DNA from: Ignavibacterium sp.
GTDB lineage: Bacteria > Bacteroidota > Ignavibacteria > Ignavibacteriales > Ignavibacteriaceae
Assembly: GCA_020354005.1 (NCBI GenBank)
Contig: CP070637.1
Coordinates: 2,530,005 to 2,576,573, forward strand
Direction: 5' to 3'
DNA: 46,569 bases
Of the stretch, positions 1 to 46,569 are shown piece by piece; positions within the stretch are counted from its first letter, which is position 1, and each line of letters starts with the position of its first letter. Position numbers and translations under genes: made by a program. A model generated the notes under the pieces. It saw only the letters and a program-made list of their open reading frames with translations, made no database searches and was not told where the DNA came from.

Positions 1-89
1 CAGAAGGTATAACCATAGATAAAAAAGGTAAACGACTGTATGTAGTTTCTGATAACAGAGAAAAGCTTTACGTTTTTGAATTTAGATGA
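1..89 (+). CDS. C-terminal fragment of a beta-propeller-like protein (SdiA-regulated/YjiK-like?)
   Basis: Only the last 28 or so codons are inside the window; the reading frame is open from base 3 and ends at the TGA at 87-89. The visible peptide reads EGITIDKKGKRLYVVSDNRE followed by KLYVFEFR. The pattern 'EGI..D..GKRLY.VSD....LYVF' is a typical beta-propeller blade, as in SdiA-regulated/YjiK or phytase-like periplasmic proteins. The family assignment rests on this single blade and is tentative. The gene must start upstream of the window. Confidence 0.5.
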   Translation, partial: EGITIDKKGKRLYVVSDNREKLYVFEFR

Positions 90-235
90 TTTTAAATAAC
101 TGTAATTCCCGGATTTATTATTGTCTAATACCTGCCCACACTAATTGCTAAACCACGTGGCTTAAAGCAATTACTCATTCTTCTTTAATAATAACTTACC
201 TTAATCAAGTTTCGGTAAATTAGTTTAAAATATGG

Positions 236-243
236 TAATTTTG
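236..243 (+). promoter_or_regulatory. Possible Bacteroidota-type -7 box upstream of nadK
   Basis: TAATTTTG matches the TAnnTTTG -7 consensus of Bacteroidota primary-sigma promoters and lies 36 bases upstream of the nadK ATG. No TTTG -33 element sits at the expected 19-20 nt spacing; the nearest similar word is TTTC at 210-213. The rest of the 90-279 gap is AT-rich and shows nothing else I can name. Weak call. Confidence 0.3.
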
Positions 244-279
244 ATAATGGATAAATCATTAATTATAGACTAACAACAC

Positions 280-1179
280 ATGCTAATCGGAATAATTGCA
301 AACATCACAAAAGAAAATGTATCGGATGTTGTATCATCTTTTATTGCTGAATTGAAAAAGCAAAAGATGGAATATTTGCTTACAAAAACATTGTTGGAAG
401 ATGACAATAAATTAAAAATAGAAATCGATGAAGATTTTATAAGTGATGATAAAGATGTTTATGAAAAAAGTGATATGATAATATCCATCGGTGGCGATGG
501 AACGATGTTATCAACAGCCTACCATGCACAATTTTACGATAAACCTGTTCTCGGATTAAATCTTGGTAAACTTGGATTTCTTGCAGAGGTTGATATTTCC
601 CAAACACACAGAATTATAAGCGATATTAAAGAAGAAAAATATGAGATACAGCATAGAATGATAATTGAGGGTGACTGCGATACTTTTACAAAAGAAAAAC
701 TATATGCTATAAATGATTTGGTGATTGATAAAGGCGGCTGGCCTAAGATGATTGAGTTAACTGCTTGGGTTGATGGTGAGTATGTCAGCTCATTTTTAGC
801 TGATGGAGTTATAATAGCTACACCAATTGGTTCCACTGGATATTCACTATCTACAGGTGGACCGGTAGTCAGTCCTTCTGCTCGTGCTATCACAATCTGT
901 CCGGTTTCACCACATAGTTTAACAATGAGACCGTTGGTACTTTCAAGTGCACAGGAAATTGTAATAAAAGCAGATTCACCACATGATGAAGTACAAATTA
1001 GCTGTGATGGGCAAAGAGTTTATCACTCACCACCGCCCGTTGAAGTTAAAATGAAAAAAAGTGAAAAACCTTTAAAGTTAGTTCACACTTCTTTAACAAC
1101 ATATTTCGAAACTCTCCGAAACAAACTACTTTGGGGAATTGATGTAAGGAAGAATAAAAATGGTAATAGTGCAGTTTAA
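280..1179 (+). CDS. nadK: NAD kinase
   Basis: Phosphorylates NAD+ to NADP+ with ATP or polyphosphate in the cytoplasm, the only route to NADP(H). The 299-residue length is normal for the family. The diagnostic GGDGT motif is at residues 71-75 within SIGGDGTMLSTAYH. An NDLVIDKG segment near residue 143 corresponds to the conserved NE/ND motif. The G-S-T-G-Y-S-L-S-T-G-G-P substrate loop follows near residue 185. The ATG at 280 has no obvious Shine-Dalgarno, common in this lineage, but gives the correct N-terminus (MLIGIIANIT, the first beta strand). It is transcribed alone toward the kamA operon and ends at a shared bidirectional terminator at 1219-1253. Confidence 0.96.
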   Translation: MLIGIIANITKENVSDVVSSFIAELKKQKMEYLLTKTLLEDDNKLKIEIDEDFISDDKDVYEKSDMIISIGGDGTMLSTAYHAQFYDKPVLGLNLGKLGFLAEVDISQTHRIISDIKEEKYEIQHRMIIEGDCDTFTKEKLYAINDLVIDKGGWPKMIELTAWVDGEYVSSFLADGVIIATPIGSTGYSLSTGGPVVSPSARAITICPVSPHSLTMRPLVLSSAQEIVIKADSPHDEVQISCDGQRVYHSPPPVEVKMKKSEKPLKLVHTSLTTYFETLRNKLLWGIDVRKNKNGNSAV

Positions 1180-1218
1180 GAAGATAGGTTAGAATTCTCC
1201 CCTAAAAAATTTGCATAA

Positions 1219-1253
1219 AAAAAGCGACTCGCTTTTGGAGTGAGTCGCTTTTT
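1219..1253. terminator. Bidirectional rho-independent terminator between nadK and kamA
   Basis: A 12-bp perfect stem: AAAAAGCGACTC at 1219-1230 pairs with GAGTCGCTTTTT at 1242-1253 around an 11-nt loop. A-tract and T-tract flank it on either side, so it can stop the convergent nadK (+) and kamA operon (-) transcripts. Confidence 0.9.
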
Positions 1254-1269
1254 AAGTGGATCGCAACTG

Positions 1270-2418
1270 TTATACCTCTTCGAACACTAGTACTTCCTGC
1301 TTCTTTTTAGGTGCAGCTTTCTTTTTCGTTTTTGATTTTACTTTTTTCTTAGTCTTATAACCGTTGGGATTGTTTTTATCTGCGTAGTTTTTATATGAAT
1401 AAACTTCGTTTTTAAAGTTGCGAAGAATGATTTTCTCTTCATCCATATGTAGAACATAATTAGGATGCAAAGGTATTTTACCGCCGCCGCCCGGAGCATC
1501 GATTACAAAATGAGGTACAGCCAAACCGCTTGTATGTCCGCGAAGGGATTCAGCTATTTTCTGTCCTGTCTCAATTGATGTGCGGAAATGATTTGCACCC
1601 TTTGTTTCATCTGTCATATACATATAATACGGTCGAACCCTTATCTTCAAAAGCATTTGCATTAATTCTTTTACTACTGCCGGATCATCATTAATATCTT
1701 TCATAATAACCATCTGGTTTCCAACAGGAACACCAGCGTCACTTAACATCTCACAAGCTTTTGAACTTTCAGATGTAATTTCCCATGGATGGTTAAAGTG
1801 TGTATTAACATAAACAGGGTGATACTTCTTTATCATGTTGCAAAGCTTTTGTGTAATTCTTTGCGGAAGAACAACCGGCATTCGTGTTCCAAGCCGAATG
1901 ATTTCAATGTGCTTCATACTCCGCAGCCGCTGTAGTATCTTTTCAAGCATTGCATCGGTTAACATAAGCGGGTCTCCGCCAGAGAGAATAATATCCCTAA
2001 TCTCGGTATGCTCTTCAAGATATTTAAAAGCTGATTCCAATCCTTTCATTGATATCTTTTCGTAATCGCCAACCTTTCTTTTTCGAGTACAGAACCTGCA
2101 GTAAATACCGCACTGACTTGTAACAAGAAATAGGGCACGGTCGGGATACCTATGAGTAATATTTGGAACGGGACTCATAGCTTCTTCCATTAAAGGATCA
2201 TCCAAAGCATCAAAGTCATCAAGCTCAGCTTTGTTGGGTACGACCTGCAGCCAGATGGGATCGCCGGGATAACGAATTAAACTTAGGTAATAAGGATTTA
2301 CGCGTGCCTGGAAAAATTCATCTAGAGCTTCGGCATCCTTTCTATCAATATTAAATTTTTCCACCAGTTCATCAACTGTGTGTACGCTCTCCCTTATTAA
2401 CTTTTGCCACAATTCCAT
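1270..2418 (-). CDS. kamA: Lysine 2,3-aminomutase (radical SAM, PLP), last gene of the ATP-grasp/GNAT operon
   Basis: Converts L-lysine to L-beta-lysine with SAM, a [4Fe-4S] cluster and PLP. The radical SAM motif CxxxCxxC is C103, C107, C110 (SQCGIYCRFCTRKRK). The residues that, in the clostridial enzyme, bind the lysine epsilon-amino group are conserved: D270 in YMTDETKGANHF and D307 in IDAPGGGGKIP. The PLP lysine is K314. These support true lysine specificity rather than glutamate. At 382 residues it is slightly short of the clostridial enzyme. It carries an odd lysine-rich tail (about residues 356-373) before a final acidic EVLVFEEV. Its ATG is 9 nt past the GNAT stop, so the two are co-transcribed. 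Transcription ends at the 1219-1253 hairpin. Confidence 0.93.
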   Translation of the reverse strand: MELWQKLIRESVHTVDELVEKFNIDRKDAEALDEFFQARVNPYYLSLIRYPGDPIWLQVVPNKAELDDFDALDDPLMEEAMSPVPNITHRYPDRALFLVTSQCGIYCRFCTRKRKVGDYEKISMKGLESAFKYLEEHTEIRDIILSGGDPLMLTDAMLEKILQRLRSMKHIEIIRLGTRMPVVLPQRITQKLCNMIKKYHPVYVNTHFNHPWEITSESSKACEMLSDAGVPVGNQMVIMKDINDDPAVVKELMQMLLKIRVRPYYMYMTDETKGANHFRTSIETGQKIAESLRGHTSGLAVPHFVIDAPGGGGKIPLHPNYVLHMDEEKIILRNFKNEVYSYKNYADKNNPNGYKTKKKVKSKTKKKAAPKKKQEVLVFEEV

Positions 2419-2427
2419 AGCGGCTCC

Positions 2428-2910
2428 TTAGTTTTGCTGATTGTTAAAGTATTTTCCAAAAGTTATTAACATATCCCCACGTGCATAAAAATCTTTTATT
2501 TCGGAAACAATGCTGTATTTATTTCTTAAATAGAAATTTCTTGTTCCTTCATAATCATCTTTTGAAGAAGTTTCAATCAACAACCATCTTCCATTATTTT
2601 CTAAAACAAATTGCTCAGCATGTTCAATTAAAATTTTGCCAATACCTCTATCCCTATAATCCGGATCGGTTACAATCCAATACAAATCGTAAACAGCATC
2701 AGTTAAAGGACGTTTACCGGTACAATGATATCCAAGGACATTATCATCATTTGTGTAAACAAAAACATTATAATCGGTTTGTTCCGGATCTGAAGCAGCA
2801 ACATTCACTAATTCCATTGCCACCTTTACTTCTTCTTCCTTAAAAAGAACCACCTTTTTAAGAATAGACTCAATTACAGGTGCATCATCCGGCTTTAACT
2901 TGCGTATCAT
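2428..2910 (-). CDS. GNAT-family N-acetyltransferase in the beta-lysine/ATP-grasp operon
   Basis: A 160-residue single-domain GNAT protein. The acetyl-CoA pyrophosphate loop is RDRGIGK (residues 86-92) within VTDPDYRDRGIGKILIEHAE, and the C-terminal GTRNFYLRNKY segment is the typical GNAT motif B. It overlaps the upstream ATP-grasp gene by 26 nt and is followed 9 nt later by kamA. By context it could acetylate beta-lysine (as AblB does to make the osmolyte N-epsilon-acetyl-beta-lysine) or an amine of a ligated product. It is shorter than I recall for AblB and I cannot assign the substrate. The GNAT fold call is secure; the acceptor is inference. Confidence 0.85.
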   Translation of the reverse strand: MIRKLKPDDAPVIESILKKVVLFKEEEVKVAMELVNVAASDPEQTDYNVFVYTNDDNVLGYHCTGKRPLTDAVYDLYWIVTDPDYRDRGIGKILIEHAEQFVLENNGRWLLIETSSKDDYEGTRNFYLRNKYSIVSEIKDFYARGDMLITFGKYFNNQQN

Positions 2911-3949
2911 TTTTTTGTTTTCTTTCTAATGCAAAATTTGCAATTGTAAAAAGTAATTCTTCATGAATTATGCCATCTGCTAATGCAGCTCTGGCAAAAC
3001 CAGAGTCGGTTGAAATATCTGGATTAGGATTAACCTCAATTACATATGGAACACCTCTTTTACCCAGTCTGATGTCTATCCTTGCATAATCACGGCAACC
3101 TAAAGCATCAAATGCAGATAGTGCTACTTTTTCAATTCTTTTAAGTGTTCTATCATTAATTTTTGTTGGGCAAACAGGTTTTGTGTGATTGTAATAAACA
3201 CTTTTTTCAATCCACTTTCCATCGTAAGTAACAATCTTTGGAAGTTTTGCTGGCAAACCATGAAAATCTATTTCGGAAACAGGAAGAATGCGATTACCAA
3301 GGATTGCAACATTTAACTCTCTTCCTTCAATATATTCTTCAAGAATTATTTCCTGTTTATATGTATCTGATAAAAAGTTAAAGTGTTTTCTCAACTCTGT
3401 ATAATTATTTACAACAGAAAATTCAGAAATACCGATACTGGCATCTTCTTTTAATAATTTAAGAATTACAGGATAGTTTAGATCAATATCCTTTTGTGTG
3501 AACCTGGCATTTGGTGCTAACTTTAAATAATTAGGAGTTGCAATGCCAAAGGATTGAAGGATATCCTTTGTTCTTGCTTTATCCAGACAATTTCCTAATG
3601 AAATTGCCTGGCAGCCAGTGTATTCAACTGCGAGAAGTTCGAATAATCCAGCCATGCAATATTCGTAAGCTGTAATGCCCTCAACGGATTCAACAAAATT
3701 AAATATGATATCAGGTTTGTAAGAATTAATTCCATCTATTGCTTTTTGAACTTCTCGATCGATTGCTAATGTTTCAACCTGCGTATATTTTTTCTTTAAT
3801 GTTCGTTTGATGATGTTTAATTCTTTCAGAAAACTTTTTTCGGAAAGATCATCACCCTGATTAACTTCTTTAACCGGTTTACCGTTGTATACAGAAAAAA
3901 TACTAACTGGCGAATTAAAACAGATTAATATTTTGGTATCGATCTTCAT
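2885..3949 (-). CDS. ATP-grasp ligase (D-Ala-D-Ala ligase-like), second of a tandem pair
   Basis: A 354-residue ATP-grasp protein of the Ddl fold. ATP-dependent carboxylate-amine ligases of this fold form amide or peptide bonds via an acyl phosphate. The C-terminal metal-binding signature is visible: D292 in YARIDIRLG, and E305 with N307 in VIEVNPNPDIS. The ILEEYIEGRELNVAILG segment (about 202-218) is typical of the ATP-binding core. CLDKARTKDIL (about 121-131) matches the same region of its neighbour, so the two look like diverged paralogs. Its ATG overlaps the upstream ligase stop by 4 nt (ATGA) and its end overlaps the GNAT gene by 26 nt. A housekeeping Ddl role is unlikely given the tandem arrangement and the kamA/GNAT partners. 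Substrates are unknown. Confidence 0.85.
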   Translation of the reverse strand: MKIDTKILICFNSPVSIFSVYNGKPVKEVNQGDDLSEKSFLKELNIIKRTLKKKYTQVETLAIDREVQKAIDGINSYKPDIIFNFVESVEGITAYEYCMAGLFELLAVEYTGCQAISLGNCLDKARTKDILQSFGIATPNYLKLAPNARFTQKDIDLNYPVILKLLKEDASIGISEFSVVNNYTELRKHFNFLSDTYKQEIILEEYIEGRELNVAILGNRILPVSEIDFHGLPAKLPKIVTYDGKWIEKSVYYNHTKPVCPTKINDRTLKRIEKVALSAFDALGCRDYARIDIRLGKRGVPYVIEVNPNPDISTDSGFARAALADGIIHEELLFTIANFALERKQKNDTQVKAG

Positions 3950-5028
3950 AAAAGATTATTTCTCTTACAAGCAGAGTATAAAACAGTTTGTATCAAACTT
4001 TTATAGTCAATTCCGGCAGCACGTGCGGCTTTTGGTAAACTTGAATTTTCATTCGGATCCGGCATAATACCCGGCAAAGGATTAATCTCAATAATATTTG
4101 GCACTTCATTTTTATCTAACCTGACATCGACACGGCTCCAATCTTTACAACCTAACACTTTATACGTACTTAATGCTGTATCCCTAATTTGCTTCTCCAA
4201 ATCATCATCAAGAGATGCAGGGCAATCAAACACATCGAAGTCACTTTCTTTAGTATCAAGTATCCACTTTGCTTCGAATGAATATAAATGTTCAACATCA
4301 TCAGGATATTTATCATACTTAATTTCAATTATTGGAAGAACTTTTGTCTCTTCATCGTTACCAATAATAGCAACTGTAAATTCCCTTCCCGGTAAAAATT
4401 CTTCTATCATTGCTGGCTGGTCGTATTCATTAATGCAGCGCTTTAACTCTCGATTTAAATCATCATAATTTTTAACAAGTGACGAACTAAATATTCCTTT
4501 GCTTGATCCTTCAGAAACCGGTTTAACGATTAATGGAAATTCAAATGAATGATTATAAATCGGTGTATAACTATTAATAACTTTAAATCCCGGTGTTGGT
4601 ATTTTATGATAAGATAAAATTTCCTTTGTTCTTGCTTTATTAAGACAAATCCCTAGGGTTAATACATCGGAACCAGTATAAGGAATTTGCAACATATCTA
4701 ACATTGCAGGAATCTGAGATTCTCTGCTTTGTCCATTTATTCCTTCTGCAATATTAAAAACGATATTAGGTTTAATTTTTTTTAATTTTTTAAAAGCATG
4801 TTCATCTGCATCAATAAGAGTTACATCATGATAATCTTCAATTGATTCTTTTATTGCATTAATTGTTTCCATTGTATCCCATTCAGCATAAGTATCAAAT
4901 CCATATTTTGTGTCTTTATCAAAGTGGGTTTGAATAGGTGGTAGGTCTTCGGGGAAAGTTTCACTTTCTGGTTTTACGTTGCAAGTTATAGCAACATTTA
5001 ATCGCTGTTTAAAAGTTTTTGATAAAAT
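3946..5028 (-). CDS. ATP-grasp ligase (D-Ala-D-Ala ligase-like), first gene of the operon, probable ATT start
   Basis: Ddl-fold ATP-grasp ligase. Starting at the first ATG (4872) gives 308 residues and lacks the first Rossmann-like strand. The frame stays open upstream to a TGA at 5053-5055. The extra codons read like a true Ddl N-terminus (LNVAITCNVKPESETFPEDL, then a Y-A-E-W-D-T-M-E-T segment). No ATG, GTG or TTG lies in that stretch, and the best candidate is an ATT at 5026-5028 preceded by GAAAGAAAAAAA. That yields 360 residues, matching its 354-residue paralog. Core motifs: IVKPVSEGSSKGI, MIEEFLPGREFTVAIIG, and IIEINPLPGI with the metal-binding E and N. It is followed with a 4-nt overlap by the second ligase. 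The family is secure; the start is inference. Confidence 0.8.
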   Translation of the reverse strand: MLSKTFKQRLNVAITCNVKPESETFPEDLPPIQTHFDKDTKYGFDTYAEWDTMETINAIKESIEDYHDVTLIDADEHAFKKLKKIKPNIVFNIAEGINGQSRESQIPAMLDMLQIPYTGSDVLTLGICLNKARTKEILSYHKIPTPGFKVINSYTPIYNHSFEFPLIVKPVSEGSSKGIFSSSLVKNYDDLNRELKRCINEYDQPAMIEEFLPGREFTVAIIGNDEETKVLPIIEIKYDKYPDDVEHLYSFEAKWILDTKESDFDVFDCPASLDDDLEKQIRDTALSTYKVLGCKDWSRVDVRLDKNEVPNIIEINPLPGIMPDPNENSSLPKAARAAGIDYKSLIQTVLYSACKRNNLL

Positions 5029-5053
5029 TTTTTTTCTTTCAAAATTTTTTATT

Positions 5054-5083
5054 CAAATATAACTATTAATATTTTTAAGTCAA
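5054..5083 (-). promoter_or_regulatory. Promoter of the ATP-grasp/GNAT/kamA operon
   Basis: Read on the minus strand, TTGACT (5083-5078) is followed after 16 nt by TATATT (5061-5056), a good sigma-70-like pair. The same -10 extends to TATATTTG (5061-5054), which also fits the Bacteroidota TAnnTTTG box. Predicted transcription start is near 5048, only about 20 nt before the proposed ATT start at 5028. The rest of the 5029-5278 gap is AT-rich with nothing else recognisable. Confidence 0.6.
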
Positions 5084-5278
5084 CAGTTTTGTAAAACGTA
5101 TAAAAATTTTTTTTATCATAAATAATTATAAAATATTTTCACGAACTAGTAAGAATGGCAAATCAAAATAAATCTATTGTCGGTGATCAAATGATTGAAA
5201 ATAATTTTAGTATAATAGATAGATATGTAAAAGCCTCTGTTTACACTTACTTGAAAGGTGTTAAGATGATCTTAAATG

Positions 5279-7489
5279 TTATGCTATCTCTGCATATTTT
5301 AAATTATCAGAATAGTGAGCCAATAAATTTTCTTTTATGATTTTGTTCTTCGGTAATTTTAGATTGGGATCGCTACTAATCAAACCGAAAGAAATATTTT
5401 TTGTTTTTATAATTAATTCTTGATCTTCAGATAGATTAACAAATTTCAAATCAGGAAAACCACTTTGCTTGATTCCAAAAATATCACCGGGACCTCTTAA
5501 CTTCATATCAACTTCTGCAACCTTAAAACCGTTTGTGTTGTTAACCATTGTTTGTAATCTTATTGAGGCTTTATACTTTTCAAGTTGTGTTGTAGATAAA
5601 TAATCTAGTTCTAACTCTTCAACTTTTTGTTTTGTGGCAAGTCCATCGTGTGTAACTAAAATACAGAAAGCTTGTTTATTACTTCTTCCAACTCTTCCTC
5701 TTAATTGATGAAGCTGTGACAAACCGAATCGATGAGCATCATTAATTAATATTATATTTGCATCGGGTATATCAATACCGACTTCAATAACAGTTGTTGA
5801 AATCAGAACATCATATTCTTTTTTTAGAAACAAGAACATAACTTCCTCTTTTTCCTGCCACTTCATTCTTCCATGAATTAATCCAACACGAAGATTTTTT
5901 AAATAACTATCTTTTAACTGATTGAAATACTCTGTTGCAGCCTTTAACTCTAGCTTTTCCGATTCTTCAACTAACGGATAAACGATAAAGCATTGATATC
6001 CTTCTTTGTGTTTATCAATTATAAACTTATAGATTTTGGGTAATTTACTTTCACCACGTAACACAGTTTTAATTGGAATTCTGTTTTTTGGCAATTCTTC
6101 AATTACAGATACATCAAGATCACCATAAACTGTCATCGATAAAGTTCTCGGAATTGGAGTAGCGCTCATTACAAGAACGTCCGGAGTTGTTCCTTTGCTC
6201 TGAATTAGTCCGCGCTGTCTTACACCAAATCGATGCTGCTCATCAATTACGACAAATCCAAGATTATTAAACTTCACTTTTTCCTCAAATAAGGCATGAG
6301 TGCCAACTATTATGTCAGCTTGCTGCAATTCGATGTCTGTAAGTTCTTTTTCTCTAGTTGATTTTTTTTGACCGCCAATTAATAAACTTACTTTTATTTC
6401 ATGTTTGCTGTTTTCTGCCTCAAGTTTTCTTAATAATGATGAAACAGTTTTAGCGTGCTGGTCAGCAAGAATTTCTGTAGGTGCCATTAGTACGGCTTGA
6501 AATCCATTATCTATGGCAATGAGTGCAGCAATAAGAGAAACGATGGTTTTACCGCTCCCAACGTCACCTTGCAATAATCTATTCATCGGTTTTTCAGAAA
6601 GCATATCGTTTTTTATTTCGGTTAACACTTGCAGTTGTGATTTTGTTAATTCGAATGGAAGCACTTTAAGAAAATCGTAAACAAGATTTGTTTTTATGCT
6701 CATCTTATTTCCCGGTAGTTTTGTTTGGTAATTGTATTTTCGCAAAGCAACAAGTAATTCTAAATAAAAAAGTTCTTCAAACTTGAATCTGTGTTTTGCA
6801 GCTTCAAACTTTTCCTTGCTTTCCGGGAAGTGATAATTTTTAACCGCAGTGTTTACTGAAATAATATTGTTCTCTTCTAATATTTTTGGGGGAAGTGTTT
6901 CACTCAAACTATCCACGTATTTCTCAACAGCATAGCTGATGATTCTACGCAAACTCAAATCACCAATGGCACCCTGCCGAAGTTCTTTAGGAATTTTGTA
7001 AAATGGAATTATTTTTCCGGTGTGTAAAAAGTTATCAGATTCCTCTTCGGATATTCTATCATAATCCGGATGAATAAATTGAAGATTACCGTACTTATCA
7101 ATCTCAGGTTTTGATGATACTGCAATAATATCACCTTCATTAAATGCAGAATAAAAATATTTTATTCCCTGAAACCAAACACATGTAAAAAATCCTGTTG
7201 TATCACGAAACTGAACTTTGAGTACCTCTTTTTTTCCAAACCTTCTTTTTGTTTTCTCAAAAACTTTTGCAATTATAGTTACTTCGCCTTCATAACCGTT
7301 TTTAACATATCCGTATGCTTTTGCAGCGGTTAGTACGGTTGTTCTATCAAGATGACGCGAAGGGAAATAGAATAGCAGATCCCTTATTGAATAAATACCA
7401 ATTTTATTAAATGAGACAGCACGCTTTGGACCGACCGATTTAATATATTGAACAGATTGCTCAAGTATTTTTTCTTTCTCTGAATTCAT
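5279..7489 (-). CDS. recG: ATP-dependent DNA helicase RecG
   Basis: Branch-migration helicase that remodels stalled replication forks and Holliday junctions. At 736 residues it is slightly longer than the roughly 690 of E. coli. The N-terminal wedge/OB region is seen (SVGPKRAVSFNKIGI, YFPSRHLDRT). Walker A GDVGSGKT is at 308-315. Walker B is the RecG-type DEQHRFGVRQRG, motif III is MSATPIPRTL, and the helicase-C TTVIEVGIDIPDANIILI and QLRGRVGRS follow. The C-terminal LRGPGDIFGIKQSG is a RecG signature. It is a single gene; the stop lies about 250 nt before the downstream ATP-grasp operon, which has its own promoter. Confidence 0.97.
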   Translation of the reverse strand: MNSEKEKILEQSVQYIKSVGPKRAVSFNKIGIYSIRDLLFYFPSRHLDRTTVLTAAKAYGYVKNGYEGEVTIIAKVFEKTKRRFGKKEVLKVQFRDTTGFFTCVWFQGIKYFYSAFNEGDIIAVSSKPEIDKYGNLQFIHPDYDRISEEESDNFLHTGKIIPFYKIPKELRQGAIGDLSLRRIISYAVEKYVDSLSETLPPKILEENNIISVNTAVKNYHFPESKEKFEAAKHRFKFEELFYLELLVALRKYNYQTKLPGNKMSIKTNLVYDFLKVLPFELTKSQLQVLTEIKNDMLSEKPMNRLLQGDVGSGKTIVSLIAALIAIDNGFQAVLMAPTEILADQHAKTVSSLLRKLEAENSKHEIKVSLLIGGQKKSTREKELTDIELQQADIIVGTHALFEEKVKFNNLGFVVIDEQHRFGVRQRGLIQSKGTTPDVLVMSATPIPRTLSMTVYGDLDVSVIEELPKNRIPIKTVLRGESKLPKIYKFIIDKHKEGYQCFIVYPLVEESEKLELKAATEYFNQLKDSYLKNLRVGLIHGRMKWQEKEEVMFLFLKKEYDVLISTTVIEVGIDIPDANIILINDAHRFGLSQLHQLRGRVGRSNKQAFCILVTHDGLATKQKVEELELDYLSTTQLEKYKASIRLQTMVNNTNGFKVAEVDMKLRGPGDIFGIKQSGFPDLKFVNLSEDQELIIKTKNISFGLISSDPNLKLPKNKIIKENLLAHYSDNLKYAEIA

Positions 7490-7647
7490 TTAAATAAAAA
7501 TAAAATAAGCATCGGGTAATCTCAAAATTTTGTTTTAAGAGAAAGTTTAAATCAAAAATGTGTAATTTGATATTTATTACTTATTGAATACAGGTGATGA
7601 ATTAAACGTGACGTTCACATTAATTTTCTAATCATCTTAAATAACTT

Positions 7648-7653
7648 AAGGAG
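7648..7653 (+). promoter_or_regulatory. Ribosome binding site deciding the TTG start of dgt
   Basis: AAGGAG lies 8 nt upstream of the TTG at 7662-7664. A clear Shine-Dalgarno is unusual in this window and fixes the TTG start. The rest of the 7490-7661 gap (divergent recG/dgt control region) shows no promoter I would defend. Confidence 0.75.
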
Positions 7654-7661
7654 TACTTTTA

Positions 7662-9032
7662 TTGGATTGGCAGCTTCTATTAAATGATAGCAGACTTGGT
7701 ATTGATCAATCATCTTCAAAAGATTCTTTAGATGGTAGGAGTCAGTTTCAAAAAGACTTTGACAGGGTAGTATTTTCACCGGCTTTCAGGCGGTTGCAGG
7801 ATAAGACGCAGGTATTCCCTTTACCTGAAACTGACTTTGTGCATACACGCTTAACACACAGTTTGGAAGTTGCTGTTGTTGGAAGATCACTTGGCAATCT
7901 TGTAGGCGAAAACATAATTGAACGGCATCCTGAGCTTAAAAAACAATTTAACAAGTTTCACTTTGGTGATATAATAGCGGCTGCATGTCTCGCACATGAT
8001 ATTGGCAATCCACCATTTGGTCATTCGGGTGAAGATGCGATTTCAGAATATTTTAAAAATGGAGGTGGAAAAGAATTTAAAGATAAAATTACGGATGAGA
8101 AAAAATGGTTAGATCTTATAAAGTATGAGGGCAATGCACAAGGATTCAGAATAATTACAGCTTTGCAAAATCCTGATGTTAAAGGTGGTCTGCAACTTAC
8201 ATATGCAACAATAGCGTCATTCACAAAATATCCAAGAGAATCATTTATTTCAAAAAAGCCTGTGCAGTATACGAATTATAGTGTATACAGCAAGTATGGA
8301 TTTTTTCAGGCAGAGAAAGAAATATTTAAAGAAGTTGCTGAATCTTGTAGATTGGAGTTTACTGATAAAGAAGGAAGTTATTGGTGGTTTAGACATCCAT
8401 TAGCTTTTCTTATGGAAGCGGCAGATGATATTTGTTACAGGATTATGGATTTAGAAGATGGCTTTAGATTGGGATTAGTATCATTTGCTGAAGCAGAAGA
8501 ACTAATTTTCCCTCTTGTTGATACTAGAAATTTAGAAGGATATGAAAAAAGAGATGAAAGAGAAAAGATTGGGTATCTGCGTGCGAAGGCAATCAGCGAT
8601 CTTGTAAATGAATTAGCAAAAACTTTCTTAGATGAGGAAGGGAATATTCTTTCCGGGAAACTGGATAATCATTTGATTTCCATAATTCCTAAAGCAGAAC
8701 CGTTGAAGGAGATAATGGATGTTTCGATCAACAAAATATATCGTGCAAGAAATGTTGTAGAAAGGGAAGTAGCCGGTTACGAAGTATTGGGCGGTTTGTT
8801 AGACACCTTCATTCATGCTTACAATGATTATCTTGAAAATAATTATTCAAAAAGAACCCTGGCAATAATTAATCTTTTACCAAAAAGAATTATAACTGAA
8901 GGAAATATCGATCTTTACAATCGTCTATTAACAATACTTGATTTTATTTCCGGGATGACAGATTCTTTTGCGGTTTCGCTCTTCAGAAAAATTAAGGGAA
9001 TTTCATTGCCGGAAGGCAGAGTTAGTGATTAA
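7662..9032 (+). CDS. dgt: Deoxyguanosinetriphosphate triphosphohydrolase (dGTPase, HD superfamily)
   Basis: Hydrolyses dGTP (or dNTPs) to the nucleoside plus tripolyphosphate, adjusting nucleotide pools. The 456-residue length suits the bacterial Dgt subfamily. Characteristic segments are FRRLQDKTQVFPLPETDFVHTR (about 42-63), the first metal histidine H66 in THSLEV, and the HD pair H112/D113 in CLAHDIGNPPFGHSGE. The later motif MEAADDICYRIMDLEDG supplies the last metal aspartate. It starts with TTG, supported by AAGGAG at 7648. It is convergent with gpsA, with only 4 nt between the stops. Confidence 0.95.
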   Translation: MDWQLLLNDSRLGIDQSSSKDSLDGRSQFQKDFDRVVFSPAFRRLQDKTQVFPLPETDFVHTRLTHSLEVAVVGRSLGNLVGENIIERHPELKKQFNKFHFGDIIAAACLAHDIGNPPFGHSGEDAISEYFKNGGGKEFKDKITDEKKWLDLIKYEGNAQGFRIITALQNPDVKGGLQLTYATIASFTKYPRESFISKKPVQYTNYSVYSKYGFFQAEKEIFKEVAESCRLEFTDKEGSYWWFRHPLAFLMEAADDICYRIMDLEDGFRLGLVSFAEAEELIFPLVDTRNLEGYEKRDEREKIGYLRAKAISDLVNELAKTFLDEEGNILSGKLDNHLISIIPKAEPLKEIMDVSINKIYRARNVVEREVAGYEVLGGLLDTFIHAYNDYLENNYSKRTLAIINLLPKRIITEGNIDLYNRLLTILDFISGMTDSFAVSLFRKIKGISLPEGRVSD

Positions 9033-9036
9033 CTTG

Positions 9037-10032
9037 TCACTCCACTTTCATATCACGTGTCATTAAATCAGTTGTAGCTTTTATGGGATCTTTATCTTCA
9101 AACAAAATTTTATAGACCTCATTCGTGATGGGAGTTTCAACTTCATACTTTGCTGCAAGCTGAGATGCAGAACGGCTGGTATCAATTCCTTCAGCAACCA
9201 TATCCATCTTCTTTAAAATTTGTTTTAACTTTTTCCCTTTACCAAGCTGCTCGCCCACATGCCTGTTCCGGCTATGTCGACTCATGCATGTAACTATCAA
9301 ATCACCCATACCAGAAAGACCGGCAAAAGTTTCGGGATTTGCTCCCATTGCCAATCCAAGGCGTGATATTTCAGCAACACCACGTGTCATAATTGCGGCT
9401 TTTGTGTTATCCCCAAATCCGGCACCGTCTATTATACCCGCACCAATTGCAATAACATTCTTAAAAGCACCACCAAGTTCAACACCGAGTATATCGGTAG
9501 AAGAATAAACCCGAAAGTAGGAAGTCATAAAAGCTGCCTGAATAGTTTTTGAAGTATCTTTATTTTCGGAAGCTGCAGTAACGGCAGTTGGAATTCTCCG
9601 GCTTACTTCTTCAGCATGCGATGGACCTGATAGTGCTCCCAATTGTCCTGTATCAAGTGAAGAGTGAACATCTTCTAACATTTGATTCATTGTTAGCAGC
9701 GTTCCCTTTTCAATACCTTTTGAGACACTTACAAGTATTGAATTTCTAATTTCTGAGTAGTCAATCTTCTTAACAACACCTCTTAAAAATTGGGAAGGCA
9801 CCGCAAGCACTATCAGGTTTTTATCCTTTGCAGATTCTTTTAAGTCGTAAGAGATTTTTATTTCATCCGGAATGGTAACTTTTGGTAAGTATCTGGAGTT
9901 TACTCTCTTTTTAATTAGTTCCTTGGCGTAACTTTTGAAATACTCCCAGAGAGTAACATTATGACCGTTATAATGAAGTAATATAGCAAGAGTAGTTCCC
10001 CATCCTCCGGCACCGAGTACGGAGATCTTCAT
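9037..10032 (-). CDS. gpsA: NAD(P)+-dependent glycerol-3-phosphate dehydrogenase
   Basis: Reduces dihydroxyacetone phosphate to sn-glycerol-3-phosphate, the backbone for phospholipid synthesis. Of 331 residues, typical. The Rossmann GAGGWGTTLA is at residues 7-16. SGPSHAEEV at 135-143 and the catalytic lysine K191 in LGGAFKNVIAIGAGI are conserved. GLSGMGDLIVTCMSRHSRNR is the GpsA C-terminal substrate signature. It lies 8 nt downstream of plsY on the same strand; the pair supplies glycerol-3-phosphate and then acylates it. It faces dgt head-on with a 4-nt gap and no terminator hairpin. Confidence 0.96.
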   Translation of the reverse strand: MKISVLGAGGWGTTLAILLHYNGHNVTLWEYFKSYAKELIKKRVNSRYLPKVTIPDEIKISYDLKESAKDKNLIVLAVPSQFLRGVVKKIDYSEIRNSILVSVSKGIEKGTLLTMNQMLEDVHSSLDTGQLGALSGPSHAEEVSRRIPTAVTAASENKDTSKTIQAAFMTSYFRVYSSTDILGVELGGAFKNVIAIGAGIIDGAGFGDNTKAAIMTRGVAEISRLGLAMGANPETFAGLSGMGDLIVTCMSRHSRNRHVGEQLGKGKKLKQILKKMDMVAEGIDTSRSASQLAAKYEVETPITNEVYKILFEDKDPIKATTDLMTRDMKVE

Positions 10033-10040
10033 TTACGTTT

Positions 10041-10709
10041 TCAGGATTTAGTTTTTTTCTTAAAACTTAATTTATTTTCTGTACCGTTTAACAAGCGGAC
10101 AACATTTTTTCGATGTGTGTAAATCACCAGCACGGTTACAAATATAATGAATGGAAGTAACGTTGCATATCCGCTAATGTGTTCGTGAAATACATTCTCT
10201 CGTAAAACAAGAGATATCGGAATAGAGATAGCACCAATTAAAGATCCTAGTGATACATATCTTGATATTGAAACAACAACCAAAAATACACCAATGGCTA
10301 TCAACATATCGATTGTAACTAACATTAAGAGCATACCCAATGCTGTAGCAATACCCTTACCACCCTTAAATCCGGCAAAGATCGTCCATACGTGACCAAT
10401 CACAGCTGCTATACCTGCAATAATTTGTACAAGAGTAAAGTCATCAAACGGTGATACGTTTACGAATGGGAGCGGACCGTAATGCAATCTGGCAATTACA
10501 ACTACAGCAAAGGCACCTTTTAATGCGTCAAACAAAATAACAAGAAGTCCATGTTTCCAGCCGAGCACACGCATGACATTTGTACCCCCGGCATTGCCGC
10601 TGCCATGCTGGCGAATATCAATTCCTTTCGATGCCTTGGCTACAATAATGCTGGTTGGAATTGATCCGACCAGGTAGGATAATATTACAATTATTGCTAA
10701 TAAAAACAT
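10041..10709 (-). CDS. plsY: Glycerol-3-phosphate acyltransferase PlsY
   Basis: Polytopic membrane enzyme that transfers an acyl group from acyl phosphate to glycerol-3-phosphate, the first step of phospholipid synthesis. Motifs: LVGSIPTSIIV at the first membrane segment, then HGSGNAGGTNVMRVLG and GHVWTIFAGFKGGKGIAT, both PlsY signatures. About five hydrophobic segments. The frame is open back to a TTG at 10733 (230 residues), but the ATG at 10709 gives a 222-residue protein whose N-terminus (MFLLAIIVILSYLVGSIP) fits the family better. Neither start has a clear ribosome binding site. A basic tail (NKLSFKKKTKS) ends the protein. Operon with gpsA. Confidence 0.93.
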   Translation of the reverse strand: MFLLAIIVILSYLVGSIPTSIIVAKASKGIDIRQHGSGNAGGTNVMRVLGWKHGLLVILFDALKGAFAVVVIARLHYGPLPFVNVSPFDDFTLVQIIAGIAAVIGHVWTIFAGFKGGKGIATALGMLLMLVTIDMLIAIGVFLVVVSISRYVSLGSLIGAISIPISLVLRENVFHEHISGYATLLPFIIFVTVLVIYTHRKNVVRLLNGTENKLSFKKKTKS

Positions 10710-10859
10710 ATTTTCAGATATAATTTGAAACAAAATTTAACTATTATATTACTCACAAACAACGTAAAACCTTATTCAACTAGGGTTATTGAATAATTGG
10801 TGTATTCTATTAGATGTCTTGTTTTACAGATGATTCCAAGTATTAACAATTTATTTATA

Positions 10860-12341
10860 TTACTTATTACCCCAGTAATTTTCTAAACTCCTATCCGATT
10901 GCACTTTAATATAATCAACAACATCCTTCACATAATTTAGACTTCTCATTCCAACCAAGGTTGATGAAATCTCGGACAGCGAGTTTATGAACATCAAAGA
11001 TTTCTGTGATAAATTTAAATTTCGTTCTGTTTCATCCAGATATTCATCTAGCTCATTATGTAAGATCTTATTCTTTTCATTCCAATGACGTGCCAGATCG
11101 CTTTCCACCGAATCTAATGCAATATTTACAGTTAGTGCATAGTTATTTAGTCTGTTCACAATGTGTTTTCCCTGACCGAAATATTTACCGATTTCGTTGA
11201 TCGCGAAATTCGCTCTCGGAATGAGATACATTCCTTTCATATCCTTAAACTGGTTTGGACTTTCAAACCTATCATAGTTGGATTCTAATATCATGCCCGT
11301 AGAAAGACATTGAATCAGATTATTTTTATCAACCGATTCGATTTCAATCTTATTTACGAATTCCTCAACGAGTTCATCTTCAGTTTTGATTAAGTCAGAG
11401 ATTAGATCTGATATTTCATCTCTATTTCTATCCTCGCTTAGGGAAAAATCTGCAAGACGAACAATCCTATTATTGGAAATTGCATTTAATGGACGGTTAA
11501 CAATTGTAGCAAGGTTTTTTTCACTTGTAAAGTCAAGTAATGTTTTTTTCCCCTGCTGCTGGTTCTTATTTGTTACAGCACCCTTCTCGATTAAGTTTAG
11601 TGGGAATTGGATAACTGCGAAATGATTATCATCAGATATCCCTGAAGCAATTTCATATACTTTTTCAAGTGAATTAAAATTATTCTTCTCTGGTGTTTCT
11701 ACAAAGGTATTTGAAGATATACCGTAATATGAAATCCTGCCGTTCTTTACTTCTGTTTCCAGATGAAGAAATGCTTCCTTAATTCTCTTGTAATATTCAT
11801 CCCGTTTCTCCTCTAAAGAAGCAAGATTGGAATATGTAAGAAAGTATTCTGGATTGTGAAGTAAGTAGACATCAATCTTATTCAGCTGAAGACGTTCAAG
11901 TGAGTTATCTATCTGTACTTTCAGAAATTCCGGATGTATGCAATGCCATAAATCGGGACTGCACTTCACAACTTCTGGAAATGGATTTCCAGCTTCTTCT
12001 CTTTCGCTAGCGTACTTTAAATTATCAACCTGAAGATAACCACCTTTTGTTACAATGATTATTTCATCTAGTATATTTCTGTTTCTGGTTGTGAGCTTTC
12101 TTAAAACATTGCCCACTAATTTTTCACTCCCGCCGCTTGCATAGTTAGAAGAAGTATCAATTAAATTAATTCCATTATCCAATGCGAATTCAAGTGCTTT
12201 ATGGTGTTCCAATATTGCATCATCAACACGATAGCAGCCAAACCCACAGATACTTGTTGTTAAGTCTGTTTTACCTAATTTTTTGAATTTCAAATCAGGA
12301 TATTTTGATACATAGGCTTTAGTTGAATTTACTGTTGCCAA
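10860..12341 (-). CDS. Aldo/keto reductase family protein with a long C-terminal extension
   Basis: NAD(P)H-dependent oxidoreductase of the AKR TIM-barrel fold. Visible active-site residues are D62 and Y67 (LIDTSSNYASGGSEKLVG), K99 in IIVTKGGY, and a histidine in YLLHNPEYF near residue 162, completing the D-Y-K-H tetrad. An AKR is usually about 320 residues; this one is 493. The extra C-terminal third (roughly 330-493) is helical-looking, with a WNEKNKILHNELDEYLDET stretch. The typical closing AKR motif appears late (SLSEISSTLVGMRSLNYVKDVV), so the extra sequence is an insertion before the last barrel elements rather than a simple tail. The start is TTG with AGGAA 4 nt upstream; no ATG exists nearby. 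The substrate is unknown. Confidence 0.85.
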   Translation of the reverse strand: MATVNSTKAYVSKYPDLKFKKLGKTDLTTSICGFGCYRVDDAILEHHKALEFALDNGINLIDTSSNYASGGSEKLVGNVLRKLTTRNRNILDEIIIVTKGGYLQVDNLKYASEREEAGNPFPEVVKCSPDLWHCIHPEFLKVQIDNSLERLQLNKIDVYLLHNPEYFLTYSNLASLEEKRDEYYKRIKEAFLHLETEVKNGRISYYGISSNTFVETPEKNNFNSLEKVYEIASGISDDNHFAVIQFPLNLIEKGAVTNKNQQQGKKTLLDFTSEKNLATIVNRPLNAISNNRIVRLADFSLSEDRNRDEISDLISDLIKTEDELVEEFVNKIEIESVDKNNLIQCLSTGMILESNYDRFESPNQFKDMKGMYLIPRANFAINEIGKYFGQGKHIVNRLNNYALTVNIALDSVESDLARHWNEKNKILHNELDEYLDETERNLNLSQKSLMFINSLSEISSTLVGMRSLNYVKDVVDYIKVQSDRSLENYWGNK

Positions 12342-12464
12342 ATTGTTCCTATTTTAATTGAAAATAAATGTAATTTAGATAAAATCCTGTAATTATCTTA
12401 AAATGTTAGTTTAGGTTCAGAAAGAAAGCGGCTGAGGAATTAGGATAAGGAAGAGAGATATGAA

Positions 12465-12491
12465 GAGCTGTCTTTATAAAAAAGACAGCTC
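12465..12491 (-). terminator. Hairpin downstream of the outer-membrane protein gene
   Basis: An 11-bp perfect stem: GAGCTGTCTTT (12465-12475) pairs with AAAGACAGCTC (12481-12491) around a 5-nt loop. It begins 17 nt past the stop of the minus-strand barrel protein. The following T-run is weak (TTCATATCTC), so termination may be partial or factor-aided. Confidence 0.6.
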
Positions 12492-12507
12492 AAAGAAAAT
12501 TGAATTG

Positions 12508-13179
12508 TTACTTAATGTTTAATGTTGCACCAAGTGAATATGTTGTAGCATCATTTCCATCACCAATAACTCCAAAGGTAACATTGGGGGAAAGAGTTAC
12601 AATCATATTTGGTGAAACATCAAAAGCAAAGCCAGCAAAAAGACTAAGATCACCATGGTTGTCAGTAAAGTCTGTTTCATTACCTGCCTCATCTTCAAGT
12701 TTCATCGATGTAAATGCATACTCAAAGTTAGCACCCGGTACAATCTGAACAGATTTCGATACTCTGAAGTGACCACCAAAAATAGCATACAAAGGAATTG
12801 AAGAACCACTGGCACTGAGATTAGCTTGATCCAATGCATCACTGCTGAATGAATCAAACTCATAACCTGCACCGATACCAAGTGAAACAGGTATACGGGA
12901 GTTGTACTTAAGTGCCCAGAAGGTAACAGATGGTCCAATAGCTAATGAAGATAAATCTGTATCATCAACCGAAGCGTTTCTTACGTTTACTGAGAATGTT
13001 ACAAGCCCATCATATGTATAAGCAAAGTTTCCTCCGTATGCAGAAACATCTTCGTTAGCATTATAGCCAGCCCCGATTGAAAATGCATTCTGCCCCTTTT
13101 GAATAATAATACCCTGAGAATAAAGAGCCATGGAAAAGAGTATTACCATCAACAAGGATAATCTGATTAAAGATTTCAT
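12508..13179 (-). CDS. Secreted outer-membrane beta-barrel-like protein
   Basis: A 223-residue protein with a clear N-terminal signal peptide (MKSLIRLSLLMVILFSMALY then SQG). The mature part has alternating strands rich in Gly, Ser, Thr and aromatics (FSIGAGYNANEDVSAYGGNFAYTYD, VPGANFEYAFTSMKLEDE, LFAGFAFDVSPNMIVTLSPNVTFG) and ends in TYSLGATLNIK, as expected for an 8-stranded OmpA/OprF-like barrel. The frame is open 29 codons further upstream (to 13266), but the ATG at 13177-13179 directly precedes the signal peptide, so I start there. No named family is recognised. It sits alone, closed by the hairpin at 12465-12491. Confidence 0.85.
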   Translation of the reverse strand: MKSLIRLSLLMVILFSMALYSQGIIIQKGQNAFSIGAGYNANEDVSAYGGNFAYTYDGLVTFSVNVRNASVDDTDLSSLAIGPSVTFWALKYNSRIPVSLGIGAGYEFDSFSSDALDQANLSASGSSIPLYAIFGGHFRVSKSVQIVPGANFEYAFTSMKLEDEAGNETDFTDNHGDLSLFAGFAFDVSPNMIVTLSPNVTFGVIGDGNDATTYSLGATLNIK

Positions 13180-13531
13180 GAGAAACCTATAAGTTGTTGG
13201 TAAATAATATTTAACAAGGATTTTGTTCAAATCCTCAACTGTACCCGTTAACAAGTGTAATGCCACGGATTCTTATTAAAAATGGTTAAAAATCAGGCTA
13301 TTACGCTTGATTCATAGTAATAAATGCCGCTGAAACGACAGATAAATTTTAGAGAAATGAGACTGATTATAAAATTAAGTGTAAAAAGTGAGCTAATAAA
13401 TATTAATCAAATTGCTTCAATTTAATCGAATATCAAAACAAATAACTAGGATTGGTTTATAAAGGTAAAAACGACTGCTTTCCGTCTCAGGGTGTCATAA
13501 CTGTAATCAAAATATTTAAAATAGCTCTTTT
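13180..13531. other. Intergenic region between divergent barrel gene and small basic gene
   Basis: About 350 nt of AT-rich sequence between divergent genes. It must hold the promoter of the minus-strand barrel gene, but I find no convincing -35/-10 or TAnnTTTG pair for it. No RNA gene, repeat or further open frame with coding character was recognised up to the promoter at 13532. Confidence 0.5.
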
Positions 13532-13562
13532 TTTGATTTTTTTATAACATTCCATATATTTG
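13532..13562 (+). promoter_or_regulatory. Bacteroidota-type promoter (TTTG-N19-TAnnTTTG)
   Basis: TTTG at 13532-13535, a 19-nt spacer, then TATATTTG at 13555-13562. This is an exact fit to the Bacteroidota primary-sigma consensus and lies 25 nt upstream of a small-gene ATG that has its own Shine-Dalgarno. Confidence 0.75.
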
Positions 13563-13587
13563 CACGCAAAAACTAAGGAATAGTAAT

Positions 13588-13752
13588 ATGTCAAAATCAC
13601 AATCATTTGCAGATAAATCGAAGGCCAAAAAAAAGGCTGATCATATAACGGTTAAACTAGTAAAATCTGTTAAATCGGAAAAAGGAACTTATAAATTCAA
13701 TGAAAAATATGTTCGATTAGCAGATATTAGTAAAGTAACTGAATTAAAGTAA
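13588..13752 (+). CDS. Small basic protein, 54 aa, possibly ribosome-associated (DUF4295-like)
   Basis: Encodes 54 residues beginning MSKSQSFADKSKAKKKADHI and ending with the block TYKFNEKYVRLADISKVTEL. It is very lysine-rich. Evidence that it is real: ATG with AAGGAA 7 nt upstream, a consensus promoter at 13532-13562, and a strong terminator 14 nt after the stop. The 'VKLVKSVKSEKGTYKFNEKYV' type pattern (basic strand, KxGxYxF, EKxV) resembles from memory the short DUF4295 proteins encoded near bL28/bL33 genes in Bacteroidota. That resemblance is unverified, and no ribosomal protein gene is adjacent here. Compact basic character and strong signals suggest high expression. Confidence 0.75.
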   Translation: MSKSQSFADKSKAKKKADHITVKLVKSVKSEKGTYKFNEKYVRLADISKVTELK

Positions 13753-13765
13753 TAACCTTCATTTT

Positions 13766-13789
13766 AAGCGGTTTTTGCCGCTTTTTTTA
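13766..13789 (+). terminator. Rho-independent terminator of the small basic gene
   Basis: AAGCGG (13766-13771), loop TTTTTG, CCGCTT (13778-13783), then a run of T to 13788. A classical intrinsic terminator directly after the 54-residue gene. Confidence 0.88.
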
Positions 13790-13994
13790 TTTTTTCCTCT
13801 CATTTCGCCCTGAATTTCCTTTCTAGTCACTAATTCTTATGCTTGACTAATAATAAAAATTTATTAAATTGTTTTTAAGCATATCACTTTTAATAAAGAT
13901 GTAATTCTAACCGAGTTTCATCTGTTAAAAATATTATGTTAGAGGTGCCCGAATATTCCTACTGTTGTATTTGTAGTAATCAATCAATCGGAGA

Positions 13995-15395
13995 ATGTTT
14001 AGAGTGATTTCTCATAAAAAAATGAAATTCTATGGGTTGAGGGATTTAGATAACATTCCTCAACTTCAAAATTTATCCGCTGATCAACGCTTTGCCATTA
14101 AAGTTGTTTCTTCAGTTCTTCCTTTCCGTGTGAATAATTATATAATAGAAGAACTTATTGACTGGGATAATGTGCCCGAAGATCCAATCTTCCAACTGAC
14201 ATTTATGCAAAAGGAAATGCTTTCAGATGATCAGTTCAGAAGGATGGCATTTACATTAAGTAATAATCATACCTTTGAAGAAATTCAAAGTGCTGCAGAG
14301 GATATTAGGCTTGAATTAAATCCACATCCTGCTGGGCAAATGACTTTAAATGTTCCTTTAATGTTTGATGAGCCTGTAAAAGGTGTTCAGCATAAATACA
14401 GGGAAACTGTTCTTATTTTTCCTTCAAGTGGGCAGACCTGCCATTCATATTGTACATTCTGTTTTAGATGGGCGCAGTTCGTTGGAATGAATGACCTTAA
14501 ATTTGCAACCGATGAGGCAAAGAGTTTTCAGGATTATTTAGCAGCTAATAAAGGTGTTACTGATTTATTGTTAACTGGTGGAGATCCGATGATAATGAGT
14601 GCCAGAAATCTTGCAGCATACATTGAACCGTTTCTTGAGTCAGAATTTGAACATATTCGAAATATTAGGATTGGAACAAAGTCCGTTGCATACTGGCCAT
14701 ACAAATTTGTTACTGATAAAGATGCTGATGATACACTAAGGCTGTTTGAGAGAGTAGTAAATTCAGGTAAGCACCTTGCAATCATGGGCCATTACAATCA
14801 TTGGAAAGAATTATCTACGGATGTTGCTCAGGAAGCCATCAGAAGAATCAGAAGCACGGGCGCCCAAATAAGAACTCAATCGCCGTTAGTAAAAAATGTT
14901 AACGATTCACCTGATGTCTGGGCAAGAATGTGGAAAGAACAAGTTAAGCTTGGGTGCATACCTTACTACTTTTTTGTTGAAAGAAATACCGGTGCAAAAA
15001 ATTATTTTTCAATCCCGCTTTACAAAGCTTATCAGATTTATAGAGAAGCATATCAGGAACTCTCCGGACTTAGCCGAACTGTAAGGGGTCCGTCAATGTC
15101 AGCTCTTCCGGGTAAGGTATCAATTGAAGGAGTAACCCAAATTAATGGTGAAAAAGTATTTGTGTTAACTCTATTGCAGGCAAGGAATCCTGAGTGGGTT
15201 AAAAAACCATTCTTTGCTAAGTACAGTGAAAAAGCTACCTGGCTAACTGATTTAAGGCCTGCATTCGGTAGAGATAAATTCTTTTATCAAGATGAACTAA
15301 ACCAAATGATAAGAGCAAACAACGGGCAGTTCTATTTTAATCGTAGCGAAGATTATGAAATGATTGAGAATACTTCTTTTGATGCGGATGAATAA
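13995..15395 (+). CDS. KamA-family radical SAM protein with altered substrate pocket
   Basis: A 466-residue homolog of lysine 2,3-aminomutase. The SAM cluster motif is C149, C153, C156 (GQTCHSYCTFCFRW), followed by LLLTGGDPMIM and a MGHYNHWKEL segment matching THFNHPWEI of KamA. Aligning with the kamA product of this window, the first lysine-binding aspartate becomes R330 (VERNTGAKNYF). The second becomes S367, seven residues before the likely PLP lysine K374 (PSMSALPGK). So lysine is an unlikely substrate; an acidic amino acid is possible, as in glutamate 2,3-aminomutase where basic and amide residues occupy these sites. The ATG at 13995 has GGAG only 1 nt away; an ATG at 14022 (MKFYGLRDLDN) is a credible alternative. 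Monocistronic, ending at 15420-15450. Confidence 0.88.
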   Translation: MFRVISHKKMKFYGLRDLDNIPQLQNLSADQRFAIKVVSSVLPFRVNNYIIEELIDWDNVPEDPIFQLTFMQKEMLSDDQFRRMAFTLSNNHTFEEIQSAAEDIRLELNPHPAGQMTLNVPLMFDEPVKGVQHKYRETVLIFPSSGQTCHSYCTFCFRWAQFVGMNDLKFATDEAKSFQDYLAANKGVTDLLLTGGDPMIMSARNLAAYIEPFLESEFEHIRNIRIGTKSVAYWPYKFVTDKDADDTLRLFERVVNSGKHLAIMGHYNHWKELSTDVAQEAIRRIRSTGAQIRTQSPLVKNVNDSPDVWARMWKEQVKLGCIPYYFFVERNTGAKNYFSIPLYKAYQIYREAYQELSGLSRTVRGPSMSALPGKVSIEGVTQINGEKVFVLTLLQARNPEWVKKPFFAKYSEKATWLTDLRPAFGRDKFFYQDELNQMIRANNGQFYFNRSEDYEMIENTSFDADE

Positions 15396-15419
15396 AGAAG
15401 CGAATTTCTTACTCTAAAG

Positions 15420-15450
15420 TGCTTTGATACTGGATATCAAAGCATTTTTT
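15420..15450 (+). terminator. Rho-independent terminator of the second KamA-family gene
   Basis: TGCTTTGATA (15420-15429) and TATCAAAGCA (15435-15444) form a perfect 10-bp stem with a CTGGA loop, followed by six T. On the minus strand no T-run follows, so it acts on the plus-strand gene only. Confidence 0.9.
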
Positions 15451-15469
15451 GTTTTAAAGAAAAAGGGAT

Positions 15470-15985
15470 TTATTCCAGGTTAAATAGCTCCATAGTTCTG
15501 CTTCCTTCCAAAGTCAGCAATTTTTCTTTCAATTCGATACCGCCGCCATAACCAACCATAGATCCGTCTGCACCTATGACCCGGTGGCAGGGGATTACAA
15601 TTGGAACTGGGTTTAAACCATTTGCATTTGCAACTGCTCTTATCAGTTTTTTGTCACCCAATCTAATTGCTAATGTTTGATAGCTAATGGTTTGTCCAAA
15701 GGGAATTTTCAGTAGCTCGTGCCAAACACTTTTTTGGAATTCAGTTCCTTCTATCTCAAGCGGCAAATTAAACTTTCTTCTTTCTCTGTTAAAATACTCC
15801 TGCAACTGGAAGTAAGCACTATGCAGCCGGGGATCATTTGGATTAACTCTATATTTCTCTGAGAGGTTATCAGTGTCTTCGGAGTTGAAAATGATATTCC
15901 GAATTCCTGATTCTGTGGCAATAACTGTGAATTGAATATTATCTATAACAAAAGAGGCATGGTATTTAGTTTCGGTTGACAACAT
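15470..15985 (-). CDS. ogt: Methylated-DNA--[protein]-cysteine S-methyltransferase
   Basis: Suicide repair protein that moves the alkyl group from O6-alkylguanine to its own cysteine. 171 residues, typical of Ogt. The active site is PCHRV with C133 (PIVIPCHRVIGADGSMVGYGGG). The helix-turn-helix region FQKSVWHELLKIPFGQTISYQTLA and the RAVANANGLNP segment with the arginine finger are present. It is transcribed alone; the upstream nfu gene on the same strand ends in a strong terminator. Confidence 0.95.
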   Translation of the reverse strand: MLSTETKYHASFVIDNIQFTVIATESGIRNIIFNSEDTDNLSEKYRVNPNDPRLHSAYFQLQEYFNRERRKFNLPLEIEGTEFQKSVWHELLKIPFGQTISYQTLAIRLGDKKLIRAVANANGLNPVPIVIPCHRVIGADGSMVGYGGGIELKEKLLTLEGSRTMELFNLE

Positions 15986-16005
15986 TGATAATAATATTAC
16001 TTAAT

Positions 16006-16039
16006 AAAAAAAGGGAAGAAGTTTTTGGTACTTCTTCCC
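16006..16039 (-). terminator. Rho-independent terminator of nfu
   Basis: GGGAAGAAGT (16013-16022) and ACTTCTTCCC (16030-16039) form a 10-bp stem. Read on the minus strand it is followed by seven T (16012-16006). It separates nfu from ogt. Confidence 0.9.
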
Positions 16040-16060
16040 CAAATGAAAATGTTCCAAATA

Positions 16061-16603
16061 TTATGCAGGTATTACTTCAATTGCTTGATTAATATCTCTG
16101 CGCAGCAAACCTTCTATAGCCATTAATGTACCATTGATAGCTGTAGGACAGGTTCCACAAGCGCCCTGGTAACGAATCATAACTTTATATCCATCAAGAC
16201 CCAGTACTTCTAATCCTCCACCATCACCAGCAAGGGCAGGCCGCACCTTCTGATCAAGCAGCACATTTATCTGTTTTAGTAATTCATCTTGCGTTTCATC
16301 GGAAGCTTTTCTTTCAACTTCTTCAGGGATCAGACTTGGATCGAAGGATTTCAAGAAATCTATAAATGGTCTTTGAATTTGTCCCCAGTTAGCATCTTTC
16401 AGCTTTTCTATAGTTACAAATTTATCCATATAAAAAACCGAAGCTACGCCTTCGATTTCAAAAATGCCTTTGGCAAACGGATCATCCTTTGCTGATTCTT
16501 TATCAGGAAACTGTCTTGTTTCTACATTCAAGAGTCTCTGATTTAATATAAACTTAAGTGCTTGTGGATTTGGAGTTAAATCCACATCTTCGACCATTAA
16601 CAT
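16061..16603 (-). CDS. nfuA: NifU/Nfu-type iron-sulfur cluster scaffold protein
   Basis: A 180-residue Fe-S carrier that delivers [4Fe-4S] clusters to apoproteins. The N-terminal half is an Nfu_N domain (DLTPNPQALKFILNQRLL at 8-25, FEIEGVASVFYMDKFVTI). The C-terminal half is the NifU_C domain, with LAGDGGGLEVLGL and the cluster-ligating C149-x2-C152 (GACGTCPTA). The ATG at 16603 has GAGG 5 nt upstream; a second ATG at 16597 is less favoured. It is divergent from ansA across an AT-rich gap of about 118 nt. The many radical SAM and Fe-S proteins nearby give it obvious clients, though no direct link is shown. Confidence 0.9.
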   Translation of the reverse strand: MLMVEDVDLTPNPQALKFILNQRLLNVETRQFPDKESAKDDPFAKGIFEIEGVASVFYMDKFVTIEKLKDANWGQIQRPFIDFLKSFDPSLIPEEVERKASDETQDELLKQINVLLDQKVRPALAGDGGGLEVLGLDGYKVMIRYQGACGTCPTAINGTLMAIEGLLRRDINQAIEVIPA

Positions 16604-16721
16604 TGGTACCTCAAAAATTCGTTAGTTTTATACAAAAATAACTTAAGATTATCAAAGCTTCAAGCCAAATTATGCTATCTAAATTGATCTGCAATTGATT
16701 ATATTTTAAATAAAAACATAA

Positions 16722-17717
16722 ATGCAAATGAATAATATCTTAATCATTTTTACAGGTGGCACTTTTTCGATGATGATCGATCCGGAAACCGGTGGTGCAA
16801 TTCCAAGATTTTCGGGAGAAGAATTAATAAAGAAAATTCCCGAAGCATCTTTACTTGCAAATATTGACACTTTTGATTTTGGTAAATATCCCGGTCCACA
16901 TATGACTCCGAAATTAATGCTGGAACTGTCAAAAACTGTAAAGCAAAAGATTGGATTAAATAAATATGATGGTTTGATAATCACACACGGAACAGATACC
17001 TTAGAAGAGACTGCTTATTTGCTTGACTTAACAATCCAAACATCAATACCAATTGTAGTTACCGGTTCGATGAAAAATAGTTCTGAGCCGGAATGGGATG
17101 GACCAAAAAATCTTGTTGATTCACTCAGGGTTTGTTTAAATAATAATTCAAAAAACATTGGTGTGCTTGTTTGCCTTAATGGTGATATAAATGCTGCGAG
17201 TGAGGTAACAAAAATTTTTTCGGACCGGCCTGGAACTTTTCATAGCCTCGATTTTGGTGCTTTAGGATTTGTGCAGGGTAAGAATGTTGTATACAACAGA
17301 TTACCAAGATGCCTTGAAACCATTGATACTGAACATATATACACCAATGTAGATTTAATAACTGTGTACGCTGGTATGGATGAAAAGTTCTTTAAGTTCT
17401 CTGCTGACAGTAATGTTGATGGAATTGTGGTTGAAGCACTTGGAGTTGGGAATGTACCGCCTGAAACATTTGAGGGAATTAAGTATGCTTCGAAAAAAAA
17501 TATTCCTATTGTTTTAGTTACAAGATGCCCAGCAGGTGAAACAGATTCTGTTTACAGCTATCCGGGCGCAGGAGTTCATATTCATAAATTGGGAGTGATC
17601 TTCACGGATTTTTTAAACGGGCAGAAGGCGAGAATTAAATTGATGCTAGCACTTGGTAAAACAAATAATATTGATGAGTTGAGAAGAATATTTGAACTCC
17701 CCTGTGCGGATGTCTAA
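16722..17717 (+). CDS. ansA: Type I (cytoplasmic) L-asparaginase
   Basis: Hydrolyses L-asparagine to aspartate and ammonia. 331 residues with no signal peptide, so a cytoplasmic type I enzyme. The first catalytic motif is TGGTFSMM (11-18, nucleophile T14) and the second is HGTDTLEETA (89-98). VVTGSMKNSSEPEWDGPKNL follows and the VTRCPAGETDSVYSYPGAG segment closes the site. The 16722 ATG has no clear Shine-Dalgarno; an in-frame ATG two codons later (16728) is equally possible. The stop overlaps the convergent murI stop by 4 nt. Confidence 0.93.
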   Translation: MQMNNILIIFTGGTFSMMIDPETGGAIPRFSGEELIKKIPEASLLANIDTFDFGKYPGPHMTPKLMLELSKTVKQKIGLNKYDGLIITHGTDTLEETAYLLDLTIQTSIPIVVTGSMKNSSEPEWDGPKNLVDSLRVCLNNNSKNIGVLVCLNGDINAASEVTKIFSDRPGTFHSLDFGALGFVQGKNVVYNRLPRCLETIDTEHIYTNVDLITVYAGMDEKFFKFSADSNVDGIVVEALGVGNVPPETFEGIKYASKKNIPIVLVTRCPAGETDSVYSYPGAGVHIHKLGVIFTDFLNGQKARIKLMLALGKTNNIDELRRIFELPCADV

Positions 17718-18529
17718 ACCGTTAGGGTTTCCAAATTCACTTTTTTGATGTCGGGGATTGGTTTTCCTAAAAATAATTCGGCAATCTTTTTAAAGGTTGT
17801 TGGAATATCACTTACGTAAAACTCACTTACACCATTTTTATCCGATTCATTTTCTAAGTCTGTATTTTTTATTTCTTCTTTCACAACACGCGCCGCTGCT
17901 ATACCGGAGTCTATTAGTGTTACATTTTCACCCATAAATTCCTGAATCACACTGAACAAAATTGGATAATGTGTGCATCCCAAAACAAGTGTATCAATTT
18001 CCAACTCTTTTAACTCTTGTAAATACTCCTCCACAATTTCATATGTTGCCTTATGATCTGTCCAACCTTCTTCAGCAAGCGGAACAAAGAGTGGGCAGGC
18101 TTTTTCATAAACTTCTACTGTTGGATCAATTGAATTAATTTCTCTAGAATAAGCTTTATTACTTATTGTAGCCCTTGTTCCAATAACACCAATTCGCTTG
18201 TTGGTTGATTTTTCAATCGCCATTACGGATCCGGATTCAATCATTCCGATAATAGGGATATCATAATGCTTTTTTAATTCCGGTATTGCCACCGATGAAG
18301 CTGTGTTGCAGGCAACAACAATCGCCTTTACATCTTTGCTCATTAAAAAATTTGTATCCTGAATTGAATATTCTATAACGGTTGAGTTAGATTTCGAACC
18401 GTATGGTACTCTTGCTGTATCACCGAAGTAAATGATATTCTCATTGGGTAAGGTTTGTGATAATCTTTTCGCAACGGTTAAACCCCCAATTCCCGAATCA
18501 AAAATTCCAATAGGTTTTTTGTCATTCAT
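17714..18529 (-). CDS. murI: Glutamate racemase
   Basis: Interconverts L- and D-glutamate to supply D-Glu for peptidoglycan. 271 residues. Both catalytic cysteines are present: C74 in VVACNTASSVAIPEL and C185 in LVLGCTHYPIL. The N-terminal GIFDSGIGGLTVAKRL is the family signature, and YFGDTARVPYGSKS follows. It is the last gene of the minus-strand run queC-queF-glnD-murI, 12 nt after glnD, and converges on ansA with a 4-nt overlap of the coding ends. Confidence 0.97.
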   Translation of the reverse strand: MNDKKPIGIFDSGIGGLTVAKRLSQTLPNENIIYFGDTARVPYGSKSNSTVIEYSIQDTNFLMSKDVKAIVVACNTASSVAIPELKKHYDIPIIGMIESGSVMAIEKSTNKRIGVIGTRATISNKAYSREINSIDPTVEVYEKACPLFVPLAEEGWTDHKATYEIVEEYLQELKELEIDTLVLGCTHYPILFSVIQEFMGENVTLIDSGIAAARVVKEEIKNTDLENESDKNGVSEFYVSDIPTTFKKIAELFLGKPIPDIKKVNLETLTV

Positions 18530-18541
18530 ATTTTAATCTGT

Positions 18542-21139
18542 TTATAAAATTTGGGTTATTGCTTCTGTTAATTCTGAAATAATAAACTCTTCATCGTTTG
18601 GAGAGATCTTCTTATCGTTTCTATCCAGCACATAGAATGAATCGACTATGTCATCACCCCTCGTAGAAATTTTGGCAAAATAAATATTTAAACCAACCTC
18701 GTTCATCTTGCTTGTAACCTGAAATAAGAATCCAAGTCTGTCCGGTGAGTAAACATCAATAATTGTGTACTTCTCATGTTTTTCAAAAATTATTTTTACA
18801 CTGCCCGTGCGTTTAAATAATTTACTTTCGATTCTCCACCATTTAGATTTCATCGAAGCGAATTCTTTGCTTAGCTGAAGAAGACCAACAACAACTCTTT
18901 TGAGATCGATTTCAATCTTTTGATATTTGCTTTCGGGCACCTTTTGGTGTGTGCGGAACTCAGTTACATTAAAGGTGTCAATTACAATACCGTCTTTGCG
19001 TGTGAAGATTTTTGCATCGTGTATGTTCACATCATTTATAGCAAGCACACCACAAATCTTCGAGAGAAGCGAAGGAAAGTCTTTGGTAATAATTGTAATG
19101 TTTGTAAAACCATTAAGATCTTTAAATATTACAGAAAGACTTGTTCCCTTTTTTATTTCTTCAATATGATTGGCAATTTCTTTAACGGAAAATTGACTAA
19201 CATACCCAAGGTCATTAATTGACTCGATGTGTTCTTTTGCGTGATGTTCAGTAATAGACTCAGAATGTTGTGAGATATCCTCCGGAACTACCGATGTGCT
19301 CGAAATTAACAGCTCTTCACCGGAAATTTGTGTTTCCAGCATAGCATAACTCTTTTTATACAACTCTTCAAGCAGATCATTTTTCCAGTTAGTCCATATA
19401 GCAGGATTAACAGCGGATAGATCGGCGTAGGTTAGCAAGTAAAGGAGGTTTAACTCTTCAATATTATTAAAAATGGATGTGAAATTATTCAATGTTTCGG
19501 GATCGTTTAGATTTCTCCTGAACGCAATCTGTTCCATTAATAGATGGTTCTTCACGAGGAATGAAACTGTCTCAATTTCTTCTTCGCTGTAACCCATTCT
19601 ATGCATAATTGATGAAGCCATCTCAGCACCAATTATTTCATGCCCGGCAATGTCGATTGGTTTAGCTATGTCATGGAATAATAAAGCGAGAAATAAAATT
19701 TCTCTGGTAGGCAATCTATTGTATATTATTCCCAGTTTAGATGCGCTATTGTTTAATTCTTCAAGGTTTTTAATCGTCATCAGCGTATGTTCATCGGTTG
19801 TGTAACAGTGATAAACTCCGTGCTGTAAAAATCCATTCAACTCATTGAACTCGGGCATGTAAGCACCAAGTATCCCTAACTCATTCATTACAGAAAGTGT
19901 CTGGCCAACATTTTTCGGCAGCTTCAAAATCTCTCTAAAGAAAACCGAAGAAGAAATTTCACTCACATCCCTGTGATTAAAACTTGCAACTTTTTCAATA
20001 ATATATATTCTTAAACTCTCTTCGAATCTTGCTGAGTAGAGCCCCCTGTAATAAAAAACTCTAAGGATATCAGAAAATGACAGCTCGTTTTTATTGCGGT
20101 GAGAAATAATTTTACCGGTAAGCTTAAAGTCATCATCTATGTTTATGGCTAATGATGAAGGTAATGGTTTCTGTAATTCATCAGTATATTTCTTTATCAT
20201 CGATTTAGAAAACCTGTTCAGCGCATTGGATGCCTGAAAGTACTTTCGCATAAATTTTGTTAAATCATCTTTTTCATATCCGAATGTTTTAGCAATTTCT
20301 ATTTGTGATTTAAATTCAAACCAATCTGTTTTATGATTAGCATTTATATGTAAGAGATTTCTTATTACAAGTAGAAGATTATATGATTCGAGCAGCCTTC
20401 TGCATTCTTCTTTAGAAGTAATTTTATCCTTTAGGATTGTGTTAATAAATTCTTCTGCTTGTGTCGTTTCGTTTTGTTTATTGAGTAACCTACTATTCTT
20501 AAAAATGTACATCCATTCAACCGCCTGAAAATCTCGCAAGCCGCCAGCAGAGAGCTTTACATTCGGCTCGAGCACCTTTGGTGAATCACCGTACTTTTCA
20601 TACCTGAGATCAATGTCTTCGAATAATGCGTTAAGCAGTTTTACTTTGACTTCATCAGTAAGCGAGGCAAGTAACTGGTGATTCCATTTTTTATAGACTT
20701 GATTTGAACCAAGCAAATAGCGTGTTTCAAAAAACTGTGTAAAAGTATGTAGATCAGTTTGCAAATATTTTTCGATGTCGGAAAAATCCCGGATTGTGTG
20801 AGATACTTCAATGCCACTGTCCCAGAAGGTTTTAATAAGATTAGCTATATCAGCTTCATTCTCTTCAACCGCAGTTGCGATGAATATAATATCAATATCT
20901 GAGAAAGGTGATAATTCTCTTCTGCTAAAACTACCCGATGAGGTAAGTACAAATTTATATCTCTTTGATCCTGCAATTTTGCGTATGAACTCCTCCACAA
21001 GCAGACTGTATGCAACATTGAAATTAAAAGAATCAACCTGTTTCAACTGCTCATCGAACAGTTGCTTCTTTCGTTGATGAAAATCTTCCGTTACAATGTT
21101 TATTGCGTTCATTTTTTTAGGCAGCTGTACGTCGGTCAT
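18542..21139 (-). CDS. glnD: [Protein-PII] uridylyltransferase/uridylyl-removing enzyme-like protein (GlnD)
   Basis: Bifunctional nitrogen-sensing enzyme that uridylylates and deuridylylates PII proteins. 865 residues, matching GlnD. The nucleotidyltransferase motif is GSFSRREL-x4-DID (69-83), followed by GIEVSHTIRDF. KLSAGGLRDFQAVEW (about 195-209) is the typical GlnD middle domain. The HD domain is at H489/D490 (LLFHDIAKPIDIAGHEI). Two C-terminal ACT domains are visible (about 665-720, and YTIIDVYSPDRLGFLFQVTSKM about 790-845). In classical GlnD the first motif is GGYGRGEL; here it is GSFSRREL, a modest divergence. No glnB/glnK lies in the window. Its ATG abuts the queF stop (TAAATG). Confidence 0.9.
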   Translation of the reverse strand: MTDVQLPKKMNAINIVTEDFHQRKKQLFDEQLKQVDSFNFNVAYSLLVEEFIRKIAGSKRYKFVLTSSGSFSRRELSPFSDIDIIFIATAVEENEADIANLIKTFWDSGIEVSHTIRDFSDIEKYLQTDLHTFTQFFETRYLLGSNQVYKKWNHQLLASLTDEVKVKLLNALFEDIDLRYEKYGDSPKVLEPNVKLSAGGLRDFQAVEWMYIFKNSRLLNKQNETTQAEEFINTILKDKITSKEECRRLLESYNLLLVIRNLLHINANHKTDWFEFKSQIEIAKTFGYEKDDLTKFMRKYFQASNALNRFSKSMIKKYTDELQKPLPSSLAINIDDDFKLTGKIISHRNKNELSFSDILRVFYYRGLYSARFEESLRIYIIEKVASFNHRDVSEISSSVFFREILKLPKNVGQTLSVMNELGILGAYMPEFNELNGFLQHGVYHCYTTDEHTLMTIKNLEELNNSASKLGIIYNRLPTREILFLALLFHDIAKPIDIAGHEIIGAEMASSIMHRMGYSEEEIETVSFLVKNHLLMEQIAFRRNLNDPETLNNFTSIFNNIEELNLLYLLTYADLSAVNPAIWTNWKNDLLEELYKKSYAMLETQISGEELLISSTSVVPEDISQHSESITEHHAKEHIESINDLGYVSQFSVKEIANHIEEIKKGTSLSVIFKDLNGFTNITIITKDFPSLLSKICGVLAINDVNIHDAKIFTRKDGIVIDTFNVTEFRTHQKVPESKYQKIEIDLKRVVVGLLQLSKEFASMKSKWWRIESKLFKRTGSVKIIFEKHEKYTIIDVYSPDRLGFLFQVTSKMNEVGLNIYFAKISTRGDDIVDSFYVLDRNDKKISPNDEEFIISELTEAITQIL

Positions 21140-21520
21140 TTAATTTAAAGATTTCATTTTCCACGAATCTTCACTTTCATACTCAGCTTCTATCACTGAA
21201 GAAATACCACCGCGAACATTAAACTCTGCTGTTACCAGCATGTACCGGGGTTTGCACACTTTTACAAGATCATCAAGAATTTTGTTTGTAACACTCTCAA
21301 AATAAATACCATCATCCCGGAAAGAGTTTAAGTAAAGCTTTAGTGATTTTAGTTCAATACAAAGCTTGTCAGGAATATATTCAACCACAATCGTTGCAAA
21401 ATCGGGCTGGCCGGTTTTTGGGCAGAGTGATGTAAACTCCGGTGCAGTGTGAATGATGTTATAATCTCTGTCCGGGTACTGGTTATCAAACACTTCTAAA
21501 ATTTTTATCTTTTCATTCAT
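21140..21520 (-). CDS. queF: NADPH-dependent 7-cyano-7-deazaguanine reductase (short type)
   Basis: Reduces preQ0 to preQ1 in queuosine biosynthesis. 126 residues, the single-domain YkvM-like form. The nucleophile C33 lies in [14 protein letters not shown] and the proton donor is D40. [26 protein letters not shown] is the QueF signature. It follows queC by 2 nt and abuts glnD, so all are co-transcribed. Confidence 0.95.
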
Positions 21521-21522
21521 AT

Positions 21523-22227
21523 TTACCTCTCTATCAAATAATCTGGTTTTGCTTTATAACTGATCGGATCCTCAATCCCCGCCAATTGGAATCCTCTTAA
21601 TCTTAACGCACAACTATCGCATACACCACAAGCTTCATCTTCATTCTGGTAACAAGACCAGGTAAGATGAAGCGGGGCTTTTAACTCCAAACCTCTTTTA
21701 ACAATCTCTTCTTTAGATAGATAAATTACAGGAGTAATTATTTTTATTGATGTTTCCGGTTTTGTTCCTTGTTCAATTGCATCTTCAAACGCTTTGAAGA
21801 AAGAGGGACGACAATCGGGATAACCGGATGAATCTTCAAATACAGCGCCAGAAAATATTGCTTTTGCACCCAGCACCTCCGCCCAGCTTACACATGCTGA
21901 AAGTATATTTGCATTACGAAACGGTATGTAAGATGTTGGAATCTCTTTACTATTTAAATCTGCTTTCGAAACTTCAATTTCTTTATCGGTTAAAGATGAT
22001 CCACCTATTTCTGCTAGATGTGTAAGGTCAATAATCAATCTTTCCTTTGCGTTGTAAAAATCAGCAATATCGTTAAACGCTTTAAGCTCTCTTTTCTCAG
22101 TACGCTGGCCGTAATTAATATGGGCAAAAGCAAGCTCGTTTTTCTGTGCTGCAATTGCTGCAGTTACGCAGCTATCTAATCCACCGCTTACAGCAACTAC
22201 AACAATATTTTTGTCGGTATTGTTCAT
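21523..22227 (-). CDS. queC: 7-cyano-7-deazaguanine synthase
   Basis: Converts 7-carboxy-7-deazaguanine to preQ0 using ATP and ammonia. 234 residues. The PP-loop SGGLDS is at 14-19. [10 protein letters not shown] and [20 protein letters not shown] are typical of QueC. The zinc site is the C-terminal cysteine cluster in [21 protein letters not shown]. First gene of the queC-queF-glnD-murI run, with the queuosine genes queD and queE absent from the window and queA found separately at 37950. Confidence 0.96.
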
Positions 22228-22309
22228 CCAATCAATAAAATAAATTTGGGTGTTAAAATAGCCATTTTGAGTGAAAGAGGGGAGTAGTGAGATGCCTACT
22301 GAGCAATCT

Positions 22310-23464
22310 CTATTTTCGAATTGTTAAAATTATTAATCCAATAATCAGGCTTATCACTGCCGAAGTTAAAAAAGGTATGATGGCGCCAAATTCATCCCAA
22401 AAAAATCCTGCAGTAAAAGTACCTAGCATTATTGCAAAACTGGAAAGCATTGTTAACAAACCAATTGCACTTCCACGCGCCTCATCCGGAACTAAATCTG
22501 ACACCCATGCTTTTGATACACCTTCAGTTGCAGCAGAGTAAATACCATACAGTGCAAATAATATCCATATAAAAAGAGTTTCAGTTATAAATGCAAATCC
22601 AAAGTAAACGAGCGAGAAAATTAATAAACCACCGCCGTAAACTATATTCTTTCCAAGACGATCGGAAGATTTACCCAGTGGATAGGAAAATATAGCGTAG
22701 ATTAAATTGTAAAAAACATAACCAAGGATTGCTAAAATATATGAGTCGGAAACGAAATTTGATTTAAGTATTAAGAATACATCACTGCTATTTGCAAATG
22801 AGAAAACAGTTATAAGTATTAATAATTTTTTATACTGTTTTGGTGCAGACTGCCAAAAATTTAGATAACTACCTCTTGCTCTTTTTGTTGGTGAAATTTT
22901 TTTGTCTTTAACAAAAAATGTAAAGCACACTGCTAACAATGATGGAACAAAAGCAGCTAAAAATATTAATTGAAAATTATTGGGAAATAAATAGAGGAGA
23001 AGTATTGCTGCCAAGGGACCCAATACTGCACCAAGTGTGTCCATTCCACGATGAAAGCCAAATATAGCACCACTATTGTCTTCAGAGTAGCTGCCCAACA
23101 GTGCATCACGCGGAGCAGTTCTAATTCCTTTACCGACTCTATCTCCTGAGCGGGAAATTACTACAGCAGGGATAGTTGGAAAAAGACCGGGTAGAGGTTT
23201 TGCTATTGCTGATATTCCATATCCGATTACAACAAATATTGAACGTTTACCAATTTTGTCCGATACGCGTCCGGCATATCCTTTTAAAAGCCCGGAGATA
23301 ACTTCAGCGATACCTTCAATTATTCCCACCACAGCCATAGATGAACCTAGTACGGCAGTGAGAAAAATTGGAGTGATCGGATAGAGCATTTCACTCGCCA
23401 GGTCTGTAAACAGACTAACCAATCCAAGGATAACAACCTGACGGGGAATTTTTTTAATGTTCAT
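22310..23464 (-). CDS. Major facilitator superfamily transporter
   Basis: A 384-residue polytopic membrane protein with about 12 hydrophobic segments, typical of an MFS drug/metabolite permease. The MFS loop motif is recognisable as GYAGRVSDKIGKRSIFVVIGYGISA, and a second-half copy as YPLGKSSDRLGKNIVYGGGLL. GDRVGKGIRTAPRDALLGSYS and ATEGVSKAWVSDLVPDEARGSAIGL are characteristic of a common bacterial MFS subfamily of unknown substrate. It lies 82 nt upstream of queC on the same strand; a functional connection is not evident. Confidence 0.88.
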   Translation of the reverse strand: MNIKKIPRQVVILGLVSLFTDLASEMLYPITPIFLTAVLGSSMAVVGIIEGIAEVISGLLKGYAGRVSDKIGKRSIFVVIGYGISAIAKPLPGLFPTIPAVVISRSGDRVGKGIRTAPRDALLGSYSEDNSGAIFGFHRGMDTLGAVLGPLAAILLLYLFPNNFQLIFLAAFVPSLLAVCFTFFVKDKKISPTKRARGSYLNFWQSAPKQYKKLLILITVFSFANSSDVFLILKSNFVSDSYILAILGYVFYNLIYAIFSYPLGKSSDRLGKNIVYGGGLLIFSLVYFGFAFITETLFIWILFALYGIYSAATEGVSKAWVSDLVPDEARGSAIGLLTMLSSFAIMLGTFTAGFFWDEFGAIIPFLTSAVISLIIGLIILTIRK

Positions 23465-23613
23465 CTTGCTGAAGTACGAAAATGATTAGTTGTAAGATAA
23501 ATCTATTGGCAAACATATCCTTCATACGACCAAAAGAATTATTGATGGAGATATAAGTGTTTGTTAATTTGGTAATGGAATTTCGAAAATTCAATTTTAA
23601 TCTTGAGGTAAAA

Positions 23614-24366
23614 ATGAGAAAAAAAGTAATTGCTGGTAATTGGAAAATGAACAATGATATTAACGAATCCCAGAATCTTGTTTCAGGAATAATCAATGGA
23701 TTGGGTAATGATGATAAATGTGATGTAATTGTTTGTCCGCCTTTTACATCTTTGAATGACGTTAATTCATTAATAAAAGAAACCCAGGTAAAACTTGGCG
23801 CGCAAAATATGTATTTTGAAGAGAGTGGTGCTTACACGGGAGAAATTTCGGCAAATATGTTAAAAGCAGTCGGATGTGAATATGTTATTTTAGGTCACTC
23901 TGAAAGAAGAACAATTTTTAATGAAATCGATGAGACGATAAACAAAAAAATAATAAAAGCCACCGAAAGTGTATTGAAAGTGATATTCTGCATTGGTGAG
24001 ACATTATCCCAAAGAGAAAAAGGTACAACTAATGATGTTGTTCGTCTTCAGCTCATTAAAGGTTTGCAGGATGTTTCCGAAGTGGATTTAAAAAACATAA
24101 TAATTGCGTACGAGCCGGTCTGGGCAATCGGAACAGGGAAAACTGCTACGCCTGAGCAAGCACAGGACGTTCACTCATTTATTAGAAATCTTATTAAAGA
24201 AAATTACTCAAGTGAAGCTGCTGAAGGAATAATAATTCAATATGGTGGTAGTGTAAATCCGGATAACGCTGCTGAACTTTTATCTCAAAAAGATATTGAT
24301 GGTGCATTGGTAGGTGGGGCTTGCTTAAAAGCTGATTCATTTCTAAGTATAATAGCTTCTGTATAA
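23614..24366 (+). CDS. tpiA: Triosephosphate isomerase
   Basis: Interconverts dihydroxyacetone phosphate and glyceraldehyde-3-phosphate. 250 residues, the normal length. MRKKVIAGNWKMN gives the substrate N and K. Catalytic residues: histidine in VILGHSERR and glutamate in IAYEPVWAIGTGKTATPEQA. The phosphate-binding loop IQYGGSVNPDNAAELL is present. The frame is open back to an in-frame codon at 23557, but the ATG at 23614 with GAGG 5 nt upstream gives the correct start. It begins the long plus-strand block. Confidence 0.97.
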   Translation: MRKKVIAGNWKMNNDINESQNLVSGIINGLGNDDKCDVIVCPPFTSLNDVNSLIKETQVKLGAQNMYFEESGAYTGEISANMLKAVGCEYVILGHSERRTIFNEIDETINKKIIKATESVLKVIFCIGETLSQREKGTTNDVVRLQLIKGLQDVSEVDLKNIIIAYEPVWAIGTGKTATPEQAQDVHSFIRNLIKENYSSEAAEGIIIQYGGSVNPDNAAELLSQKDIDGALVGGACLKADSFLSIIASV

Positions 24367-24502
24367 ATTGATTTTTAATTAGGAAATGGGGAAAGGCTAA
24401 TCTTCGAAAAAAGCCATAGTTTGCTCAAATTACGTTGATTTCGCATCATTTCGTTAGTATATTTACAGGTTTTTTAGATAATACTAAGGTCACACTTCCC
24501 GG

Positions 24503-27103
24503 ATGCTATTTTTCAGACATAATTTCCTTTTATTCCTTACATATTTAATTCTATTTTTTTACGGCACTGTTCCGGGACAGGTTATTTTCAGGGAATTTCC
24601 CGACTACCAACCCAACTTAAATGATCATAATTTTTTTGATATTACCGAAACCCGTAATATTATAATGTTGAACGGGGAATGGAGTGTATTCCCTGCAAGC
24701 GATGGTGATGAGAATAAGGTTACTATTAATGTGCCTTCTATTTTCGAAGGGGAAGGCGAATTCATTTTTGAAAGAAAATTTAAGTTAAGCGAAATAGATT
24801 TATTTACTAACTCATTCGATTTAATATTCTTTGGATTAAATTACAGAGCGGACATTTCAATCAATGATATTATTATTTACAGACATACCGGTGGGGAATT
24901 TCCTTTTAAGATTGAACTCTCAAAAGATATTCTTCTCAGCGAGTCGGTTAATGTTCTCTCGGTTCATTTGTTCTATAAATTAGATTCTAAAAACACAATT
25001 CCATTAAAGCAAAGATTTCTCTATTCTAATAACCGTGGTGGAATATTCCGTGATGTTTATATTCATAAAAAACCATCTGTTAATATTTCCTCACTCAATT
25101 TAATTAGCGATTATGATGCCGATGCTGATAAAGCAACTCTGGATTTACGCACTATCGTAATCAATCAGGGAAAGTTGCTAAATGGTGAATTACAGGATGA
25201 ATCACTCTCACTTACCTTAAAAACAAAAATCACTTCCCCAGATACTGCTGAAATAATTGAATTAAGTGATTATTCATTTCAACTGGATAGAAACAAAGAA
25301 TTAGCTATTGAGCAATCAAGGGAAATTAGAAATCCAATTGTTTGGTCGTCGGAATCACCACAGTCCTATTATGTTCGAATGGAGTTATGGAAGGAAGATT
25401 TGTTAATAGATGTTATTAATCGATCAGTTGCAATTTATAGTTTTCAGGTTCTTGACAATGCACTTTTGTTTAACGGGAAGAACTTTAAACTTGATGGAGT
25501 TGTTTACATTCCGGAATTTGAATCTTACGGAGGGTTAATAAATTATAAACAATTCGAAGACGATATAAGATTAATAAAGAATGCAGGTTTTAATGCTGTA
25601 CGAATTGCAAAGACTGTCCCCCATCCTTATTGTTTATCTCTTTGTGAAAAGTATGGTCTGCTTGCTTTTATAGAACTCCCTATTGGAATGATACCCGAAA
25701 AGATAACACAGGATCAAAATTTTGTTGTAAGGTGCAGGAATTTTCTCACAAGTTATTTTAATTCATTTGAGAAATACTCAGCGGTAGCCGGTGTTGGTTT
25801 AGGCAGTTCTTATTTAACATCTATTGATTCTCACAGGTCTTTATTAATTAATCTTGGCGAATTAATTAAGGATAACACTAATTGGGTAAGTTATGCATCG
25901 TTTGGAAATTTGAATATAAAGGCGCTTGAAAATATTGATCTTTATGGACTGGAACTTATTAACAATATACCTGAGAATATACAGGATGATATCGTTAGTT
26001 TGCAAAATGCTATTGGTCAGGGCAGGATTTTTATTTCTGAGGCATCATATGCTGTAAACAGGGGAAACAGTGATGGATATGTAAATAAATACACGTATGA
26101 AGCACAAGCAAAATATTTTGCTGATCTGATTGATTATTCTCGGATGAATCCTCTAGTGGGTTATTTTATAAATAGTATAACGGATATCAGGGGCGATTAC
26201 TCGTCACTGCTTTCAGGCTATAGCGAAGAAAATATTTATAATATCGGGATGGTTGATGAAAGCAGGTCAACGAATCGATTAGGTTATAAAGTTGTTTCAT
26301 CCAAATTAAATAACACAGAGAAAGTAACAATTCCAATTGGCAGCGTTAAAGATGATGCACCAATGATTTTTATACTGATTGGTTTGGCGCTTGCTTTGCT
26401 TATGGGTGTGCTTGTTAATTCGGGAAGAAAGTTTAGAGAGGATGCATCAAGAGCTCTGTTGCGGCCTTTTAATTTTTATTCTGATGTAAGGGATCAAAGA
26501 ATAATGTCTGCATACCACACAACATTTTTAGCATTCATTATTGTAATAGTACAGGCACTAATTATTAGTAATATTTTATACTACTTTAAAACGAATATTG
26601 TTTTTGAAAAATTATTACTTTCGTTAGGTTCTCCTGCTATTCTTAGTGTTGTAAATTATCTATGCTGGCATCCGTTTAATGCTATTGTTTGGTTATCAGT
26701 TATTGGTATACTGGCGTTTTTAATTACTGCGCTTTTAATAAGAGTAGGTTCACTTTTTATTAGGACACGGATTTACTTATCAAGCATTTATTTTGCGGTA
26801 GTATGGGCATTTCTGCCAATGGTGTTTTTGATTCCTCTCGGTATCGTTTTATACAGAGTATTGGTTGCAGATATTCTTAATGTTTATGTATTTCTATCTC
26901 TGTTTGTACTTGGTGGATGGGTACTTTACAGACTGTTCAAGGGCGTTTATGTAATTTATGATTCAAGTTCCGGTGGTGTGTATTTTTACGGCATTTTATT
27001 GATACTGTTTATTGCCAGCGGCATTTTACTGTATTTTGAAATTAATAATTACGCAATTCAGTATTTATTCTTCACGTTAAAACAATATGGAATACTTGGT
27101 TAG
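24503..27103 (+). CDS. GH2-like protein fused to a polytopic membrane domain, likely catalytically degenerate
   Basis: An 866-residue protein. It begins with a signal-like segment (about 8-26), then a GH2-type sugar-binding jelly roll (LNGEWSVFP, then NRGGIFRDVYIHKKP near 177-190). An Ig-like domain follows (about 195-320) and then a TIM barrel (FKLDGVVYIPEFESYGG, DIRLIKNAGFNAVRIAKTVPHPY near 328-375). The expected acid/base 'NE' reads GLGSS at 432-436, so that glutamate is missing. The nucleophile-position E513 in IFISEASYA is retained. The C-terminal 230 residues (about 624-866) form at least five membrane segments. I read it as a membrane-anchored, possibly sugar-binding pseudo-glycosidase. 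It ends 7 nt before smc. The function is unknown. Confidence 0.8.
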   Translation: MLFFRHNFLLFLTYLILFFYGTVPGQVIFREFPDYQPNLNDHNFFDITETRNIIMLNGEWSVFPASDGDENKVTINVPSIFEGEGEFIFERKFKLSEIDLFTNSFDLIFFGLNYRADISINDIIIYRHTGGEFPFKIELSKDILLSESVNVLSVHLFYKLDSKNTIPLKQRFLYSNNRGGIFRDVYIHKKPSVNISSLNLISDYDADADKATLDLRTIVINQGKLLNGELQDESLSLTLKTKITSPDTAEIIELSDYSFQLDRNKELAIEQSREIRNPIVWSSESPQSYYVRMELWKEDLLIDVINRSVAIYSFQVLDNALLFNGKNFKLDGVVYIPEFESYGGLINYKQFEDDIRLIKNAGFNAVRIAKTVPHPYCLSLCEKYGLLAFIELPIGMIPEKITQDQNFVVRCRNFLTSYFNSFEKYSAVAGVGLGSSYLTSIDSHRSLLINLGELIKDNTNWVSYASFGNLNIKALENIDLYGLELINNIPENIQDDIVSLQNAIGQGRIFISEASYAVNRGNSDGYVNKYTYEAQAKYFADLIDYSRMNPLVGYFINSITDIRGDYSSLLSGYSEENIYNIGMVDESRSTNRLGYKVVSSKLNNTEKVTIPIGSVKDDAPMIFILIGLALALLMGVLVNSGRKFREDASRALLRPFNFYSDVRDQRIMSAYHTTFLAFIIVIVQALIISNILYYFKTNIVFEKLLLSLGSPAILSVVNYLCWHPFNAIVWLSVIGILAFLITALLIRVGSLFIRTRIYLSSIYFAVVWAFLPMVFLIPLGIVLYRVLVADILNVYVFLSLFVLGGWVLYRLFKGVYVIYDSSSGGVYFYGILLILFIASGILLYFEINNYAIQYLFFTLKQYGILG

Positions 27104-27110
27104 GTAGAGA

Positions 27111-30100
27111 ATGTATTTATCCGAAATAGAAATATTTGGTTTTAAATCCTTTGCCCAGAAAACAGGCATAAAATTTAACGAGGGCATAACAGCTATCGTT
27201 GGTCCTAACGGTTGTGGTAAAACTAATATTGTAGATGCAATAAGATGGTGCCTTGGTGAGCAAAAAAGCGGGATGCTCAGAAGCGATAAAATGGAAAATG
27301 TTATTTTCAACGGTACTGCTTCTAAAAAACCAATGGGGATGGCAGAGGTATCGCTTACAATACACAACACAAAAGGAATTCTGCCGACCGAATTTACTGA
27401 TCTAACAATAACACGCCGCATATTCAGATCTGGTGAGAGTGAGTATCTTCTTAATAAAAATATCTGCCGGTTAAAAGATATTACTAACCTGTTTATGGAT
27501 ACAGGTATTGGTGCCAACGCCTACTCCGTTATAGAATTAAAAATGGTTGAAACAATATTGAGCAATAAGGCTGAAGAGCGTAGAACAATGTTCGAGGAAG
27601 CAGCAGGTGTAAAGAAGTACAAACATCGAAGGAGAATGGCAATAAGAAAGCTTGATGAAGTGAAAAGTGATTTAGTTAGGGTTAACGACATTGTTACGGA
27701 AGTTACAAGAAAAGTAAACTCATTAGAAAGACAGGCACGTAAATCAAGAAGGTATAATAAATTATCTGCTATACTGAAAGATGCCGAACTTGAATTTGCA
27801 GAACGGGAATATGCATTTTTTAAAAAACACGTTAATGAATTAAACGATTCCCAAAAGGAAAATCTTGACCAAAAAATCAGTATTGAAGGCGAGATAAAAA
27901 AATTATCCGATCAGCTTAATGAGATAAAGCAAACTTCAGTTAATATTGAAAAAAATCTTACCGAGAAACGTGCTGAGATTTCTTCACAGACAGAAAAGAT
28001 CTACGATATACAAAATTCACTTTCAGTTTCTGCTGAACGAAAGAACTCGATTGTAAATAATGTAGAAAAATATTCCAATGAATTTGAAGATTTGAAAGTT
28101 CAACTATTTGAAACACAAGAATCGGTAGTTAATTGTAAGGAAGAACATTCGACTATTTCTGAAGACATAGAAAAAGCTCAACAAGAAAATGGAGCGCTTG
28201 GTAACCAGATTACTGATTTGAGAACAAAGCTGAATGAGAAGAGGAATGTTTTAAGATCCAAATCCGATGAAATGATGGACAGAGTGAATTTGATAACCAA
28301 TACTGAAAATGAGCTAACCAATTTTGTCAATGCACTCGATGAAAGAAATAATTCAATAACTAAACTCAATAATAAAATTCAGGATTTATCAAGTAAAGTT
28401 GCAAAAACAGTAGAGTTCATTGATGAATTAAATGTAGAGCAAGAAAACACTTCTTCAAAACTGAGGGAAGCAGAAGAAACTTACACGCAAAAGCAGGAGG
28501 ATAAAGAACAACTTGAGAAGCAACTTGATGTACTGAAAACGAAAAAGCTTGAGCAGGAAGCGAATATAAAAGCTGCTAATGATAAGATTTTCTTTCTTCA
28601 GGAATTGGTGGATAACCTTGAAGGATTTTCCAAAGGAACTAAAACTTTGGTTGAAGATTCCACGTGGTCGAAGAAAGGAATGGCACTGTTGGCTAATGTT
28701 GGTCACTCAACATCAAAATTCAGGATTGCAATTGAAGCAGCTTTAAAAAACAATTTGGATAATATACTGCTTGAGTCTATTGATGATTTAATGAGAGGTA
28801 TTGAACTATTAAAGAAAAACGAAATTGGGAAAGCTTCATTTTATCTGCCCGGCATTAAACCGGAGACGACAAAAGGAATTGTAAGAAAGCTTCAGAACTG
28901 GAAGTATACCAGACACGTTAAAAAAGTTCTCTCCCGAAAGGGAGTCTTAGGATTTGCATCTGAATTTGTTGAGACTGATCTAAAGTGGCATCATTATTTT
29001 AAAATCCTTTTAGAAGGAGTCGTAGTTGTTGATAATCTTGAAACTGCAATGTCCTTAGTGCAAGACTATTCCGAGTTCCAATATGCAACTTTAGATGGTG
29101 ACTACATCAATATCTTTGGTGTTGTAGAAGCGGGATCGGTACCGAAGGCAGACGATACAATTTTTGGAAGACTGCAATTATTAGATGAACTTGTAAAGGA
29201 CATCCCCGATAAAGAAATCGAGCTCAAGCAAATTGAACAAAGTATTAAGGAGGTTGAGCTTGAAATAAACGATATTGATTTGAAAGATATATCCTCGCAA
29301 GGCAAAATGCTTGTTAATGATCTTGCAAATATCGAAAAGCAAATTGGTCAGTTTGAGTTTGAGCAGAATAAATCAAATGATGAAATTGATAATTCCCATG
29401 ATGAAATTAATAACATTACTCAAGAAGTAAATGAAATAGAACATAAAAAAGATACTGTCCTGGAAAGACTGGAAATACTTAGACGTGAAAAGAAATATGC
29501 TGAAGTAGAATTTTCAGAATTGGGGAAAGACTTTAATGAATTTGAGGAAAATTATAATACACAAATTGAACAGCAGAACAAACAAAAACTTTATTTAGAA
29601 AGACTTCAGGGTGATAGGAGAAATCTCATCAACAATGTTGAGCAGGCTGAAAAAAATATTTATCAAACAAAAAACGCCCTCGAAAAACGGGTTAATGATA
29701 TAAACACTTCGAAGGAAGATATTTCGAACATTGAAAATGAAATTGAAGTAAAAAGCACAGAACTTTTGGAATTAGTAAGATTTAAAGAAATTATTCAGGC
29801 TGAAGAGAAAGAAATAGAAGAAAAACACACAGAATTAAGAATGGAAATTTCCAGTCTTGAAAAAGATCAGAATAATTTAAGAAATGAACGCGAAGTCTTA
29901 TCAGATAAGCTCCATTCGACTGATATAAAACTAAATGAACTTAAACTTAAATCTGAAAACCTCATTGAGCACATAAATGAACTATACTCAAAATCACTTG
30001 AGTACAAAGAGTTTGATGATCTTGAAGAATTTAATTTTGAAGAAAAAAGTCAGCAAGTTCACGAACTAAAAGAGAAAATAAAAAGTCTCGGACCAATTAA

Positions 30101-30710
30101 TTTACTGGCCTATTCTGAATTTGAAGAAGAAAAACAACGACAGGAATTTCTCTTAAAGCAAAGAGATGATTTACTTGAGTCGGAAAAAGATATAGTAAAA
30201 ACAATTGAGGAAATTAATAACACAGCACAAGAAAAGTTTATAGACACTTTTGAAAAGATAAGAGGGCATTTTGTTGAAATCTTTCGAGGTTTGTTTAATC
30301 CAGGCGATGAAGCTGATCTTAAATTGGAAGATAATGTTGATCCCTTAGAAGCTAAAATTGAGATTATAGCCAAGCCAAAAGGTAAAAGACCAACTTCTAT
30401 TGAATTACTCTCTGGTGGTGAAAAAACGTTAACAGCAATTGCTCTCTTATTTGCTATCTATTTAGTTAAACCAAGTCCGTTTTGTATTTTGGATGAGATT
30501 GATGCACCGCTTGATGATGCCAACATTGACAGATTTACAAGAATTTTATATGACTTTAGTGATGACACCCAGTTTATTGTTGTTACTCACAACAAGCGGA
30601 CAATGGAAGCAGCCGAAACAATGTATGGTGTGACTATGCAGGATGAAGGTGTATCAAAGCTGGTAAGTGTTTTGTTTAATGAGGATTTTGATTTTGTTGC
30701 ACAAGTTTAA
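27111..30710 (+). CDS. smc: Chromosome segregation ATPase SMC
   Basis: Condensin ATPase that organises and separates chromosomes. 1199 residues, normal. The N-terminal Walker A GPNGCGKTNI is at 31-40. The C-terminal head carries ABC signature LLSGGEKTLTAIALLFAIY and Walker B FCILDEIDAPLDDANIDRF. Two long coiled-coil arms flank the hinge (about residues 510-680, with a GVLGFASEFVETD region). The ATG at 27111 lies 7 nt past the GH2-like gene, which suggests co-transcription. scpA and scpB are not in the window. Confidence 0.97.
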   Translation: MYLSEIEIFGFKSFAQKTGIKFNEGITAIVGPNGCGKTNIVDAIRWCLGEQKSGMLRSDKMENVIFNGTASKKPMGMAEVSLTIHNTKGILPTEFTDLTITRRIFRSGESEYLLNKNICRLKDITNLFMDTGIGANAYSVIELKMVETILSNKAEERRTMFEEAAGVKKYKHRRRMAIRKLDEVKSDLVRVNDIVTEVTRKVNSLERQARKSRRYNKLSAILKDAELEFAEREYAFFKKHVNELNDSQKENLDQKISIEGEIKKLSDQLNEIKQTSVNIEKNLTEKRAEISSQTEKIYDIQNSLSVSAERKNSIVNNVEKYSNEFEDLKVQLFETQESVVNCKEEHSTISEDIEKAQQENGALGNQITDLRTKLNEKRNVLRSKSDEMMDRVNLITNTENELTNFVNALDERNNSITKLNNKIQDLSSKVAKTVEFIDELNVEQENTSSKLREAEETYTQKQEDKEQLEKQLDVLKTKKLEQEANIKAANDKIFFLQELVDNLEGFSKGTKTLVEDSTWSKKGMALLANVGHSTSKFRIAIEAALKNNLDNILLESIDDLMRGIELLKKNEIGKASFYLPGIKPETTKGIVRKLQNWKYTRHVKKVLSRKGVLGFASEFVETDLKWHHYFKILLEGVVVVDNLETAMSLVQDYSEFQYATLDGDYINIFGVVEAGSVPKADDTIFGRLQLLDELVKDIPDKEIELKQIEQSIKEVELEINDIDLKDISSQGKMLVNDLANIEKQIGQFEFEQNKSNDEIDNSHDEINNITQEVNEIEHKKDTVLERLEILRREKKYAEVEFSELGKDFNEFEENYNTQIEQQNKQKLYLERLQGDRRNLINNVEQAEKNIYQTKNALEKRVNDINTSKEDISNIENEIEVKSTELLELVRFKEIIQAEEKEIEEKHTELRMEISSLEKDQNNLRNEREVLSDKLHSTDIKLNELKLKSENLIEHINELYSKSLEYKEFDDLEEFNFEEKSQQVHELKEKIKSLGPINLLAYSEFEEEKQRQEFLLKQRDDLLESEKDIVKTIEEINNTAQEKFIDTFEKIRGHFVEIFRGLFNPGDEADLKLEDNVDPLEAKIEIIAKPKGKRPTSIELLSGGEKTLTAIALLFAIYLVKPSPFCILDEIDAPLDDANIDRFTRILYDFSDDTQFIVVTHNKRTMEAAETMYGVTMQDEGVSKLVSVLFNEDFDFVAQV

Positions 30711-30769
30711 ACTCCTCCACGTATTAATTCCTATAAGAAAGTAACCTAAAAAAAATTAATTAGTGTTGT

Positions 30770-31489
30770 ATGAAAAGACGGGAATTTAAAATATTTATGG
30801 ATTTTGACGGCACACTATCTCAAAAGGATGTGGGTGAGCAGATTTTTAATAAGTTCGGTGATGAGAAGCAGGTAATAAAAATAATTGATGATCTGCTGAA
30901 CGATAGAATATCATCAAAACAAAGCTGGATTGATTTGTGTAATTCTGTGTCATCTGTTACTGAAGAAGAGCTTAACGAGTTTCTTGAAACAATGCAAATT
31001 GAAACCACATTTCCTTCTTTTCAGAAATATTGTAAGGAGCATAAATTTGAGATATATGTGCTAAGCGATGGATTCGATTTTTATATAGACAGGATACTGA
31101 AGAATCATAAGATTGATGGTTTGGTTGTTTATGCTAATCATCTGAAAATAATGGAGGGTAAACTAATTCCTTCTTTCCCTTATTATGATGAATCCAGTTA
31201 TAGCTCTGCTAATTGTAAAAGTAATCATATTATCAATCATTCTTCAGAGGATGATTTTACTGTTTTTATTGGGGATGGAAACTCGGATAAAGACGTAGTT
31301 GAATATTGTGATTTCATCTTTGCAAAGGATCATTTATTAAAGTACTGCGAGAAGGAAAGAATAACATTCTTCCCCTTTAAAAATTTTGATGATGTAACTA
31401 AAAAGATAGATGAGTTGAAAGAGAAGAAAAGATTAAAGAAACGAAACAGGGCTGTATTAAAACGTAAACAAGCATATATGGTTGAGTAA
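30770..31489 (+). CDS. HAD superfamily phosphatase (MtnX/phosphoserine phosphatase-like)
   Basis: A 239-residue HAD-IB hydrolase. The nucleophile motif is MDFDGTLSQKD with D11 and D13. Motif II is VLSDGFDFYIDRIL and motif IV is FIGDGNSDKDVVEYCDFIFAKD. The arrangement resembles MtnX (2-hydroxy-3-keto-5-methylthiopentenyl-1-phosphate phosphatase) and SerB-like enzymes, but no other methionine-salvage gene is nearby, so I leave the substrate open. It ends in a very basic tail (KEKKRLKKRNRAVLKRKQ). It precedes the methyltransferase-like gene by 8 nt. Confidence 0.85.
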   Translation: MKRREFKIFMDFDGTLSQKDVGEQIFNKFGDEKQVIKIIDDLLNDRISSKQSWIDLCNSVSSVTEEELNEFLETMQIETTFPSFQKYCKEHKFEIYVLSDGFDFYIDRILKNHKIDGLVVYANHLKIMEGKLIPSFPYYDESSYSSANCKSNHIINHSSEDDFTVFIGDGNSDKDVVEYCDFIFAKDHLLKYCEKERITFFPFKNFDDVTKKIDELKEKKRLKKRNRAVLKRKQAYMVE

Positions 31490-31497
31490 AGTAATCA

Positions 31498-32100
31498 ATG
31501 AGAAAAAATTTTTATGCATCAGGAATATCAAAAAAGTTTTTTAATTATCGGAGTTATACCCCAATTCCATTTGTAGTACTTATGGTAATCTTTGCCAAAC
31601 CAACAGTTGCTTCATTGGTAGTTGGTTTTGCCATTGCTCTCTTCGGAGAGTATTTAAGGTTTTGGGGTGTAAGTTGGGCTGGTAGCGAAACAAGAACTAC
31701 AGGTGGAGTTGGCGGAACATATTTAATAATAAGCGGTCCATTTGCATACGTAAGGAATCCTCTCTATGTAGGAAACATTTTGATTTATGTTGGAATTGGA
31801 ATAATGTCGATGGCATTGTTTCCTTACTTGCAGATTGCTGCACTGATTTTTTTTTCATTGCAATATCATTTTATTGTTTTGGAGGAAGAAGGATATTTAG
31901 TTGATGAGTTTAGTGATTATGATGAGTATTGTAAGCAAGTACCAAGATTTTTTCCACGTTTAACTCCGTATAAAAATAGTGTTGTTGAACAACCGCCGTT
32001 TAGCCTAAAAGCCGGCTTTAGGTCGGAGCAGAGGTCATTGCAAGCCTTTTTTGTAGTATCACTGACTATTGTGATTATTTGGGTTGTACAAAATTCATGA
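31498..32100 (+). CDS. Isoprenylcysteine carboxyl methyltransferase/phospholipid methyltransferase-family membrane protein
   Basis: A 200-residue polytopic membrane protein with about five hydrophobic segments. The ICMT/PEMT-like SAM-binding signature is GPFAYVRNPLYVGNILIYVGIGIM (about 80-103), followed by the E-E-G-Y-L and Y-x-x-Y-C-K-Q-V-P-R-F-F-P motif. Such bacterial proteins are usually of unknown methyl acceptor, often lipid-related. Its stop overlaps the lpxB ATG (ATGA), placing it in the lipid A operon. The functional link is inference. Confidence 0.85.
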   Translation: MRKNFYASGISKKFFNYRSYTPIPFVVLMVIFAKPTVASLVVGFAIALFGEYLRFWGVSWAGSETRTTGGVGGTYLIISGPFAYVRNPLYVGNILIYVGIGIMSMALFPYLQIAALIFFSLQYHFIVLEEEGYLVDEFSDYDEYCKQVPRFFPRLTPYKNSVVEQPPFSLKAGFRSEQRSLQAFFVVSLTIVIIWVVQNS

Positions 32101-33257
32101 GTGCAGCTGGTGACGAGAAAAGTGAGCAAAGTTTATTAATAATTGCCGGAGAAGAATCGGGTGATTTAATAGGTGCATCGTTAATTAGAGAATTGATGAA
32201 GCAAAATCCCGAATTAAATATTGTTGGTATTGGTGGGGATAATATGCGTAATGAAGGAATTGATATTATTCATCACATAAAGGAAATGGCGTTTTTAGGA
32301 TTTGCTGAAGTTGTAAAACATATACCTTTTATTAAAAAAGTTCAGGCTGATATAATAAACGCAGTAGAAAATAAGAAAATTAAAAATGCAGTATTAATTG
32401 ATTATCCGGGATTCAATTTGAGCATCGCAAAAAAGCTAAAGAAAATAGAAATAAGGATTATTTATTACGTTTCGCCACAGCTTTGGGCATGGGGCTCTGG
32501 AAGAATGGCTAAAATAAAAAAGGTTGTTGATAAAATGCTCGTTGTATTTCCATTCGAGGAGCAATTGTATAATGATTATGGTGTGGATGTTTCATTTGTC
32601 GGGCATCCATTAATTGACAGGGTAAATGAACACAAGTTTTTGAATCGTGAAGAACTGTTTGAGAAATTTCAATTAGACTCATCAAAAGATATTTTACTTT
32701 TAATGCCGGGTAGCAGAAGGCAGGAAGTTCAAAAGATATTGCCGGATACGTTCACTGCTGCCCAACAGTTATCTGATGAGTTTAATCTGCAAACTGTTAT
32801 AACTTGTTCTGCGAATTTGGATGAGAATATATTTCGTGAAAAATATACCTTTGCTGGTATGAAAGTTATAAAGGGATACACGTATGATTTAATGAAGTAT
32901 TCAAGATTTGGAATAATTAAATCGGGTACTTCAACTTTGGAATCTGGCTATTTTGCAATACCAATGATAGTTGTTTATAAAACAAGTGCTCTTTCGTTTA
33001 TTATTGGTAAAAACCTTGTTAAGGTAAACAAAATTGGCATGGTAAATATTCTTCTTGATGATAATGTTGTTCCGGAGCTTATTCAAAATGATGTTACGCA
33101 AGAAAATATTTATAAAACCGGAAAAGAAATTTTAGGTGATGAAACAAATTATTCGTTGATAAAGGAAAGGTTATCTGGCGTAAAAAGTAAACTTGGTACA
33201 GCAGGTGCATCAGCACGTGCTGCAAATTATATCAGTACATTAATGAATGAAGCTTAG
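32097..33257 (+). CDS. lpxB: Lipid-A-disaccharide synthase
   Basis: Joins UDP-2,3-diacylglucosamine and lipid X into the lipid A disaccharide. About 386 residues from the ATG at 32097, which overlaps the previous stop by 4 nt. A longer frame begins with a TTG at 32079, but the ATG is preferred. Motifs: IIAGEESGDLIGASLIREL at the N-terminus, VGIGGDNMRNEG, YYVSPQLWAWGSGR, FVGHPLIDR, LLMPGSRRQEV, and the C-terminal IKSGTSTLESGYFAIPMIVVYK. It shows the window comes from an LPS-making Gram-negative bacterium. Confidence 0.96.
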   Translation: MSAAGDEKSEQSLLIIAGEESGDLIGASLIRELMKQNPELNIVGIGGDNMRNEGIDIIHHIKEMAFLGFAEVVKHIPFIKKVQADIINAVENKKIKNAVLIDYPGFNLSIAKKLKKIEIRIIYYVSPQLWAWGSGRMAKIKKVVDKMLVVFPFEEQLYNDYGVDVSFVGHPLIDRVNEHKFLNREELFEKFQLDSSKDILLLMPGSRRQEVQKILPDTFTAAQQLSDEFNLQTVITCSANLDENIFREKYTFAGMKVIKGYTYDLMKYSRFGIIKSGTSTLESGYFAIPMIVVYKTSALSFIIGKNLVKVNKIGMVNILLDDNVVPELIQNDVTQENIYKTGKEILGDETNYSLIKERLSGVKSKLGTAGASARAANYISTLMNEA

Positions 33258-33903
33258 AAAGTTTTGGCAGGATAGTTTAAGATTTTTAGCACATTATTTT
33301 TTGGGAAATATTGCATCCATACTTTGTAAAAGTATCAGGATAATAAAAATAAATGATGATCATATTAAGCGCTTTGAACAGAGCAACAAAAACTACATTT
33401 TGGCTTTCTGGCACGGAACAATGCTTCTTCCGTGGTATTTGCATGCAAATCAGAATTTTGTTGCGCTGATAAGTAAAAGTAAAGATGGTGAATTATTGGC
33501 TAAGATATTAGAGAATTGGAATTACAAAGTGGTCCGCGGCTCGAGCAGCAAAGGTGGTGACGATGCATTGAAAATTATGGTTGAACATGCGGAAGATAAT
33601 TATTCGGTGGCAATTACACCGGATGGACCAAGAGGGCCAGCATATAAAATAAAACCAGGTGCAGTTGTAACTAGCAAAAAAAGTAAAGTGCCGCTGGTGC
33701 TTGCTGGTGTTGGTTTTAGTAATAAAAAGAAATTTAATAGTTGGGATCGATTTGAAATGCCTTACATTTTTAGTAAGGCAAAAATTATTTATTCTGATCC
33801 TATTAATATAGATGAAGACTTAACATTTGATGAAACTTCAGCGATGATGCAAGAATGTGAAGCAAAGCTGCATGAATTGCAGGAGCTGGCTGCGGAATTT
33901 TGA
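33247..33903 (+). CDS. Lysophospholipid acyltransferase-family protein (DUF374)
   Basis: A 218-residue DUF374 protein of the LPLAT fold. The HGTMLLPWYL segment carries the acyltransferase histidine. KSKDGELLAKILENWNYKVVRGSSSKGGDDALKIM and the ITPDGPRGPAYKIKPGAVV block are the DUF374 signatures. It lies between lpxB and lpxK, overlapping lpxB by 11 nt, so it probably acylates lipid A or a related lipid. Classical LpxL/LpxM acyltransferases look different. The exact acceptor and acyl donor are not known from sequence. Confidence 0.88.
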   Translation: MKLRKFWQDSLRFLAHYFLGNIASILCKSIRIIKINDDHIKRFEQSNKNYILAFWHGTMLLPWYLHANQNFVALISKSKDGELLAKILENWNYKVVRGSSSKGGDDALKIMVEHAEDNYSVAITPDGPRGPAYKIKPGAVVTSKKSKVPLVLAGVGFSNKKKFNSWDRFEMPYIFSKAKIIYSDPINIDEDLTFDETSAMMQECEAKLHELQELAAEF

Positions 33904-33914
33904 TTTATTAAAAA

Positions 33915-34955
33915 TTGAAATTATTAAAACTCATATTTTTACCGCTGGTTCTGATTTATGCATTGGTCATCAAATTACGGAACTTGTTCTTTGATAAAAA
34001 TGTTTTTAAAAGCAAAAGGGTAAATGTAGAAATAATTTCAGTTGGTAATATTACCATCGGAGGTTCAGGAAAGACTCCTTTGGCAATTTACATTGCTGAT
34101 TTGCTGAAGGGTGGAGGAAAGAAAATTGGGGTATTGAGCAGAGGTTATGGAAGAAAGTCAAGAGGATATAAGTTGGTATCTGATGGTGAAAAAATATTTA
34201 CCGAAGTAAGTGAATGCGGCGATGAAATATATCAAACAGTTTTAGAATGTAAAGTTCCTGCAGCTGTATGTGAAAATCGTGTGGATGGTGCAAAGCAATT
34301 AATACAAGATACAAATGTTGATTCTATTGTCCTTGATGATGCGTTTCAGCACAGATGGATAAAGAGAAATAAGGATATAGTAATTTTTGAGCAGCGATTT
34401 TTAATGGGGGATGATTTTTTTATTCATAACCTGCTGCCCACTGGAGATATGCGTGAACCATTTTCTGCATTGCAACGTGCTGATGCAATTGTAATCAACA
34501 GGAAATTTTCTGAAAAAGAAGAAATTCCTGAAGAAAGAAGAAAATTTTTTAAAGGAAAGAAGGTTTTCACTGCATATTACAAGGCAATCAGCTTTATTGA
34601 TATTGTTAAAAAGGATGAATACAAACTTAAAGGGTTTGAAGGGCAGAAAAGTCTTGTAGTTTCCGGGATAGCAAATCCATATTCATTTTTAAATGTTCTT
34701 TTGCAAACAAGTGTAGATACATCAAATAAACTGATATTTAGAGATCATAAAAATTATTCACAAAAGGAGGTTCAGCGGATAAGAAAAAGATTTTACGCAA
34801 CAAACTCGCATTCAGTTGTTACAACAGAAAAGGATGCGGTTAAGTTGATGAAATTCTCAAAAGAATTAGATGATATTGATATATTTTTCTTAAAGATAAA
34901 ACTTGTTTTCGATGATGGTGAATCTTTTAGAAATTATCTATTAAGTAATAATTAA
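33915..34955 (+). CDS. lpxK: Tetraacyldisaccharide 4'-kinase
   Basis: Phosphorylates the 4' position of the lipid A precursor at the inner membrane. 346 residues. An N-terminal membrane-associated segment (LIFLPLVLIYALVIKLRNLFF) is followed by Walker A TIGGSGKTP (about 47-55), the SRGYGRKSRGYKLV motif, VDSIVLDDAFQHRWIKRN and MREPFSALQRADAIVINR, all LpxK hallmarks. It starts at a TTG, with no in-frame ATG nearby, 11 nt after the acyltransferase gene. Last of the lipid A group before ppdK. Confidence 0.94.
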   Translation: MKLLKLIFLPLVLIYALVIKLRNLFFDKNVFKSKRVNVEIISVGNITIGGSGKTPLAIYIADLLKGGGKKIGVLSRGYGRKSRGYKLVSDGEKIFTEVSECGDEIYQTVLECKVPAAVCENRVDGAKQLIQDTNVDSIVLDDAFQHRWIKRNKDIVIFEQRFLMGDDFFIHNLLPTGDMREPFSALQRADAIVINRKFSEKEEIPEERRKFFKGKKVFTAYYKAISFIDIVKKDEYKLKGFEGQKSLVVSGIANPYSFLNVLLQTSVDTSNKLIFRDHKNYSQKEVQRIRKRFYATNSHSVVTTEKDAVKLMKFSKELDDIDIFFLKIKLVFDDGESFRNYLLSNN

Positions 34956-34980
34956 TAACTGCGAAAAATATTCTATCTAT

Positions 34981-34985
34981 GGAGG
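34981..34985 (+). promoter_or_regulatory. Strong ribosome binding site of ppdK
   Basis: GGAGG lies 8 nt before the ppdK ATG. It is one of the few consensus Shine-Dalgarno sites in the window and suggests strong translation. Confidence 0.8.
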
Positions 34986-34993
34986 AAGAATAA

Positions 34994-37774
34994 ATGTCAA
35001 ATAAAAGAAAATATGTTTATTACTTCGGCGGAAAAAAAGCCGATGGAAAAGCCCGGATGAAAGGTCTTCTGGGGGGTAAAGGTGCTAACCTTGCTGAAAT
35101 GGTCAATATAGGAATACCTGTACCGGCAGGATTTACAATATCTACTGAAGTGTGTACTTACTATTATGACCATAAGAAAAAATATCCAAAGGAATTAAAG
35201 GCACAGATTATTGCCTCACTTAAAAAAGTGGAAAAAAGAATGGGAGCAAAATTTGGTGATGTTAAGAATCCTCTTCTTTTATCAGTTAGAAGTGGTGCAC
35301 GTGCTTCAATGCCGGGTATGATGGATACCATTCTTAACCTTGGATTAAATGATGAAACAGTTAAAGGTTTAATTGAAAAAACGAATAATCCGCGATTTGC
35401 ATATGATTCGTATAGAAGATTTGTACAGATGTACGGGGATGTTGTACTTGGTTTAAAGCCGGAAGACAAACATGCAGAAGACCCGTTTGAAGTTATTCTT
35501 CATCAGAAAAAGAAAAAGTATGGGTTTAAACTGGATACCGAGCTAACGGCAGAACATCTGAAAGAACTGGTAGAAGAATTTAAAGCTGAGATTAAAAACA
35601 AAACTAAGCACGATTTCCCAACCGATCCAATAGATCAGCTTTGGGGTGCTGTTGGTGCTGTGTTTGGTTCCTGGATGAATGAACGTGCAATAATATATCG
35701 CAGATTGAATAATATCCCGGCAGAATGGGGAACAGCAGTAAACGTTCAATCGATGGTATTTGGAAATATGGGTGAAGATAGTGGAACCGGTGTTGCATTT
35801 ACAAGAGATCCCGCCAATGGAGAAAATGTTTTTTATGGTGAATATTTGTTCAATGCTCAGGGTGAGGATGTTGTTGCAGGAATACGTACACCCCATCCAA
35901 TATTAGAACTTAAGAAAGAAAGCCCGGCGCTTTATAAAAAGCTGGATCATTACAGAGATATACTTGAAAAACACTACAGGGAAATGATGGATGTCGAGTT
36001 TACGATTCAGCAAGGTAAATTGTGGATGCTGCAATGCCGTGTTGGTAAAAGAACCGGATTCGCTGCTGTAAAAATGGCTGTTGATATGGTAAAAGAAAAA
36101 CTTATAACAAAAGAAGAAGCGATTGCACGGATTGAGCCGAACCAGTTAAATCAACTATTGCGACCGATATTTGATAATACAGAAAAACAAAAAGCAATTG
36201 GTGAAGGAAGATTATTAGCAAAGGGTCTCAACGCAGGACCGGGAGCTGCTTCAGGAAAGGTTGCATTAAATGCTCACGATGCAGAAGTAATGGCTGCAGC
36301 AGGAGACAAAGTAATCCTAGTTAGAATTGAAACCTCTCCTGAAGATATTAAAGGAATGAATGCCTCTGAAGGAATTCTAACAGCACGTGGTGGAATGACA
36401 TCACACGCTGCATTAGTTGCGAGACAAATGGGTAAAGTTTGTGTTGCTGGCTGCAGTGCTCTAAAGATTAATTACAAAGATAAAACTGTAGGTGTTGAAG
36501 GTAGTAATATCAGTTTAAATGAAGGTGATTACATCTCGATAGATGGTACTACAGGTGAAGTGATAGAGGGTAAGCTTGAATCTAAACCATCAGACGTGAT
36601 TCAGGTGTTAATTTCTAAAACACTAAAAGCAAAACAATCGTCTGTATATCAAACTTACAACAGCTTAATGAAATGGGCGGATAGTATTCGTAAGCTTAAT
36701 GTAAGAACCAATGCAGACCAGCCCGACCAATCCGCAAATGCGCTTGCGTTTGGTGCTGAGGGAATTGGTTTATGCAGAACCGAACATATGTTCTTTGGTG
36801 GAGATAGAATTACTGCAGTTAGAAAAATGATTGTTTCTGATTCACTTGAAGAAAGAAAAGCAGCATTGGCAGAACTTCTTCCTCTCCAACGATCTGACTT
36901 CGAAGGTATCTTTAAAGTTATGAACGGCAGACCGGTGACTATAAGAACATTGGATCCACCGTTGCATGAGTTTTTACCACATAGTGCAAGTGAAATTTCA
37001 GAGCTTGCAGCTGAGCTAAATATTTCCGAGAAGAAGTTAAAAGATAAGATAGAAAGCCTTCATGAGTTTAATCCAATGCTTGGTTTCAGGGGCTGCCGCC
37101 TTGGTGTGGCATTTCCCGAAATAACCGAGATGCAGGCAAGAGCAATTATTGAGGCTGCTGTTAACATTTCGAAAAAAGGAATTAAAGTAAGTCCCGAAAT
37201 AATGATTCCGCTTGTGAGCCATATTGAAGAATTTAAGCTTCAGGAAGATATTGTTCGTAGAGTGGCCAATGAAGTTATGAAGGAAAAAGGTAAGAAAATA
37301 AAATATTTAGTTGGAACAATGATCGAGTTACCAAGAGCTGCTATTACTGCAGATGAAATTGCAACCCGGGCTGAGTTTTTCAGTTTTGGTACAAATGATT
37401 TAACACAGACGGCTTTTGGTTTATCAAGAGATGATGCAGGTAAATTTCTCCCTCTCTATGTAGAGCGAGATATACTTCCCTCCGATCCTTTCGAAGCATT
37501 GGATCAAAGCGGAGTTGGGCAGTTGGTAGAAATAGCAACAAAGAAAGGTCGTTCAAGTCGTAAAGATATTAAGGTTGGAATATGCGGCGAACATGGCGGG
37601 GAACCATCTTCTGTTGAATTTTGTCATCGTGTTGGATTAGACTATGTGAGCTGCTCACCGTTCCGGGTACCAATTGCAAGGTTAGCTGCTGCAAGGGCAG
37701 TGCTTAACGGTAATTCAGTAAAGAAGAAAGGTAAATCAAAAGGAAAGCAGAAAAAATCTTCTAAAAGAAAATAA
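34994..37774 (+). CDS. ppdK: Pyruvate, phosphate dikinase
   Basis: Reversibly converts pyruvate, ATP and phosphate to PEP, AMP and pyrophosphate, linking glycolysis and gluconeogenesis. 926 residues, somewhat longer than the usual 870-880. ATP-binding N-domain: [12 protein letters not shown] and [21 protein letters not shown]. The phosphocarrier histidine is H471 in [15 protein letters not shown]. The C-terminal PEP/pyruvate domain has [29 protein letters not shown] and the catalytic cysteine in [10 protein letters not shown]. The excess length is a lysine-rich tail of about 20 residues ([18 protein letters not shown]). It lies 38 nt past lpxK. Confidence 0.97.
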
Positions 37775-37901
37775 TCTAAGTAGCGGGTTATCTTTCTATA
37801 GTTCGTCCTGATTTCATCTGAACTAAGCAAGATTAGTTTTGAGACCTCTTAACGGGCACTATTTTACAAAGATAATCCGCCACATACTGAGATATTAAGT
37901 A

Positions 37902-37918
37902 GAGGATAACTTATCCTC
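37902..37918. repeat. 17-bp perfect palindrome upstream of queA
   Basis: GAGGATAA-C-TTATCCTC, followed 4 nt later by a second perfect palindrome TTTAGTT-T-AACTAAA (37922-37936), ending 13 nt before the queA ATG. They could form a terminator for ppdK or an operator. The rest of the 37775-37949 gap has no gene. I did not recognise a preQ1 aptamer here. Confidence 0.55.
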
Positions 37919-37949
37919 AATTTTAGTTTAACTAAAAAAGGTATAAATA

Positions 37950-38984
37950 ATGAAGTTATCAGATTTCAAGTATAATTTGCCTAAGACTGCAATAGCCAAA
38001 TATCCTGTAGCTCCAAGGGATAAAGCAAAATTGCTTATAGTGGATAGAGAAACGCAGAGTGTAGAAAATCACAAGTTTAGTGATGTTTCAAACTATATGA
38101 CCAAAGGCGATATAATGGTTGTTAATGAAACACGTGTATTTCAGGCACGGCTGTTCGGTAAAAAGGAAAAAACAAACGCGAAGATAGAAGTCTTTTTGCT
38201 ACGTGAGCTGAATGCCGAAGAATGCATATGGGATGTAATCGTAGATCCTGCTCGTAAGGTAAGAATTGGAAACAAGATTTACTTTAATGATAATCTTTGG
38301 TGTGAAGTTATTGATAACACAACATCACGTGGTAGAACTGTCAGGTTCAACCAGCCAGGTAATATTTTTAAAGCAGTTGAAAAGATTGGCGTAACACCTC
38401 TTCCACCATATATTAAACGAGAGTCAGAGCCATCTGATAAAGAAAACTACCAAACATTATTTGCTAAGATCGATGGTGCAGTTGCTGCCCCAACTGCAGG
38501 CTTACACTTCTCAAATCGTCTTATTAGTAAGATAAAGAAGAAGGGTATTACTATTGCACCGGTAATTCTTCACATCGGTCTCGGTACATTCAGACCGGTT
38601 GAGGTTGAAGACCTTACAAAGCACAGGATGGATTCTGAATACTATGAAATAACTGCAAGGACTGCTGAAAAAATTAATAAGACAATACTTGCTGGTAAAA
38701 AAGTATTCGTTGTGGGTACCAGCACGTGCAGGGCGCTGGAAACAAGTACAACTGCAGATGGTTTAGTAAAACAAGGCAGAGGTTGGACTGATAAGTTTAT
38801 TTATCCACCTTACGATTTTAAAATAACTAACAAACTTATTACAAACTTTCATGCACCGGAATCAACATTGTTGATGTTAGTTTCAGCATTTTCGAATACG
38901 GATTTGATTCTGAAAGCATATAAGAAAGCACTAAAAGATAAATACCGCTTTCTTAGCTACGGTGATGCAATGCTTATATTATGA
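37950..38984 (+). CDS. queA: S-adenosylmethionine:tRNA ribosyltransferase-isomerase
   Basis: Transfers and isomerises the ribosyl group of SAM onto preQ1 in tRNA to give epoxyqueuosine. 344 residues. Motifs: FKYNLPKTAIAKYPVAPRDKAKLL, MVVNETRVFQARLFG, IGVTPLPPYIKRESEPSDKENYQT, AAPTAGLHFSNRL, HIGLGTFRPVEVEDL, and FHAPESTLLMLVSAF, all QueA. ATG after an A-rich leader. It overlaps ispD by 4 nt (ATGA). It completes part of the pathway whose earlier steps (queC, queF) lie about 16 kb away. Confidence 0.97.
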   Translation: MKLSDFKYNLPKTAIAKYPVAPRDKAKLLIVDRETQSVENHKFSDVSNYMTKGDIMVVNETRVFQARLFGKKEKTNAKIEVFLLRELNAEECIWDVIVDPARKVRIGNKIYFNDNLWCEVIDNTTSRGRTVRFNQPGNIFKAVEKIGVTPLPPYIKRESEPSDKENYQTLFAKIDGAVAAPTAGLHFSNRLISKIKKKGITIAPVILHIGLGTFRPVEVEDLTKHRMDSEYYEITARTAEKINKTILAGKKVFVVGTSTCRALETSTTADGLVKQGRGWTDKFIYPPYDFKITNKLITNFHAPESTLLMLVSAFSNTDLILKAYKKALKDKYRFLSYGDAMLIL

Positions 38985-39664
38985 AAACTATTGCCATCAT
39001 TCCTGCAGGTGGGAAAGGCATTAGGAGCGGCTCGTCTGTTCCAAAGCAGTATTTAAAGTTTAATAAAAAAGAACTTATTGTATATACGCTGGAAGTATTC
39101 CAGCAAAATAATTTGATTGATGAAATAGTAGTTTCAGTTGAAGAAAACTATATCAATTTAATTAATAATCTCAAAGCAGAGTACAACCTTTCAAAAATAA
39201 CCAGAATTGTAGTGGGCGGAAAAAAGAGACAGGATTCGGTCTTTGAGGCATTAAAGTCTGTTAGCAATGGATCACAAAATGATTTGGTAGCAGTTCACGA
39301 TGCGGCACGTGCACTCCTTCCAAAGGAAGTTCTTACAAACGCAATCAACACAGCAATGCATAAGGGGAACGCACTTGTATGTATTAAGGCAAAAGATACT
39401 TTGGCCAAAGGCAAAAAAATTATTGATTCTTTCCTTGATAGGGCAGAGGTGTATTATGTTCAGACCCCACAGATTTTCAAGTACAGTGTATTGATGAAAG
39501 CTATGCAAAGTGCCTATCAAAAGAATTTCATTGGTACTGACGAATCGATGCTTGTGAAAGAGATTGGTGAGGAAGTAAATATTGTTGAGGGATCAATTTA
39601 TAATTTTAAAATTACGAGTACCGATGATATTGATTTGTTTAAAAAATTAATATCTACAAGGTAG
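38981..39664 (+). CDS. ispD: 2-C-methyl-D-erythritol 4-phosphate cytidylyltransferase
   Basis: Forms CDP-ME in the MEP isoprenoid pathway. 227 residues. The CTP-binding loop is IIPAGGKGIRSGSSVPKQYLKF, with the VVGGKKRQDSVFEAL and VAVHDAARALLP motifs, and QTPQIFKYSVLMKAM near residue 160. It overlaps queA by 4 nt. It is followed by a 202-nt gap with no gene, then the convergent ABC transporter ATPases. Confidence 0.95.
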   Translation: MKTIAIIPAGGKGIRSGSSVPKQYLKFNKKELIVYTLEVFQQNNLIDEIVVSVEENYINLINNLKAEYNLSKITRIVVGGKKRQDSVFEALKSVSNGSQNDLVAVHDAARALLPKEVLTNAINTAMHKGNALVCIKAKDTLAKGKKIIDSFLDRAEVYYVQTPQIFKYSVLMKAMQSAYQKNFIGTDESMLVKEIGEEVNIVEGSIYNFKITSTDDIDLFKKLISTR

Positions 39665-39736
39665 ATGCAGGCTTTAGACTGGAAACTCATTTATTTTATC
39701 AACAGTTAAAACTTTTTATTCTACTTTTTTCAGCCG

Positions 39737-39767
39737 ATTAAATCCGAGTATAGCGGCGGGATTTAAT
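39737..39767. repeat. Stem-loop in the gap between convergent ispD and the ABC ATPase genes
   Basis: ATTAAATCC (39737-39745) can pair with GGATTTAAT (39759-39767), a 9-bp stem with a 13-nt loop. No T-run follows, so a terminator is doubtful. No gene lies in the 39665-39866 gap. Confidence 0.4.
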
Positions 39768-39866
39768 ATTAAACATTATTAATACCTGACATTAGTCAAA
39801 TGGCAAGAGTTATAAATAATACACACCAAAAACGGTTTTAAGCGTTTAATAACCTAACTGTAGCAA

Positions 39867-40700
39867 CTATCCCTTTGATTGATCGGGCTTCTGAGGATTA
39901 TCTTCAGAATTATAGGATTGAATTTCATCCTCTGTAAGTGAGTAATCCTCTGCGCGCAATAAAAATTTTGTATAAGGATGGTCGGGTGAGTTGAATATTT
40001 TTGAAGTGTCCGCACTTTCAACAATCCTCCCGTTTTGAAGAACAATTACTCTGTGTGCTAATTTTTTAAGCATATTTAAATCGTGGCTGATGCAAATGAT
40101 GGTTAGCTCCAATTCCTCATTAATTCGTTTTAAAACTTTAAGAAAGTTTAATTGAGATATAACATCCTGTGCGGAAAATGGTTCGTCTAAAATTAAAACT
40201 CGTGGTTTAACAGCTAATAATCGTGCAAGTGCTACCTTTTGTCTCTCACCTCCACTTAATTGATTACCCCTTCTGTTTTCAAGATCGCTTTGTATACCGA
40301 GCATATGAAATAGTTTTTCTTTTTCCTTCTCAACACTTTCTTTCTTTGCTTTGGATAGCTTAACAGCCTCAGTAATAACTGTTTTAACCTTTCGATATGG
40401 ATTCAGCAAGTCAGCATTGTTCTGGAATAGGATTTGTATTTTGGAAGGACTATTATTCTTTGCAGCGATATTATGGTCAACCTTCATATCACCATTTACA
40501 GGTTTAATTATTCCAGCAAGCAACTTAATTAATGTTGTTTTTCCACCACCTGACTCTCCACAAATTCCTAAAATTTCTTTTTTGTAAATCTTTAGAGATA
40601 TATCAAACAGTATATCGGCTGAATCATTTGCCCCAAAGCGTAGGTTCTCCTGGCTTGTAGAATAGAAAACATCTCTTAACTGAATTATTACTTTTTTCAT
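39867..40700 (-). CDS. Peptide/nickel-type ABC transporter ATPase (OppF/DppF-like)
   Basis: A 277-residue ABC ATPase. Walker A is GICGESGGGKTTL, signature LSGGERQKVALARLL, Walker B VLILDEPFSAQD and the H-loop ISHDLNM. The C-terminal VIVLQNGRIVESADTSKIFNSPDHPYTKFLL is the Opp/Dpp-specific tail (SP-HPYT). It energises import of peptides or similar solutes with the other ATPase upstream, which overlaps it by 4 nt. It is convergent with ispD. Confidence 0.92.
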   Translation of the reverse strand: MKKVIIQLRDVFYSTSQENLRFGANDSADILFDISLKIYKKEILGICGESGGGKTTLIKLLAGIIKPVNGDMKVDHNIAAKNNSPSKIQILFQNNADLLNPYRKVKTVITEAVKLSKAKKESVEKEKEKLFHMLGIQSDLENRRGNQLSGGERQKVALARLLAVKPRVLILDEPFSAQDVISQLNFLKVLKRINEELELTIICISHDLNMLKKLAHRVIVLQNGRIVESADTSKIFNSPDHPYTKFLLRAEDYSLTEDEIQSYNSEDNPQKPDQSKG

Positions 40701-41449
40701 GTCAATTCACTAAAAGAATCTATAAAAGATTCTAATACCTCACCATCAGCCTGTTTTAAAAAGACATCCCTTTCCTTAAATGATGATAATGTTCCATTGG
40801 AAAGAAAGGCTATTTCATCGCTAACTTTTTCAGCAAATTTTATATCCTGTGTAACAAGAAGAACTGTTTTCTTTTCTTCTTTTGTAAAATAATTCAGTTT
40901 GAACAATAACAGGTTAAGTGCCGTATAGTCAATCCCCGAAGTAGGTTCATCAAGAATTAAAAGTTCAGGTCCTGCCAGCAATGCTAATACTATGTTTAAA
41001 CGTTGTGCCATACCACCGCTAATTTCATACGGAAAAAGTTTTACAATATCTTCGTACTGCGGAAGAAGAAAATAATTTAGTAGCTCGATTATTTTGCTTT
41101 TATCAGCACCAGAATTCTCAAAATAATATTTAAATGTTTTGAGCGGATCAAAACAATTTGCTGCATCCTGAAAAACATATCTTATGGAAAATTCTCTTAT
41201 TGATCTCAATGCATCATCACTGCAGCTAAATATATTTTTACCTTCAAAAAAAACTGTACCATTAATTGTATATATACCTTCGTCGAGCAACCCTGTTAAC
41301 GATTTTATTAATGTTGACTTCCCGGCACCATTCCTCCCAAGAATAGTATAGACTTTCCCAAATGAGGTTTCAAAATTAATTTCTTGCAATAGCAAGTGTT
41401 TATTTGCGTTATTACTTAGAGTTATATTTTCAATATTAACTTTAAGCAT
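40697..41449 (-). CDS. Peptide/nickel-type ABC transporter ATPase (OppD/DppD-like)
   Basis: A 250-residue ABC ATPase, shorter than OppD (about 330) because it lacks the C-terminal oligo-HPY extension. Walker A is ILGRNGAGKSTLIKSL, signature EISGGMAQRLNIVLALLAGP, Walker B LLILDEPTSGID. Partner of the ATPase at 39867. It is divergent from the binding-protein gene at 41533 across an 83-nt AT-rich gap, so the importer's two units may share control. Confidence 0.9.
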   Translation of the reverse strand: MLKVNIENITLSNNANKHLLLQEINFETSFGKVYTILGRNGAGKSTLIKSLTGLLDEGIYTINGTVFFEGKNIFSCSDDALRSIREFSIRYVFQDAANCFDPLKTFKYYFENSGADKSKIIELLNYFLLPQYEDIVKLFPYEISGGMAQRLNIVLALLAGPELLILDEPTSGIDYTALNLLLFKLNYFTKEEKKTVLLVTQDIKFAEKVSDEIAFLSNGTLSSFKERDVFLKQADGEVLESFIDSFSELT

Positions 41450-41532
41450 GGAGTATAAAATCTTATTTTTAATTTAGTTAGCAAATTAATAAATTATGGG
41501 CATATTAATTACAAATCATTTAGTTACTCCAA

Positions 41533-43191
41533 ATGAATAACAGAATAATTGTTATCCTTTCTTTTATTTTCATTTTATTATTATCTGCTTGTAAAAGTGA
41601 GCAACCGGAATATAATAACCGGATTGTAATTGGAATACCTGCAGATGTAAAGACATTCAATCCTTTATTTGCACTTTCAGTAAATGAAGGAGCAATAAGT
41701 GAACTTATCTTCTTAAGTTTAATAGACTTTAGATGGAATGATGAGCTGGGTGAAGTTGAAGCATTTCCATCATTAGCGGAGAGCTGGGATTGGGCAGAAG
41801 ATAAATCTTCAATAACATTCAAATTGCGTAGTGATGTTTTATGGTCAGATAGCACATCTTTTACCGCCGCAGATGTTGTTTTCTCATTAGATGTTTATTC
41901 CGATCCGGAAGTGCAGAGCAGACTATATGGAATATTCGAGGATTTTTATACGGATGAGCAAAATCATATAAATGTTGAAAAGACATTCATAATCAAATCG
42001 GATTATGAATTGCAAATTAATTTTAAGCCAGGCTCTTCACCGGATTTATTTGATGTTGTTCATCCGGTAATCCCAAAACATATTTATGAAAAATATGAAC
42101 GAAAAGATTTAGGCACTGCCGAAGCGAATTTTAGTCCGGTATCGAATAGTCCCTTCATATTAAAAAAATGGGATCGGAATCAGACTATAACTTTTGGTGT
42201 TAATAAAAAATCCTTTCTCTATGATGAAAATAGTGTTGATGAGTTAGTTTTTAAAATCATACCTGATTATACATCACGTTTAACACAGTTGAAAATGAAT
42301 GAAATCGATTTTATGGAACTAATAAGTGCTGAAGATGTTTTGGAACTGAGTGAGATGGAAAATATGATAATTAAAACTATAGAAGGAAGGGAATACGATT
42401 ATATTGGTTGGAATAATATTGATCCTGAATTATTTAGTACGTCAGGTGGTGTGACTCCAAATAAGTTCTTTGGTGAAAGTGAAATAAGGATTGCACTAAC
42501 ATATGCAATAAATAGAAAAGAAATTCTTGAGGAGTATCTTTATAATTACGGAACGCTTGCAACCACACCTGTGTCACCAATTTTTACATACTTTGTTAAT
42601 CCAGAATTAGAAAAATATAACTATGATCCTGATAAAGCTAGAAGTATTCTGTCAAAACATGGTTGGAGCGATTCAAATAACGATGGTGTGATAGATAAAA
42701 ATGGAACTGAATTTAAATTTACATTAACATATCCTGGTGGTAATCCTTTAAGAAGTTATGCATCTACATTACTCAAAAATAATCTTAAATTTGTTGGAAT
42801 TGATGTAAGTTTAGAAACTATGGAGATGGGGACATTTATTGAAAAACTTCTTTCAAAAAGTATGGATGCTTGGATGGCAGCATGGTATATTCCCATTCCC
42901 ATTGAGCTTAAAGCATTCTGGTATTCGGATTTATACAACACTCAGATGAATTTTGTTAGTTATCAAAATAGTGCAGCGGATAAAATCATGAATGATTTAT
43001 TAAAGGAGCAATCCAGAGAAAGTAAAAGAAAATTATATTTCGAGTTTCAGAAAATAATACACGAAGACCAGCCAATGACTTTTATGTACTGGAAATCAAA
43101 TATTATTGGGATTAATAAAAGAGTTGTACAAAAGACTATCAGTCCGCTTGGTGCAATAACTCATTGTTGGGAGTGGACAGTAAATAGATAA
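41533..43191 (+). CDS. ABC transporter substrate-binding lipoprotein (SBP_bac_5 family)
   Basis: A 552-residue periplasmic binding lipoprotein. The lipobox LLSAC with C20 follows a short signal peptide. The family 5 pattern is clear: RIVIGIPADVKTFNPLFALSVNEGAISELIFLSLID, EAFPSLAESWDWAEDKSSITFKLRSDVLWSDSTSFTAADVVFSLD, and IRIALTYAINRKEILEEYL. It binds peptides or nickel-type solutes for the downstream permeases, 6 nt later. The ligand cannot be told from sequence. Confidence 0.93.
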   Translation: MNNRIIVILSFIFILLLSACKSEQPEYNNRIVIGIPADVKTFNPLFALSVNEGAISELIFLSLIDFRWNDELGEVEAFPSLAESWDWAEDKSSITFKLRSDVLWSDSTSFTAADVVFSLDVYSDPEVQSRLYGIFEDFYTDEQNHINVEKTFIIKSDYELQINFKPGSSPDLFDVVHPVIPKHIYEKYERKDLGTAEANFSPVSNSPFILKKWDRNQTITFGVNKKSFLYDENSVDELVFKIIPDYTSRLTQLKMNEIDFMELISAEDVLELSEMENMIIKTIEGREYDYIGWNNIDPELFSTSGGVTPNKFFGESEIRIALTYAINRKEILEEYLYNYGTLATTPVSPIFTYFVNPELEKYNYDPDKARSILSKHGWSDSNNDGVIDKNGTEFKFTLTYPGGNPLRSYASTLLKNNLKFVGIDVSLETMEMGTFIEKLLSKSMDAWMAAWYIPIPIELKAFWYSDLYNTQMNFVSYQNSAADKIMNDLLKEQSRESKRKLYFEFQKIIHEDQPMTFMYWKSNIIGINKRVVQKTISPLGAITHCWEWTVNR

Positions 43192-43197
43192 CAGAGT

Positions 43198-44184
43198 ATG
43201 AACAAAGTTTTTATAAAATCATTATCAAAACGAATTGTTACCTCTATTATCACACTTTTTTTATTAGTTAGTTTTCTGTTTGTTCTTACCAGACTTTCTC
43301 CAGGTGATCCCACACAAAAATATCTCTCTGCCGAGTTTAGTCCGGAACTGAAGGAAAAAGTAACCGCAAGTTTTAAACTAGACCAGCCGATTTTTAATCA
43401 ATACATTAACTTTGTTGCAAACATTTTCAAAGGAAACTTCGGGATATCCTATGGTTACAGACAGCCTGTACTATCGGTGGTATGGCAGTTTCTTTCATTT
43501 ACCTTAGTATTTGCAACGCTCTCTTTTTTATTACAAATTATTGTCTCATCCTTCCTTGCATTTAAATCAATAAGAAATAAAGGGAAGTTATTCGATAGAT
43601 CTGTTTTAAATATTTCGTTAATTGTTTATGCAATACCTGCATTTGTTTTAGGATTGTCTCTCATCTACATATTCTCTATACAGCTCGATCTCTTTCCATC
43701 ATCCGGATTACGATCTTTAGACTTTGAATCAAACTCTTTTTTTGGAAAGATTGGTGATTACATTTATCATCTTTCTCTTCCCCTCATAACACTTTCATTA
43801 GCCGGGATTGCATTGTTTTACAAATATCTAAGGGAAAGTTTGGAAGATGTTTATCAGCAAAATTTTATTTTAAATTTGAAGGCAAGTGGATACGATCAAA
43901 GCACAATATTAAAAAAACATGTGCTGCCAAACGCTGTTCGTCCTTTACTTTCAATTGCAGGTATTGAGTTAGGCATACTGTTAGGCGGTGCACTTATAAC
44001 CGAAGTTATTTTTAGTCTGCCCGGAATGGGAAGATTAATGATGGATTCAATATTCGCCAGAGACTATCCACTTGTAATTGGTTGTGCGTTAACTGCAGGT
44101 GTGCTCATGATAGCATCAAATTTTTTAGCCGATATGATTAAAATGAAATTGGATAAAAGATTAATAAAAGGATTAATAAATTGA
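43198..44184 (+). CDS. Peptide/nickel-type ABC transporter permease (OppB/DppB-like)
   Basis: A 328-residue inner-membrane permease with about six membrane segments. LSPGDPTQKYLSAEFSPELKEKVTASFKLDQPIFNQYI is the OppB N-terminal signature. The ATPase-docking loop is LNLKASGYDQSTILKKHVLPNAVRPLLSIAG, followed by ITEVIFSLPGMGRLM. Its stop overlaps the TTG start of the second permease. Confidence 0.93.
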   Translation: MNKVFIKSLSKRIVTSIITLFLLVSFLFVLTRLSPGDPTQKYLSAEFSPELKEKVTASFKLDQPIFNQYINFVANIFKGNFGISYGYRQPVLSVVWQFLSFTLVFATLSFLLQIIVSSFLAFKSIRNKGKLFDRSVLNISLIVYAIPAFVLGLSLIYIFSIQLDLFPSSGLRSLDFESNSFFGKIGDYIYHLSLPLITLSLAGIALFYKYLRESLEDVYQQNFILNLKASGYDQSTILKKHVLPNAVRPLLSIAGIELGILLGGALITEVIFSLPGMGRLMMDSIFARDYPLVIGCALTAGVLMIASNFLADMIKMKLDKRLIKGLIN

Positions 44185-45464
44185 AATTCCAACTCCGCAT
44201 ATGGCATATGCTGGTTATATTCTGGATCTTAATCTTAGTATTCCGAATGAAATTTCTCTACAACTTAATTCAACTTTGGGAAAAATATTTTCTGTTATTA
44301 ACCAATGATCTCCAAAAGGCAATTCAGCTGCTGGATTCACAATTACTTGATGTATTAATATCAATTACATTATTCATATTAATTCCCGCTCTTTTTTTAT
44401 TCTTCAGAAAGAAACTTAAATTTTTAAGTATCAATATTAATTTTTCACTTGCAGTACTATTAACTCTTCTTTTAGCATTTGTGTTTGCACCAATAATAAC
44501 AGATGAAAATCCCGAATTCCAAAAAGATTTGAGAATGACAAAACTACTCCCACCATTTTCAAAAGTAAAAGTTTTGCATCTTAAAGCGGGAGATATTTCG
44601 AATAGTTCAGCGGCAGAAAAATTTATTGCATTTAAAAATCAAATAGTAAAACAATCTTATGCAAATAATATAATATTTATTGACAATATTAAGAGAAAGC
44701 CAGACAAAATTATTTATCTTCAAAAAGAAAAATCCGGAGAGCTTGATTTAAATCGAGTACAATTAAAAAATAATAAATCTATAGTAACAAATAAATCTTT
44801 TATCTTGGGTACAGATGAGTTTGGAAGAGATATTTTTACACGGTTGGTTTACGGTGTGAGAATTTCAATACTGGTTGGACTTGGTTCTGTTGTTGTGTCC
44901 CTTTTAATAGGTTTATCTTTAGGTTTTATTGCTGGAACAAGAGGGGGGATAATTGATATTATATTTAGCAGGTTAACTGATCTGTTTTTAGCTTTTCCAA
45001 TAATATATTTGATAATTTTAATACTGGCAATGTTTGGCAATTCACTGTTGACGGTTATCATAGTATTAGGTTTGTCCGGCTGGATGAGCTTATTTAAAAT
45101 TGTTAAGAGTGAAGTTCTATCTGTAAAAAATAAGGACTACATTACCTCGGCGGTAATGATGGGATTACCAAAAATGACGATACTCACAAAAGAAATTTTA
45201 CCGGTGATTATGATCCCAATAATTGTTAACGTAATATTTCAGTTTAGTAATGTAATTTTGGCAGAGTCAGCACTTAGTTACTTAGGACTTGGAACGGGTA
45301 ATTCGTATCCTTCGTGGGGCGCAATGATTGAATCGGGGCAACAATACATTACAAAGGCATGGTGGATGATCTTATTTCCTGGCATTATATTAATTTTCAC
45401 ATTATTTTCTGCAAATAATCTCGGGAAGAATTTAAATAAAGCAAACATATCTGTAATGCATTAA
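44181..45464 (+). CDS. Peptide/nickel-type ABC transporter permease (OppC/DppC-like) with unusual N-terminal extension and insertion
   Basis: A 427-residue permease; family members are about 300. The conserved core is ILGTDEFGRDIFTRLVYGVRISILVGL (about 209-235) plus the docking loop YITSAVMMGLPKMTILTKEILPVIMIPI and SYLGLGTGNSYPSWGAMI. Two extra hydrophobic segments lie at about 9-23 and 57-76 before the family's first helix (about 88-105). A loop of about 100 residues, predicted outside the cytoplasm (106-207, including a charged HLKAGDIS...NIIFIDNIKRKPDK stretch), separates LPPFSK from LGTDEFGRD, which are normally close. Start TTG, overlapping the previous gene. Its stop overlaps the kinase ATG by 1 nt (TAATG). 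Confidence 0.88.
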   Translation: MKFQLRIWHMLVIFWILILVFRMKFLYNLIQLWEKYFLLLTNDLQKAIQLLDSQLLDVLISITLFILIPALFLFFRKKLKFLSININFSLAVLLTLLLAFVFAPIITDENPEFQKDLRMTKLLPPFSKVKVLHLKAGDISNSSAAEKFIAFKNQIVKQSYANNIIFIDNIKRKPDKIIYLQKEKSGELDLNRVQLKNNKSIVTNKSFILGTDEFGRDIFTRLVYGVRISILVGLGSVVVSLLIGLSLGFIAGTRGGIIDIIFSRLTDLFLAFPIIYLIILILAMFGNSLLTVIIVLGLSGWMSLFKIVKSEVLSVKNKDYITSAVMMGLPKMTILTKEILPVIMIPIIVNVIFQFSNVILAESALSYLGLGTGNSYPSWGAMIESGQQYITKAWWMILFPGIILIFTLFSANNLGKNLNKANISVMH

Positions 45465-46569
45465 TGATTAATCAAAGATTTAATATTGTAAAACACATTG
45501 GCAAAGGAAGAAGTGATGTTTTTCTTTGTAAAGACCTTGATAATAGTGGTAAAGAAGTAGCCGTAAAATTTCTTCCCCGCGGTGTTGATAAAGAAGAGTT
45601 AATGTTCTTCAGGAATGAATATTTCTTACTTCAGAATTTAGACCATCCGAATATAATTGAGGAATTTGAATTTGGTGAAGTAGTAATAGTTGATCAAGAG
45701 GATCCGGTAGAAGTTGGTACGCACTTCATTTCACTTGAATATTTTGATTCAGTTGAACTGTTTCAATATCAATCACTAAAAGATGAAAGAAACCTTAAAG
45801 AAATATTAAAACAGCTTTGTTCTGTATTGTACTATCTGCATCAATCAAATTACATTTACTACGATCTTAAACCTGAAAATATTTTGGTTTCATCAATTTC
45901 AGATACCCCCCAGATTAAGCTTATCGATCTCGGACTGGCAGAAGTAGTAACAGATAAAACAGAATATTCAGTTAAAGGTACAACAGAATATATTGCTCCG
46001 GAGTTATTGAAGAAGGAAGAACATGATTACCGTGTTGATCTTTATTCACTCGGTATGATTCTCTACAGGATAATCTACAACCGTCTGCCTTTTGAAACCA
46101 ATAATGATATTGAAATATATAAAGCTCAGGTAGAACAAGAATTTTATTTTCCGGAACAGTCAAATTTTAGTCCTGAACTTGTTTTAATTGCTAAAAAGTT
46201 ATTGCAAAAAGATCCAAATGAAAGATATGCAAACGCACTTCAGGTAATTTGCGATCTCGGTTTTAGCATTACAGAATCGATTTACCATCATTTTGTGCCC
46301 GCAAAGGTGTTCAGCAATAGATGGGATATGGTAAATATACTTACTACTTATATAGACGATAAGAGCAGTAGTGAAGTATTTACTATAAAAGGTTTTGCGG
46401 GTGCCGGGAAAAGTGCTTTAATAAACAAGATGTATGAAGTAATTCCGAATTCAATTTTAATAAGAAATACTCAGGGCATAAACGGAATCAATCTTATTCG
46501 GTTAATTATTAAAAGGATAATCTTTTCCGGTATGGTTTATCCTGTGCTTGAGAGGCACGAAAAGGAACT
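45464..46569 (+). CDS. Serine/threonine protein kinase fused to a P-loop NTPase domain (partial, runs off window)
   Basis: Open to the end of the window (368 codons visible). The kinase domain spans about 1-270: glycine loop IGKGRSDVFL (third glycine absent), K35 in VAVKFLP, catalytic D134 and N139 in IYYDLKPENIL (the usual HRD reads YYD), metal D155 in LIDLGLAE (DFG reads DLG), TEYIAPE, VDLYSLGMILYRI and PNERYANALQ. All catalytic residues needed are present, so it may be active. A P-loop GFAGAGKS at 310-317 starts a second, AAA/NACHT-like domain. This architecture fits large STK-ATPase sensor proteins, often with GAF or histidine kinase modules further on. It overlaps the upstream permease by 1 nt, suggesting co-expression with the importer. 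Confidence 0.9.
   Translation, partial: MINQRFNIVKHIGKGRSDVFLCKDLDNSGKEVAVKFLPRGVDKEELMFFRNEYFLLQNLDHPNIIEEFEFGEVVIVDQEDPVEVGTHFISLEYFDSVELFQYQSLKDERNLKEILKQLCSVLYYLHQSNYIYYDLKPENILVSSISDTPQIKLIDLGLAEVVTDKTEYSVKGTTEYIAPELLKKEEHDYRVDLYSLGMILYRIIYNRLPFETNNDIEIYKAQVEQEFYFPEQSNFSPELVLIAKKLLQKDPNERYANALQVICDLGFSITESIYHHFVPAKVFSNRWDMVNILTTYIDDKSSSEVFTIKGFAGAGKSALINKMYEVIPNSILIRNTQGINGINLIRLIIKRIIFSGMVYPVLERHEKE

What the first reader, a model, noticed from the sequence alone, without database searches (positions are those of the whole stretch)
13995..15395. Second KamA-family enzyme with the lysine-binding aspartates replaced by Arg and Ser
Within 13 kb there are two KamA-fold enzymes. This one keeps the CxxxCxxC cluster and a likely PLP lysine (K374), but the positions of D270 and D307 of the first enzyme are R330 and S367 here. 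In glutamate 2,3-aminomutase these sites are also changed (lysine and asparagine), so an anionic substrate is plausible. The C-terminal part after the PLP lysine is also unlike KamA. It is a lone gene with its own terminator, so context does not give the substrate.
Basis: partly seen in the sequence, partly recalled or inferred. Interest (0 to 1): 0.6.

Follow-up and report, generated by a model that had tools for sequence, protein, structure and literature searches.

The report
Probable glutamate 2,3-aminomutase, IdnL4-type
The gene probably encodes a radical enzyme that moves the amino group of glutamate to make beta-glutamate, a salt-protecting compound abundant in the sea, and it belongs to a large, biochemically almost unstudied clade found in bacteria, on an archaeal contig and in marine phages.

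Summary
Window 13995-15395 (+) encodes a 466-aa KamA-fold radical-SAM/PLP protein with C149/C153/C156, K374, and Arg330/Ser367 where LAM has Asp293/Asp330. In 75 family members Arg330 and Lys374 are invariant; position 367 is Ser (65) or Val (10), never acidic. The AlphaFold2 model matches lysine 2,3-aminomutase 2a5h far above all other structures (Z 30.9 against 13.1).

The protein lies on a long, fully supported branch away from LAM and scores below every NCBIfam KamA cut-off. Window context gives no substrate, but relatives do. A 52%-identical Streptomyces homologue sits in a polyketide cluster beside a PLP enzyme, an adenylation enzyme closest to IdnL1 and a VinJ-like hydrolase. In that pathway IdnL4 is the assigned glutamate 2,3-aminomutase (knockout and feeding; in vitro activity not observed). 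Best reading: glutamate to beta-glutamate.

The family also occurs on a TFB-bearing archaeal contig and in at least five marine T4-like phage contigs. Beta-glutamate is the most abundant identified metabolite of Nitrosopumilus maritimus, so an osmolyte role is plausible but unproven. Glutamate substrate about 0.6; osmolyte role about 0.3. No assay or IdnL4 sequence comparison could be made.

The parts
13995..15395 (+). CDS, 466 aa: putative glutamate 2,3-aminomutase (radical SAM + PLP), IdnL4-type clade
   Evidence: family alignment; fold match to 2a5h
14439..14462 (+). codons of C149-x3-C153-x2-C156, the [4Fe-4S]/SAM motif
   Evidence: sequence; invariant in 75/75
14466..14468 (+). codon of R158, opposite R134 of LAM (alpha-carboxylate Arg, from knowledge of the LAM structure)
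   Evidence: phmmer alignment; 75/75
14982..14984 (+). codon of R330, opposite D293 of LAM
15093..15095 (+). codon of S367, opposite D330 of LAM by spacing to the lysine
   Evidence: 65 Ser, 10 Val; register not settled by structure
15114..15116 (+). codon of K374, likely PLP lysine (K337 of LAM)
   Evidence: 75/75
15416..15448 (+). intrinsic-terminator-like hairpin after the gene
1270..2418 (-). first KamA-type protein (LAM-like, both Asp kept), for comparison; not part of the same unit

Best explanation
The gene encodes a radical-SAM, PLP-dependent 2,3-aminomutase that converts L-glutamate to beta-glutamate. SAM is cleaved at the cluster held by C149/C153/C156, and the 5'-deoxyadenosyl radical removes a hydrogen from C3 of the substrate held as aldimine on PLP (K374). 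R158 holds the alpha-carboxylate and R330 takes the gamma-carboxylate in place of the two aspartates that hold the lysine amino group in LAM. Shown: fold, motifs, residue replacement, invariance, clade, and gene context in Streptomyces. Inferred: substrate, role of R330, and use of the product. The product is most plausibly a compatible solute in this and other mostly free-living bacteria, and a polyketide starter precursor in actinomycetes.
For: LAM fold (Z 30.9 to 2a5h, next unrelated fold 13.1). R330, R158 and K374 invariant across about ten phyla. Streptomyces homologue, 52% identical over 417 residues, in a type I PKS cluster, followed by a PLP enzyme, with an adenylation protein whose best solved relative is IdnL1 (5jjq, 618.7 bits, against 571.8 for CmiS6) and a hydrolase closest to 3wmr (VinJ). 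Review: beta-glutamate is the fed intermediate, IdnL3 decarboxylates it, and disruption of idnL4 confirmed its part in 3-aminobutyrate supply (PMC11284099). The same PLP-enzyme neighbour occurs in Amycolatopsis (50% identical), and a distant homologue directly follows the gene in two Ignavibacteriales genomes. That homologue's presence goes with this gene in 13 of 14 genomes (Fisher p 0.0005, not corrected for descent).
Against: IdnL4 activity was never observed in vitro (PMC11284099). Actinomycete members could have specialised apart from the Ignavibacteria ones. The window gene is alone. The Rhodococcus homologue sits in a different kind of cluster, so substrates may vary within the clade. 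Second-site register is unsettled.
Confidence: 0.6

Rival explanations
1. It is a 2,3-aminomutase for another amino acid with an anionic or neutral side chain, different from one sub-clade to the next.
For: Rhodococcus, NRPS-linked and PKS-linked homologues sit in different biosynthetic contexts; position 367 varies Ser/Val.
Against: R330 and the surrounding pocket motif (PYYxF, RDTG, RTxRGPxMS) are nearly constant over 75 sequences, which suggests one substrate.
Confidence: 0.2
2. It is an alanine 2,3-aminomutase supplying beta-alanine for pantothenate where panD is missing.
For: The window's genome and five congeners have panC but no panD hit.
Against: Eight relatives with panC and without panD also lack this gene, and there is no association (Fisher p 0.38; 0.73 without the genus). 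Invariant R330 has no role for alanine.
Confidence: 0.06
3. It is a lysine 2,3-aminomutase with an unusual pocket.
For: Annotated as such in public plasmid records; LAM fold.
Against: No conserved acid at either amine-binding site; all NCBIfam LAM/EpmB scores far under cut-off (111.9 against 525.4); the genome already holds a LAM-like KamA with both Asp.
Confidence: 0.04
4. It uses the fold for another radical reaction and not an amino shift.
For: Long branch from LAM (3.63 changes per column); extra conserved arginines R293, R361, R364.
Against: The SAM motif, R158 and K374 needed for the amino shift are all invariant, and context in the macrolactam cluster fits an amino shift.
Confidence: 0.1

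Closest known systems
IdnL4 of incednine biosynthesis (assigned glutamate 2,3-aminomutase)
   Same: A 52%-identical homologue occupies the matching place in a macrolactam-type cluster with IdnL1-, VinJ- and PLP-enzyme neighbours.
   Different: The window gene is alone, in an Ignavibacteria-type genome with no PKS beside it; sequence identity to IdnL4 itself could not be measured.
Glutamate 2,3-aminomutase of Clostridioides difficile type (TIGR04368)
   Same: Same proposed reaction, and a basic residue in place of LAM Asp293 (Lys there, from the literature; Arg here).
   Different: 86 bits against a cut-off of 650, while the window's own LAM-like KamA scores 424: TIGR04368 enzymes belong with LAM, this clade does not, so the basic residue probably arose independently.
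Lysine 2,3-aminomutase KamA/AblA (2a5h)
   Same: Fold, SAM cluster motif, PLP lysine, alpha-carboxylate arginine.
   Different: Both aspartates missing; LAM_C not detected by Pfam; about 27% identity over the barrel only.
R-bearing KamA-like proteins of rhizobia and other Proteobacteria (L091, L111-L114)
   Same: Also have Arg at the Asp293 place and mostly an MSxxxGK motif at the lysine.
   Different: Only 27-35% identical; separate branches of the tree; function unknown.

Membership tests
KamA-fold radical SAM 2,3-aminomutases | CxxxCxxC motif, LAM fold, PLP lysine | tested here: met
   (PLP binding itself not testable)
KamA-fold radical SAM 2,3-aminomutases | TIGR00238 KamA family score over 199.2 bits | tested here: not met
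   128.9 bits, E 2e-37: clear relative outside the curated family
Lysine 2,3-aminomutase (AblA/KamA) | Asp293 and Asp330 equivalents | tested here: not met
   R330 75/75; Ser or Val at 367 in 75/75
Lysine 2,3-aminomutase (AblA/KamA) | TIGR03820 score over cut-off | tested here: not met
   111.9 against 525.4
Glutamate 2,3-aminomutase, TIGR04368 type | TIGR04368 score over cut-off | tested here: not met
   86.3 against 650
IdnL4-type glutamate 2,3-aminomutase | one supported clade with members in IdnL1/IdnL3-type clusters | tested here: met
   clade of 66 rows at SH-aLRT 96 holding the Streptomyces, Amycolatopsis and window proteins
IdnL4-type glutamate 2,3-aminomutase | sequence similarity to IdnL4 itself | not testable with these tools
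   the incednine cluster is not in the collections
IdnL4-type glutamate 2,3-aminomutase | converts L-Glu to beta-Glu | not testable with these tools
   needs an anaerobic assay; not observed in vitro even for IdnL4 (PMC11284099)

The most novel reading that the evidence does not exclude
The clade is the main, so far unassigned, beta-glutamate synthase of free-living and marine microbes. It occurs in Ignavibacteria, Nitrospinota, Planctomycetota, Oceanospirillaceae, Campylobacterota and an archaeal contig, and marine T4-like phages carry it as an auxiliary metabolic gene. It would explain the 730 mM beta-glutamate of Nitrosopumilus and its rise with ocean depth.
Probability: 0.3. Interest if true: 0.75.

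Novelty: new variant of a known kind. Interest (0 to 1): 0.55.

Why it matters
Beta-glutamate is a major osmolyte in methanogens and the most abundant identified metabolite of Nitrosopumilus maritimus (PMC8269262), while a 2005 review reported that a glutamate aminomutase route had been ruled out by early NMR work in methanogens and left the pathway open (PMC1224877). A widespread clade with one genetically supported member makes the source of beta-glutamate testable with one assay and one knockout. Public records call these proteins lysine 2,3-aminomutase, which is probably wrong for the whole clade.

Tried and rejected
Alanine/beta-alanine role: no association with absence of panD. Conserved neighbours: none across phyla; the single ATP-grasp protein two genes downstream in a Pirellulales contig (L040) was judged coincidental. 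Fragment fold (118-369) to fix the second-site register: the end residue fell opposite 328, not 332, at low confidence, so inconclusive. Search for true TIGR04368 members over cut-off in relatives: none, so no direct sequence comparison with C. difficile glutamate aminomutase. Phage reference genomes: only distant KamA. Reading Nitrosopumilus genomes: no route with the tools left; TFB and homologue re-searches in viral contigs returned only the same contig. Literature search for the gene as a phage auxiliary gene turned up nothing on point among the titles seen. The Ruzicka and Frey 2007 paper is not held; its Lys/Asn statement is from my own knowledge and the finding.

Full report
What is there. 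The ORF at 13995-15395 (+) encodes 466 residues. It is isolated between a small ORF with its own terminator and a convergent gene on the other strand, and it has a terminator-like hairpin at 15416-15448. The only solved relative by sequence is lysine 2,3-aminomutase 2a5h. NCBIfam KamA models all match below cut-off; Pfam gives only a weak Radical_SAM hit and no LAM_C.

Residues. Four anchors (PYY, Phe338, SG358, Lys374) share an offset of 37 to LAM numbering, which puts R330 on D293 and S367 on D330. phmmer prefers E329 on D293 with two compensating gaps, but intermediate sequences from Proteobacteria read PYYLFQCR where LAM reads PYYIYQCD, which settles the first site in favour of R330. In 75 non-identical family members, C149, C153, C156, R158, H133, Q295, N303, R330 and K374 are invariant; E329 is 64/75 Glu; position 367 is Ser 65, Val 10; R361 and R364 are almost always Arg. 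The 11 LAM-type sequences have Asp at both sites. No conserved acid exists in 359-374, so the second amine site is lost in any register.

Structure. AF2 with 38 family members gave mean pLDDT 85.6. VIA-align puts 2a5h at Z 30.9 over 322 residues (rmsd 3.7), model 3-401 on chain 13-390; the next fold is viperin at 13.1. A fragment ending at 369 aligned 223 residues at rmsd 2.2 (Z 22.5), but its last residue fell opposite 328 instead of 332; the end of that model has low pLDDT, so I take it as inconclusive.

Family and tree. Members at roughly 50-79% identity occur in Ignavibacteriota, Bacteroidota, Nitrospinota, Planctomycetota, Gemmatimonadota, Armatimonadota, Bdellovibrionota, Campylobacterota, Pseudomonadota and Actinomycetota. 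Within the window's phylum sample 34 of 296 genomes carry it; in the phylum of the Marinobacterium locus (Pseudomonadota), 16 of 200 passed E 1e-40, of which 10 score as full-length family members. A maximum-likelihood tree puts the 67 family rows on a branch of length 3.63 with full support, apart from LAM-type KamA, with actinomycete, phage and archaeal members inside. The window's own KamA1 scores 424 on the C. difficile-type glutamate aminomutase model and this protein only 86. So that glutamate enzyme belongs with LAM, and a basic residue at the Asp293 place probably arose more than once.

Substrate from context. Most of the argument comes from a Streptomyces plasmid (L087). There the homologue (52% identity, R330 kept) lies among type I PKS genes, between a hydrolase whose best solved relative is 3wmr (named proline iminopeptidase in the PDB; that this entry is VinJ is from memory) and a PLP enzyme of aminotransferase class I/II. 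Next follows an adenylation protein closest to 5jjq, which is IdnL1, selective for (S)-3-aminobutyrate. In incednine biosynthesis beta-glutamate is the intermediate shown by feeding, IdnL3 (PLP) decarboxylates it, and IdnL4, a radical SAM protein, is assigned by gene disruption to glutamate 2,3-aminomutation, though its activity was not seen in vitro (PMC11284099); genome mining uses IdnL4 plus IdnL3 as the mark of such clusters (PMC10662134). Amycolatopsis sp. AA4 has the same pair (PLP enzymes 50% identical). A distant homologue of the PLP enzyme (33%) directly follows the gene in two Ignavibacteriales genomes, in one of them within a run that goes on with a GNAT-nitrilase and an MscS channel. 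In 59 relatives that PLP protein occurs in 14 genomes, 13 of which have the aminomutase (p 0.0005; 0.002 with one genome of the own genus; not corrected for descent). It is present, unlinked, in the window's genome. The PLP protein is a generic-looking aminotransferase, so this is a lead only.

Role. Scans of viral contigs found five phage contigs in which the homologue ends 24 bases before a T4-type terminase gene (terminases 89-92% identical to that of L099), and one contig in which it lies beside an archaeal TFB gene. That contig also carries phage-like genes and may be a chimaera; that the archaeon is a marine Nitrososphaerian is my guess from the protein, not tested, and that the phages are marine is inferred from their make-up, not from sample records. 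Beta-glutamate is the most abundant identified metabolite in Nitrosopumilus maritimus, 730 mM, and rises with depth in the sea (PMC8269262). These facts together make a compatible-solute role plausible; none proves it. Early NMR work argued against a glutamate aminomutase in methanogens (PMC1224877).

Rivals. Beta-alanine supply is not supported by the panC/panD pattern. Lysine is unlikely for lack of any acid. A different anionic substrate in part of the clade remains open, given the Rhodococcus cluster with a lysine/ornithine hydroxylase, cupin and tRNA-ligase-like gene.

Verdict. The protein is best filed as a new variant of 2,3-aminomutase: the IdnL4-type clade, probable substrate L-glutamate.

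Noticed in passing
window 1270-4872 (-): The first KamA (LAM-like, both Asp kept) is preceded on the same strand by a GNAT protein and two D-Ala-D-Ala-ligase-like ATP-grasp proteins, a possible pathway for a beta-lysine-containing peptide or derivative.
   Followed up: no
L095-L099 (L099:4995-6263): Five T4-like phage contigs carry a 57-59%-identical homologue directly upstream of the terminase large subunit gene: a likely auxiliary metabolic gene; a sixth contig (L136) holds its end.
   Followed up: partly
L100:3454-5800: Homologue beside an archaeal transcription factor TFB gene on a contig that also has phage-like genes; provirus, chimaera or archaeal chromosome not settled.
   Followed up: partly
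L117:5966-11138: In one Ignavibacteriales genome the aminomutase overlaps a PLP enzyme gene, followed by a GNAT-nitrilase fusion and an MscS channel gene.
   Followed up: partly
L127:7395-10722 and L129:7176-10494: The same PLP enzyme is followed by an acyl-CoA-synthetase gene (acetoacetyl-CoA synthetase-like by eye) in two other genomes, which would fit 3-aminobutyrate metabolism.
   Followed up: no
L089:8928-19991 (Rhodococcus plasmid): Homologue in a cluster with cupin, luciferase-like monooxygenase, SidA/PvdA hydroxylase, class I tRNA-ligase-like and saccharopine-dehydrogenase-like genes, resembling N-N-bond (hydrazine) natural-product clusters.
   Followed up: no
whole genome of the window (G000) and five congeners G001-G005: panC present but no panD hit: another beta-alanine source must exist.
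   Followed up: partly
window 13589-13752 (+): Small Lys-rich ORF of about 54 codons with its own terminator (13766-13783) just upstream.
   Followed up: no
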